DNA from: a virus
DNA length: 35,709 nucleotides
Virus record (IMG/VR): IMGVR_UViG_3300025313_000073
Location: 1 to 35,709 of that record
Reading direction: 5' to 3' (one strand)
Below, piece after piece: positions 1 through 35,709 of the stretch. The first letter of the stretch is position 1, and each line of letters begins with the position of its first letter. Both the position numbers and the translations under genes were made by a program. The notes below the pieces were generated by a model. It ran no database searches, was not told the origin of the DNA, and saw nothing but the letters and a program-made list of their open reading frames with translations.

Positions 1-27
1 CGCCCCGCAGTTCGGACACAGCGCCAT
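1..27 (-). CDS. 5' end of a gene encoding a protein with an N-terminal zinc ribbon (partial)
   Basis: Read on the minus strand, the first 27 bases of the window translate to MALCPNCGA, beginning with ATG at base 27 and running off the left edge. CPNCG is the first knuckle of a common bacterial zinc ribbon and is rarely met by chance at a start codon. I see no strong Shine-Dalgarno site upstream (bases 28-45). The codons are GC-rich, unlike the adjoining phage sequence and like the right end of the window. It may be host flank or part of an assembly join; only nine codons are visible, so the call is tentative. Confidence 0.4.
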
Positions 28-106
28 AGGGTTTGGGAACGGTACCGGGCTTCGTGGTTGTTTGTTTTTGATGGAATTGTAAATTGGTTTTCATAATTGG
101 GTCCCT

Positions 107-128
107 TGTGTGTGTGTGTGTGTGTGTG
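107..128. repeat. TG dinucleotide repeat
   Basis: Eleven uninterrupted TG units lie downstream of the minus-strand gene ending at 180, just beyond its hairpin repeat. Such a tract can form Z-DNA and can change length by slippage. The rest of 28-128 holds no gene that I can see. Confidence 0.9.
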
Positions 129-182
129 AGTAGAACAACCAATGTCGCGCCCTACCAGCCGGGCGCGCGGGTGGTGGGTCTA
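129..182 (-). repeat. Intergenic hairpin repeat, copy 1
   Basis: This 54-base unit is nearly identical to bases 937-989 except in the loop. It contains a GC-rich stem, CGCGCCC (145-151) with GGGCGCG (about 161-167), flanked by ACCAA/TTGGT-type outer sequences. Its right end includes the TAG stop of the minus-strand gene ending at 180, so the repeat spans the gene end. It is not followed by a T-run on the minus strand, so it may be a processing or 3'-end stabilising structure rather than a classic terminator. Confidence 0.75.
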
Positions 183-908
183 CACAGCGAAATTGGCTTC
201 CAGGTTGCATAGTCCGTGCAATTTGTTAGTGCGGGCCACAACATCGGGCGCAGCCCACTTTTTCCCCACTTCAGTAATGGCGTTGAATAGGCGCCAGATC
301 GTGGGGTCTTTGAACTGTTCGTACGCAGGGCTTTCCCACGCGGCCAATGCGGCTGGCAGTTGGGTACAATTGAGGACACCTAGTTTCATGGATTCCATCA
401 GCAGCGAGCGGGCCCGGTCGTTTGTAAGTCCGATCTGCTTGTAGGCTGTCACTTGCTCGTGTTGCTTTTCAATGGCGGACCCCAACCGGCCCACGGCATT
501 GCTCACAAGCATAGGTAAATCGTCCATGATGCGGCGGGTGTGACGGCGGGAGATCACCACTTCGGCGCTGAAAGCGAGGTTGTCGCACACAAACACCCGC
601 GACCCAACACACAAGCTCGCGGGAAAGCGTTTATCATGGGAATTACGCAGTCCGATGGTAGTGCAATAGTCTTCTGCGCCCTGAGCCAAGCTTAGAAGGC
701 CGAAATACCGAGATCCATCGGGAGTTATTGCGTGCTGTTCAGACGCAATTTCTTGGCCATGAAACCCCAGGGAGTTCACCACGGCTCGGTACAATGTGCC
801 ATGGGCGATTGGATAGTGGGTGTCGGTGTTGGGGGGCGGCACGTTGGCTAGTAGATCGGCCAGAGAAACGCGGGAGGTTTCTCGGTGGAGACATAGAGCA
901 GATGCCAT
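180..908 (-). CDS. DUF932-family protein
   Basis: The 242-residue protein shows the signature of the DUF932 (phage/plasmid-like TIGR03299) family: G-L-R-N-S-H-D-K at residues 86-93 and V-F-V-C-D-N-L-A-F-S at 105-114. The family is common on phages and plasmids, but its biochemical role is not established. The start at 908 is preceded by AAGGACCACC, the same element found before the next minus-strand gene. The stop codon lies inside hairpin repeat copy 1. It is the last gene of a three-gene minus-strand block transcribed away from the main phage operons. It is slightly shorter than the family members I know, so it may lack a C-terminal part. Confidence 0.75.
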   Translation of the reverse strand: MASALCLHRETSRVSLADLLANVPPPNTDTHYPIAHGTLYRAVVNSLGFHGQEIASEQHAITPDGSRYFGLLSLAQGAEDYCTTIGLRNSHDKRFPASLCVGSRVFVCDNLAFSAEVVISRRHTRRIMDDLPMLVSNAVGRLGSAIEKQHEQVTAYKQIGLTNDRARSLLMESMKLGVLNCTQLPAALAAWESPAYEQFKDPTIWRLFNAITEVGKKWAAPDVVARTNKLHGLCNLEANFAV

Positions 909-936
909 GGGGTGGTCCTTATGTAATAGGAGTGGA

Positions 937-989
937 GTAGAACAACCAAGGTCGCGCCCTGGTGTTTGGGCGCGCGGTTGGTGGGTCTA
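937..989 (-). repeat. Intergenic hairpin repeat, copy 2
   Basis: This 53-base unit matches bases 129-182 in both arms and differs mainly in the loop. Pairing is ACCAA (945-949) with TTGGT (978-982) and CGCGCCC with GGGCGCG inside. The different loops with conserved arms argue for selection on pairing. The unit ends on the TAG stop of the minus-strand gene at 987-1178 and lies upstream of the DUF932 gene, so it could act as an attenuator or as an RNA-processing site between the two. Confidence 0.75.
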
Positions 990-1178
990 GTTATGGGAGC
1001 GTGGGGCGAGGTGATAGGTATCCCACAGGCGAGCGTATAGGTCTAATCGGTTGCAAACGGTAGCGGCATGGCGTGCGGCTTCTCGTGTTCGATGACGAGA
1101 GACAGTGCGGTTGAGGGTACTGTCCACCACAACGTAGGGCAGCGGTTCATTTGCACGCAATTGGATTGTGTAATTCAT
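987..1178 (-). CDS. Small hypothetical protein
   Basis: This encodes a 63-residue basic protein with no family that I recognise. The start at 1178 is supported by AAGGACCACC one base upstream of the ATG, shared with the DUF932 gene. The stop lies in hairpin repeat copy 2. It sits between the DUF932 gene and another small gene in the same direction and is probably co-transcribed with them. Residues 24-40 (RTVSRHRTREAARHAAT) look helical and positively charged, which may mean nucleic-acid binding; that is only a guess. Confidence 0.55.
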   Translation of the reverse strand: MNYTIQLRANEPLPYVVVDSTLNRTVSRHRTREAARHAATVCNRLDLYARLWDTYHLAPRSHN

Positions 1179-1198
1179 TGGTGGTCCTTCAAGATAGA

Positions 1199-1223
1199 GG
1201 ATAGGATAGGATAGGATAGGATA
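1199..1223. repeat. Five tandem GGATA units
   Basis: The pentamer GGATA is repeated five times without interruption in the gap between two minus-strand genes. Read on the minus strand it is (TATCC)n and lies just upstream of the translation start region of the gene at 987-1178, so copy number would alter the leader length. Confidence 0.9.
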
Positions 1224-1241
1224 GACTTCAACAACAGCGAA

Positions 1242-1619
1242 CTAGGTGGTAGTGGTTGCGAGTACCTTGTGAATGGTTGTCAGTTGTTCAATGAGATCGC
1301 GTTTGGCTATGTCGCACATATCATCGTAGTAGCCACCGGGTTGGGTGAAGTCTGTTTCGTCCGCATACGAGCAGCATCCCAACATATCACGCCCGACAAT
1401 GTGTGGAATGCCGGGGTATCTTGCCTCAACCGTCACATGGGCCCATGCCCAAACATCGCCAGTATTGAGCCGTTCGATTATTTCGTTTTCAATGCGAGTG
1501 TCAAAGGCGTCATCGCCCGAAAACATTGCATTGCCGCGCACGTCGCAATCGTCTTGCCGAACGGTCAGGGCGTAGGTGATTGCGTTTGGGTCCAAGTTTA
1601 GGGTGCGGGTGGTTGTCAT
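1242..1619 (-). CDS. Hypothetical acidic protein
   Basis: This encodes a 125-residue acidic protein of unknown function. I chose the ATG at 1619 rather than the longer frame from 1676, because a clear GGAGGAGC site precedes it by seven bases. The protein is rich in Asp and Thr and contains D-D-C-D-V-R-G-N and G-D-D-A-F-D segments, plus H-V-T-V-E-A-R-Y. It ends with a threonine run. It is the first gene of the leftward block and faces the control region at 1620-2464. Confidence 0.6.
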   Translation of the reverse strand: MTTTRTLNLDPNAITYALTVRQDDCDVRGNAMFSGDDAFDTRIENEIIERLNTGDVWAWAHVTVEARYPGIPHIVGRDMLGCCSYADETDFTQPGGYYDDMCDIAKRDLIEQLTTIHKVLATTTT

Positions 1620-1926
1620 TGTGTGCTCCTCCGGGGAGATGAAGTGGAATGGTCTGACATCACAAGTATGGACCACAGTGGACTAGATGCAAGGAAATTT
1701 TCTTCCGATTACCGACTTTTCCGGCTGGGAGGTTGAGAGTGTGGGGGTTGAGTAGATCACGGATGATTTTCGCTTTCGTTTTTTTTGCGACCGCGTTTGT
1801 CAACTCTTCTTCTATAGTGGTTTTCCAAAACGGCCATTTTCCCGGTCAGTCGATGTCGATCTCGGGTTGCTTTTTCTGTCCCCTCTTGTGTCGTTGGTAT
1901 AGGTAGTGATAGTGACCTAGGGGGTG

Positions 1927-1947
1927 TGTGTATCGTTATGATACACA
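1927..1947. promoter_or_regulatory. Operator-like palindrome
   Basis: Perfect 8-base arms TGTGTATC and GATACACA are separated by five bases. Size and symmetry fit the binding site of a dimeric phage repressor. It lies in the divergent control region, about 30 bases from a second, different palindrome. No repressor gene was recognised in the window. Confidence 0.5.
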
Positions 1948-1977
1948 TTGGTGGATGTAGTGAGGGCGTGGTGTTTG

Positions 1978-1995
1978 GTGTCACGCTATTGACAC
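1978..1995. promoter_or_regulatory. Operator-like palindrome overlapping a TTGACA box
   Basis: Perfect arms GTGTCA and TGACAC flank CGCTAT. The right arm overlaps TTGACA at 1989-1994, a consensus -35 hexamer, but I see no good -10 box 16-18 bases downstream on the plus strand. It may be an operator, or a promoter with an alternative -10. Confidence 0.45.
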
Positions 1996-2190
1996 AAAGC
2001 GTTACACTGCGTGAGGTTAGGAGGGGTGGGGAGTTAGGGTTGTAGGAATAGTAGGAAGTGTCGGAGTGGGGGAGGGGTGGGGGAGGGGTAGTGGGTGGCA
2101 CGGAAGGGTGCGATATTTTAACCCTGGGGTTTTTCTGTCCGGCCTCACTACATATCTAGGTGTCTCCGACTCGCGCAAAATTTTTCAAAA

Positions 2191-2219
2191 TTGACCCTGG
2201 GTTGTTAGCGTCCTATAAT
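2191..2219 (+). promoter_or_regulatory. Sigma-70 promoter for the structured RNA
   Basis: TTGACC at 2191-2196 and TATAAT at 2214-2219 are separated by exactly 17 bases. The expected transcription start is G at about 2226, three bases before the first arm of the RNA closing stem. This is one of the best matches to the bacterial housekeeping promoter that I see in the window, so the RNA is probably made by the unmodified host polymerase, early or in lysogeny. Confidence 0.75.
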
Positions 2220-2225
2220 TAATAT

Positions 2226-2377
2226 GGCGTAGGATGTTTGTCGGGGGGAGGACAGTTATGAAATGGACTGTCAGGATCGTGAGTAAGCTGATTAGTCTCA
2301 GTAGCGGAACGATCTAATGACGCCTGACTAGCGAAAGGTGGCGAAAACGTACCACCCTCCCCCGACAAACGTCCTAC
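2226..2377 (+). ncRNA. Highly structured RNA with long closing stem (novel candidate)
   Basis: Arms at 2229-2247 and 2359-2377 pair over 19 positions with one G-U pair. A bulged G2248 and two more pairs (2249-2250 with 2357-2358) follow. Inside lie four hairpins: 2251-2256/2267-2272; 2274-2280/2309-2315 with an inner stem 2288-2291/2298-2301; a weak 2321-2323/2331-2333; and 2337-2343/2348-2356 with an AAAA loop and a two-base bulge. The first and last hairpins abut the closing stem with no unpaired base, forming a compact multi-helix junction. The RNA begins at a near-consensus promoter. I cannot match it to 6S RNA, tmRNA, RNase P, a riboswitch or phi29 pRNA by sequence. It could be a free small RNA or a fold-back mRNA, since the closing stem masks a Shine-Dalgarno site before a 19-codon frame. 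Confidence 0.65.
2258..2317 (+). CDS. Possible 19-residue peptide inside the structured RNA
   Basis: ATG at 2258 is preceded by GGGGGAGGA with correct spacing, and the frame runs 19 codons to TAA at 2315. The peptide begins MKWTVRIVSKLISL, a basic start followed by an amphipathic or hydrophobic stretch. The Shine-Dalgarno site is the G-rich part of the closing stem (2243-2251) and would be blocked by CCUCCCCC at 2356-2363. Such long-range masking is known from hok-type type I toxin mRNAs. There is no proof of translation; the open frame may be chance within a structural RNA. Confidence 0.25.
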   Translation: MKWTVRIVSKLISLSSGTI

Positions 2378-2380
2378 AGT

Positions 2381-2403
2381 TTCTGGTACTTGCATTGCCA
2401 GAA
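2381..2403 (+). terminator. Small hairpin after the structured RNA
   Basis: TTCTGG and CCAGAA pair perfectly around an 11-base loop directly 3' of the closing stem. There is no T-run right after it; the nearest is seven T at 2432-2438. It could be a weak terminator or the 3' domain of the RNA. Confidence 0.3.
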
Positions 2404-2464
2404 TGTACTGGTGGTGTGATGGGTGTGAGTGTTTTTTTGAAGAAGGTTGCCGAGGAGGACCAAC

Positions 2465-2827
2465 ATGTTACGACGTGATTTATTTAAGTTTCTGGCGGGC
2501 GGGGTGGTGGCGGTCGTGGTACGCACCATTCTTCCTGAGAGTTCACCCAAGGAGAGTTCGAACAGGATAAAGGTGGATTGGGAACATGGGCTTGCGGCGG
2601 ATTACAATGTTCCTATGAGTGCCTCGGATGAAGTGGTTAGGATATGGTGGGATGGCGCAGGTTTCGTAGGGCGTCCTGAGTCTGCTGTGCGAGTCCTTTC
2701 AGACCTAGAGACCGCCAGGGACAAGGCCAGGATGGTAGTTGTCGAGGAGTTGGAAAAGTGTCTATGGGGCGATCTTCCCCAGGACGCCAAGGATGCGTGG
2801 ACAATTAAACGCTGGGGGCCGGTTTGA
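2465..2827 (+). CDS. Hypothetical exported protein with Tat-like signal
   Basis: This encodes a 120-residue protein. The N-terminus MLRRDLFKFLAGGVVAVVV resembles a twin-arginine signal: paired arginines, then D-L-F-K-F, then a hydrophobic stretch. The rest is a soluble domain with many charged residues (about 30-120) that I do not recognise. I chose ATG 2465 over TTG 2447 because GAGGAGG (2452-2458) sits at the right distance. It is the first gene after the structured RNA and starts a run of small exported, membrane and zinc-binding proteins. A plain membrane anchor rather than a Tat signal is equally possible. Confidence 0.6.
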   Translation: MLRRDLFKFLAGGVVAVVVRTILPESSPKESSNRIKVDWEHGLAADYNVPMSASDEVVRIWWDGAGFVGRPESAVRVLSDLETARDKARMVVVEELEKCLWGDLPQDAKDAWTIKRWGPV

Positions 2828-2852
2828 CAGGGTGTGTTTTGTGTGGTATAGT
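2824..2852 (+). promoter_or_regulatory. Sigma-70 promoter
   Basis: TTGACA at 2824-2829 and TATAGT at 2847-2852 are separated by 17 bases. It overlaps the stop of the preceding gene and would start transcription near 2859, just ahead of the small-gene operon that begins at 2868. Confidence 0.7.
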
Positions 2853-2867
2853 TATCTTTGTTAGGAT

Positions 2868-3101
2868 ATGGGCTATATGGCACACATTTGTTCAGGCATT
2901 GATTTTGTTCGTCTTGAATCTCCCTCTTCTTTAGTATGTCATCATGCTGGGTTCACTTGTCCGTCGTGTAAGGTACGTATGTATGCGTGTTGCATATCTT
3001 ATCTTCAAGGGGAGTTCGAGGATAGCCGCGTGTATTCTGTGGCGTTGGCGTGCCATGTGTGTAGTTGTTACTGGGTGGAATGGCAGGAGGGTCCGCAATG
3101 A
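2868..3101 (+). CDS. Small cysteine-rich, probably zinc-binding protein
   Basis: This encodes 77 residues. CPSC (31-34) and a later C-x-x-C pair in A-C-H-V-C-S-C (62-67) suggest a zinc ribbon split by about 28 residues; other cysteines and histidines lie between. ATG 2868 is used here, but ATG 2877 has the better spacing from TTAGGA at 2861-2866. The stop overlaps the next gene as ATGA. It is the first gene after the promoter at 2824-2852. The function is unknown; small phage zinc ribbons often bind host enzymes or nucleic acid. Confidence 0.6.
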   Translation: MGYMAHICSGIDFVRLESPSSLVCHHAGFTCPSCKVRMYACCISYLQGEFEDSRVYSVALACHVCSCYWVEWQEGPQ

Positions 3102-3355
3102 GTGATCCAAAGTATCGTGTGTGTAGTGGGGAGGCTCGGTGGGCCATTATCGTCCGTGATGATGAGGGGTGGAGTTTCATGGGAAAGTTTTGTTGGGAGA
3201 CCGACAACGATGCACCCGGGATTAGGACGTTTAGGACACAGAGGTCGGCTAGGGCGGCCTTGAAGGAAAGTGGGAGAGGCCGAGAGTCGAAGATCGTTAG
3301 AGTTTTGAATACGGTTGTAGCTGTAAAGCAAGATACTGTGGAGGGGTACCAATGA
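3098..3355 (+). CDS. Small hypothetical protein
   Basis: This encodes 85 residues, beginning MSDPKYRVC, from ATG 3098 with AGGAGGG upstream. A longer frame from 3065 lacks such a site and overlaps the previous gene further. The protein mixes a Trp/Phe-rich first half (W-A-I-I-V-R-D-D-E-G-W-S-F) with a basic helical second half (S-A-R-A-A-L-K-E). It overlaps both neighbours by four bases, so translation is coupled along this operon. I do not recognise a family. Confidence 0.6.
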   Translation: MSDPKYRVCSGEARWAIIVRDDEGWSFMGKFCWETDNDAPGIRTFRTQRSARAALKESGRGRESKIVRVLNTVVAVKQDTVEGYQ

Positions 3356-3816
3356 AACCTGCATGTATAATTGTAATGTTAATTGTCTTGGGTGCGGCGG
3401 CCTCTGTTGGGTTTACCAAGCCCAAGTCTGCGCAAGGGGATATTTCCATTCCCTTTGAGGAGATCGGGTTGTTCGACCCATTGCCAGCAGAAGTGGCGGA
3501 CGCGCCGCCAGAATTTAGGTTTAAGTGGATTCGTGCCTATAATGAAATGGCCGTACTTCAGGCCCAACGCAGGGCCGATGCGTATCGTGCGAGTAACCCC
3601 GTCCTGGAGGTGTACACCCAAGACCAAGAGTACGTGTCAGGAAGCTCGTTGAACCAACAAGCAAGTGGCGACTACAACAGCGCTCAGCTACAGGCACGGA
3701 CGCAAACCACTTACCAAGGACGTAATGTGCAACGGACGTACAGGCCAGATCAGTGGGGTGGGGGTCCCGTAACAATTCTCAACCCGTATACCGAAGTGGA
3801 GGTGGAACATGAGTAA
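3352..3816 (+). CDS. Hypothetical exported protein
   Basis: This encodes 154 residues. Residues 1-21 form a typical signal peptide or anchor ([14 protein letters not shown]), followed by a soluble region with an early amphipathic helix ([19 protein letters not shown]) and a Gln/Tyr/Asn-rich tail. It overlaps the upstream gene by ATGA and the collagen-like gene by eight bases. Because both it and its downstream partner carry export signals, they may act together at the cell envelope. The family is unknown. Confidence 0.6.
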
Positions 3817-4435
3817 AAGAATGGTATTTGTACTGATCTTTGTGGGAACAATTGTGTTATACTTTGGGTTACGGTCGGCATTTGGACACGAGAACGGTGC
3901 CGACCCGCACTCTACCCAAAATGGCAATGGCCATGCAAACCACCATGGATGGGGATTTGGGCACCACGGCGGGCTTACAGGCGGCCCGCCGAATCCTCCA
4001 GGCCCTCCGGGAGATCCTGGCCCCCCAGGCAATCCTGGTCCGCCAGGAACTCCTGGCTCTCCTGGCTCTCCTGGCTCTCCTGGCTCTCCTGGCTCTCCTG
4101 GCTCGCCGGGGGCACCGGGGGCACCGGGGGCACCGGGGGCACCGGGGGCACCGGGGGCACCGGGGGCACCGGGGGCACCGGGGGCACCGGGGGCACAAGG
4201 TAATTCGAATGGTTCGAATTCTTCGAATAGTTCAAGTAGTTCCAGTAGCACAAGCAGTTATGTTAGTGGAGGTTGGTATGTTCAGTCTAGGTCTATGTAC
4301 TGGACGATCCCGTGGTATTCACCAGTGGTTACCCCTTACCCTCTACCAACGATAGTGCCCCCTAGGGGCAAGCCTGGGGTCGATCTTCCCAACTCCTCTT
4401 TCTCTTTCTCTGGTACCGTCTACACTTTTGAATAG
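3809..4435 (+). CDS. Collagen-like protein with N-terminal membrane anchor or signal
   Basis: This encodes 208 residues. Residues 5-20 are hydrophobic after M-S-K-R and should export or anchor the protein. A His/Gly-rich segment follows (about 27-52), then some 25 Gly-X-Y collagen triplets, first GPP/GNP types, then six GSP and nine GAP with a final GAQ. A Ser/Asn-rich linker (about 135-152) leads to a Trp/Tyr/Pro-rich C-terminal part. Collagen repeats are common in phage fibres, but those lack signal peptides; this protein looks made for the host surface. It sits in the run of exported small proteins rather than among virion genes. The repeat part is internally duplicated at DNA level. Confidence 0.75.
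4055..4198. repeat. Nine-base tandem repeats encoding collagen triplets
   Basis: Five GGCTCTCCT units and one GGCTCGCCG are followed by nine GGGGCACCG-phase units and a final variant ending in CAA. Identity at third positions shows recent expansion. Because units are nine bases, copy-number change would alter rod length without shifting the frame. Assembly from short reads could have miscounted them. Confidence 0.9.
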
Positions 4436-4444
4436 GAGTCTTGT

Positions 4445-4636
4445 ATGAATTTCATCCAATTGTATACTAGTCTTATGTGTCTTGGCGTTTTTAGCCTATG
4501 TTACGGGGGGCTTGAACTGTTGTGCGGTATGTGGGCTGAGTGGAGGGCGGCTCGATTGATGTGCCGTCTGGACGGTTTTGGGACCATCTTGGCTAACCAG
4601 TTTGATAGAGATTATGGAAGGCATTTTGAAAAGTAG
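4445..4636 (+). CDS. Small membrane protein
   Basis: This encodes 63 residues. ATG 4445 follows AGGAG with good spacing. Residues 2-30 are hydrophobic (F-I-Q-L-Y-T-S-L-M-C-L-G-V-F-S-L-C-Y-G-G) and can span the membrane once; the remainder is basic and probably cytoplasmic. It follows the collagen-like gene by nine bases. A role with the exported proteins upstream or in lysis is possible, but nothing specific shows it. Confidence 0.6.
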   Translation: MNFIQLYTSLMCLGVFSLCYGGLELLCGMWAEWRAARLMCRLDGFGTILANQFDRDYGRHFEK

Positions 4637-4708
4637 AGGTGGAGTGGGACATTGGGGAGTATGACGACACTGCATGGGGAGAAGAGTGTCCCGAGACTTG
4701 GAGGTAAC

Positions 4709-5098
4709 ATGGCTATATTAGCGAAAACTCCGTGGCTGCGTTGTAGGAGAATCAAGGACATGGATTCCTGGTATTATTATTCGGGCTCTCGCCTCCATAT
4801 CGGAAAGCAGAGAGCCTGGGTATGTGAGATGGAATTGCATAGAGTGTTTTCTATCCCGTTGGGGTGCGATGTTCGGTTGGTGGCGTTCAACAGGCCTAGC
4901 GAGGATAGGGTCGAGTGCAAGATATTGACAAATGGGGAAGAGGGTAATCTTTTGTATCTTTCTTGCGATATAGGGGACTTTTGTGTAACCAATACGTTGA
5001 TGAAGGCTTTGCGCAGGTTGTTGGGTGCCGGATATCGTAAGTTCTATGCAGGAATCGAGGTGCGAGGTGGCAGGAAAAGGCGATCGATCAAGGCATAA
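4709..5098 (+). CDS. Hypothetical protein
   Basis: This encodes 129 residues, beginning MAILAKTPW. I prefer ATG 4709, which has TTGGAGG five bases upstream, to the in-frame TTG 4652 or ATG 4661. The protein is basic at both ends (R-C-R-R; R-G-G-R-K-R-R at the C-terminus) and contains several cysteines, aromatic residues (W-Y-Y-Y) and hydrophobic strands, consistent with a small beta-rich domain. No known family is recognised. A noncoding gap of 90 bases follows. Confidence 0.5.
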   Translation: MAILAKTPWLRCRRIKDMDSWYYYSGSRLHIGKQRAWVCEMELHRVFSIPLGCDVRLVAFNRPSEDRVECKILTNGEEGNLLYLSCDIGDFCVTNTLMKALRRLLGAGYRKFYAGIEVRGGRKRRSIKA

Positions 5099-5188
5099 CC
5101 CGCGCTTGTATGGGCGTGGGTGGGAGAGAATTTTTGGTAAGCAAGCGTCTACCCCAAAGAAGATTAGTTTTAAAAAGGAGAAGGTGGC

Positions 5189-5290
5189 ATGATTGACAAC
5201 GATATTCCACCGTGGGCCATGTTCATCACGATTATTATTGGCCTGGCCATTCTGTGCTATGTTATTTGTCCTGGAGGGTTGATGCGATGA
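5189..5290 (+). CDS. 33-residue single-pass membrane peptide
   Basis: ATG 5189 follows AAAAGGAGAAGG, a strong ribosome site. The product MIDNDIPPWAMF... has an acidic N-terminus, one hydrophobic helix (about 11-26: F-I-T-I-I-I-G-L-A-I-L-C-Y-V-I) and a short C-terminal tail ending M-R. The stop overlaps the next gene's start as ATGA, which supports expression. Candidate roles are a pinholin-like or inhibitory membrane peptide; this is inference from size and topology only. Confidence 0.6.
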   Translation: MIDNDIPPWAMFITIIIGLAILCYVICPGGLMR

Positions 5291-5598
5291 CGCTTGGCAG
5301 TTTTTCTCACATAATTGCTGAGTTAGGTACTCCTGTTCACTTAATAGACAAGGAGGATTACAAGTATGCTTATGTGAATCTCTACGACAAAGGTTGGGCG
5401 GAATGGACAGTAAAATACCTTGGGTTAGAGATGATGTTGAAAGATTTGATAGCGTGTCTGGAAAAGACATCCCCGCAACCTAAGTGCATTGATTATGTCA
5501 TTGTTGATCTAAATGATGTTCTTTATTCATACCTGGCCCGGTATGAGGACGACATTGACCTTGAGGGTCCTGTGACAGAGAACTTGGAGATAGATTGA
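5287..5598 (+). CDS. Hypothetical protein
   Basis: This encodes 103 residues, beginning MTLGSFSH. The longer frame from 5212 runs through the preceding peptide gene, while ATG 5287 is coupled to that gene's stop and preceded by CCTGGAGGG. The protein is acidic, with a helical middle (Y-L-G-L-E-M-M-L-K-D-L-I-A-C-L-E-K) and a C-terminal acidic stretch (Y-E-D-D-I-D-L-E). No family is recognised. Confidence 0.6.
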   Translation: MTLGSFSHIIAELGTPVHLIDKEDYKYAYVNLYDKGWAEWTVKYLGLEMMLKDLIACLEKTSPQPKCIDYVIVDLNDVLYSYLARYEDDIDLEGPVTENLEID

Positions 5599-5600
5599 CC

Positions 5601-5777
5601 ATGTTAAGTTACATCCTTTTCTGCCTTCGTTTTTTTATCAGTCTATGTCTCTTGGTTTCAGCATGGAAGGCGTTTGATTGTTCTGGGGACGCAGATACCG
5701 TTTTGTCTACGTGGGGTTGGTGCTCTATAGCCTTGCTTAGTTCGATTCTAGCAGTCGCGGTATTGTTCGTCTCTTAG
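5601..5777 (+). CDS. Small protein with two membrane helices, holin-like
   Basis: This encodes 58 residues. Hydrophobic spans at about 2-21 and 38-57 are joined by a short polar loop (K-A-F-D-C-S-G-D-A-D-T). ATG 5601 lies two bases after the preceding stop; TTG 5595 is an in-frame alternative. Size and two-helix topology fit a class II or III holin, but no endolysin gene is visible nearby, so this remains a suggestion. Confidence 0.55.
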   Translation: MLSYILFCLRFFISLCLLVSAWKAFDCSGDADTVLSTWGWCSIALLSSILAVAVLFVS

Positions 5778-5788
5778 GAGGTGTTCGT

Positions 5789-6022
5789 ATGGTGGTGGAC
5801 AAATCCGTGGATACAGGGATTAACTATGTCATGTATGATAAATCTCAAATGCCCGAGGGGGCCGCGAAGAGATTGAGATTTATACATGAGCGCTTGGAAC
5901 TTGGGTGGGAGTATGTTAGGATTACGAGGCCTTGGTCGGGTAATCCAATGCCGGTGTTTCTGGTAAAGAACGATGAACAAATTCCAACATGTTCAATATC
6001 CGGACCGAATGATCCAAAGTGA
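5789..6022 (+). CDS. Small hypothetical protein
   Basis: This encodes 77 residues from ATG 5789, preceded by a near-perfect TTAGGAGGTG. The protein contains a basic amphipathic helix (A-A-K-R-L-R-F-I-H-E-R-L-E-L-G-W) followed by a strand-like region with R-I-T-R-P-W. The middle resembles the generic fold of small phage proteins that bind partner enzymes, but I cannot name a family. Its end overlaps the helix-turn-helix gene by 14 bases. Confidence 0.6.
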   Translation: MVVDKSVDTGINYVMYDKSQMPEGAAKRLRFIHERLELGWEYVRITRPWSGNPMPVFLVKNDEQIPTCSISGPNDPK

Positions 6023-6227
6023 TGAAGAGGCACAATGGATACGGAAGTGCGTGGAGTTCGGCACCCTGGAGATTTCACAGTTGGCCAAACATTATGGGGT
6101 TCGCCAGTGGGAGATTCTACGTATTGTGAACCGCGAGGGAGAGTGGTCGCATCTGCCTCCAATAAGCTTGATGGGGGAAGTAGTGGCACTCCATCGCAGT
6201 ATGATTCGTTGGACTCCGCCAGATTGA
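6009..6227 (+). CDS. Helix-turn-helix DNA-binding protein
   Basis: This encodes 72 residues, beginning MIQSDEEAQW. Residues about 8-42 form a clear helix-turn-helix of the short recombinase/homing-nuclease-associated type: W-I-R-K-C-V-E-F-G, then S-Q-L-A-K-H-Y-G-V-R-Q-W-E-I-L-R-I-V. It may bind DNA as an accessory regulator. An upstream in-frame ATG at 5973 would overlap the previous gene more. The stop overlaps a TTG that could start the polymerase. A competing reading extends the polymerase frame back to 6035 through this gene, but that extra sequence is low in structure and unlike polymerase. Confidence 0.6.
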   Translation: MIQSDEEAQWIRKCVEFGTLEISQLAKHYGVRQWEILRIVNREGEWSHLPPISLMGEVVALHRSMIRWTPPD

Positions 6228-7537
6228 ATTCGGATTTTCAGGATCAGTTTGTCCGGTGGCATGAGAATTTCGAGGAGGAAGTGTCTCCGAAATGGCCCTC
6301 GTTGGATAGAATCTGGGTAGGCGACTTCGAATTTTATCAGCCACCCGGCGCCCGTCAATCACCGCATTGTTGTGTCTTTCGTAACTTGGGGCGTGACATT
6401 GAGGTCAATGGGGTCCCCCACGGAATTCTCACCTCGGATGATATCTTTGTCTTTTACTACGCGCCGGCCGACCTCGGATGCTACCTAGCTCTTGAGGTCC
6501 CTCTTCCTCGATATGTGGTTGATCTGTATGCAGAATTCAGGAATCTTACCAACGGGGGGCGCAAAGATCGAGGGGAGGGGTTGTATGATGCCATGGACTA
6601 TTACCACATTCCTCACGCCACAAAAGAAAATAAAGCGGGGATGCACGACCTTGCTACGAAAGCCGCCCACTTATCTGACGAGGAAACGGCCCTCTTACTT
6701 AAGTATTGTGCTGATGACGTAAAGTGTACCAGCGCTCTGTTCGAGACTATGTTGCCATTGATGAATCTGCCGCAGGCCCTCCTCCGTGGGCGTTATACCA
6801 AAGCCGTGGCGAGAATGGAGGCCGTGGGAGTTCCTATAGATGCTCTGGGGTTGGGTGAGATTCGAGCTAGTCGCGTCTATTTGCAGCACAAGTTGATTGA
6901 TCGTATTGATGACCAATACCATATCTATAATAAAGGTGTTTTCAAACAAAAAGCATTCACCACATGGGTTAATGATAATCAATTGCCATGGCCGAGGTTG
7001 AAAAGTGGGAAAGTGGCCTTGGACAAGGGAACATTCGATTATATGAGTGAAGCGTATCCGATTGTTGAGCCTATAGCCGAGTTACGTCAAACCTTGGGCA
7101 CCATTAGGAACGAGAGTCTGTCAGTAGGTCAGGATAATCGTAATCGGTGCATGTTATCCCCGTTTCGTTCACAGACGGGAAGAAACCAGCCGTCTAACTC
7201 TAAATTCATTTTCGGGCAAAGCGCCTGGATGCGACACTTGATTCGACCGGAACCGGGGCAGGCCCTGGCGTATTTGGATTGGGAGCAACAGGAGTTTGCT
7301 ATTGCGGCGGCTCTATCTAAAGATAGTCGTATGATGGAGTCTTACCTGTCCGGCGATCCGTATTTGTATTTTGCAAAGATTGCCTACAATCTACCTGAGA
7401 CCGCCAAGAAGACAGACCCAGATGTGTCAGAGAAGCGGGATCGCTGTAAGCAGTGCATCTTGGCGGTTCAGTATGGCTTGGGGGTGCGGTCTTTGGCCAA
7501 CAGGTTGGCTATTGAAGCTAAGAGGCGGCCTATTTGA
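6224..7537 (+). CDS. Family A DNA polymerase, N-terminal part (exonuclease and first palm/finger part), frameshifted
   Basis: The product replicates phage DNA. The 3'-5' exonuclease domain has D-F-E-F (codons from 6323; Exo I) and Y-C-A-D-D-V (Exo III). The polymerase domain follows, with motif A as Y-L-D-W-E-Q-Q-E-F-A-I-A and motif B as R-D-R-C-K-Q-C-I-L-A-V-Q-Y-G. The frame then stops at 7535-7537, before motif C, which continues in another frame. The start is uncertain: TTG 6224 overlaps the preceding stop, while ATG 6035 would add 63 residues that do not look like polymerase. Family members usually have all motifs in one chain, so this is a frameshift, a true split enzyme or a sequence error. 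Confidence 0.8.
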   Translation: MNSDFQDQFVRWHENFEEEVSPKWPSLDRIWVGDFEFYQPPGARQSPHCCVFRNLGRDIEVNGVPHGILTSDDIFVFYYAPADLGCYLALEVPLPRYVVDLYAEFRNLTNGGRKDRGEGLYDAMDYYHIPHATKENKAGMHDLATKAAHLSDEETALLLKYCADDVKCTSALFETMLPLMNLPQALLRGRYTKAVARMEAVGVPIDALGLGEIRASRVYLQHKLIDRIDDQYHIYNKGVFKQKAFTTWVNDNQLPWPRLKSGKVALDKGTFDYMSEAYPIVEPIAELRQTLGTIRNESLSVGQDNRNRCMLSPFRSQTGRNQPSNSKFIFGQSAWMRHLIRPEPGQALAYLDWEQQEFAIAAALSKDSRMMESYLSGDPYLYFAKIAYNLPETAKKTDPDVSEKRDRCKQCILAVQYGLGVRSLANRLAIEAKRRPI

Positions 7538-8007
7538 TGTACCTTCATCGATCCACCTATCGAGACTACTGGCTGTGGTCTCAATGGGCTATTCGTTTTG
7601 GCCTTATGACCAAGAGTATTCATACTGTCTTTGGGTGGAATCTGACAGTGTCTAGGGGCACTGGGCTGCGGAGTGTTATGAACTTCCCAATGCAAGCCAA
7701 TGGGGCGGAAATGCTTCGTCTTGGGTGTTGTTATCTTACCGAAGAAGGAATTGATGTGTGTGCGCCGGTACACGATGCGGTATTGATCGCAGCCCCCCTC
7801 GACCATATCTCCAGTACGGTGGTCAGGGCTCAACGCCTTATGGAACGGGCGAGCCTTGACGTACTGGAAAACCTGACCGTGCGCACCGAAGCTAAAATCA
7901 TACGATATCCTGATACATACATACAGGCTAAAGGGCAAGGTACATGGGAAGAAGTACAGAAAATGCTGAAGGACAAGGAAAATGAAGATAACAAGAAAGC
8001 CAGGTAG
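7522..8007 (+). CDS. Family A DNA polymerase, C-terminal part (fingers/palm motif C), frameshifted
   Basis: The frame opens right after TAA at 7519-7521 and reads E-A-A-Y-L-M-Y-L-H-R-S-T-Y-R-D-Y-W, the sequence expected to follow motif B in family A polymerases. Further on come R-S-V-M-N-F-P-M-Q-A-N-G-A and motif C as A-P-V-H-D-A-V-L-I, where HD supplies the metal-binding aspartate. The frame is one position back (-1) from the upstream part and fits loss of one base near 7519-7524. Separate translation could begin at ATG 7537 with AGAGGCGG upstream. No classic slippery heptamer is visible. The end overlaps the next gene. Confidence 0.75.
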   Translation, partial: EAAYLMYLHRSTYRDYWLWSQWAIRFGLMTKSIHTVFGWNLTVSRGTGLRSVMNFPMQANGAEMLRLGCCYLTEEGIDVCAPVHDAVLIAAPLDHISSTVVRAQRLMERASLDVLENLTVRTEAKIIRYPDTYIQAKGQGTWEEVQKMLKDKENEDNKKAR

Positions 8008-8437
8008 GCCTGTCAACAAACGTGCAAACTGTCATCATCCGCTTTATGCTTCGTGGAGGTCTCATAGAGCTAGAGGTAACCTATTGACAACGACTTTCCG
8101 GGAGTTTTTAGACAGGGTGGCCCTCGCTGGCTGGCGCCCTGATGTTGGGTATCGGGTGTTTGTTGACCCCTTGACCGAAGAGATTACTGTCTATAAAGCC
8201 ATCCACGACTTTGCGGAGTATCGGTTGTGGATTCGTATGATGTCCGAGGGGTCGGTGGGTGGAAAGTCTACAGTGTGCGTTGCTTGGCACGATTTCTTTG
8301 AGTTTCGGGAATGGGTACTATCTTTTTATTTGGATGGAAAAATAGATTTTACCAACAAGTCGGTAAAGGTAGCCCGTCAAGACTCGTTGCGTTTTTTTAA
8401 CCCAGCTAACAGTTTCCTAACTTATGGTGTCCAATGA
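7982..8437 (+). CDS. Hypothetical protein with H-P-L-Y-x-x-W motif
   Basis: This encodes 151 residues. ATG 7982 lies inside the end of the polymerase frame and is preceded by AAGGACAAGG. The N-terminus is basic (K-I-T-R-K-P-G-R-P-V-N-K-R), then C-H-H-P-L-Y-A-S-W-R-S, a signature seen near the start of many phage HNH/AP2-type nucleases, but no HNH core (paired Cys or His-Asn-His) follows. It may be a degenerate or catalytically dead relative that binds DNA. The central part is aromatic and charged. It is coupled to the sigma-like gene by ATGA. Confidence 0.55.
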   Translation: MKITRKPGRPVNKRANCHHPLYASWRSHRARGNLLTTTFREFLDRVALAGWRPDVGYRVFVDPLTEEITVYKAIHDFAEYRLWIRMMSEGSVGGKSTVCVAWHDFFEFREWVLSFYLDGKIDFTNKSVKVARQDSLRFFNPANSFLTYGVQ

Positions 8438-9180
8438 CTTATTTTGAGTGCCCGGAATTTTTTTCTCCAGAGGGGGTGGCATCTATCTTTGGCCCACTTC
8501 CTGGGGAGTTGCGGTGGCCAAAAACTCATAGTACCTTGGTTCGCAATCCCACGCTCAGTAAATATGCGCACCAACCTTTGTTAACTATGGGCCAAGAGTA
8601 TCACCTGTTTAGGAAATACAATTACTGTAAGTTTGCGGACAGGGACGAGGAAGTTATAGGGTTGCGAAATGAGCTTGTGAGGTATAATTATCGTCTGGTT
8701 ATCTCTTTATGGTCCAATTATAACCGGCGGGCGGAATTGTTTGATGATTACATACAGCGCGGGGTATTGACGTTGATACGTTGTGTGGATGGATTTGATT
8801 ACCGGAGAGGTTATAAGTTTGTGACCTATGCATACAAATCGCTGCGGTGTACCTTGACCGACCAAGATCGGGAAAATTGTAAGTATTATAGAAGATTTGA
8901 GGGATTATCGCAACTTACAGCTGGGTGGGTTGAGGATTATCGCGAAAATTGTCATAATACTAATAGGGACCCTGTGGTGATTTCCGCCATTTGTCGGGCT
9001 ATTAAGGCTTTGCCGGAGAGAATGCAGGAAACACTAAGGTTTAGGTTTTGGGAGGGGTTGACGTATTCCGAAATTGGTAGGCGGCGGGGGGTGACCAAGC
9101 AAGCGGCAGCATTGGCTGTAAAGTTCGCCATAAATCGAGTTGGCCGCAGCCCAGAAATGAAGAGAATAAGGGAGTGCTAA
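8434..9180 (+). CDS. Sigma-70-like RNA polymerase factor
   Basis: This encodes 248 residues. Residues 43-62 resemble the region 1.2 helix (K-Y-A-H-Q-P-L-L-T-M-G-Q-E). Residues 78-142 match region 2: L-R-N-E-L-V-R-Y-N-Y-R-L-V, then D-D-Y-I-Q-R-G, then Y-K-F-V-T-Y-A-Y-K-S-L-R. Residues 190-236 match region 4: A-L-P-E-R-M-Q-E-T-L, then L-T-Y-S-E-I-G-R-R-R-G-V-T-K-Q-A as the helix-turn-helix. There is no recognisable region 3. It would redirect host RNA polymerase to phage promoters. It is adjacent to, and one base overlapping, a second, more diverged sigma-like gene. Confidence 0.75.
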   Translation: MTYFECPEFFSPEGVASIFGPLPGELRWPKTHSTLVRNPTLSKYAHQPLLTMGQEYHLFRKYNYCKFADRDEEVIGLRNELVRYNYRLVISLWSNYNRRAELFDDYIQRGVLTLIRCVDGFDYRRGYKFVTYAYKSLRCTLTDQDRENCKYYRRFEGLSQLTAGWVEDYRENCHNTNRDPVVISAICRAIKALPERMQETLRFRFWEGLTYSEIGRRRGVTKQAAALAVKFAINRVGRSPEMKRIREC

Positions 9181-9839
9181 TGACGGGTATGGACCCCCAG
9201 ATGTTTGAGCAATGGCGGCATTTGGTTGAGCATATTGTTGGGCATAATTTTGAGTGGGCATACCGGGCTGGGGCCGCGTCAGTTGACGGACGGCGAGTGT
9301 CTAGGTTGTTGGAGCGAGAGGATTTGCTGCAAGAAGGGCGTTTGGCGCTGCTGGAAGCGTGGCGAGACTATAAGACAGATCATATTAAACAGGCTAAGTT
9401 CATAACGTATGCGTATACCTGTATTTATTGGACGGTGTTCAAATTTGTGTGTAATAATTTGTCTCCAGTTTCTATGCGAGGATGGCAAAAAGATTTTCAT
9501 AGCTCTAATGCGGCCCATAGAGGCAGGTTCGTGGCGGCCTTGGCGTGCCATCTTTTTAGTGAAACTGACGGGGAGGACGCTGTGGTTCTCCAAGGAGAGT
9601 CCATTGTAGACTATCGAGAGAACGAGTTGTCAGATTTTGAAGATCACTGTTTGGAAAAATTGCGGGCCAATCTTCTAGAATGGGAAGTGGAGGCCCTGCT
9701 GTTGCGGTTTAACGGAAACACCTACTCTCATATTGGGCAATACCTTGAATGCTCAAGAGAGACTGCCAGGAAGATAGTGGGAAACATGCTTATTGAGGCG
9801 AAAATGGTATTAAAAGAGGAGAGCCATGACAAGTTCTAG
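9180..9839 (+). CDS. Second, diverged sigma-70-like factor
   Basis: This encodes 219 residues from ATG 9180, with AAGGGAG upstream; it overlaps the previous stop by one base (TAATG). Residues 46-92 resemble region 2 (R-E-D-L-L-Q-E-G-R-L-A-L-L-E-A-W, then F-I-T-Y-A-Y-T-C-I-Y-W). The C-terminal 45 residues before the tail resemble region 4 (E-W-E-V-E-A-L-L-L-R-F, T-Y-S-H-I-G-Q-Y-L-E-C-S-R-E-T-A). Similarity to the upstream factor is low apart from this layout. It may be a separate late factor, or a partner that works with the first protein. Confidence 0.65.
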   Translation: MTGMDPQMFEQWRHLVEHIVGHNFEWAYRAGAASVDGRRVSRLLEREDLLQEGRLALLEAWRDYKTDHIKQAKFITYAYTCIYWTVFKFVCNNLSPVSMRGWQKDFHSSNAAHRGRFVAALACHLFSETDGEDAVVLQGESIVDYRENELSDFEDHCLEKLRANLLEWEVEALLLRFNGNTYSHIGQYLECSRETARKIVGNMLIEAKMVLKEESHDKF

Positions 9840-10044
9840 GCACGGCATCGCTAAACAGCGCAAAACGTTAGAGGTCTCTGTCCAAAGTTGGAACGCTTGG
9901 AAAGTAGCCGCTCAAGTATCAAACATCAGTATCTTAATGTTTATTACAACGGTATGTGACCACGCGGCCAAGCAGGTGATTGCAGCTTGGGAAGAGGAGA
10001 ATAACATTGTTGAACGTAACGGCGAGCGACTCATCGACATCTGA
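9826..10044 (+). CDS. Small hypothetical protein
   Basis: This encodes 72 residues. ATG 9826 lies inside the end of the second sigma-like gene and follows AAGAGGAGAG. The sequence is largely helical, with T-L-E-V-S-V-Q-S-W-N-A-W-K-V-A-A-Q, then a hydrophobic stretch (I-S-I-L-M-F-I-T-T-V) and an acidic C-terminal helix. The pattern recalls ribbon-helix-helix proteins (a short strand then two helices), which often serve as phage repressors, but the match is weak. Confidence 0.5.
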   Translation: MTSSRHGIAKQRKTLEVSVQSWNAWKVAAQVSNISILMFITTVCDHAAKQVIAAWEEENNIVERNGERLIDI

Positions 10045-10420
10045 TTATGCGTTGTCGAGGTCTGAGGTACAGTTAGACGTAAGTCATGTATATGAAATTA
10101 CGTTATTGCGCTTAATGTGGGAGGTGGTGTTGGTATTGATGCGAGCTACCAAGGCTGAGGAGGCAGCTTTGTTAAGTTTGTTTTTAACGTCCGCACACGA
10201 GGAAATGTTACGCTTTGGTATGGTGTTGGTCAATAGTGGCCGGTTTCCTAGTGCGAAGTCTGATAGTATTTTGGAAGCTGTCAGTGACATGTCTATTGGG
10301 GTCTCTCGGGTGTATAAGACACAACTAAAAACACCACTATTGACCCCTATGATTAAAACTTTTTTAGCGGAATTGGTCGAGAAGGGAAGTCGAGGGTCGG
10401 ATGCGCCACCCCCGTCATAA
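10007..10420 (+). CDS. Hypothetical helical protein
   Basis: This encodes 137 residues, apparently from TTG 10007 with AAGAGGAGA eight bases upstream; TTG 9980 is an alternative without such a site. The product is strongly helical (for example L-L-R-L-M-W-E-V-V-L-V-L-M-R-A-T-K-A-E-E-A-A-L-L) with a proline-rich tail. It overlaps the preceding gene by 38 bases and the next by 20. Function is unknown; the hydrophobic helices could form a small bundle rather than membrane spans. Confidence 0.5.
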   Translation: MLNVTASDSSTSDYALSRSEVQLDVSHVYEITLLRLMWEVVLVLMRATKAEEAALLSLFLTSAHEEMLRFGMVLVNSGRFPSAKSDSILEAVSDMSIGVSRVYKTQLKTPLLTPMIKTFLAELVEKGSRGSDAPPPS

Positions 10421-10685
10421 TATTGTATTCCGGGCCGGAAACTGCTTAATTGAGTGTTCGGTCGTTGCCAGCGTTGTCGCTTCGGCAGAAGAGGAGAAGG
10501 GTCCCTGGACGGTAACGGTGGGATTTTGTGGAAGTGACAGGACCATACAACTACGGGTGGGCGATAGGGAGGAGGCGGTGTGTATTTTGGCCAGCCTTGA
10601 GAGAGGCATGGTGGCATCCCAGACTGGTGATTGGCGCCTTCTTGAGGGTTACGGGGAGGACGAGGCAGGATCCCCGGCTGAGTGA
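10401..10685 (+). CDS. Hypothetical protein
   Basis: This encodes 94 residues from ATG 10401, overlapping the preceding gene. Strand-rich parts (I-E-C-S-V-V-A-S-V-V-A-S; W-T-V-T-V-G-F-C-G-S; T-I-Q-L-R-V-G) alternate with charged turns, suggesting a small beta domain. Its end faces the integrase gene, seven bases away and convergent. The ribosome site (GAGGG) is moderate. A frame shadow on the other strand is proline-rich and is not preferred. Confidence 0.45.
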   Translation: MRHPRHNIVFRAGNCLIECSVVASVVASAEEEKGPWTVTVGFCGSDRTIQLRVGDREEAVCILASLERGMVASQTGDWRLLEGYGEDEAGSPAE

Positions 10686-10692
10686 GAAGAGG

Positions 10693-11265
10693 TTACCAGC
10701 GGACCGTTTGAATCGTCTTTACTAATGCTGGGTCGCCAATATGGTCAATGTATTTGCTCGTCACCGCGATGTTCGTGTGGCCAAGTTGGCGTTGTATGAT
10801 CCGTAGGTCTACTCCGCTGTTTGCCAGGTGGAAGGCTGAGCTATGACGAAATTTGTGTGGGTGGACCCGCTTAGAAATGCCAGCCTTACGTGCGGCTGCT
10901 TTGACAGTACGGCGGACGGAAGAAGTGTCCATGCGCCCCCCTGTCCATGTGCAAAACAGCGTGTCTCCTTTTGGCCGCACCTTGTTCCACTCGATGATCT
11001 CCGCGAACACTTTTGGGTCAGCCCCTACTACCCTCCTCTTTCCACCCTTCCCGAGCACTATGGTTATAGTACCCGCAGCTTCGTTTATATCCCCAGGCCT
11101 TAGTGCCGTAAGTTCAGCACACCTTATGGCTGTCCTGTACATGACAAGTATCATGGTTCGGTTTCGAAGGCCCGTGTTATTTGGCGGGAATGTTCGCAAG
11201 ATACGATCCACTTCGTTTGTTGTAAGAACTTCAACATCGAATTTCTTGCCTTTGTTGTTACTCAC
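10693..11265 (-). CDS. Tyrosine recombinase (integrase), catalytic domain only
   Basis: This encodes 190 residues from GTG 11265, with CGGAGA upstream. All catalytic residues of the family are visible: R48 (A-I-R-C-A-E-L), a lysine in L-G-K-G-G-K-R-R (73 or 76), H137-x-x-R140 (H-P-H-K-F-R-H), H163 (L-G-H-T-N) and nucleophile Y172 (S-K-Y-I-D-H). Typical phage integrases are 300-400 residues with core-binding and arm-binding domains; here both are absent, so it is a minimal enzyme or a truncated gene. It is the only gene on the minus strand in the right two thirds of the window. A tRNA-like structure lies 275 bases beyond its start, a usual place for an attachment site. Confidence 0.8.
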   Translation of the reverse strand: MSNNKGKKFDVEVLTTNEVDRILRTFPPNNTGLRNRTMILVMYRTAIRCAELTALRPGDINEAAGTITIVLGKGGKRRVVGADPKVFAEIIEWNKVRPKGDTLFCTWTGGRMDTSSVRRTVKAAARKAGISKRVHPHKFRHSSAFHLANSGVDLRIIQRQLGHTNIAVTSKYIDHIGDPALVKTIQTVRW

Positions 11266-11282
11266 ATTGAGTCTCCGAAGTT

Positions 11283-11311
11283 AAGTGTACCACACTTTTT
11301 GGAGAAGTCCA
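11283..11311 (-). promoter_or_regulatory. Possible integrase promoter with overlapping palindrome
   Basis: On the minus strand, TGGACT (11311-11306) and TACACT (11289-11284) are spaced by 16 bases and lie just upstream of the integrase start. The -10 box overlaps a perfect palindrome AAGTGT-ACC-ACACTT at 11283-11297, which could be an operator for control of integration. Confidence 0.4.
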
Positions 11312-11349
11312 GTAGGGTTATGATTTTTTATGTAAGGAGCGGAGTGATG

Positions 11350-11378
11350 TTGATTTTGTATTGTGGCGATGATTAAAT
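11350..11378 (+). promoter_or_regulatory. Weak sigma-70-like promoter
   Basis: TTGATT (11350-11355) and TTAAAT (11373-11378) are spaced by 17 bases. It would lead rightward into the tRNA-like element and the packaging genes. The match is moderate and could be chance in this AT-rich gap. Confidence 0.3.
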
Positions 11379-11382
11379 TTTG

Positions 11383-11532
11383 GTGTGCAGCAAGAAATCT
11401 GAGGATAGGTTGTTGAAGGTCTGGTTTAAGAAGGGAGAGCGAGATTTAGAGGATTATGAGCGATCGGAGCACAAAGGTGATATTGTAGAAATTGAAACCC
11501 GGTTTGCAGTCGATGGTTGTGTTGCAACTTAG
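11383..11532 (+). CDS. Possible 49-residue protein
   Basis: A GTG-started frame runs from 11383 to TAG at 11530 and encodes a charged helical product (V-C-S-K-K-S-E-D-R-L-L-K-V-W-F-K-K-G-E-R-D-L-E-D-Y). The amino-acid composition looks natural, but no clear ribosome site precedes it. It fills most of the gap between the integrase start and the tRNA-like element. The rest of 11266-11623 holds only the regulatory candidates listed separately. Confidence 0.3.
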   Translation: MCSKKSEDRLLKVWFKKGERDLEDYERSEHKGDIVEIETRFAVDGCVAT

Positions 11533-11539
11533 GGTATTC

Positions 11540-11610
11540 GCCCTGTTCGACTTCTGGGAGGTCATCAGCCCCGCAAGCTGATTAGGAGAGTTCGACTCTC
11601 TCACTGGGTG
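11540..11610 (+). tRNA. tRNA-like cloverleaf (degenerate tRNA or attachment-site tRNA copy)
   Basis: A complete cloverleaf can be drawn. The acceptor stem is GCCCTGT with ACTGGGT (one G-U, one U-U mismatch). The D-arm is GACT/GGTC with a seven-base loop containing GGG. The anticodon arm is TCAGC/GCTGA with loop CCCGCAA. Four variable bases follow, then the T-arm GAGAG/CTCTC with the consensus loop TTCGACT, and discriminator G. CCA is not encoded (TTG follows). The anticodon would be CGC, but position 33 is C instead of the invariant U, and alanine identity G3-U70 is absent. It is therefore a diverged tRNA, a decoy, or a tRNA segment kept for integration near the integrase gene. Confidence 0.5.
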
Positions 11611-11623
11611 TTGAGGTGGTAAT

Positions 11624-12571
11624 ATGTCAAGAGATGGTAAGCGTAGGTTTCTACTTAAGTGGGTTCGCAGCCGGTGCGAGAAGTCCAGTAATTGGGGTCG
11701 ATTCAAGATGAAATGGAAGGAATTAAACCTGGCCATGACGACCCATTATCCTAATGATGAGACCCGTAGGTGGAAAGCGTTTGCCGCCGCCACAGAATCT
11801 TTCCCCGAGACCGAACTTGCCGTCGGCCTGGCTTCTTGGAATGACCGCATCAACAATTATAAGGAGCAAGCACATGGCGACAAATTGGGGTTTGCGGCTG
11901 CTAAAATCGTGGAAAACCTTACGAACATTGATTTGTTACGCGCAACAAAAGAGGCCGAGGAGAATTCTGAAAGCATTGCACGGGAAGACAGGGAGGAGCG
12001 TCGACGACAACGAGAGCTGGATGTAGCGGAGAGACAGGCTGAGGCACGAACGAAAGAAGCGGAGGCTAAAATAGAGATAGCGAAGACGAAGACGGAAAGG
12101 AAAACGGAGATGAAGGAAGAGAAAGATCAAGACGTAGCAATAATCCCAGTTACGGTGTCCGACGATGGGCGCGTCAATATAGTTAGAGACATTGCATGGG
12201 TCTATAATCGTCTAAATGAGTTGGTAGTAACTTCGAATTTAGGTCTACGTGTCCTAAACTTAGCGGTGGTTTCCCAGGCTCCCAGTAACGGAGCGGTCAC
12301 CCTGGCCAGTTACGCGCTCGCGGATGTGAAAGGGTTTTTTGAAAAATTCGTTGTAAAATTACTGCCTAGGGATGTTTCTGAATCAGAAGAGCTAGGGGGG
12401 AAGAAAGCTATGGAGGAGTCTTTGGACCCAAGCTTAAACGAACTAACTAAGTTTTTAGAACCGAAAGAAGTACCAAATCATGACGAAGGGGATGAAGGGG
12501 ATGAAGATAGAGCTGAAGACGAAGGTATGCACGAAATGCAAAAAGAGGAAGAAGAGGGGGGAATATTGTAA
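11624..12571 (+). CDS. Coiled-coil protein upstream of terminase; possible small terminase subunit
   Basis: This encodes 315 residues. The basic N-terminus (K-R-R-F-L-L-K-W-V-R-S-R) and an early helical region are followed by a long charged coiled coil at about 105-165 (E-R-R-R-Q-R-E-L-D-V-A-E-R-Q-A). A globular middle and a very acidic tail follow. Position just before the packaging genes suggests a terminase small subunit or packaging accessory, but it is longer than typical small subunits and I see no certain family match. GAGGTGG precedes ATG 11624. Its end overlaps the endonuclease gene by 92 bases. Confidence 0.55.
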   Translation: MSRDGKRRFLLKWVRSRCEKSSNWGRFKMKWKELNLAMTTHYPNDETRRWKAFAAATESFPETELAVGLASWNDRINNYKEQAHGDKLGFAAAKIVENLTNIDLLRATKEAEENSESIAREDREERRRQRELDVAERQAEARTKEAEAKIEIAKTKTERKTEMKEEKDQDVAIIPVTVSDDGRVNIVRDIAWVYNRLNELVVTSNLGLRVLNLAVVSQAPSNGAVTLASYALADVKGFFEKFVVKLLPRDVSESEELGGKKAMEESLDPSLNELTKFLEPKEVPNHDEGDEGDEDRAEDEGMHEMQKEEEEGGIL

Positions 12572-13073
12572 AAATAAGACGTCTAGGGATGCCTTAGATT
12601 GGTGGTGCAAGGGGTGTCAAGCGGAGTATAGGAGGGCGTATTATGATCTAAATGGAGAGCAAGTGAGGTTAAGAAGCAGGGAGTTTTATAAAATCAACCG
12701 AGAGGAAAAGCAGGCCTACCAGCGGCGGTACAGAGAAGAAAACCTGGAAAAAGTGCGGGCCAGCCAACGGCGGTATAGAGAAGATAATCCTGAAAAAGTG
12801 CGGGCAACTTACTTAAAGTGTGTATATGGGTTGGATCTACTGCAATATAATAAATTGCTAGAGAAGCAAAATGGGGGGTGTGCTGTCTGTGGAGGGTCTG
12901 AAAAAATAGAAGTTGACCATTGTCATCAAACAGGAGTCGTCAGAGGGCTCCTTTGTACTAACTGCAATAAATCTCTGGGTGGATTCAAAGATTCCATACA
13001 ATCTCTACGTGCAGCTATACGATATTTACAAAACCCTCCCGCTCAGAAAGTGTTGAACAATGGACACGGGTAA
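12480..13073 (+). CDS. Endonuclease VII-type HNH nuclease
   Basis: This encodes 197 residues. The C-terminal half is the recombination endonuclease VII family (T4 gp49 type): Y-G-L-D-L-L-Q-Y-N-K-L-L at 116-127, C134-x-x-C137, V-D-H-C-H-Q-T-G-V-V-R-G-L-L-C at 145-159, then N-C-N-K-S-L-G-G-F. The N-terminus has a separate zinc knuckle (C17-x-x-C20, C43-x-x-C46) and a duplicated Q-R-R-Y-R-E segment at 81-106. It cleaves branched DNA or acts in packaging repair; a mobile origin is also possible. It overlaps the upstream gene by 92 bases and TerL by 14. The true start may be ATG 12501. Confidence 0.75.
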   Translation: MTKGMKGMKIELKTKVCTKCKKRKKRGEYCKNKTSRDALDWWCKGCQAEYRRAYYDLNGEQVRLRSREFYKINREEKQAYQRRYREENLEKVRASQRRYREDNPEKVRATYLKCVYGLDLLQYNKLLEKQNGGCAVCGGSEKIEVDHCHQTGVVRGLLCTNCNKSLGGFKDSIQSLRAAIRYLQNPPAQKVLNNGHG

Positions 13074-15039
13074 TAAGTTAATAATACCCCATCAAAAGGT
13101 GGCCAATTTGCTAATGAGGCGCGACCTGCGATCTTGGTGTCTTAAAAGCGAATCTAATAGGCGTTGGATGTTAGAACAGTGTCAGGATTTCAAAACTTGG
13201 GTATCTTTGTTCGGTTGGTGTCTCGAACCGCGTGTAAAGGGCGAAGAGTCAGTCGTGCTTCCGTTCATTCCATGGAGATCTCAGCTTGGGTTCATCGAGG
13301 CGCTCGAACTCCATGCCGGTCACTCCGATGTTATAGTGGAAAAGACTCGTGGGGCAGGGGCGAGTTGGATTGCGGTTCTCTTTACGGTACATCAATGGCT
13401 TCTGAATCCAAGCCCTCAATTTATTGGATTTGTTAGTCGAACGGAATTGGCTGCCGACAGCCCGCAAGACCCCGACAGTCTCGGCTACAAAATCGATTGG
13501 ACGTTGAAACAGTTACCAACATGGATGTTAGCTCCTGAGGGTAAAGGATACCTTAGAAACGTGGCCCGTCATACGTGGGTGAATTTGACTCCAAAGATTG
13601 GACTGGCAGGCAAAGATACGTTTTCGACAATTGCTAGTTACTCTTTAACCGGCGACCTGGCGGCTGGGGGCCGGAAAAGGTTTTTCGTATGTGACGAGCT
13701 GGCGCGATGGGCTCCCGCTCATGCCGAGGATGCGTTAGAAGCCACAGAGCCCGTAACCGAATCTAGGATTATGATTTCAACCCACACTGGTCCAAATACT
13801 ACATTTGCTCGTGCCGTGGAGGAGGACTCCTCGGCGGTTAAAATTCGTATGCCCTGGACAGAGATGCCGATGCGCAGCGACAATATGTTTAGGATTGACT
13901 CTAAACGACATGTGTTGTTACACCCCACGTCTTCTGATACTATTTTGGGGGGCGAATATACTAAAAAATTCTTTGACAAAGACTATCCTATTCTGTTACG
14001 AAGGGGTTATGATGTTACTTCTAACATTAAGCTGTTTAGCCCCTGGTATGTAGATAGGTGTTTGCGTCCTCGGATGGGGCCACGTCGGGTAGCGCAGGAG
14101 TATGATATCGACGTAGGTGGTTCTGGGTCTCAATTCTTCCAGTCGGCTCTCATCGAGTCTTTAGCTAAGCGTACCCTCGCCCCTCGGGGTGTGTATGATC
14201 TCGACATTCACCCCGATAAATTTATTGTCACGCGGGCTTTCAAGTCCCTTAGTGGTCCCCTTCGTATGTGGGTTTCGTTTAATCCGTCCTCAGGCCCCCC
14301 TAAGGCAGACTATGTAATAGGAGCCGATGTGGCAGCGGGCACTGGTGGCTCGTTATCCTCAAACAGTGTGTTAAGCATCGTGGATCGTATGACTGGCAGC
14401 AAGGTGGCTGAGTATGTCTCGAACAGGATTTCTCCGGAGTCGTTTGGTGAGTTATCCGTCGCCCTGTGTCGTTGGTTCCGAAGTGTCTCGGGTTCACCCG
14501 CCCACCTATGCTGGGAAAGTAACGGCTATGGCAGCAGTTATGGAAATAGAGTTGTCGACCTAGGTTTCGGGAATTTTTACTACAGGCAAACATCCACTAA
14601 GAACAAAAAGCGAACGAAAGCTCCAGGCTTCGCCACGACAACCAAGAGTAAGCCAATGCTGCTGTCTCGATATAGATGGGCACTCACGGAAAGTTTTTTC
14701 GAAAATCCTAGCTTAGCTGCCGTACATGAGCTTGCTTGTTACGCATACGGCCCATCCGATCGAATCGTCTTTTCCTCGTCTTCTACGGACGACAGTGACC
14801 TCTCCGCTTCTGGACAGGCACATGCGGACAGAGTAATAGCTGACGCTTTGGCCAATTTGGCCATGGAAGAATTAAGCGGAGGGGCCGGGCGTAATATGAG
14901 AAAGAGGGGTGGGGAGGTCAAAACTCCCAAGAAGGCTATTCCGGGTAGTTTTCTTTGGAGGCAGCAGAGACACAAGGATAGGGTTAGGGAGGAGAGGGAG
15001 CAAGTTACCACTTGGAGTAGCATTGCCGATAATAGGTAA
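13060..15039 (+). CDS. terL: Terminase large subunit (packaging ATPase and nuclease)
   Basis: This encodes 659 residues. The ATPase part has Walker A at E-K-T-R-G-A-G-A-S (94-102), Walker B at F-F-V-C-D-E-L (208-214, catalytic D212/E213) and the coupling motif S-T-H-T-G (240-244). The RNase H-like nuclease part has G-A-D-V-A-A-G (D423), C-W-E-S-N-G (E486) and H-A-D-R-V-I-A-D (D590/D595). Together these cut concatemeric DNA and drive it into the procapsid through the portal. ATG 13060 overlaps the endonuclease gene by 14 bases. The length fits large subunits of podovirus-type phages. Confidence 0.92.
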   Translation: MDTGNKLIIPHQKVANLLMRRDLRSWCLKSESNRRWMLEQCQDFKTWVSLFGWCLEPRVKGEESVVLPFIPWRSQLGFIEALELHAGHSDVIVEKTRGAGASWIAVLFTVHQWLLNPSPQFIGFVSRTELAADSPQDPDSLGYKIDWTLKQLPTWMLAPEGKGYLRNVARHTWVNLTPKIGLAGKDTFSTIASYSLTGDLAAGGRKRFFVCDELARWAPAHAEDALEATEPVTESRIMISTHTGPNTTFARAVEEDSSAVKIRMPWTEMPMRSDNMFRIDSKRHVLLHPTSSDTILGGEYTKKFFDKDYPILLRRGYDVTSNIKLFSPWYVDRCLRPRMGPRRVAQEYDIDVGGSGSQFFQSALIESLAKRTLAPRGVYDLDIHPDKFIVTRAFKSLSGPLRMWVSFNPSSGPPKADYVIGADVAAGTGGSLSSNSVLSIVDRMTGSKVAEYVSNRISPESFGELSVALCRWFRSVSGSPAHLCWESNGYGSSYGNRVVDLGFGNFYYRQTSTKNKKRTKAPGFATTTKSKPMLLSRYRWALTESFFENPSLAAVHELACYAYGPSDRIVFSSSSTDDSDLSASGQAHADRVIADALANLAMEELSGGAGRNMRKRGGEVKTPKKAIPGSFLWRQQRHKDRVREEREQVTTWSSIADNR

Positions 15040-15093
15040 TTATTGCATAATTCTATTAGGGGTAACTCCGTTCCTTTAACCTGAGGTATCAAC

Positions 15094-15261
15094 ATGTTGG
15101 AAGCCGACAAATCCCAATCTATGGTCGATTCAGAGGTCGCTTCTGTGAAAAGTTCTACGACCCTGAGCCCGGATAATCAGAAGGATGACTATAGTGGTCA
15201 TGACTCTGCGCCATACAACTCGCCGGCGAAACGCGGGGACTATGGGCACGATGAAGCCTAG
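15094..15261 (+). CDS. Small hypothetical acidic protein
   Basis: ATG 15094 follows CTGAGGT and opens a frame of 55 codons. The product (beginning MLEADKSQSM) is Ser/Asp-rich and probably disordered. It lies between TerL and a terminator-like hairpin, the usual place for small packaging accessories. No family is recognised. The modest ribosome site and lack of structure leave some doubt. Confidence 0.4.
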   Translation: MLEADKSQSMVDSEVASVKSSTTLSPDNQKDDYSGHDSAPYNSPAKRGDYGHDEA

Positions 15262-15275
15262 TTCTAAGCCTTCTC

Positions 15276-15327
15276 GCCCGAATTCTTGGTGATCCTCTAC
15301 CTCTTTCCCACCACGATTCGGGCTTTT
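15276..15327 (+). terminator. Rho-independent terminator candidate
   Basis: Perfect arms GCCCGAAT (15276-15283) and ATTCGGGC (15316-15323) are followed by TTTT. The loop contains a second pairing, GGTG with CACC. It lies after the TerL transcription unit and before the portal unit, so it may reduce read-through between them. Confidence 0.55.
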
Positions 15328-15343
15328 CTGTAGTGGGGGTGTT

Positions 15344-15583
15344 ATGGCAAGCGAAAACTATCAAGACATGGGTGACCAGACAGGTGGCGAGACGGAAGTC
15401 TTTGAGGCCGAGGATGCGGTTAACCGTACATTATCTGGTCTCAGAGGCGATGGCTGTACTGTCCAACCATCCCAGTGGGAACCTGACGACGACACCTCTA
15501 ACGATGGTGTCAGTGGCTCAGAGGGCATGGGCGACGATGAGGATGATGGCCGCGCGTCTCATATGGGCTCTCGCTGGGAGTAA
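15344..15583 (+). CDS. Small acidic protein upstream of the portal
   Basis: This encodes 79 residues, beginning MASENYQDM, very acidic (E-A-E-D-A-V; D-D-E-D-D-G) and likely disordered. Two frames overlap here; I chose this one because its composition is protein-like, whereas the 15333 frame gives Arg/Met-rich shadow sequence. GTGGGGGTG is the likely ribosome site. Acidic proteins near portals can act as DNA mimics or assembly chaperones, but nothing here proves either role. Confidence 0.55.
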   Translation: MASENYQDMGDQTGGETEVFEAEDAVNRTLSGLRGDGCTVQPSQWEPDDDTSNDGVSGSEGMGDDEDDGRASHMGSRWE

Positions 15584-15602
15584 TTGGCATGGGGGGTGCT
15601 AG

Positions 15603-17468
15603 GTGTCAAGACATCCGGACGAAGTTTTTGGGGCGCCCCATGAACAGCTTGACGAGCAAGCCAGGCCGCCGAAGCGCAAAATCGGCGCGCTAAGCAAGGT
15701 TGTCAACGTACAGCGCTTGCGCGATGCCATGGATGAGTCGAAACGTGCTATTAAGCCTTTTATCGACAAGCACGTCTCCGCCGTTAAGCTGACGGCAGGT
15801 AATAGGTACGGGGCATCTGAGCATCAAAAAAGTCCGATTAATATGATGCGCCTCGCTGTCTCAATATGGTTGAGGCAGCTTATCTCTCAGACTCCACGGT
15901 CCCTTGTTATTCCTCGTACCCCTGATCTCAAGGTTGCTGCCTATGAATTGCAGTTAGCCTTGGATTATCTCCTTCGTGAAATCCGGTTCGGTCCCTCTAT
16001 CTCTGCCTGCGTCCGTTCTGCGATCTTTTCCATGGGTATTATGAAGGTTGGTATTACCTCGAAATATCTACACGAAGCTTCGGGATTTCTAGCTGACGCG
16101 GGGCAGCCTTTTGCGGAGCCCGTGCTTATGGAGGACTGGTTGCATGACATGTCGGCTCGACGGCGGGAGGAGTGGGATTGGTGCGGGAACAAATACAAGT
16201 TGCCATACGAAGCGGTAATGGAGAATCCAGATTTTTCTGCCAAAGTCAAAAATAAATTGGTGGTCGATGGGAAATCTCAAGAGTACAGCATAGGTGAGTC
16301 CGACGCCCGCACGTCGGATATGTCCATGGGCTCGTCTCTGAACGATACAGAGTATAGGGATCATGTGGAGTTATGGGATATTTGGATTCCTGGGGACCAT
16401 AGATTTGTGACGCTCCCAGTTCAATCGGGCCTCGGGGTGTTGCAAGAGCGAGATTGGGCTGGGCCGGAAAATGGCCCGTTTCACTTACTTGGGTTTTTTC
16501 AACTTCCGGGCAATGTCATGCCTATTGGGCCCGCCCAGTCCATATTTGATTTGCAGGAGTTGATTACAGTCTTGTTTGCCAAGCTCGGGGAGCAGGGCAC
16601 TGCCCAAAAGACCATAGTCATGGTGGACGGACAGGCAGAGAGTGATGGGTCGGCCGATGCCATTTTGAAGTCCCGAAGCTTTGATATGGTTCGGGTTGGG
16701 CATAGCGACGGCATAAAAGAGGTCCGCATGGGAGGCGTGGATGCCGATACCCTGTCCTTAGTCCAATGGCTAAAAGAGATGGCCAGTTACGTGGGCGGAA
16801 ATGTAGACACTGTGGGCGGTCTAACCACGCAATCGGAAACCGTGGGACAGGAGCGCCTCTTGGCCGCCACCAGTTCTGAATTTATTAGAGACATGCAAAC
16901 CCAGGTGACGGATTTTACCACGGATATTCTCAGCGATCTAGGAGAATACTTGTACGGTGACCCAGCTTCTGAATTGAAACTTACCAAACAGATCAATGGC
17001 TACGGAGACATACCCTTCGTGTGGGGCCCCGAAAATCGGCAAGATGGGGTGTTCAACTTTAATTTTAGTGTCCAACCCTACTCGCTAAAGAGCAAAGGAC
17101 CGCAGGAGCGCATGTCTACTTTGACGGACTTGATGATGAAAATCCTTATGCCCCTTGCGCCACAGATGGCTGAGTGGGGTGTGTCCCTTCGGTTAGACAA
17201 ATTTCTTGAGTATTTCTCCCGGTATGCAGACTTGCCCGAGTTGGAGGATATTATTCAGATGGCTGAAGCGACCCCCACCCAGCAGGCCGGCAGCGGTGGG
17301 GTAATCGAAAAGCGCCGACCACTCCAAGCTCCAGTAACCTCCAGAGAAAACGTACGAACAAATAGAACGGAAGAGTCTGCCGGGCAAAAAGCTAACGATT
17401 TAGTTACAACGCTGGCGGCTGGCGGTAAGAACCGACCAATACCAAAACCTACTGGGACACAACCATGA
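15603..17468 (+). CDS. Portal protein
   Basis: This encodes 621 residues from GTG 15603. Length, position after TerL and sequence features fit a podovirus-type portal. These are an N-terminal basic region, a wing/crown-type central region with P-V-L-M-E-D-W-L-H-D, and a helical stem region with M-P-I-G-P-A-Q-S-I-F-D-L-Q-E-L and G-G-L-T-T-Q-S-E-T-V-G-Q-E-R. Twelve copies would form the ring through which DNA enters and to which the adaptor attaches. The end is coupled to the next gene by ATGA. The Gly/Pro-rich C-terminal tail is probably disordered. Confidence 0.8.
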   Translation: MSRHPDEVFGAPHEQLDEQARPPKRKIGALSKVVNVQRLRDAMDESKRAIKPFIDKHVSAVKLTAGNRYGASEHQKSPINMMRLAVSIWLRQLISQTPRSLVIPRTPDLKVAAYELQLALDYLLREIRFGPSISACVRSAIFSMGIMKVGITSKYLHEASGFLADAGQPFAEPVLMEDWLHDMSARRREEWDWCGNKYKLPYEAVMENPDFSAKVKNKLVVDGKSQEYSIGESDARTSDMSMGSSLNDTEYRDHVELWDIWIPGDHRFVTLPVQSGLGVLQERDWAGPENGPFHLLGFFQLPGNVMPIGPAQSIFDLQELITVLFAKLGEQGTAQKTIVMVDGQAESDGSADAILKSRSFDMVRVGHSDGIKEVRMGGVDADTLSLVQWLKEMASYVGGNVDTVGGLTTQSETVGQERLLAATSSEFIRDMQTQVTDFTTDILSDLGEYLYGDPASELKLTKQINGYGDIPFVWGPENRQDGVFNFNFSVQPYSLKSKGPQERMSTLTDLMMKILMPLAPQMAEWGVSLRLDKFLEYFSRYADLPELEDIIQMAEATPTQQAGSGGVIEKRRPLQAPVTSRENVRTNRTEESAGQKANDLVTTLAAGGKNRPIPKPTGTQP

Positions 17469-17875
17469 AGATGACTGATGAGATTAGAGCACACACGAAA
17501 GCACTGTTGGTGCCCGAATGTTGCAAGAAAGCTAAGGCTGGGCCGGGGCGTCGAAAGCCGCGAGCTGGAGAGTCTTACGGACTATGGTGCCGGCCCTACG
17601 CCAGCGACGCACTTGGTGTCAATCCCGAGCAGATAGGAGAGGCTCGTGCGGCCCTAAAGGCACACGGGGTCAATGCCGACTTCGATAAAGAGGGTCGGCC
17701 AATTATAAATTCTAACAAGCACTTTAAGGACATAGCCCGAGCCACCGGCATGTACGACGGAGGGCACGGATATGAAGTAACGGGAAATGACGGATACAAA
17801 CGAACTACTGGCCGGGCCCCGGTGATGGAACGAGAACGCCTGAAGAAGCTAATTTCAGAATGGGACGGGGTGTAA
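17465..17875 (+). CDS. Hypothetical head-region protein
   Basis: This encodes 136 residues. The N-terminal part is basic with C-C-K-K-A-K-A-G-P-G-R-R-K-P. The middle, D-F-D-K-E-G-R-P-I-I-N-S-N-K-H-F, and the G-M-Y-D-G-G-H-G-Y segment read like a conserved small phage domain whose name I do not know. ATG 17465 overlaps the portal stop. It could be a minor head protein or an accessory of the portal. Confidence 0.6.
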   Translation: MKMTDEIRAHTKALLVPECCKKAKAGPGRRKPRAGESYGLWCRPYASDALGVNPEQIGEARAALKAHGVNADFDKEGRPIINSNKHFKDIARATGMYDGGHGYEVTGNDGYKRTTGRAPVMERERLKKLISEWDGV

Positions 17876-17876
17876 C

Positions 17877-18038
17877 ATGATATCTCCATACCAACATGCC
17901 TTGATGCTACCAAAGCCTCTATATGCTATGGATGCAGGAACACGAGCGAAGAAACCAAAGAAGCCACCGTATCGTACGGAGGCAAAACTGTACCTGATGG
18001 ATAAAAAGACAAAGAAGCCCTGCAAAGGGCCTTGCTAA
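17877..18038 (+). CDS. Small basic protein
   Basis: This is a 53-codon frame starting one base after the preceding stop (TAACATG). The product begins MISPYQHALM and is lysine-rich (R-A-K-K-P-K-K-P-P; D-K-K-T-K-K-P-C). Similar short basic genes lie after the capsid gene. It may be a DNA-binding head protein. A GCCC/GGGC hairpin at the end of the frame precedes the next gene's ribosome site. Confidence 0.5.
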   Translation: MISPYQHALMLPKPLYAMDAGTRAKKPKKPPYRTEAKLYLMDKKTKKPCKGPC

Positions 18039-18050
18039 GAGAGGTGACGT

Positions 18051-18398
18051 ATTAAAGGTTTACCAGATACCGTTGCTATGCAATCTTTGGCGGTTAACAC
18101 AGCGGCTTCGGGGGCGGCTAGTACAATAACGTTGCCCACCCCGGCAGCGGGTGAGCAAAATGTAATTGATTGGGTGGCTTGCAGTTACGCGGCAGCACCG
18201 TCAGCGGGGATTCTAACCATAACTAACTGTGCAAATTCTACGGGGTCGGCAGTAACCTTTTCTGTTGACATTACGGCTGCTGGTGCCGCAATCATACATT
18301 TTGGTGATCGGGGTCTTCGTGGCATCTTGGCTACTGCGATGGTAATTAACTTAACAGATGGTGGACAGGCAAAAGATTTGAACGTGCAGTACAGGTAA
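18051..18398 (+). CDS. Small virion-type beta protein
   Basis: This is rich in Ala, Thr and Gly, with strand-forming segments (A-S-T-I-T-L-P-T-P; A-G-I-L-T-I-T-N; A-V-T-F-S-V-D-I-T), as in head decoration or fibre-base proteins. A strong GAGAGGTG site lies before ATT at 18051 (reading I-K-G-L-P-D-T-V-A-M), whereas ATG 18078 has no such site; the rare ATT start, giving 115 residues, is therefore likely. If ATG is used the protein has 106 residues. The next gene starts two bases after its stop. Confidence 0.55.
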   Translation: MKGLPDTVAMQSLAVNTAASGAASTITLPTPAAGEQNVIDWVACSYAAAPSAGILTITNCANSTGSAVTFSVDITAAGAAIIHFGDRGLRGILATAMVINLTDGGQAKDLNVQYR

Positions 18399-18399
18399 T

Positions 18400-19170
18400 A
18401 TGAGTGTTCCACATTTCTACCTTCCGGCGGTCTCTGGGGTTAGTGGTCTATATCGTGGAGGATACTCTAACGATCGTGCGATTGAGTTCAATGGAACTAC
18501 ACAATGGCTATCAGCAACAAACGTCTCAATTGGCGTGGGGGCACCGGCGTCTGGTACGCTTGCTTTTTGGGTGGACTTAACGGACATAGTAGCTGACCCA
18601 AATCAAGTTATGTTTTCTCTAAATGAGGGGGCCACTGGAACATTTACTGTTTATTTTTCCTCGGTCAATAACCGCACATATATTTCTGGAGAAATCGGAG
18701 TAACTTCTTTTTTGTTGTACAACGCCGCAGTTGATTTATCGGCTAGTGGCTTTCACCATGTTGCAATTACGTCTAGTGGGTCTGCTTGGACGTTATATGT
18801 TGACGGCACTGCTCGTACGTTAACGGTAGAGGATGGGTTGAACTCTGGGGTGTGGTTTGATGATGTGAATCCAAATGGTGATAGTGAATTGACTATCGGA
18901 GCAAGCGCGGGCGGGGCAGATTTATTTGTTGATGGAATAATTGATGAAATGGGAATTTGGAATTCCGCTTTAACTCAAGCCAACATTAACTCACTGTACA
19001 ACGCTGGGGCCGGGGTTGTATATGGGGTAGCTCGCGATATTGGTACACTTTTGCACTATTGGAGTTTTTCGACCAATCATGGAAGTATGCTTACAGACAA
19101 AGTCGGTGGTGTCACATTAACGAATAATGCGACGGCTACAGATGCTGCCGGAGTTACTACAGGCCCATAG
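18400..19170 (+). CDS. LamG-like fibre protein
   Basis: This encodes 256 residues. A concanavalin/LamG-type jelly roll covers about 25-215: F-N-G-T-T-Q-W-L near the start, H-H-V-A-I-T-S-S-G-S-A-W-T-L-Y-V-D-G in the middle and I-D-E-M-G-I-W-N-S-A-L-T at the end. A closing motif, L-L-H-Y-W-S-F-S, then D-K-V-G-G-V-T-L-T, follows. The same module occurs twice in the protein at 21621-24401. Such domains bind sugars or calcium-dependent partners and probably help in host attachment. Confidence 0.7.
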   Translation: MSVPHFYLPAVSGVSGLYRGGYSNDRAIEFNGTTQWLSATNVSIGVGAPASGTLAFWVDLTDIVADPNQVMFSLNEGATGTFTVYFSSVNNRTYISGEIGVTSFLLYNAAVDLSASGFHHVAITSSGSAWTLYVDGTARTLTVEDGLNSGVWFDDVNPNGDSELTIGASAGGADLFVDGIIDEMGIWNSALTQANINSLYNAGAGVVYGVARDIGTLLHYWSFSTNHGSMLTDKVGGVTLTNNATATDAAGVTTGP

Positions 19171-19177
19171 GTAATGT

Positions 19178-20020
19178 ATGACATATCCAATCTCCAATCG
19201 TCGCACTAGTTTCGTTATCGACTATCATGCCATACGTCGCCAAGTTGGTGCGTATTTGGAGATAGGTTACTCGCATGAAGAGTGGGATGATGAACAGAAT
19301 GAAACGGTTGACGACATTATACGTGATGGACTTCACCTCTACTACAATCCGCCCGTTTTGGAAGAACCCTATGCAATAGGCATGACCGAATCACATCAAT
19401 GGTCCTTTTTACGACCAACATGGACTTTTAAAACTCAGGCCAACCAACGACGATACCCGTTACCGGGGGATTTTGAAAGTCCCATTGGTGACATTACCTA
19501 TCCGGATTCGTCCAGCTCTGCCTATGCTCCAATACCCTTCACCTCGGCCGCGAGATTGAGGGCATTAGAATATCAGAATGAGGCCACGACAAATCCTGAA
19601 TTAGCTGCTATAGACCCGCGAGAGTCTCAAGGAACTGGGCAACAGGAACTTGATTTGATATTGCACCCAACGCCAGATGCAGTGTACACCTTGTCTCTTC
19701 AGTATCAATCAGCCGGCCGGGCCATAGATTCGACGTCGGTATTTCCATTAGGAGGCGTGCTGCACGGGCCCGCGATCATGCAAGCCTGCCTAGCGATAGC
19801 AGAGTTTAGGAAGACGGGGGACGAAGGCCCGATGTTCAAACAATTTATGAGAATGCTCGCTGCAAATGTGATTAGAGATAGACAGAGGGGGGCCAGACTG
19901 ATTGGGTATAATGGGGATAATATGCTAGGCAATCCTATCTCTAGGGGGCAGATGCGCCGACTAGGGGGGTTGTTCTACGATACTGTCCTTTATGGAAACA
20001 CGGCTTATACGTCGGAGTAG
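19178..20020 (+). CDS. Adaptor / tail tubular protein A-like (copy 1)
   Basis: This encodes 280 residues. Features recall gp11-type adaptor proteins that join portal and tail nozzle: an N-terminal helix (F-V-I-D-Y-H-A-I-R-R-Q-V-G-A-Y-L) and I-I-R-D-G-L-H-L-Y-Y with following prolines. Next come Q-W-S-F-L and Y-P-L-P-G-D-F, a late L-D-L-I-L-H-P-T-P strand, and a C-terminal helix with A-I-A-E-F-R-K. The protein at 33266-33982 has the same layout. The next gene is nozzle-like, which supports the assignment. Direct similarity to T7 gp11 is not visible by eye. Confidence 0.6.
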   Translation: MTYPISNRRTSFVIDYHAIRRQVGAYLEIGYSHEEWDDEQNETVDDIIRDGLHLYYNPPVLEEPYAIGMTESHQWSFLRPTWTFKTQANQRRYPLPGDFESPIGDITYPDSSSSAYAPIPFTSAARLRALEYQNEATTNPELAAIDPRESQGTGQQELDLILHPTPDAVYTLSLQYQSAGRAIDSTSVFPLGGVLHGPAIMQACLAIAEFRKTGDEGPMFKQFMRMLAANVIRDRQRGARLIGYNGDNMLGNPISRGQMRRLGGLFYDTVLYGNTAYTSE

Positions 20021-20025
20021 TAGGT

Positions 20026-21621
20026 ATGGCTCGTGCAACCAAGTCCACATTGCTCTCATTCCCAATTCGTGGAGTCGATTTGGTTGCCCCACGGAGCGAG
20101 CAACAGGAGGGTACATGCGTTAACGCGAGAAATGTGCGAGTATTTGACTCTTTGGAGGGACGGGCGCGTGGGGGGATTCGGCCTGGATTGGTAAAATACA
20201 ATTCGGCATTGATAAATGGAGCTAATAGAATCCAGGCCCTGGCCGTAGCCACAACCGTAGTGAATAGTGCCCCAAGCACCACTGGTGTCGGACAACGACG
20301 TATTCGTACTGCCGCCATAGCGGCTGGCTCTATCCGGATGTTCGATTCTGGTAGCACTGTAAATGCAGCCACCGCTAGTGGGTCTCGTACTTTGAGTTCC
20401 ACGGCTCCAGTCATATTCGGTGCCGAACTATTTGGCCGTTTATATTTCACGGACGGAATTTCTTACAAGGTGTGGGTCTCCAGTAACAACACGGCGACAG
20501 ATTGGACTCCTGCGGCGGGAAGTTTGCCTGGTACCGATGGGACAATTGTAGCGCGTTTAATTACGATGTGGAGGTCACGAATTGTGTTAGCCGGCCTCCC
20601 ATCCGACCCCCACAATTATTTTATGTCAAAAATCGGAGACCCCCTCGATTTTGACTATTCCCCCACGACCGTGACAGCTGACCAGGCGGTCGCTGGAGAT
20701 GTCGGCGTGCTCGGCAAGATGGGGGATGTTATAACTTCGCTAATTTCGTACAACGATGATATTTTGCTCTTTGGTTGCGATCACTCCATCTATGCTATGT
20801 CCGGCGATCCTCAGTCCGGTGGCGGTTACGATTTGCTCTCCGACACCATAGGATTTCCATTTGGCGCCCCCTGGTGTATGGACTCTACAGGTCGTGTGTA
20901 TTTCTTTTCCTCCAAAGGTCAAGTTTATCGTTTGGACGGCCCGCAGTCAGCGCCTGTCCCAATCTCTAACGAATCAATCGCCCCAGACTTGGATGCGATT
21001 AATCTAAATACGAATTTAATCCGCATGACATGGGATGAGAAACAACAGGGTGTAAATCTATTCGTAACTCCATACACGGCCGGCGCTACAACGCATTGGT
21101 TTTATGACGCACGTACCCAAGGGTGGTTTCGAGATATCTTTGGGAATACCAGCCATAATCCTATGACTGTGCTTACCCTAGACGCTGACGATCCCGCCGA
21201 TCGTGTGATTTTGATAGGCTCTGAAGATGGGTACGTTCGACAAATAGACGATACTGTCTCAACGGACGATGGAGGTGCTATTAGCAGTTTTGTTGTCATG
21301 GGCCCAATTCACAATAATGGCAGTCCCATTGTTATTACGGAGTTGCAGGGATTTTTGGACCCGGATTCGTCGTCCATGCTTTACGAGATTTCCATAGGGA
21401 ATACCCCCCAAGGAGCTATCGACAACATAGCCGGAACATTCACGGGCGATGGAACGATGGGCGCAGGCTTGGGGGTAACTCACAACCCCCGCCAACGTGC
21501 GAATTGGGCATTTGTCAAAGTCGGCCATACCTCTTCCTCTACCGCTTGGGCATTCGAAAAAGTGCGAGTCGCATACACCACAGTTGACTCCAGTCGTGGG
21601 AGAAAGCATTCTGAAGTTTAA
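20026..21621 (+). CDS. Tail nozzle / tubular protein B-like
   Basis: This encodes 531 residues. The N-terminus (F-P-I-R-G-V-D-L-V-A-P, then G-T-C-V-N-A-R-N-V-R-V) and successive propeller-like blades (L-F-G-R-L-Y-F-T-D-G; I-L-L-F-G-C-D-H-S-I-Y; G-R-V-Y-F-F-S-S-K-G-Q-V-Y) match what is known of gp12-type nozzle proteins with a beta-propeller. It would form the end of the short tail. It lies next to adaptor copy 1. TAATG coupling links it to the long fibre gene downstream. Confidence 0.6.
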   Translation: MARATKSTLLSFPIRGVDLVAPRSEQQEGTCVNARNVRVFDSLEGRARGGIRPGLVKYNSALINGANRIQALAVATTVVNSAPSTTGVGQRRIRTAAIAAGSIRMFDSGSTVNAATASGSRTLSSTAPVIFGAELFGRLYFTDGISYKVWVSSNNTATDWTPAAGSLPGTDGTIVARLITMWRSRIVLAGLPSDPHNYFMSKIGDPLDFDYSPTTVTADQAVAGDVGVLGKMGDVITSLISYNDDILLFGCDHSIYAMSGDPQSGGGYDLLSDTIGFPFGAPWCMDSTGRVYFFSSKGQVYRLDGPQSAPVPISNESIAPDLDAINLNTNLIRMTWDEKQQGVNLFVTPYTAGATTHWFYDARTQGWFRDIFGNTSHNPMTVLTLDADDPADRVILIGSEDGYVRQIDDTVSTDDGGAISSFVVMGPIHNNGSPIVITELQGFLDPDSSSMLYEISIGNTPQGAIDNIAGTFTGDGTMGAGLGVTHNPRQRANWAFVKVGHTSSSTAWAFEKVRVAYTTVDSSRGRKHSEV

Positions 21622-24401
21622 TGGCCTTCCGCGAAGAATCCATCCCACGAACGACATATCGCTATGGACAAACCCGGTCTGTTCGAGGCAAGAGAGCAAA
21701 CCAGGCATTTCACCCCACGGCCAGCGGTGACCAAAGTTGGAATATAACTCTCGGTGTCACGGATTCTGCTATCCGGATTCTTGTAGCCCCGGACCCTACT
21801 ACTAATGTAGATCGAGATGTCTTCGCATTTCGTCTATTGTCTACTGAGATGGTCCCTGGTGCCGAAGATCGTGCGGTTTATGGTACTGGTAGTAGCACAG
21901 ACTATTTGAGCGCTACCGTTGGTGCTGGGTTTCGTCCGTCTGATGCAAGTGGCTCAATCTCTGCATGGATCAATCCCTCTGATACAGGTGTGAATGTCAT
22001 TTTAGCCACATTTACTGTATCTACAAATCGCATGACACTCTACTTAAATAATGTGTCCGGCAATCTTAACGTACATATAGAAAGCAGGCTCGCAGCAGGA
22101 ACAACCAACTTAATTCGAGGTAACACAGACATAACTCGCAATGCCTGGCATCATGTGGTTGTAACCTCTAGTGGAACTGCGTGGGTTATGTATGTGGATG
22201 GAGTAATACAGTCTTTAACTACTACTTCGGGTTCTAATACAGGGGATTGGTTAGGGGATGTTGATGGCACGACCCTATACTTGGGTCAGAATGCAGCTGG
22301 GACCGCCTTCTTAGACGCGGCTTTGGACGAAGTTTGCGTTTTTACCACTACTCTTACGCAAGCACAAGTAACTACGTTGTACGCCCTGGGTAAGGGATTG
22401 TTATTCAATGACGTATTTCAATCCCTTCCTGGACTCGTTCATTACTGGAGTCTCTCCTTAAATCACACCGCAGTTGGGTTCGACCGGGTTGGGGGGATTA
22501 CCTTAACAGATGCCGGATTGGATGACAACATTGGAGGGATTCCTAGGGCAACTATCGGCTATGACAGAGCCGTAGAATTTTTTGGAGGCACTACGTCATC
22601 GTTGAGAGCCACCTCGACTAATTTACGGCCAGCGGATACCTCGGGATCGATTTCGGTTTGGTTAAACAAAGCCGGTGGCACCGAGCCAATTTTTTCTAAA
22701 AGTACCGGCACGGCCGCCAATCGTTTTGAGGTGGGAACAGACAGCAGTAATAGGGCAACAGTCAGGCATACTATAGCCTCCGGAACGACAAATGAGATTA
22801 GAGGAAACACATCAATAGGCACGGACACCTGGGGGCATATTGTAGTAGTTAGTAATGGCACTGCGTGGGCAATATATGTTAATGGGGTCGCCCAGACACT
22901 TACTACTGTGACCGGCAGTAATACCGGCGATTGGTTCGGGGATTTTGTTGGAACGCAGTTTGAGATTGGTCGCGCGGTAGGGGTAGCGACAGAACTGGAT
23001 GGCATTGTGGATGAGTTGGGAGTTTGGTCTACGCAATTGACCGCCGGTAACGTGACCAGCCTATACAGCTCCGGTAGTGGAGTTCTCTACGACACAGCTC
23101 GAACTATACCCGGTCTGGTTCATTATTGGAGTTTCTCAATTCAACATGGGGGCTTAGGCGCCGACCGCCTTGGAGGTGTCGCTCTAACGATAGACAATAA
23201 ACTTTATGACGAGGTCGGCATTACTGTCGGTGCCACCCTAGAGCCATATATAAACCAACTCACTCTAGGAATACGAAATAATGAAGGGTTCGTCGAACTC
23301 AAGGATGATGATGGGAACATCACCTGGCGCATGGACGACACCGGGATGTTGTTTGAAGAGGGTGGAACCATAGTTGAGGCCACGGATGGGGAAATTGTAA
23401 TTACTACTGCCGGCTCCGATCCAGATTTCCGACTTCAATCACTAGCCGTGGCTAATGCCATGTTGTTTGATTCATCGGTACCAGAGTTTTTGTTTTTCGG
23501 CGAACTAAGTATAGATAACACCAGTGGCGGACGAATCATGTTCGCTAGCAATAGTTACGTTGTAGAGGAGTCTGACGGTGCCTTGTCCGTTCGTGCCGTC
23601 GGCACAGACCCAGACATAATCTTGGAGTCAAATACGGTCACGGGCGCCCTGCTATTCGATCAAAGCGTGCCCGAATGGTTATTCTTCGGGGAACTGGGCA
23701 TCGACAATACTTCCGGAGGTAGAATTACTTTTGCCTCCAATAGCTCAATAACTGAGCAATCTGACGGAGAATTGACGATAGGCGCCGTGGGAACAGACCC
23801 AGATATTTTACTAACGGCGAATGCCGGTTCTGTAGTAAATACAATTTTTGTAGACCAATCTGCCGCAACTTGCATGTTCTTTAACACTAAAGTTCGCGTG
23901 GATACTACGGGTGCGGCGGACGGAGGGGGTTTTACATTTGAACCAGGAAGTGTATTCCGTGTGACCGCCACAACAGGGCTTACATCGTTCCGAGCCGTCG
24001 GCACAAACCCCGACTTGCAACTAGGAAGCACCACATACGTCAACGCCATTTACTGGGATTTTTCCTTAACTAATTTGGCCCTCCTTGCTGGAACCGACAC
24101 TGCACAAACTATGACCATCGGGGCGGCTGCGGTAACCACAGCCAATCGGGCTAGAGTGGACATTTATCAGAGAGGCGCTACGGACTCCTTGCCCGTGTTG
24201 TGGTTAAACCAACAAGATACCTCGGAGCCATTCATCGCCTTCGAAGGGTCATCTACCCTTTCTAATACAACTGAATCTATTGTGGTGGTCAACGCTGTCA
24301 CTACGGCTACGATAGTGGGATACGTTAAAGTTTATGTAGAAGACGATGGAAATAATTTAACAGACGCTGCCTACTACCAAGCTCTCTATTCTCTTGCATA
24401 A
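21621..24401 (+). CDS. Large tail fibre with two LamG modules and a repeated domain
   Basis: This encodes 926 residues. The N-terminal 80 residues probably attach to the tail. Two LamG modules follow (about 85-300 and 312-525), each with W-H-H-V-V-V-T-S-S-G-T-A-W or its variant, a D-E-V/L signature and an H-Y-W-S-(F/L)-S end. The last 370 residues hold at least three copies of a unit of about 60 residues with F-F-G-E-L-(S/G)-I-D-N-T-S-G-G-R-I, then S-D-G-(A/E)-L, A-V-G-T-D-P-D. This is typical of extended trimeric fibres. It is the main receptor-binding candidate. Confidence 0.75.
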   Translation: MAFREESIPRTTYRYGQTRSVRGKRANQAFHPTASGDQSWNITLGVTDSAIRILVAPDPTTNVDRDVFAFRLLSTEMVPGAEDRAVYGTGSSTDYLSATVGAGFRPSDASGSISAWINPSDTGVNVILATFTVSTNRMTLYLNNVSGNLNVHIESRLAAGTTNLIRGNTDITRNAWHHVVVTSSGTAWVMYVDGVIQSLTTTSGSNTGDWLGDVDGTTLYLGQNAAGTAFLDAALDEVCVFTTTLTQAQVTTLYALGKGLLFNDVFQSLPGLVHYWSLSLNHTAVGFDRVGGITLTDAGLDDNIGGIPRATIGYDRAVEFFGGTTSSLRATSTNLRPADTSGSISVWLNKAGGTEPIFSKSTGTAANRFEVGTDSSNRATVRHTIASGTTNEIRGNTSIGTDTWGHIVVVSNGTAWAIYVNGVAQTLTTVTGSNTGDWFGDFVGTQFEIGRAVGVATELDGIVDELGVWSTQLTAGNVTSLYSSGSGVLYDTARTIPGLVHYWSFSIQHGGLGADRLGGVALTIDNKLYDEVGITVGATLEPYINQLTLGIRNNEGFVELKDDDGNITWRMDDTGMLFEEGGTIVEATDGEIVITTAGSDPDFRLQSLAVANAMLFDSSVPEFLFFGELSIDNTSGGRIMFASNSYVVEESDGALSVRAVGTDPDIILESNTVTGALLFDQSVPEWLFFGELGIDNTSGGRITFASNSSITEQSDGELTIGAVGTDPDILLTANAGSVVNTIFVDQSAATCMFFNTKVRVDTTGAADGGGFTFEPGSVFRVTATTGLTSFRAVGTNPDLQLGSTTYVNAIYWDFSLTNLALLAGTDTAQTMTIGAAAVTTANRARVDIYQRGATDSLPVLWLNQQDTSEPFIAFEGSSTLSNTTESIVVVNAVTTATIVGYVKVYVEDDGNNLTDAAYYQALYSLA

Positions 24402-24410
24402 TGGTGATAT

Positions 24411-24716
24411 ATGACTGTCGAAGCTACTTGGGCCACCCTAAAGGGCGCCATGAGGGGCAATAATCCTACATTAGTATTGCGAGTGGCCGCTCAACTTGCC
24501 GATGAGATGCGAGCCAGCGGCCAAAAGCCTGCTGAGATGAGAGATCGTACTTTGGCTGAATGGACAACAGATAACCCTACAGCCATTCTACCGGTCGCCG
24601 CGAAAATTGTTCGATCTCTTGATCCAGAGCTTCGCCACCTGTCTGACTATCTTCTAATGTCTGTGGACGAAGGAGAGGGCCTTAGCCTCCTTGTACCTAA
24701 GTCAATTGGGTCCTAA
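24411..24716 (+). CDS. Hypothetical helical protein
   Basis: This encodes 101 residues, nine bases after the large fibre gene. It is helical throughout (L-V-L-R-V-A-A-Q-L-A-D-E-M-R; A-I-L-P-V-A-A-K-I-V-R-S-L), with a repeated N-P-T-(L/A) segment that suggests an internal duplication of about 40 residues. Small helical proteins after fibre genes are often fibre chaperones, but this is position-based inference. Confidence 0.5.
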   Translation: MTVEATWATLKGAMRGNNPTLVLRVAAQLADEMRASGQKPAEMRDRTLAEWTTDNPTAILPVAAKIVRSLDPELRHLSDYLLMSVDEGEGLSLLVPKSIGS

Positions 24717-24717
24717 T

Positions 24718-24746
24718 TTGCAAGTTACCCTCGTTTTAACCATAAT
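24718..24746 (+). promoter_or_regulatory. Promoter for scaffold and capsid genes
   Basis: TTGCAA at 24718-24723 and CATAAT at 24741-24746 are separated by 17 bases and lie in the 55-base gap just before the scaffold gene. An extra promoter here would fit the high expression needed for capsid protein. Confidence 0.5.
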
Positions 24747-24771
24747 TCTTTAGGGGGAAGGTATATCATTT

Positions 24772-25860
24772 ATGGCAAAAAAGTCTAGCGGTTTTGTTAT
24801 TCCCGATCGTGTGCCTTTGGAGGACGTCATGGCTACAGGCCCAGAAGGTGCAGTATCTTTGGACCAAGCCGTGGGATTGTCACAACCGGGGGCGTTAGAC
24901 AGTGAGTGGGCCGAGGACCCCCAATCGGAGGCCGTGGATGCTATGCAGTTAGCCCCTAGTCCCGAACCGGTCATAAACCCCGCCGCAGAATCCCCGGCCT
25001 ATGAGGCGCCAGAGGAGCCGACAGAGGCGATCGCCACCGAAGAGATCACAGCTCTACCTGCCACGGACGAGGAAATCTTTGACCCGGTGCTCTTGGAAGC
25101 CGCTGGCCTAACTGCCGAGGAGGCCCAAGCTCAGTTCAAGTCTCCGGCAGCCCTAGCGAACGCCGTTAGACTGTTGGATACACGATATATCCAAGCTGGG
25201 GAAGATTTTGCCCGGCAACCTCAACCTAGCGTGAGCGACGCAAGTGGGTCGGGCCAGGTTGACAACGAGTATCAGCTGCCAAAGCCAGTAGAGTCCGAGG
25301 ACTGGACAGAAGACGTTAAGGCCCTCATCCAGTCACTGCAAGACCATCAGAAACAACAACTTGGTCGCCGAGACACAGAGCTACAGAAGCAGCGAGAACA
25401 ATTAGAGGCGTTGCTTGCCCAGCAATCAGAACGGGAACGGCTCTCCTACGTTGAGAGGCTTGATTCTTTTGTGAACAGCCTTGGCGACGAGTGGGCGCCA
25501 ATCCTCGGTAAGGGCAGTGGGTTTCAACTTCCCGCTAATAGCTTGGCCCTGCAAAACAGAATACACCTAGATGTGATTGCTGGAAAACTAGCCAGCGGTC
25601 GCAATAAGTACGGACAACCGGATCTTCGGCCGCATGATCTGTACGTACGGGCACTTCACGCGGCTTTCCCGGACCAAGTAGTCCGAACCGTTCGACAAGA
25701 TGTCACGCGACAATTAGAGTCGCGCCAACGGCAATTCACTGCCAAGCCAACGCAAAAGCAGGGCCGACAACTTTCTGGAGTCGACCAAGCTATCTCACAC
25801 GCGGAGGACTGGTATCGTAGCAAAGGTCCCATTTTGGATGACGGAAACGATGAGATTTAG
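24772..25860 (+). CDS. Scaffold-like head assembly protein
   Basis: This encodes 362 residues. The acidic N-terminal half (E-E-P-T-E-A-I-A-T-E-E; rich in Ala/Pro/Glu) is probably disordered. A coiled coil at about 185-225 (K-A-L-I-Q-S-L-Q-D-H-Q-K; Q-K-Q-R-E-Q-L-E-A-L-L-A-Q) and a basic C-terminal helix follow. This arrangement, directly before the major capsid gene, is that of internal scaffolds of podovirus-type phages, whose C-terminus binds the coat protein. TTAGGGGGAAGG precedes the start. Confidence 0.7.
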   Translation: MAKKSSGFVIPDRVPLEDVMATGPEGAVSLDQAVGLSQPGALDSEWAEDPQSEAVDAMQLAPSPEPVINPAAESPAYEAPEEPTEAIATEEITALPATDEEIFDPVLLEAAGLTAEEAQAQFKSPAALANAVRLLDTRYIQAGEDFARQPQPSVSDASGSGQVDNEYQLPKPVESEDWTEDVKALIQSLQDHQKQQLGRRDTELQKQREQLEALLAQQSERERLSYVERLDSFVNSLGDEWAPILGKGSGFQLPANSLALQNRIHLDVIAGKLASGRNKYGQPDLRPHDLYVRALHAAFPDQVVRTVRQDVTRQLESRQRQFTAKPTQKQGRQLSGVDQAISHAEDWYRSKGPILDDGNDEI

Positions 25861-25885
25861 TTTCCACACACTGGAGTAATCAGAA

Positions 25886-26929
25886 ATGCCTATTCTTTCA
25901 GTCTCCGATTTGGGTGACTTGACGGCCGTAACCCTACGTGATTTGGGTCCCCTCAAGTTTAATCAAATCGCCCAAAGCCTTCAATATTACGAGGTGTTCT
26001 CGAAGTGGTTCAAGAAGGACAAAGTTCAATTTGAGAGCGGCCAAGGCATTCAACGGAACCTTATGCTCTCCTTTGATATCACGGCGGCCAGGCACGTTGG
26101 CTTAGGAGAGACGGATCAGGTCAATATTCCTGACGTGATCTCGTTGCTCCAAGTGCCGTGGCGTCACGCACAGACCAGTTGGGGCTTGTTCTATCAAACG
26201 GACATTTTGATGAATCGCGGCAAGGCTCTGATTCTCAATGTCTTGAAGCCTCGCCGGGCGTCGGCTTTGCTGGCTTTAGTTGAAGAGCTAGAGAACAAGG
26301 CATGGGCGACCGCTCCAAGCACTACAAATGAAGTCGACCCGTACAGCATTCAATACTACATTGTAGAGAACGCCACGACGGGATTCAACGGAGGTGCGCC
26401 TGGAAGCCATACTTTGGTGGCCAACATCAATCCGACTACCAACGCCAACTTTAAAAACTACACGGCTGTGTATACGAATAAGACAAAGGCCGACCTCGTG
26501 TCCAAGTTGCGCACGGCCCACCGTAGCTGCCGATTCAAGAGCCCGGTGACTGTGCAAGACTACCGAGCTGGGCTTGGAGACAAGTACCGGTTGTACTGCA
26601 ACGAAACGACCATTACCGCTTTCGAAGACCTTGGCGAAGCCCAGAACGAAAATCTCGGCCGCGACATCGCTTCTCTCGATGGCATGGTTATGTTCCGCCG
26701 TCATCCAATTATCTGGGTTCCCAAATTAGACGCGCGCACGGACGATCCGGTCTACATGATCGACCATAGCACGTTCTATCCGGCGTGTCTCAAGGGTGAC
26801 TATCTTCGTGAAAGCACGGCGGACAAGGCTCCGAACCAACATAACATGTTCGAAGTCTTCGTCGACCTCACGTATAACTATGTGTGCGACGATCGTCGTC
26901 GAAATGCTGTGTTGAGCACGAGTGTGTAA
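25886..26929 (+). CDS. Major capsid protein
   Basis: This encodes 347 residues. Length, position after the scaffold and a mixed alpha/beta sequence agree with an HK97-fold coat protein. Supporting segments are D-L-G-D-L-T-A-V-T-L-R near the start, a long helix around R-R-A-S-A-L-L-A-L-V-E-E-L-E-N-K-A-W, and a late G-M-V-M-F-R-R-H-P-I-I-W-V-P strand. Codon use is visibly more GC-ended and regular than in the neighbours, as expected for a highly expressed gene. No known subgroup is recognised by eye. Confidence 0.75.
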   Translation: MPILSVSDLGDLTAVTLRDLGPLKFNQIAQSLQYYEVFSKWFKKDKVQFESGQGIQRNLMLSFDITAARHVGLGETDQVNIPDVISLLQVPWRHAQTSWGLFYQTDILMNRGKALILNVLKPRRASALLALVEELENKAWATAPSTTNEVDPYSIQYYIVENATTGFNGGAPGSHTLVANINPTTNANFKNYTAVYTNKTKADLVSKLRTAHRSCRFKSPVTVQDYRAGLGDKYRLYCNETTITAFEDLGEAQNENLGRDIASLDGMVMFRRHPIIWVPKLDARTDDPVYMIDHSTFYPACLKGDYLRESTADKAPNQHNMFEVFVDLTYNYVCDDRRRNAVLSTSV

Positions 26930-26937
26930 AGTAGCCC

Positions 26938-27114
26938 ATGCCAGCTGACGTGAAGTCTAAAGCGCAGGCCGGTTTTTATGGAGCCATAATCTCCGGCCGG
27001 GCTCGCAAGGGCGGGCCCTCCAAAGAACAAGCCAGGAAGGCCCTCCGTGGTAGCAATGTAAAAAGCTTACCACGAAAAGCACATGATGTTAAGGAAGAAG
27101 TACGCAAAAAGTGA
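26938..27114 (+). CDS. Small basic protein
   Basis: This 58-codon frame begins eight bases after the capsid gene. The product, starting MPADVKSKAQ, is Lys/Arg-rich (G-R-A-R-K-G-G-P-S-K-E-Q-A-R-K-A) and may bind DNA inside the head or act as a cement protein. The ribosome site is weak. A similar small basic gene follows at 27153. Confidence 0.5.
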   Translation: MPADVKSKAQAGFYGAIISGRARKGGPSKEQARKALRGSNVKSLPRKAHDVKEEVRKK

Positions 27115-27152
27115 AAAGGTCATTAACGGGCGGTCGCCCAGGGGCATGAGAT

Positions 27153-27425
27153 ATGGCTTGGTCTAAAGAGGGTAAAAAGAAACTCCGGGATGAAGGAGTA
27201 ACAGATACGTGGGCGCCAGATTTCCTTGATCGCCTTAGAGACAAGGGATTTGGGTCTAGCCCAACACCACCACCCCGGCCGCCAACTAGGAGGCCGCCCA
27301 GCAGTGTGCAATATGACTCCCAAGGGAGAATGGTACGCCCTCCCGTTTCAAACCAATCATCGAGCCGGGCCAAGGCTTTTGACAAGGCCACGGCGGCTAA
27401 ACGAAAAGCCAATAAGCCTTACTAA
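27153..27425 (+). CDS. Small basic, proline-rich protein
   Basis: This encodes 90 residues. The N-terminal helix (S-K-E-G-K-K-K-L-R-D-E-G) includes W-A-P-D-F-L-D-R-L-R. A Pro/Arg linker (P-T-P-P-P-R-P-P-T-R-R-P-P) and a basic tail follow. It is probably a head-associated or DNA-binding protein; its family is not known to me. AGGGG lies 11 bases before the start, a loose fit. The overlapping frame 27226-27498 is likely a shadow, although its last part (ATG near 27457, with GGGGAGGA) could be a short leader. Confidence 0.5.
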   Translation: MAWSKEGKKKLRDEGVTDTWAPDFLDRLRDKGFGSSPTPPPRPPTRRPPSSVQYDSQGRMVRPPVSNQSSSRAKAFDKATAAKRKANKPY

Positions 27426-27498
27426 TGCAAGTAAACTTCCCCAACGTAGGGGAGGAATGAGAGTGACCCAACGACCTAATGAAGTCGTGAACAAGTAA

Positions 27499-27536
27499 GC
27501 TAAGGGGGCTTAGCGCTATTCCCGCTAAACGGGGGA
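27499..27536 (+). promoter_or_regulatory. Two hairpins in the leader of a structural gene
   Basis: GCTAAG-GGGG-CTTAGC (27499-27514) and CCCG-CTAAA-CGGG (27521-27533) follow each other, and the second overlaps the GGGGGAG ribosome site of the gene at 27547. They could tune translation or stop RNA decay after the capsid message. Confidence 0.45.
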
Positions 27537-27546
27537 GAAAAGAACA

Positions 27547-28386
27547 ATGAGTAATTACGTTCGTTACCGAGGCGAAACCGGCCGTGCTCCTAGTCCGAAG
27601 ATTTTCGGTGACATGGCCAAACTTCAACATGATTCCTATCTGGGGAAGTGTATCTTCCTCTGGGATGATTTTGCAGTTAATGCGGTCCACGCTACTTTGC
27701 AGGCCAGCGGTGGATATTACACCATTCAAGACACAGGGGTGACTGTAGAAGGGCAGTCGGCTGTTTCAGACCTGGCCAAAGAGTTGGGTGTTTTGGAAAT
27801 TATCCACGATGGAACGGATAATGATGAAGCCTACATCCAATTTGGCTCGGGCAACATGTGGCGCATGGCCAACTCGGCCGGCAACACAGGACGATGCGGA
27901 TTCGAAATGCGATTGAAGACGAACACCATTGCCGATGACGGCTTGGCATTTTTCGCCGGATTGGGTTCGGATCGGGTCGCTGCCAACTATTTGGTGGACA
28001 ATGACGGTACGATCATAACCACCGAAAGTTTCGTAGGGTTTCGACGACTCCAAGATGACGGCGACCAACTCGACATCATCTTCCAAGAGGCCTCGCAAAC
28101 CCTGCAAACAGTTTTGGCCAACGCCAATCCATCGGCCTTGGTTGCCAACACGTATTACAATCTTGGGTTCTTGTATAACCCCAACGCCCCTGACGCGAAG
28201 CAAGTCAGCTTCTATATAGACGGGGTTGAGTCGAATTCGTACATTACTCGAACCCAGATGGACGCGGTCACGTTCCCAGAAGACATCGGCCTTCAGCCCA
28301 TGTTCTTGTGCAAGATCGGTACGGCTACGGCTTTCACGGCTCAGATTGACTGGGTTGGGGCTTTCCAGTATCTGTCTGATGAGTAA
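27547..28386 (+). CDS. Structural protein, jelly-roll-like
   Basis: This encodes 279 residues. The sequence starts M-S-N-Y-V-R-Y-R-G-E-T-G-R-A-P-S-P-K-I-F-G-D and shows the alternating strands of a concanavalin-like fold: G-F-E-M-R-L-K-T-N, A-F-F-A-G-L-G, Y-N-L-G-F-L-Y-N-P, V-S-F-Y-I-D-G-V-E. Position after the capsid genes and regular, GC-ended codons suggest an abundant head decoration or head-fibre protein. Confidence 0.6.
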   Translation: MSNYVRYRGETGRAPSPKIFGDMAKLQHDSYLGKCIFLWDDFAVNAVHATLQASGGYYTIQDTGVTVEGQSAVSDLAKELGVLEIIHDGTDNDEAYIQFGSGNMWRMANSAGNTGRCGFEMRLKTNTIADDGLAFFAGLGSDRVAANYLVDNDGTIITTESFVGFRRLQDDGDQLDIIFQEASQTLQTVLANANPSALVANTYYNLGFLYNPNAPDAKQVSFYIDGVESNSYITRTQMDAVTFPEDIGLQPMFLCKIGTATAFTAQIDWVGAFQYLSDE

Positions 28387-28404
28387 GAAGTTTGAATAAT
28401 CTCC

Positions 28405-28453
28405 TTTCCGATGGAGTCAACCTAAGCGTGGTTGGGCACTTTGCCTATCGGAA
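28405..28453 (+). promoter_or_regulatory. Two-tier hairpin in a 98-base intergenic leader
   Basis: TTCCGAT (28406-28412) pairs with ATCGGAA (28447-28453), enclosing CAACC (28418-28422) and GGTTG (28430-28434). No T-run follows, so it is more likely an RNA stability or control element than a terminator. Confidence 0.4.
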
Positions 28454-28484
28454 CCATCACCAATTTTGAGAAAGATGTAAAAAT

Positions 28485-29663
28485 ATGGGTTCCTCAAATA
28501 TCTGGCGTCTCTTGCAAGCGGCTTGGTTGAATGGCGCGGAGCCGTTCCGTCTCTCAAGTTCGCAAAACCTAACTATTCGTCCTGTTGCTGACGACACCGG
28601 CAGTGTTAATTTCGGTGACGGGGCTACGGATATGGATGTCAAAATCTTTGTGGGCACCGCGACAGACTTTGCCCTCTTTGACGTGGGAAATGGCCAGCTC
28701 ACACTAGACAGCATGGAGCTAAACCTCGGCGATGACGATGAACTAGAGTTCGGAGATGCCACTGATGGTGATGTCAGGATTCGGTGGGATAACACGGACC
28801 TAGACATGTTAGCAGCCGCAGACGACACTGTGTTTAAGCTCGGTACGGGCACTAACAGTTTCGATGTATGGGTTTATGGAAACATTCCAACTAGTTATAT
28901 AGTTTTTGACGCATCGGCGGATGAGATTCAATTACGCGGCCCCATTCGCCCGCGCGGATTCAAGAACCTTGGTCGCAGGTTCGAGCTAGGTACACAATTT
29001 GCAACAGGCGGACTCCCCCAACTAAACAGCGGGATTGACACCTCTGCCGCCACCCACGCAGTTTCTAGTAGTGAGTTTGAAATTCTTGGCGTAAACGCCG
29101 TAAATACAAGTGTTACTAGAGCCATTGGTGGGGGCATACTTCTTACGACGGCCGGGGCCGATGGTGATGAAGTAATTCTCCTTCCACACCTGGACGCGGG
29201 CGTATCTCCATGGACGACCACTACCTGGCCCACAAGCCAGGAAGTAGACTGGGAATGTCATATTGCCACAAACGCAAACGTGTCAAACCAAATAATCTGG
29301 GCCGGCCTAAAGCTTACCAATGTCGAACCCATATCTACTGACAATGACGCTGTGTGGTTCAGGTACGAAAACGACGTGGCTAGTGGATCATGGCAAGCAG
29401 CCGCGTCTATTGCCACCGTGGACACAGTTACAAACTCCTCGGCGGCGGTTGCTGTCAATACAATCTATCATTTGAAAATTGTCATAGCATCTGACCGGAC
29501 TGCCCAAATGTATATTGACGGAGCCCTGATTAGAACGACGAACGCCCTAACGTCCACAAACCTAATTCCTTACATTGGAGTAGCTACGGACGGCGCAACG
29601 GCTGCAAAGTCTCTTCAAATTTTGGGTCAGTCCATCAGTCGAAATGTGGCGGTTGTTGCATAA
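28485..29663 (+). CDS. Fibre-family protein with LamG-like C-terminus
   Basis: This encodes 392 residues. The N-terminal motif S-N-I-W-R-L-L-Q-A-A-W and the following domain D-D-T-G-S-V-N-F-G-D-G, D-M-D-V-K-I-F-V-G-T, F-A-L-F-D-V-G-N recur in the proteins at 29832, 32123 and 32704. The C-terminal half is a separate concanavalin-like domain ending in Y-I-D-G-A-L-I-R-T. It is the largest member of the array and combines the shared base with a different tip, as in modular phage fibres. Confidence 0.65.
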   Translation: MGSSNIWRLLQAAWLNGAEPFRLSSSQNLTIRPVADDTGSVNFGDGATDMDVKIFVGTATDFALFDVGNGQLTLDSMELNLGDDDELEFGDATDGDVRIRWDNTDLDMLAAADDTVFKLGTGTNSFDVWVYGNIPTSYIVFDASADEIQLRGPIRPRGFKNLGRRFELGTQFATGGLPQLNSGIDTSAATHAVSSSEFEILGVNAVNTSVTRAIGGGILLTTAGADGDEVILLPHLDAGVSPWTTTTWPTSQEVDWECHIATNANVSNQIIWAGLKLTNVEPISTDNDAVWFRYENDVASGSWQAAASIATVDTVTNSSAAVAVNTIYHLKIVIASDRTAQMYIDGALIRTTNALTSTNLIPYIGVATDGATAAKSLQILGQSISRNVAVVA

Positions 29664-29676
29664 TTAAGGTATAGGC

Positions 29677-29772
29677 ATGAGTTCACAGAACGTACTCCGA
29701 CAACTACAGCAAGCCATAGAAACTGGGAGCTTTGGGCAACCACTAAGTCGAGTCGTGCCTGTAGTTACATAA
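29677..29772 (+). CDS. 31-residue protein resembling the fibre-family N-terminus
   Basis: This short frame begins MSSQNVLRQLQQAIETG, matching the N-terminal helix motif of its neighbours (S-D-R-N-V-L-R-R-L-Q-N-A-L in the next gene). It ends after 31 codons, where the others continue with the D-D-T-G domain. It is either a remnant of a duplicated gene or a small chaperone or anchor peptide. ATAGG precedes the start; the stop overlaps another ATG. Confidence 0.45.
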   Translation: MSSQNVLRQLQQAIETGSFGQPLSRVVPVVT

Positions 29773-29831
29773 TGAGAGAGCCAAAGTTATTGATACTATG
29801 GCGATCGCAACTTAGCCCAATGCTAAAATAT

Positions 29832-30632
29832 ATGAGTGACAGAAATGTGTTGCGGCGGTTACAGAATGCTTTAACACGAGGGGAGGCATTTTCTATCACC
29901 TCCGCACAGGCCCTAGTCATTAAACCTACATCGGACGATACCGGAGCGGTTCATTTTGGGACAGGTACGGAGGACCTGGATGTCAAAATCTTTGTTGGGG
30001 CAAATACAGACTTCGCCCTCTTTGACGTAGGCAATGGTCAACTGACCTTGGACTCGATGGAGCTCCAGATGGGAGACGCCGATAAGATAGAGTTCGGCGA
30101 TGGAGTTGACCTAACCATGGCCTGGGACGGCACAGACTTTGATGTATTAGCGGCCGCTGATGATTCGGTCATAAAATTTGGAAACGGCACAAACAGTTTT
30201 GATATTTGGCTATTTGGGCAAGCTTCTGGGGAATATTTATTGTGGGATGCCTCCGACAATAAGTTAATTTCCACTGGAAACGCTTTTGTAGCCAAAAAGG
30301 TAACAGCATTAACGTCCAATACCGTATTAAGCACGGCGCAAATGGGAGGCATTATTACCAACCGAGGAACTAGTGGAGCACTTAACCACACCCTCCCGGC
30401 AATCACTTCTCCATATTTAGGAGCATGGTTCCAATATTTTGGAGTAGCCGATCAAACTCAAACCTTCACGGCCGACCCAGCAGACACTTTGATAGCATTC
30501 AATGATGCGACAGCTGACTCGATCGCATTCTCTACGGCAGGGGAAAAGATTGGGGCGCACGCCACCTTTGTATGTGATGGGACGAGTTGGATTGTAGCTG
30601 ACGTAAAGGGTGCGGCCACCGTGGCCACGTAA
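29832..30632 (+). CDS. Fibre-family protein
   Basis: This encodes 266 residues from ATG 29832, chosen because the product then starts M-S-D-R-N-V-L-R-R-L-Q, aligned with relatives; ATG 29772 would add 20 unrelated residues. The base domain (D-D-T-G-A-V-H-F-G, D-L-D-V-K-I-F-V-G) is followed by the C-terminal domain shared with the proteins at 32123 and 32704. That domain carries I-T-N-R-G, L-N-H-T-L-P, Q-T-F-T-A-D-P-A-D-T-L-I and F-V-C-D-G-T-S-W. No clear ribosome site is seen, so translation may depend on the upstream frame. Confidence 0.6.
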   Translation: MSDRNVLRRLQNALTRGEAFSITSAQALVIKPTSDDTGAVHFGTGTEDLDVKIFVGANTDFALFDVGNGQLTLDSMELQMGDADKIEFGDGVDLTMAWDGTDFDVLAAADDSVIKFGNGTNSFDIWLFGQASGEYLLWDASDNKLISTGNAFVAKKVTALTSNTVLSTAQMGGIITNRGTSGALNHTLPAITSPYLGAWFQYFGVADQTQTFTADPADTLIAFNDATADSIAFSTAGEKIGAHATFVCDGTSWIVADVKGAATVAT

Positions 30633-30642
30633 TAGGAATCAT

Positions 30643-31059
30643 ATGGACATACGACCACTAGAGGGCAACCACGAAGCTCAGCTCAAGACAGCCCTGAGAC
30701 TTCAAGATCACGAGCCGCTTCCTCCAGAGATCGTCGAACGGTACTGGGAATTGTCCAGGACATTCCGGCGGCTAGGAGAGGTAATTCGTGGTCCAGACTT
30801 GGCGTGGCTAGTCGTACTGGCGGGCCGCCCGATCCCAAAACCCCCAACCACCATCCTAAACTCAATCAAAAACGGACAACTCGCAAAGGGTGACCGGGTA
30901 CTAGGACTGTGGAGAGACGAATGGAAGTTCGGAAGATATATCAAGCAGCGCGGGAAGAAAGTGGTTGTAATACTCGACGAGGGTCCACCTGAAGAGCGAG
31001 AATTATCAGCACTAGAGGTGAGAATACCAGACATAAATGAGCTTGCCGTTGTAAGCTAA
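30643..31059 (+). CDS. Hypothetical protein
   Basis: This encodes 138 residues from ATG 30643, with ATAGGAAT upstream; the earlier in-frame start at 30610 lies within the previous gene. The N-terminal half is helical (E-I-V-E-R-Y-W-E-L-S-R-T-F-R-R-L). The C-terminal half looks like a small beta barrel (K-G-D-R-V-L-G-L-W-R-D-E-W-K-F-G-R-Y, K-V-V-V-I-L-D), similar to Tudor or SH3-like folds. It is followed by a strong terminator. Its role is unknown. Confidence 0.55.
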   Translation: MDIRPLEGNHEAQLKTALRLQDHEPLPPEIVERYWELSRTFRRLGEVIRGPDLAWLVVLAGRPIPKPPTTILNSIKNGQLAKGDRVLGLWRDEWKFGRYIKQRGKKVVVILDEGPPEERELSALEVRIPDINELAVVS

Positions 31060-31080
31060 TAGTTTACAACGTGGTTATAT

Positions 31081-31113
31081 AAGGCTTCGGGCGCATGTGG
31101 CCGAAGCCTTTTT
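31081..31113 (+). terminator. Rho-independent terminator
   Basis: AAGGCTTCGG and CCGAAGCCTT pair perfectly over ten bases around a ten-base loop and run into TTTTT. This is the clearest terminator in the window and closes the transcription unit before the HNH gene. Confidence 0.85.
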
Positions 31114-31125
31114 CATAGGCGTAAA

Positions 31126-31719
31126 ATGAATACATCAGTATACATAGATGAAGTAGGGAAAAAATACGGACAATTGCTGGTTACCGCACGACATAAAAAT
31201 AAAGATAGTGGAAGTGCTACTTGTCTATGTTTATGTGATTGTGGTATCATTGTACCCGTAGCTGGTTACGCCTTACGATATGGCCATATTAAAAGTTGTG
31301 GCTGCTTAAGAAAAAATGGAAATTTGGGGGCACCTAGAAAAGGATTAGGAGAAGCGTCAAAAAACACTACCTACAGGAATATGCAACGTAAGGCCAAACA
31401 TAAAAAAAGAACCTGGGCTATAGATTTTGACCAATTTTGCACTTTTACACAACTACCGTGTTATTACTGTGGATCGTCTCCAGAAAATATAACACGTAAT
31501 TTTAGAGGAACGGGAGATTACATATATAATGGATTAGATAGAGTTAATAACGCAGAGGGTTATACTCTAGAAAACATAGTTCCTTGTTGTAAAAAATGCA
31601 ACTTTGCCAAACGTACCATGGATGTCCTCGAATTCAAAACCTGGATAAAAACAGCTCACGACCACCTATTTAAACTCCAGGTTAGTCATACAAGATTTGC
31701 AGGTGTACCATTGCAGTAA
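31126..31719 (+). CDS. HNH endonuclease, probably a homing nuclease
   Basis: This encodes 197 residues. The N-terminus has the zinc module common in phage HNH/AP2 nucleases (G-Q-L-L-V-T-A-R; C-L-C-D-C-G; Y-G-H-I-K-S-C-G-C at 52-60). The nuclease core is C112-x-x-C115, G-L-D-R-V-N-N-A-E-G-Y-T (136-147) and C155-x-x-C158-N159. The gene is clearly more AT-rich than its neighbours and lies alone between a terminator and fibre genes, which points to insertion as a selfish element. Confidence 0.8.
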   Translation: MNTSVYIDEVGKKYGQLLVTARHKNKDSGSATCLCLCDCGIIVPVAGYALRYGHIKSCGCLRKNGNLGAPRKGLGEASKNTTYRNMQRKAKHKKRTWAIDFDQFCTFTQLPCYYCGSSPENITRNFRGTGDYIYNGLDRVNNAEGYTLENIVPCCKKCNFAKRTMDVLEFKTWIKTAHDHLFKLQVSHTRFAGVPLQ

Positions 31720-31742
31720 CCATTCAACATTATTCTAGAGCC

Positions 31743-32120
31743 GTGGTCAGAGTCGACGGCGTGACCTATCAGGTGGGGAGTCTGGAGACTCCGATATCCG
31801 TGACGGCGACTAACGAGATAGTCTATCAGCGCGTGTTCTCCATCTCCAATAGTGCCAACGCAACCGTTTACGATGATACTTTAGGGAATTTCGACTACCT
31901 TTGGGTAGCTTCCGATTTCAATACCCGATTGCTTTGCACGAATGTTAATAGCGTCGCATTAAATTTTCAGTTACTTGGTACTGGCACATCAGGTAGTTAC
32001 GGGGTTCCCTTCGTTTTGGGGCTCGATCTCAGCACCAATTCGTCGGTCACAATTAACACGTTGCAGGTCTTCAACGACAGCGGTAGCACGGCGAACATCT
32101 TGGTCTTAGCATTGGATTAG
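31743..32120 (+). CDS. Small structural protein, possibly lacking its original start
   Basis: This encodes 125 residues from GTG 31743, but the frame is open back to 31686 and reads H-Y-S-R-A-V-V-R-V-D-G-V, which looks like real protein, with no ATG and no ribosome site. The body is strand-rich (V-Y-Q-R-V-F-S-I-S-N-S; F-D-Y-L-W-V-A-S-D-F), like small virion decoration or baseplate-type proteins. The HNH gene ends inside this frame, so its insertion may have replaced the true 5' end. Confidence 0.5.
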   Translation: MVRVDGVTYQVGSLETPISVTATNEIVYQRVFSISNSANATVYDDTLGNFDYLWVASDFNTRLLCTNVNSVALNFQLLGTGTSGSYGVPFVLGLDLSTNSSVTINTLQVFNDSGSTANILVLALD

Positions 32121-32122
32121 TT

Positions 32123-32680
32123 ATGGTCTTTGCTACAATTCCATCAGGCGCTACGACTCGAATTCAATACAATACGGCAGATATAAACGTATTGCCCGAT
32201 GTAGACGATACTGGTACAGTCAGCATAGGTAACGGAATTGCCGATATAGACTTCAAAATTTACTTAGGGACTACCGCCGATTTCGTGTTGTTTGATGTAG
32301 GTAACACAAAAGTGACTCCTTCGGGGGCGTCTTTCTTAGCGGCAAAGGTTTCCGCTTTGACTACAAATACTACCCTGAGTGCTACACATTTTGGTGGAAT
32401 AATCACAAATCGAGGAGCCGCAGGGGCCTTGAATCACACTCTTCCTACGGCTACCGCGGCGCTAAGCGGTGCGTGGTTTGAATACTGGGGGTTTGCTAAT
32501 CAAAACCAAACCTTCACAGCAGGGCCAGCAGACTCGTTAGTGATACTGAACGACTCCGCTTCCGATTCAGTTTCGTTCTCCTCGAATAACCAGAAAATTG
32601 GTGCGAGTGCCAAGTTTGTCTGTGATGGTACTAATTGGTATGTAGCTATCCTTCAAGGAAATGGTACGACAACTACTTAA
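32123..32680 (+). CDS. Fibre-family protein
   Basis: This encodes 185 residues. It has the shared base (V-L-P-D-V-D-D-T-G-T-V-S-I-G, D-I-D-F-K-I-Y-L-G-T, F-V-L-F-D-V-G-N) and the shared C-terminal domain (I-I-T-N-R-G-A-A-G-A-L-N-H-T-L-P, N-Q-T-F-T-A, F-V-C-D-G-T-N-W), without the N-terminal N-V-L-R helix. It is very close in sequence to the protein encoded next to it, so the pair arose by tandem duplication. Confidence 0.65.
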   Translation: MVFATIPSGATTRIQYNTADINVLPDVDDTGTVSIGNGIADIDFKIYLGTTADFVLFDVGNTKVTPSGASFLAAKVSALTTNTTLSATHFGGIITNRGAAGALNHTLPTATAALSGAWFEYWGFANQNQTFTAGPADSLVILNDSASDSVSFSSNNQKIGASAKFVCDGTNWYVAILQGNGTTTT

Positions 32681-32703
32681 TACAATTTTCACGGATTTCA
32701 TAT

Positions 32704-33261
32704 ATGCCATACCTTACCGGCGCTAGTGTTGGAAATGTGGGCTTTTTTTTCGATGGAGATAATGTAAACATACTGCCCACAACAGATGATGCGGGGACAA
32801 TAAGCATTGGGGACGGCGCTCTAGATATAGACTTAAAAGTCTTCATGGGAACCACAGCAGATTACACACTAGTTGATATCAGCGCAGCTACCATAACCCT
32901 GGTGGGCGCGGTAACCGCGCCCCATAAGGTAAATGCTCTAACCACCAATACAGTATTGTCCAACACACACTTTAACGGGGTAATCACCAACCGTGGAGCT
33001 GCTGGAGCCCTTAACCACACAATTCCAAACGCCAATGCCGCCTTAGCAGGTATGTGGTTTGAATACAGGGGTGTGGCGGATCAGAATCAAACTTTTACTG
33101 CCGCCACTGCCGACACCCTCATAACCCTAAACGATGCAACTTCAGATTCAATTGCCTGGTCTACTGCGTTAAGCCGGATAGGGTCCCACGGGGTCTTCTT
33201 TTGTGATGGAACAAATTGGTTCGCAACCTCTCTGTCTGGCGTAGCCACCATAGCGACATAG
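32704..33261 (+). CDS. Fibre-family protein, tandem paralogue
   Basis: This encodes 185 residues from ATG 32704. The same two domains as in the preceding gene occur in order: N-I-L-P-T-T-D-D-A-G-T-I-S-I-G, D-I-D-L-K-V-F-M-G-T, then V-I-T-N-R-G-A-A-G-A-L-N-H-T-I-P and F-F-C-D-G-T-N-W. The upstream extension to 32635 overlaps the previous gene and is not supported. Divergence from the neighbour is spread evenly, which argues for an old duplication that stayed functional. Confidence 0.65.
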   Translation: MPYLTGASVGNVGFFFDGDNVNILPTTDDAGTISIGDGALDIDLKVFMGTTADYTLVDISAATITLVGAVTAPHKVNALTTNTVLSNTHFNGVITNRGAAGALNHTIPNANAALAGMWFEYRGVADQNQTFTAATADTLITLNDATSDSIAWSTALSRIGSHGVFFCDGTNWFATSLSGVATIAT

Positions 33262-33265
33262 CACC

Positions 33266-33982
33266 ATGGCCGAATCCTCAATCTCCGTAGCATTCGCAGA
33301 CATTCAAAGCGAGATCGCACATTACTTAGGGTGGGATAGAACGGCTTCCAGCTGGACCACCAATAACAATACCGACTTTGCCTTGCTCATAGAACGCGGA
33401 TTACGAATGTTCTACTTTCCGGTAATCTCCGAGGAGCAACCCGTATACGAGTGGTCGTTCCTTCAGATTGAAGGCACCATTACGTTGGCCACATCTGACG
33501 TAGATTACGACTTGCCTGACGATTGTAGCGGTACGGTCCTTGACAATAGTGTTACCCATGCGGTCGGGTCCACCCGCCGGCCGCTTTTGAAAATCTCCGA
33601 GGCAGCGTGGCGGAAGGTGCGATCTATGGATGATCTAACGGGGACGACCAAGTATTACGCGGTGCGCAATAAGGCGCAAGCAGCAAATACGGGACAGCGC
33701 TTTGAGCTCCTGATCTACCCAACGCCAACATCCACCCAAAATACCCAAGTGATAACTTACCGGTACGTCACAATTCCAAATGTCATTTCCGCAACTAATA
33801 TCTATCCGGCCGGCGGTGGACGGCACTCAGAGACTATCCTGGCGGCAATGCTCGCGGCGGCAGAAGAAAAACAGGATGATGATCCGAACGGACCATACAA
33901 GCAGAAATTCAAAGAGTTACTGATGAGCTCAATCCGATCGGATATGCAACTTAAGGATAACAACAGGGGAGGCGAAACTTAA
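33266..33982 (+). CDS. Adaptor / tail tubular protein A-like (copy 2)
   Basis: This encodes 238 residues. The plan matches the protein at 19178: an N-terminal helix (A-F-A-D-I-Q-S-E-I-A-H-Y-L-G), L-L-I-E-R-G-L-R-M-F-Y-F-P, Y-E-W-S-F-L, D-Y-D-L-P-D-D, F-E-L-L-I-Y-P-T-P, and a C-terminal helix with A-M-L-A-A-A-E-E-K. This is the layout of head-completion adaptors of short-tailed phages. Which of the two copies joins the portal cannot be decided by eye. Confidence 0.6.
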   Translation: MAESSISVAFADIQSEIAHYLGWDRTASSWTTNNNTDFALLIERGLRMFYFPVISEEQPVYEWSFLQIEGTITLATSDVDYDLPDDCSGTVLDNSVTHAVGSTRRPLLKISEAAWRKVRSMDDLTGTTKYYAVRNKAQAANTGQRFELLIYPTPTSTQNTQVITYRYVTIPNVISATNIYPAGGGRHSETILAAMLAAAEEKQDDDPNGPYKQKFKELLMSSIRSDMQLKDNNRGGET

Positions 33983-34641
33983 TGGCACAAGCTAATCCAT
34001 ATTTGTCTAGAATACTTAAACTCCAAGAAAACCTTCGACAACAAACCTTGGCACCAGGGGAGGCTAGATATACAGACATACTAGGCCAGTACAAAACCTT
34101 AGCCGGCACCACCTCCAGTGCCCTCGGGCAAGTGCCTGGCATGTACCAGAACCTAGCAGACGCCTACGGGCGCCGCGCTGAGGACTTTCGTGGAGATATA
34201 GAGGGCGGGGGCGCCATACAGCGAGAGGAGCTGGCTAGACGAGAACAACAACAACTTGGGGAGCTAAATGCAAGACAAGGTGGTCTGGCCGGATCTTATG
34301 TGGCGGGCCTATCCAGAGGTATACGCAGCGATGCGGCCTTTAATCAAATGCGTCTAGAAGAATCTCTACGCCAACAGCGCCTTGGATATCTCTCCAAACT
34401 CACTGGAGAACAACTCGCAGCCCAGGGAATGGTCCCACAAGCGACGGCACAAACCGCTTTGCAACAAATGCAAGTGGGAGAAAGACCGTTACAATTCGAA
34501 GCGAGCAAACAGGACCAAGGGTTTGGATCGCAATATACACAAACTTACGGCAAGTTGGCGGACCTCCTAGGCCAACAGGCCAATATTGGAACCGGAGGTC
34601 TTTATAAACCATACGGAACCGTATCCAGTCTTAGGCAATAA
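33982..34641 (+). CDS. Gln/Ala-rich helical protein, possibly internal virion protein
   Basis: This encodes 219 residues, coupled to the adaptor by TAATG. It is almost wholly helical with many Gln, Arg and Leu (R-I-L-K-L-Q-E-N-L-R-Q-Q; R-R-E-Q-Q-Q-L-G-E-L-N-A-R-Q-G-G-L), and small Gly-rich breaks. This composition is common in injected internal proteins of short-tailed phages. No enzyme motif, such as a transglycosylase or amidase site, is visible. Confidence 0.5.
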   Translation: MAQANPYLSRILKLQENLRQQTLAPGEARYTDILGQYKTLAGTTSSALGQVPGMYQNLADAYGRRAEDFRGDIEGGGAIQREELARREQQQLGELNARQGGLAGSYVAGLSRGIRSDAAFNQMRLEESLRQQRLGYLSKLTGEQLAAQGMVPQATAQTALQQMQVGERPLQFEASKQDQGFGSQYTQTYGKLADLLGQQANIGTGGLYKPYGTVSSLRQ

Positions 34642-34643
34642 TC

Positions 34644-35279
34644 ATGGCCTTTCCATTAACCAAAGGTTACAAATCAACCGTTGGTCAAGTACCAGGAATG
34701 TCCTTACTAGCAAGGGCCTTTATGGGACCGCCTGGCCCAAGGCCTATCAATTGGGACCGGGCTGGCCAGGGTTCCCAACAACAGGCGCAACCCAGTCCCC
34801 AGTTAACTGGCTTAGGGGGCGCTCCGTCTCTAGATTCTTACCAACAGTCACAAGGCCGGCCGCAATTGCGATCCCAACCACAAGGTGCAGCCCCAACTAC
34901 AACCCTGACTGGCATTGCTCCGGTCGAAGGGGGTACCCCCCCACCTACCATGGGGTCTTTGGGTTCTTTATCCGGCCCTGGTGTTACGATGCCCCAGGTC
35001 AGTATTGGTGGAGTAGGCACGGGGGGTGACGGCTCTACTGATGGAAGTAGTGGCGGTGTAGTGGGCAGTGGCGGTGGAGTGGGCAGTGGGGGAGGAGGGG
35101 GCATATCCTATGACCCAGCTGTCGTTGCACGCATTAAAGCCGAATCTGCGGAGAGAATGCTGCGGAGTCAATTAGACTTGCAGTCAGCCAGGGATGCACA
35201 AGCACAGAGGAATTTAGAACACCAATTTCGATGGGGAGCCGGTGGAGGAAGTGGAAAGCGTGGCGGATTCCCCCAATGA
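34644..35279 (+). CDS. Gly/Pro/Gln-rich virion-type protein
   Basis: This encodes 211 residues. The first 25 residues repeat a phrase from the preceding protein (V-G-Q-V-P-G-M versus L-G-Q-V-P-G-M). Long disordered Pro/Gln and Gly/Ser runs follow (G-S-G-G-G-V-G-S-G-G-G-G-G), then a short helix (R-I-K-A-E-S-A-E-R-M-L-R-S-Q) and a basic Gly-rich tail. The last 15-20 codons coincide with the point where composition changes, so the true C-terminus may be lost or replaced. Confidence 0.5.
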   Translation: MAFPLTKGYKSTVGQVPGMSLLARAFMGPPGPRPINWDRAGQGSQQQAQPSPQLTGLGGAPSLDSYQQSQGRPQLRSQPQGAAPTTTLTGIAPVEGGTPPPTMGSLGSLSGPGVTMPQVSIGGVGTGGDGSTDGSSGGVVGSGGGVGSGGGGGISYDPAVVARIKAESAERMLRSQLDLQSARDAQAQRNLEHQFRWGAGGGSGKRGGFPQ

Positions 35280-35709
35280 AGCCGCCTGGGAGCCCGAAGC
35301 GCCGATTGAATCGCCCGTGGCCGAGAGTGAAGTCGAGCCGATCGTTTCGGACCTCGACAGCCGCGAGTGGCCGACCTGGATCGCCGATGAGCCTCCAGGA
35401 GCCACCGACACAATCGTTACCTGGCTGGACAGCCAGGGACGCAAGCCGGCCCGGCCCACGCGGCAGGAAGTCCCGGATTGGATGTCGGACATCCCGGCGG
35501 CACCTGAAGAGCCGAGTCCTCTCGCCCCGGCGACCGGCCTTGAAGCCTCCAAGGAAGTGACCCCTGCCCGCGGTATCGGGCGCAAGCCACTTGAGAAGCC
35601 CTCCGTTCCCGCCGGGACCACGTCCGGACCTGGCGCTCCAGGCTGGCTGGCCGCAGTGGCCGAAGCTGCCGCCCGCGAGGAGACCACACCCGAGCCGGCG
35701 GCGCCGCCA
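35218..35709 (+). CDS. GC-rich open frame running off the right end (partial; non-phage-like)
   Basis: The frame is open from 35218 to the last base (164 codons) with strong GC at third positions, unlike the phage genes. The product is Pro/Glu/Ala-rich and contains W-P-T-W-I, V-P-D-W-M-S-D-I and P-G-W-L-A-A-V, spaced like the P-D-W-L motifs I associate with large Chloroflexota proteins. It overlaps the end of the phage gene in another frame, so the junction lies somewhere in 35220-35281. It has no start codon of its own and is the middle of a gene, consistent with host flank or a chimeric join. Confidence 0.5.

Follow-up and report, generated by a model that had tools for sequence, protein, structure and literature searches.

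In phage HK022, the putL site lies just 3' of its early promoter, and put sites are described as elements of about 70 nt with two stem-loops, present in two copies (PMC9378689). The put RNA suppresses both pausing and termination through the zinc-binding domain of the RNA polymerase beta' subunit. The type I toxin mRNAs hok and AapA are described as hiding the ribosome sites of their small frames through paired 5' and 3' ends, and in AapA3 the hiding is attributed to a long-distance interaction between the two ends (PMC6733600). Kissing of loops through four pairs is described for the pRNA of phi29 (PMC7357161). Finally, GOLLD and ROOL are presented as ornate phage RNAs without assigned function, many GOLLD members being longer than 800 nt and both RNAs often being found near tRNA islands (PMC12286853).

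The element reported here was found in a phage record of 35,709 bases from an environmental sample (IMG/VR IMGVR_UViG_3300025313_000073), which was analyzed over its whole length and is called the window below. It shares with put the character of a structured RNA at the front of what would be an early phage transcript, and it likewise lies 3' of a promoter-like site. It differs in being a five-way fold of 149 nt (2229-2377), sealed by a stem of 19-21 bp, with one model match in the single near-identical record; judged by the size and the two stem-loops given in the description of put, it is not a member of that family. We tentatively regard it as a new structured phage leader, outside the put, pRNA, type I toxin and ornate-RNA families, an assignment that we rate as plausible and somewhat short of probable. 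The features of the locus are collected in Table 1.

Table 1. Predicted features of the element and of its surroundings (window positions).
Feature	Position	Strand	Details
Sigma70-type promoter-like site TTGACC-N17-TATAAT	2191..2219	+	11/12 consensus match; spacer 17 nt
-35 box TTGACC	2191..2196	+	
-10 box TATAAT	2214..2219	+	
Likely transcription start	2226	+	from promoter spacing, 7 nt past the -10 box
Closing stem P1, 5' arm	2229..2250	+	2229-2247 with 2359-2377, 19 pairs including U2235-G2371; bulged G2248; then 2 pairs, A2249-U2358 and G2250-C2357
Closing stem P1, 3' arm	2357..2377	+	fold prediction
Ribosome site GGAGG	2247..2251	+	sequence; within P1/P2
Hairpin P2	2251..2272	+	2251-2257/2266-2272, 7 bp, loop ATGAAATG
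19-codon frame	2258..2317	+	candidate coding; ATG in the P2 loop, stop UAA (2315-2317) at the P3 end; product MKWTVRIVSKLISLSSGTI
Hairpin P3	2274..2315	+	7+2+5 bp, hexaloop TTAGTC (2292-2297)
Hairpin P4	2321..2333	+	2321-2323/2331-2333, 3 bp, loop CTGACTA (2324-2330)
Hairpin P5	2337..2356	+	2337-2343/2348-2356, 5+2 bp, loop AAAA
First downstream gene	2465..2827	+	120 aa, begins MLRRDLFKFLAGG, own GAGGAGG at 2452-2458

The promoter and the 19-pair stem with its single G-U pair, its bulge and its two further pairs had been proposed in the original prediction, and both were recovered at the positions of Table 1. The four inner hairpins that it had counted were predicted as well, P4 with its three pairs being the weakest part of the fold. 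The proposal that the helices abut holds at P1/P2 and P5/P1 (0 nt) and at P2/P3 (1 nt), and does not hold at P3/P4 and P4/P5, where spacers of 5 and 3 nt intervene. Comparison with shuffled sequences also bore out the original prediction, with z between -7.7 and -7.9 and no shuffle equally stable. A 191-nt region reached a minimum free energy of -80.7 kcal/mol, against -51.5 (sd 3.8) for shuffles (z -7.74, 0/200 as stable), and the core reached -70.3 (z -7.78, 0/200), a repeat run giving z -7.92 (0/300). The interior alone (2251-2356) is itself structured (-32.0 against -23.0, z -2.9, 5 of 1000 shuffles as good).

Comparisons along the genome used the window together with G001:34000-60418, G001 being the related record (IMGVR_UViG_3300025325_000023, 60,418 bases); the two pieces have 1,255 identical bases in common. 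Over this sequence, P1 is the longest inverted repeat with at least 90% complementarity and arms at most 250 nt apart. One longer and poorer arm pair was found, of 36 nt and 81%, at L007:5861-5984. In a G+C-corrected comparison of 8,214 windows, each of 180 nt and taken from either strand, the element came ninth; the places above it go to a collagen-like repeat (3961-4200) and one A+T-rich hairpin (L007:5819-6043). In a coarser scan, with windows of 160 nt moved by 40 nt, ninth place went to the - strand window 2230-2389, whereas the + strand of the element was absent from the first 40, as each of its windows cut the element. The A+T-rich imperfect hairpin of G001 (L007:5853-5985), with its 36-nt arms, lies between a primase-like gene and a short twin-arginine-like frame. 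The collagen-like protein is encoded at window 3809-4435 (PF01391, 9.5e-16), where a tandem array of the 9-base unit GGGGGCACC is found.

The promoter-like site is preceded immediately by an A/T-rich tract (2177-2190), and the start expected from its spacing falls 3 nt ahead of the stem. As only three 11/12 promoter matches exist in the whole window on both strands (2191+, 2824+ and 1504-), the placement of one of them right before the stem is unlikely to be due to chance. The element lies inside the largest gap of the gene list (845 nt, 1620-2464), which divides the leftward frames (180-1619) from the rightward frames (2465 on). Two operator-like palindromes were observed in this divergent control region, TGTGTATC-GTTAT-GATACACA at 1927-1947 and GTGTCA-N6-TGACAC at 1978-1995, as well as a G-run, GGGGGAGGGGTGGGGGAGGGG (2068-2088), which is a G-quadruplex motif and lies about 100 nt 5' of the promoter.

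Such a setting could also point to an element that works as DNA, belonging to a replication origin or forming a cruciform to which protein binds. In addition to the gap, the G-quadruplex-capable G-run and the A/T-rich tract, this reading is favoured by the good folding of both DNA strands when single-stranded (z -6.7 and -6.5). As RNA, the - strand folds almost as significantly as the + strand (-63.4 kcal/mol, z -7.62, against -70.3, z -7.78), with an interior at z -2.5 (17 of 1000 shuffles), and this near-equality leaves room for DNA-level readings. However, the sign of the GC skew does not change across 2.2 kb, no exact TTATNCACA DnaA box was found in the window, and the direct repeats in 1600-2230 are two-copy only. 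Also, U2235-G2371 pairs in the + strand RNA only, the corresponding T-G position disfavours a perfect cruciform, and the promoter is directed into the stem. A DNA-level role is accordingly rated as quite unlikely, and it is simpler to assume an RNA transcribed from the promoter.

The original prediction had further noted a hidden ribosome site. As sequence this site is present, with GGAGG followed by 6 nt and ATG, and it is predicted to be locked by the stem, the opening of GGAGG costing 8.4 kcal/mol in 2226-2500 and 5.4 in 2226-2355, where the 3' arm is lacking. When 2226-2377 was shuffled 5000 times, 1.0% of the products had a comparable ribosome site with such a spacing, start codon and frame; for 2226-2464, shuffled 2000 times, the share was 2.3%. 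The element could be a fold-back mRNA from which the peptide is translated only once the stem joining the 5' and 3' ends has been opened or trimmed, in the manner of hok and AapA, or the frame could encode a leader peptide by which translation and folding are coupled. The likeness to these toxin mRNAs, as far as they are described in the source cited above, lies in the paired ends, since here too a distant 3' segment is predicted to conceal the ribosome site that serves the short frame. The 19-aa peptide has a charge of +3 and a helical moment of 0.44, which 4.3% of shuffles reach. On the other hand, its moment at the strand angle is ordinary (reached by 25% of shuffles), and its GRAVY of 0.69 is modest compared with that of membrane toxins. 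The locus also differs from hok and AapA in that no antisense promoter of at least 9/12 was found near the element, with just two 8/12 sites within 2191-2560, and no terminator-like site at its 3' end (2377). Such a peptide mRNA appears unlikely, a shade less so than the DNA-level element.

An independent RNA gene had been one of the two readings in the original prediction. Its promoter-like site is present, but a terminator scan of 2230-2465 revealed no intrinsic-terminator-like site, so that, barring processing or another kind of termination, the transcript should continue into gene 2465. The independent gene is therefore unproven and slightly disfavoured. A second promoter-like site, TTGACA-17-TATAGT, is located at 2824, at the end of gene 2465; the first promoter would thus most directly serve the element and this 120-aa gene. 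The gene product matched no PHROG or Pfam family, and no NCBIfam family at cut-off. By eye its start is twin-arginine-like, and TIGR01409 gave no match.

If the element acts in trans as a structured RNA of its own, some 150 nt long, it would have to be released by cleavage at the base of P1 or by termination of a non-intrinsic kind. The P3 loop UUAGUC and the P4 loop CUGACUA could form five Watson-Crick pairs, and these would either close such an RNA upon itself or link its copies in a head-to-tail fashion, as in the phi29 pRNA, a phage RNA whose loops are able to kiss in the account cited above. The closed 5'/3' helix, the multi-branched shape, the promoter-like site of its own and the lack of an Rfam match all agree with this reading. 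Against it stand the missing terminator-like site at 2377 and the lack of any homologue found; moreover, an equal loop match is obtained in 4.4% of loop-letter shuffles and P4 has only three pairs, so that the predicted loop contact is suggestive only. The ends of the phi29 pRNA are paired, and phi29-like phages have protein-primed replication and a gp16-type ATPase. The phage described here instead encodes a DNA polymerase of family A and the large subunit of a terminase (phrog_2), and is not of the phi29 type. It also encodes a 1743-aa virion protein. We consider a trans-acting RNA unlikely, if worth keeping in view. Improbable, in turn, is its more specific form, a novel class of small phage RNA that would be cut from the leader at the 19-21 bp stem, would use its two kissing loops for folding or for assembly, and would act in trans on the host or on the virion.

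In our view the most economical reading is that the element acts in cis, as a structured leader at the 5' end of the rightward transcript, a reading that we favour with reserve and would not yet call probable. It is consistent with the z-scores, the self-structured interior, the near-consensus promoter, the better folding of the + strand RNA, the position in the largest gap between divergent frames with operator-like palindromes, and the lack of a terminator-like site before 2465. The comparable significance of the - strand fold speaks against it, as does the single match in G001, whereas HK022 has a copy for each of its two early operons. The promoter-like site, the fold beyond chance, the locking of the ribosome site and the lack of an intrinsic-terminator-like site are shown by sequence and prediction, while transcription as such and each functional step of the leader model are inferred. 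RNA polymerase with a sigma70-type factor would begin at about 2226, and the nascent RNA would shut into a multi-branched module sealed by the stem, transcription continuing past the module into gene 2465. The most likely job of the leader would be the control of the rightward transcript from its front end. The sealed 5' end might give resistance to decay, and a stem as long as this one might be cut by RNase III; alternatively, the RNA might fold while being made and influence RNA polymerase in the way known from put of HK022. The sequence does not choose between mRNA protection, RNase III processing and a put-like action. The locking of the ribosome site of the 19-codon frame would be a by-product of the fold. 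A further point against the leader reading concerns a simple switch, in which the 3' arm, once freed, would cover the ribosome site ahead of gene 2465; such pairing was tested for and is not predicted (probability 0.0). The arm pairs with G-rich codons of gene 2465 in the blocked folds, where the mean accessibility of the site falls from 0.56 to 0.32.

The original prediction had also called the element unlike any family that it could name, and the Rfam search agrees with this view. Rfam 15 covariance models gave no match at the gathering threshold over the whole window, and up to E 10 two matches in 2100-2500, one of 13.6 bits (threshold 50) and one of 10.4 bits (threshold 34). ROOL is several times longer than 149 nt. 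The element resembles GOLLD and ROOL as an ornate phage RNA, and it differs from them by its size, by the lack of an Rfam match and by its distance from the only tRNA gene found, a tRNA-Ala (CGC) gene at 11539-11611, 9 kb away.

For homologue searches a covariance model, R1, was built from the one sequence, which limits its reach. Against 50 records it matched G001 only, and only once, so that no second copy was found there (the 38 loci L058-L095 lay outside this search). It matched none of 28 loci, none of two further loci, and none of 294 genomes from the phylum of a Planctomycetaceae MAG, the latter under stricter filters and with no positive control. Among 6 genomes R1 had one match (E 0.0017), which was rejected, as its alignment shows a G+C-rich repeat. 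In IMG/VR, the P3/P4 loop pattern was found in G001 only. With an 18-mer from P4/P5, two matches besides G001 were obtained there, neither of which fits R1; on a rough estimate assuming tens of gigabases, these two are not surprising. The P1 arm pattern also had two others, which are G+C-rich, gave no R1 match and were rejected, their folds on the two strands reaching z -2.5/-2.4 and -4.9/-4.5. The element is thus known from one phage, and closer relatives may exist elsewhere in metagenomes. The lack of relatives and the single phage are what a stable fold without function would also give; however, the shuffles, the separately structured interior and the placement of the promoter make chance very improbable.

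G001, the sole relative found, begins at the same base as the window, is near-identical to it across the compared parts (window 1-25036 and 34001-35255) and carries the element without any change. The blastn match to G001 ends at 35255, close to a glycine-rich coding repeat, and the mismatch over the remaining window (35256-35709) is possibly an assembly or repeat difference. A DNA similarity search gave no match for the phage among 50,697 phage records or 72,556 plasmids. Every protein queried matched phage records at less than 60% identity or not at all, the numbers of records matched being 152 for the polymerase, 117 for the terminase, 15 for the primase-like protein, 9 for the virion protein and 0 for the portal-like protein. 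Single-protein scans of IMG/VR with the polymerase, the product of gene 2465 and the terminase returned G001 only. With a polymerase alignment, four distant relatives besides G001 were recovered from IMG/VR (25-30% identity), as well as 22 loci in bacterial and archaeal genomes, with best segments up to 59%. A virion-protein alignment recovered at least 79 loci, with identity of at most 35% among the matches listed, G001 not being among them. A comparison of 27 loci (L009-L013, L097-L118) with the genes of the window and of G001 gave matches for the polymerase and the virion protein and for no other gene, and therefore the element is not expected in these loci. Judged by sequence comparison, the phage is a lineage without close relative in the collections searched.

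Other features of this phage were observed. A frame change at 7520-7540, with a TGATG stop/start overlap, divides the gene of DNA polymerase A into parts of 500 and 157 aa, and G001 is near-identical in this region; the two parts share one frame in 20 of 20 genome loci that have both, a putative continuity taken from match coordinates. Two adjacent, overlapping genes at 8434-9839 each hold sigma-70-like regions. In G001, at about 55.1 kb, L007:7108-7293 encodes a TatA homologue (PF02416, 49.5 bits against a cut-off of 21, 2.4e-13), which with the tatAE model scored 51.0 bits, slightly below the cut-off of 53.9. Directly 3' of it, L007:7293-7724 and L007:7672-8094 encode small proteins with twin-arginine-type starts, of which one reached 16.9 bits with TIGR01409 against a cut-off of 16.7 and another 14.7. 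In a limited literature search nothing on a phage-borne TatA was evident.

The element is compact, has a clear promoter-like site and yields crisp predictions, namely a closed stem, a locked small frame and a loop contact. It is therefore a well-defined candidate, with a fold far beyond chance and a functional role that is a reasoned guess. Phages of uncultivated hosts may use structured leaders of this kind, each known from one genome, and scans for families may miss such leaders for that very reason.
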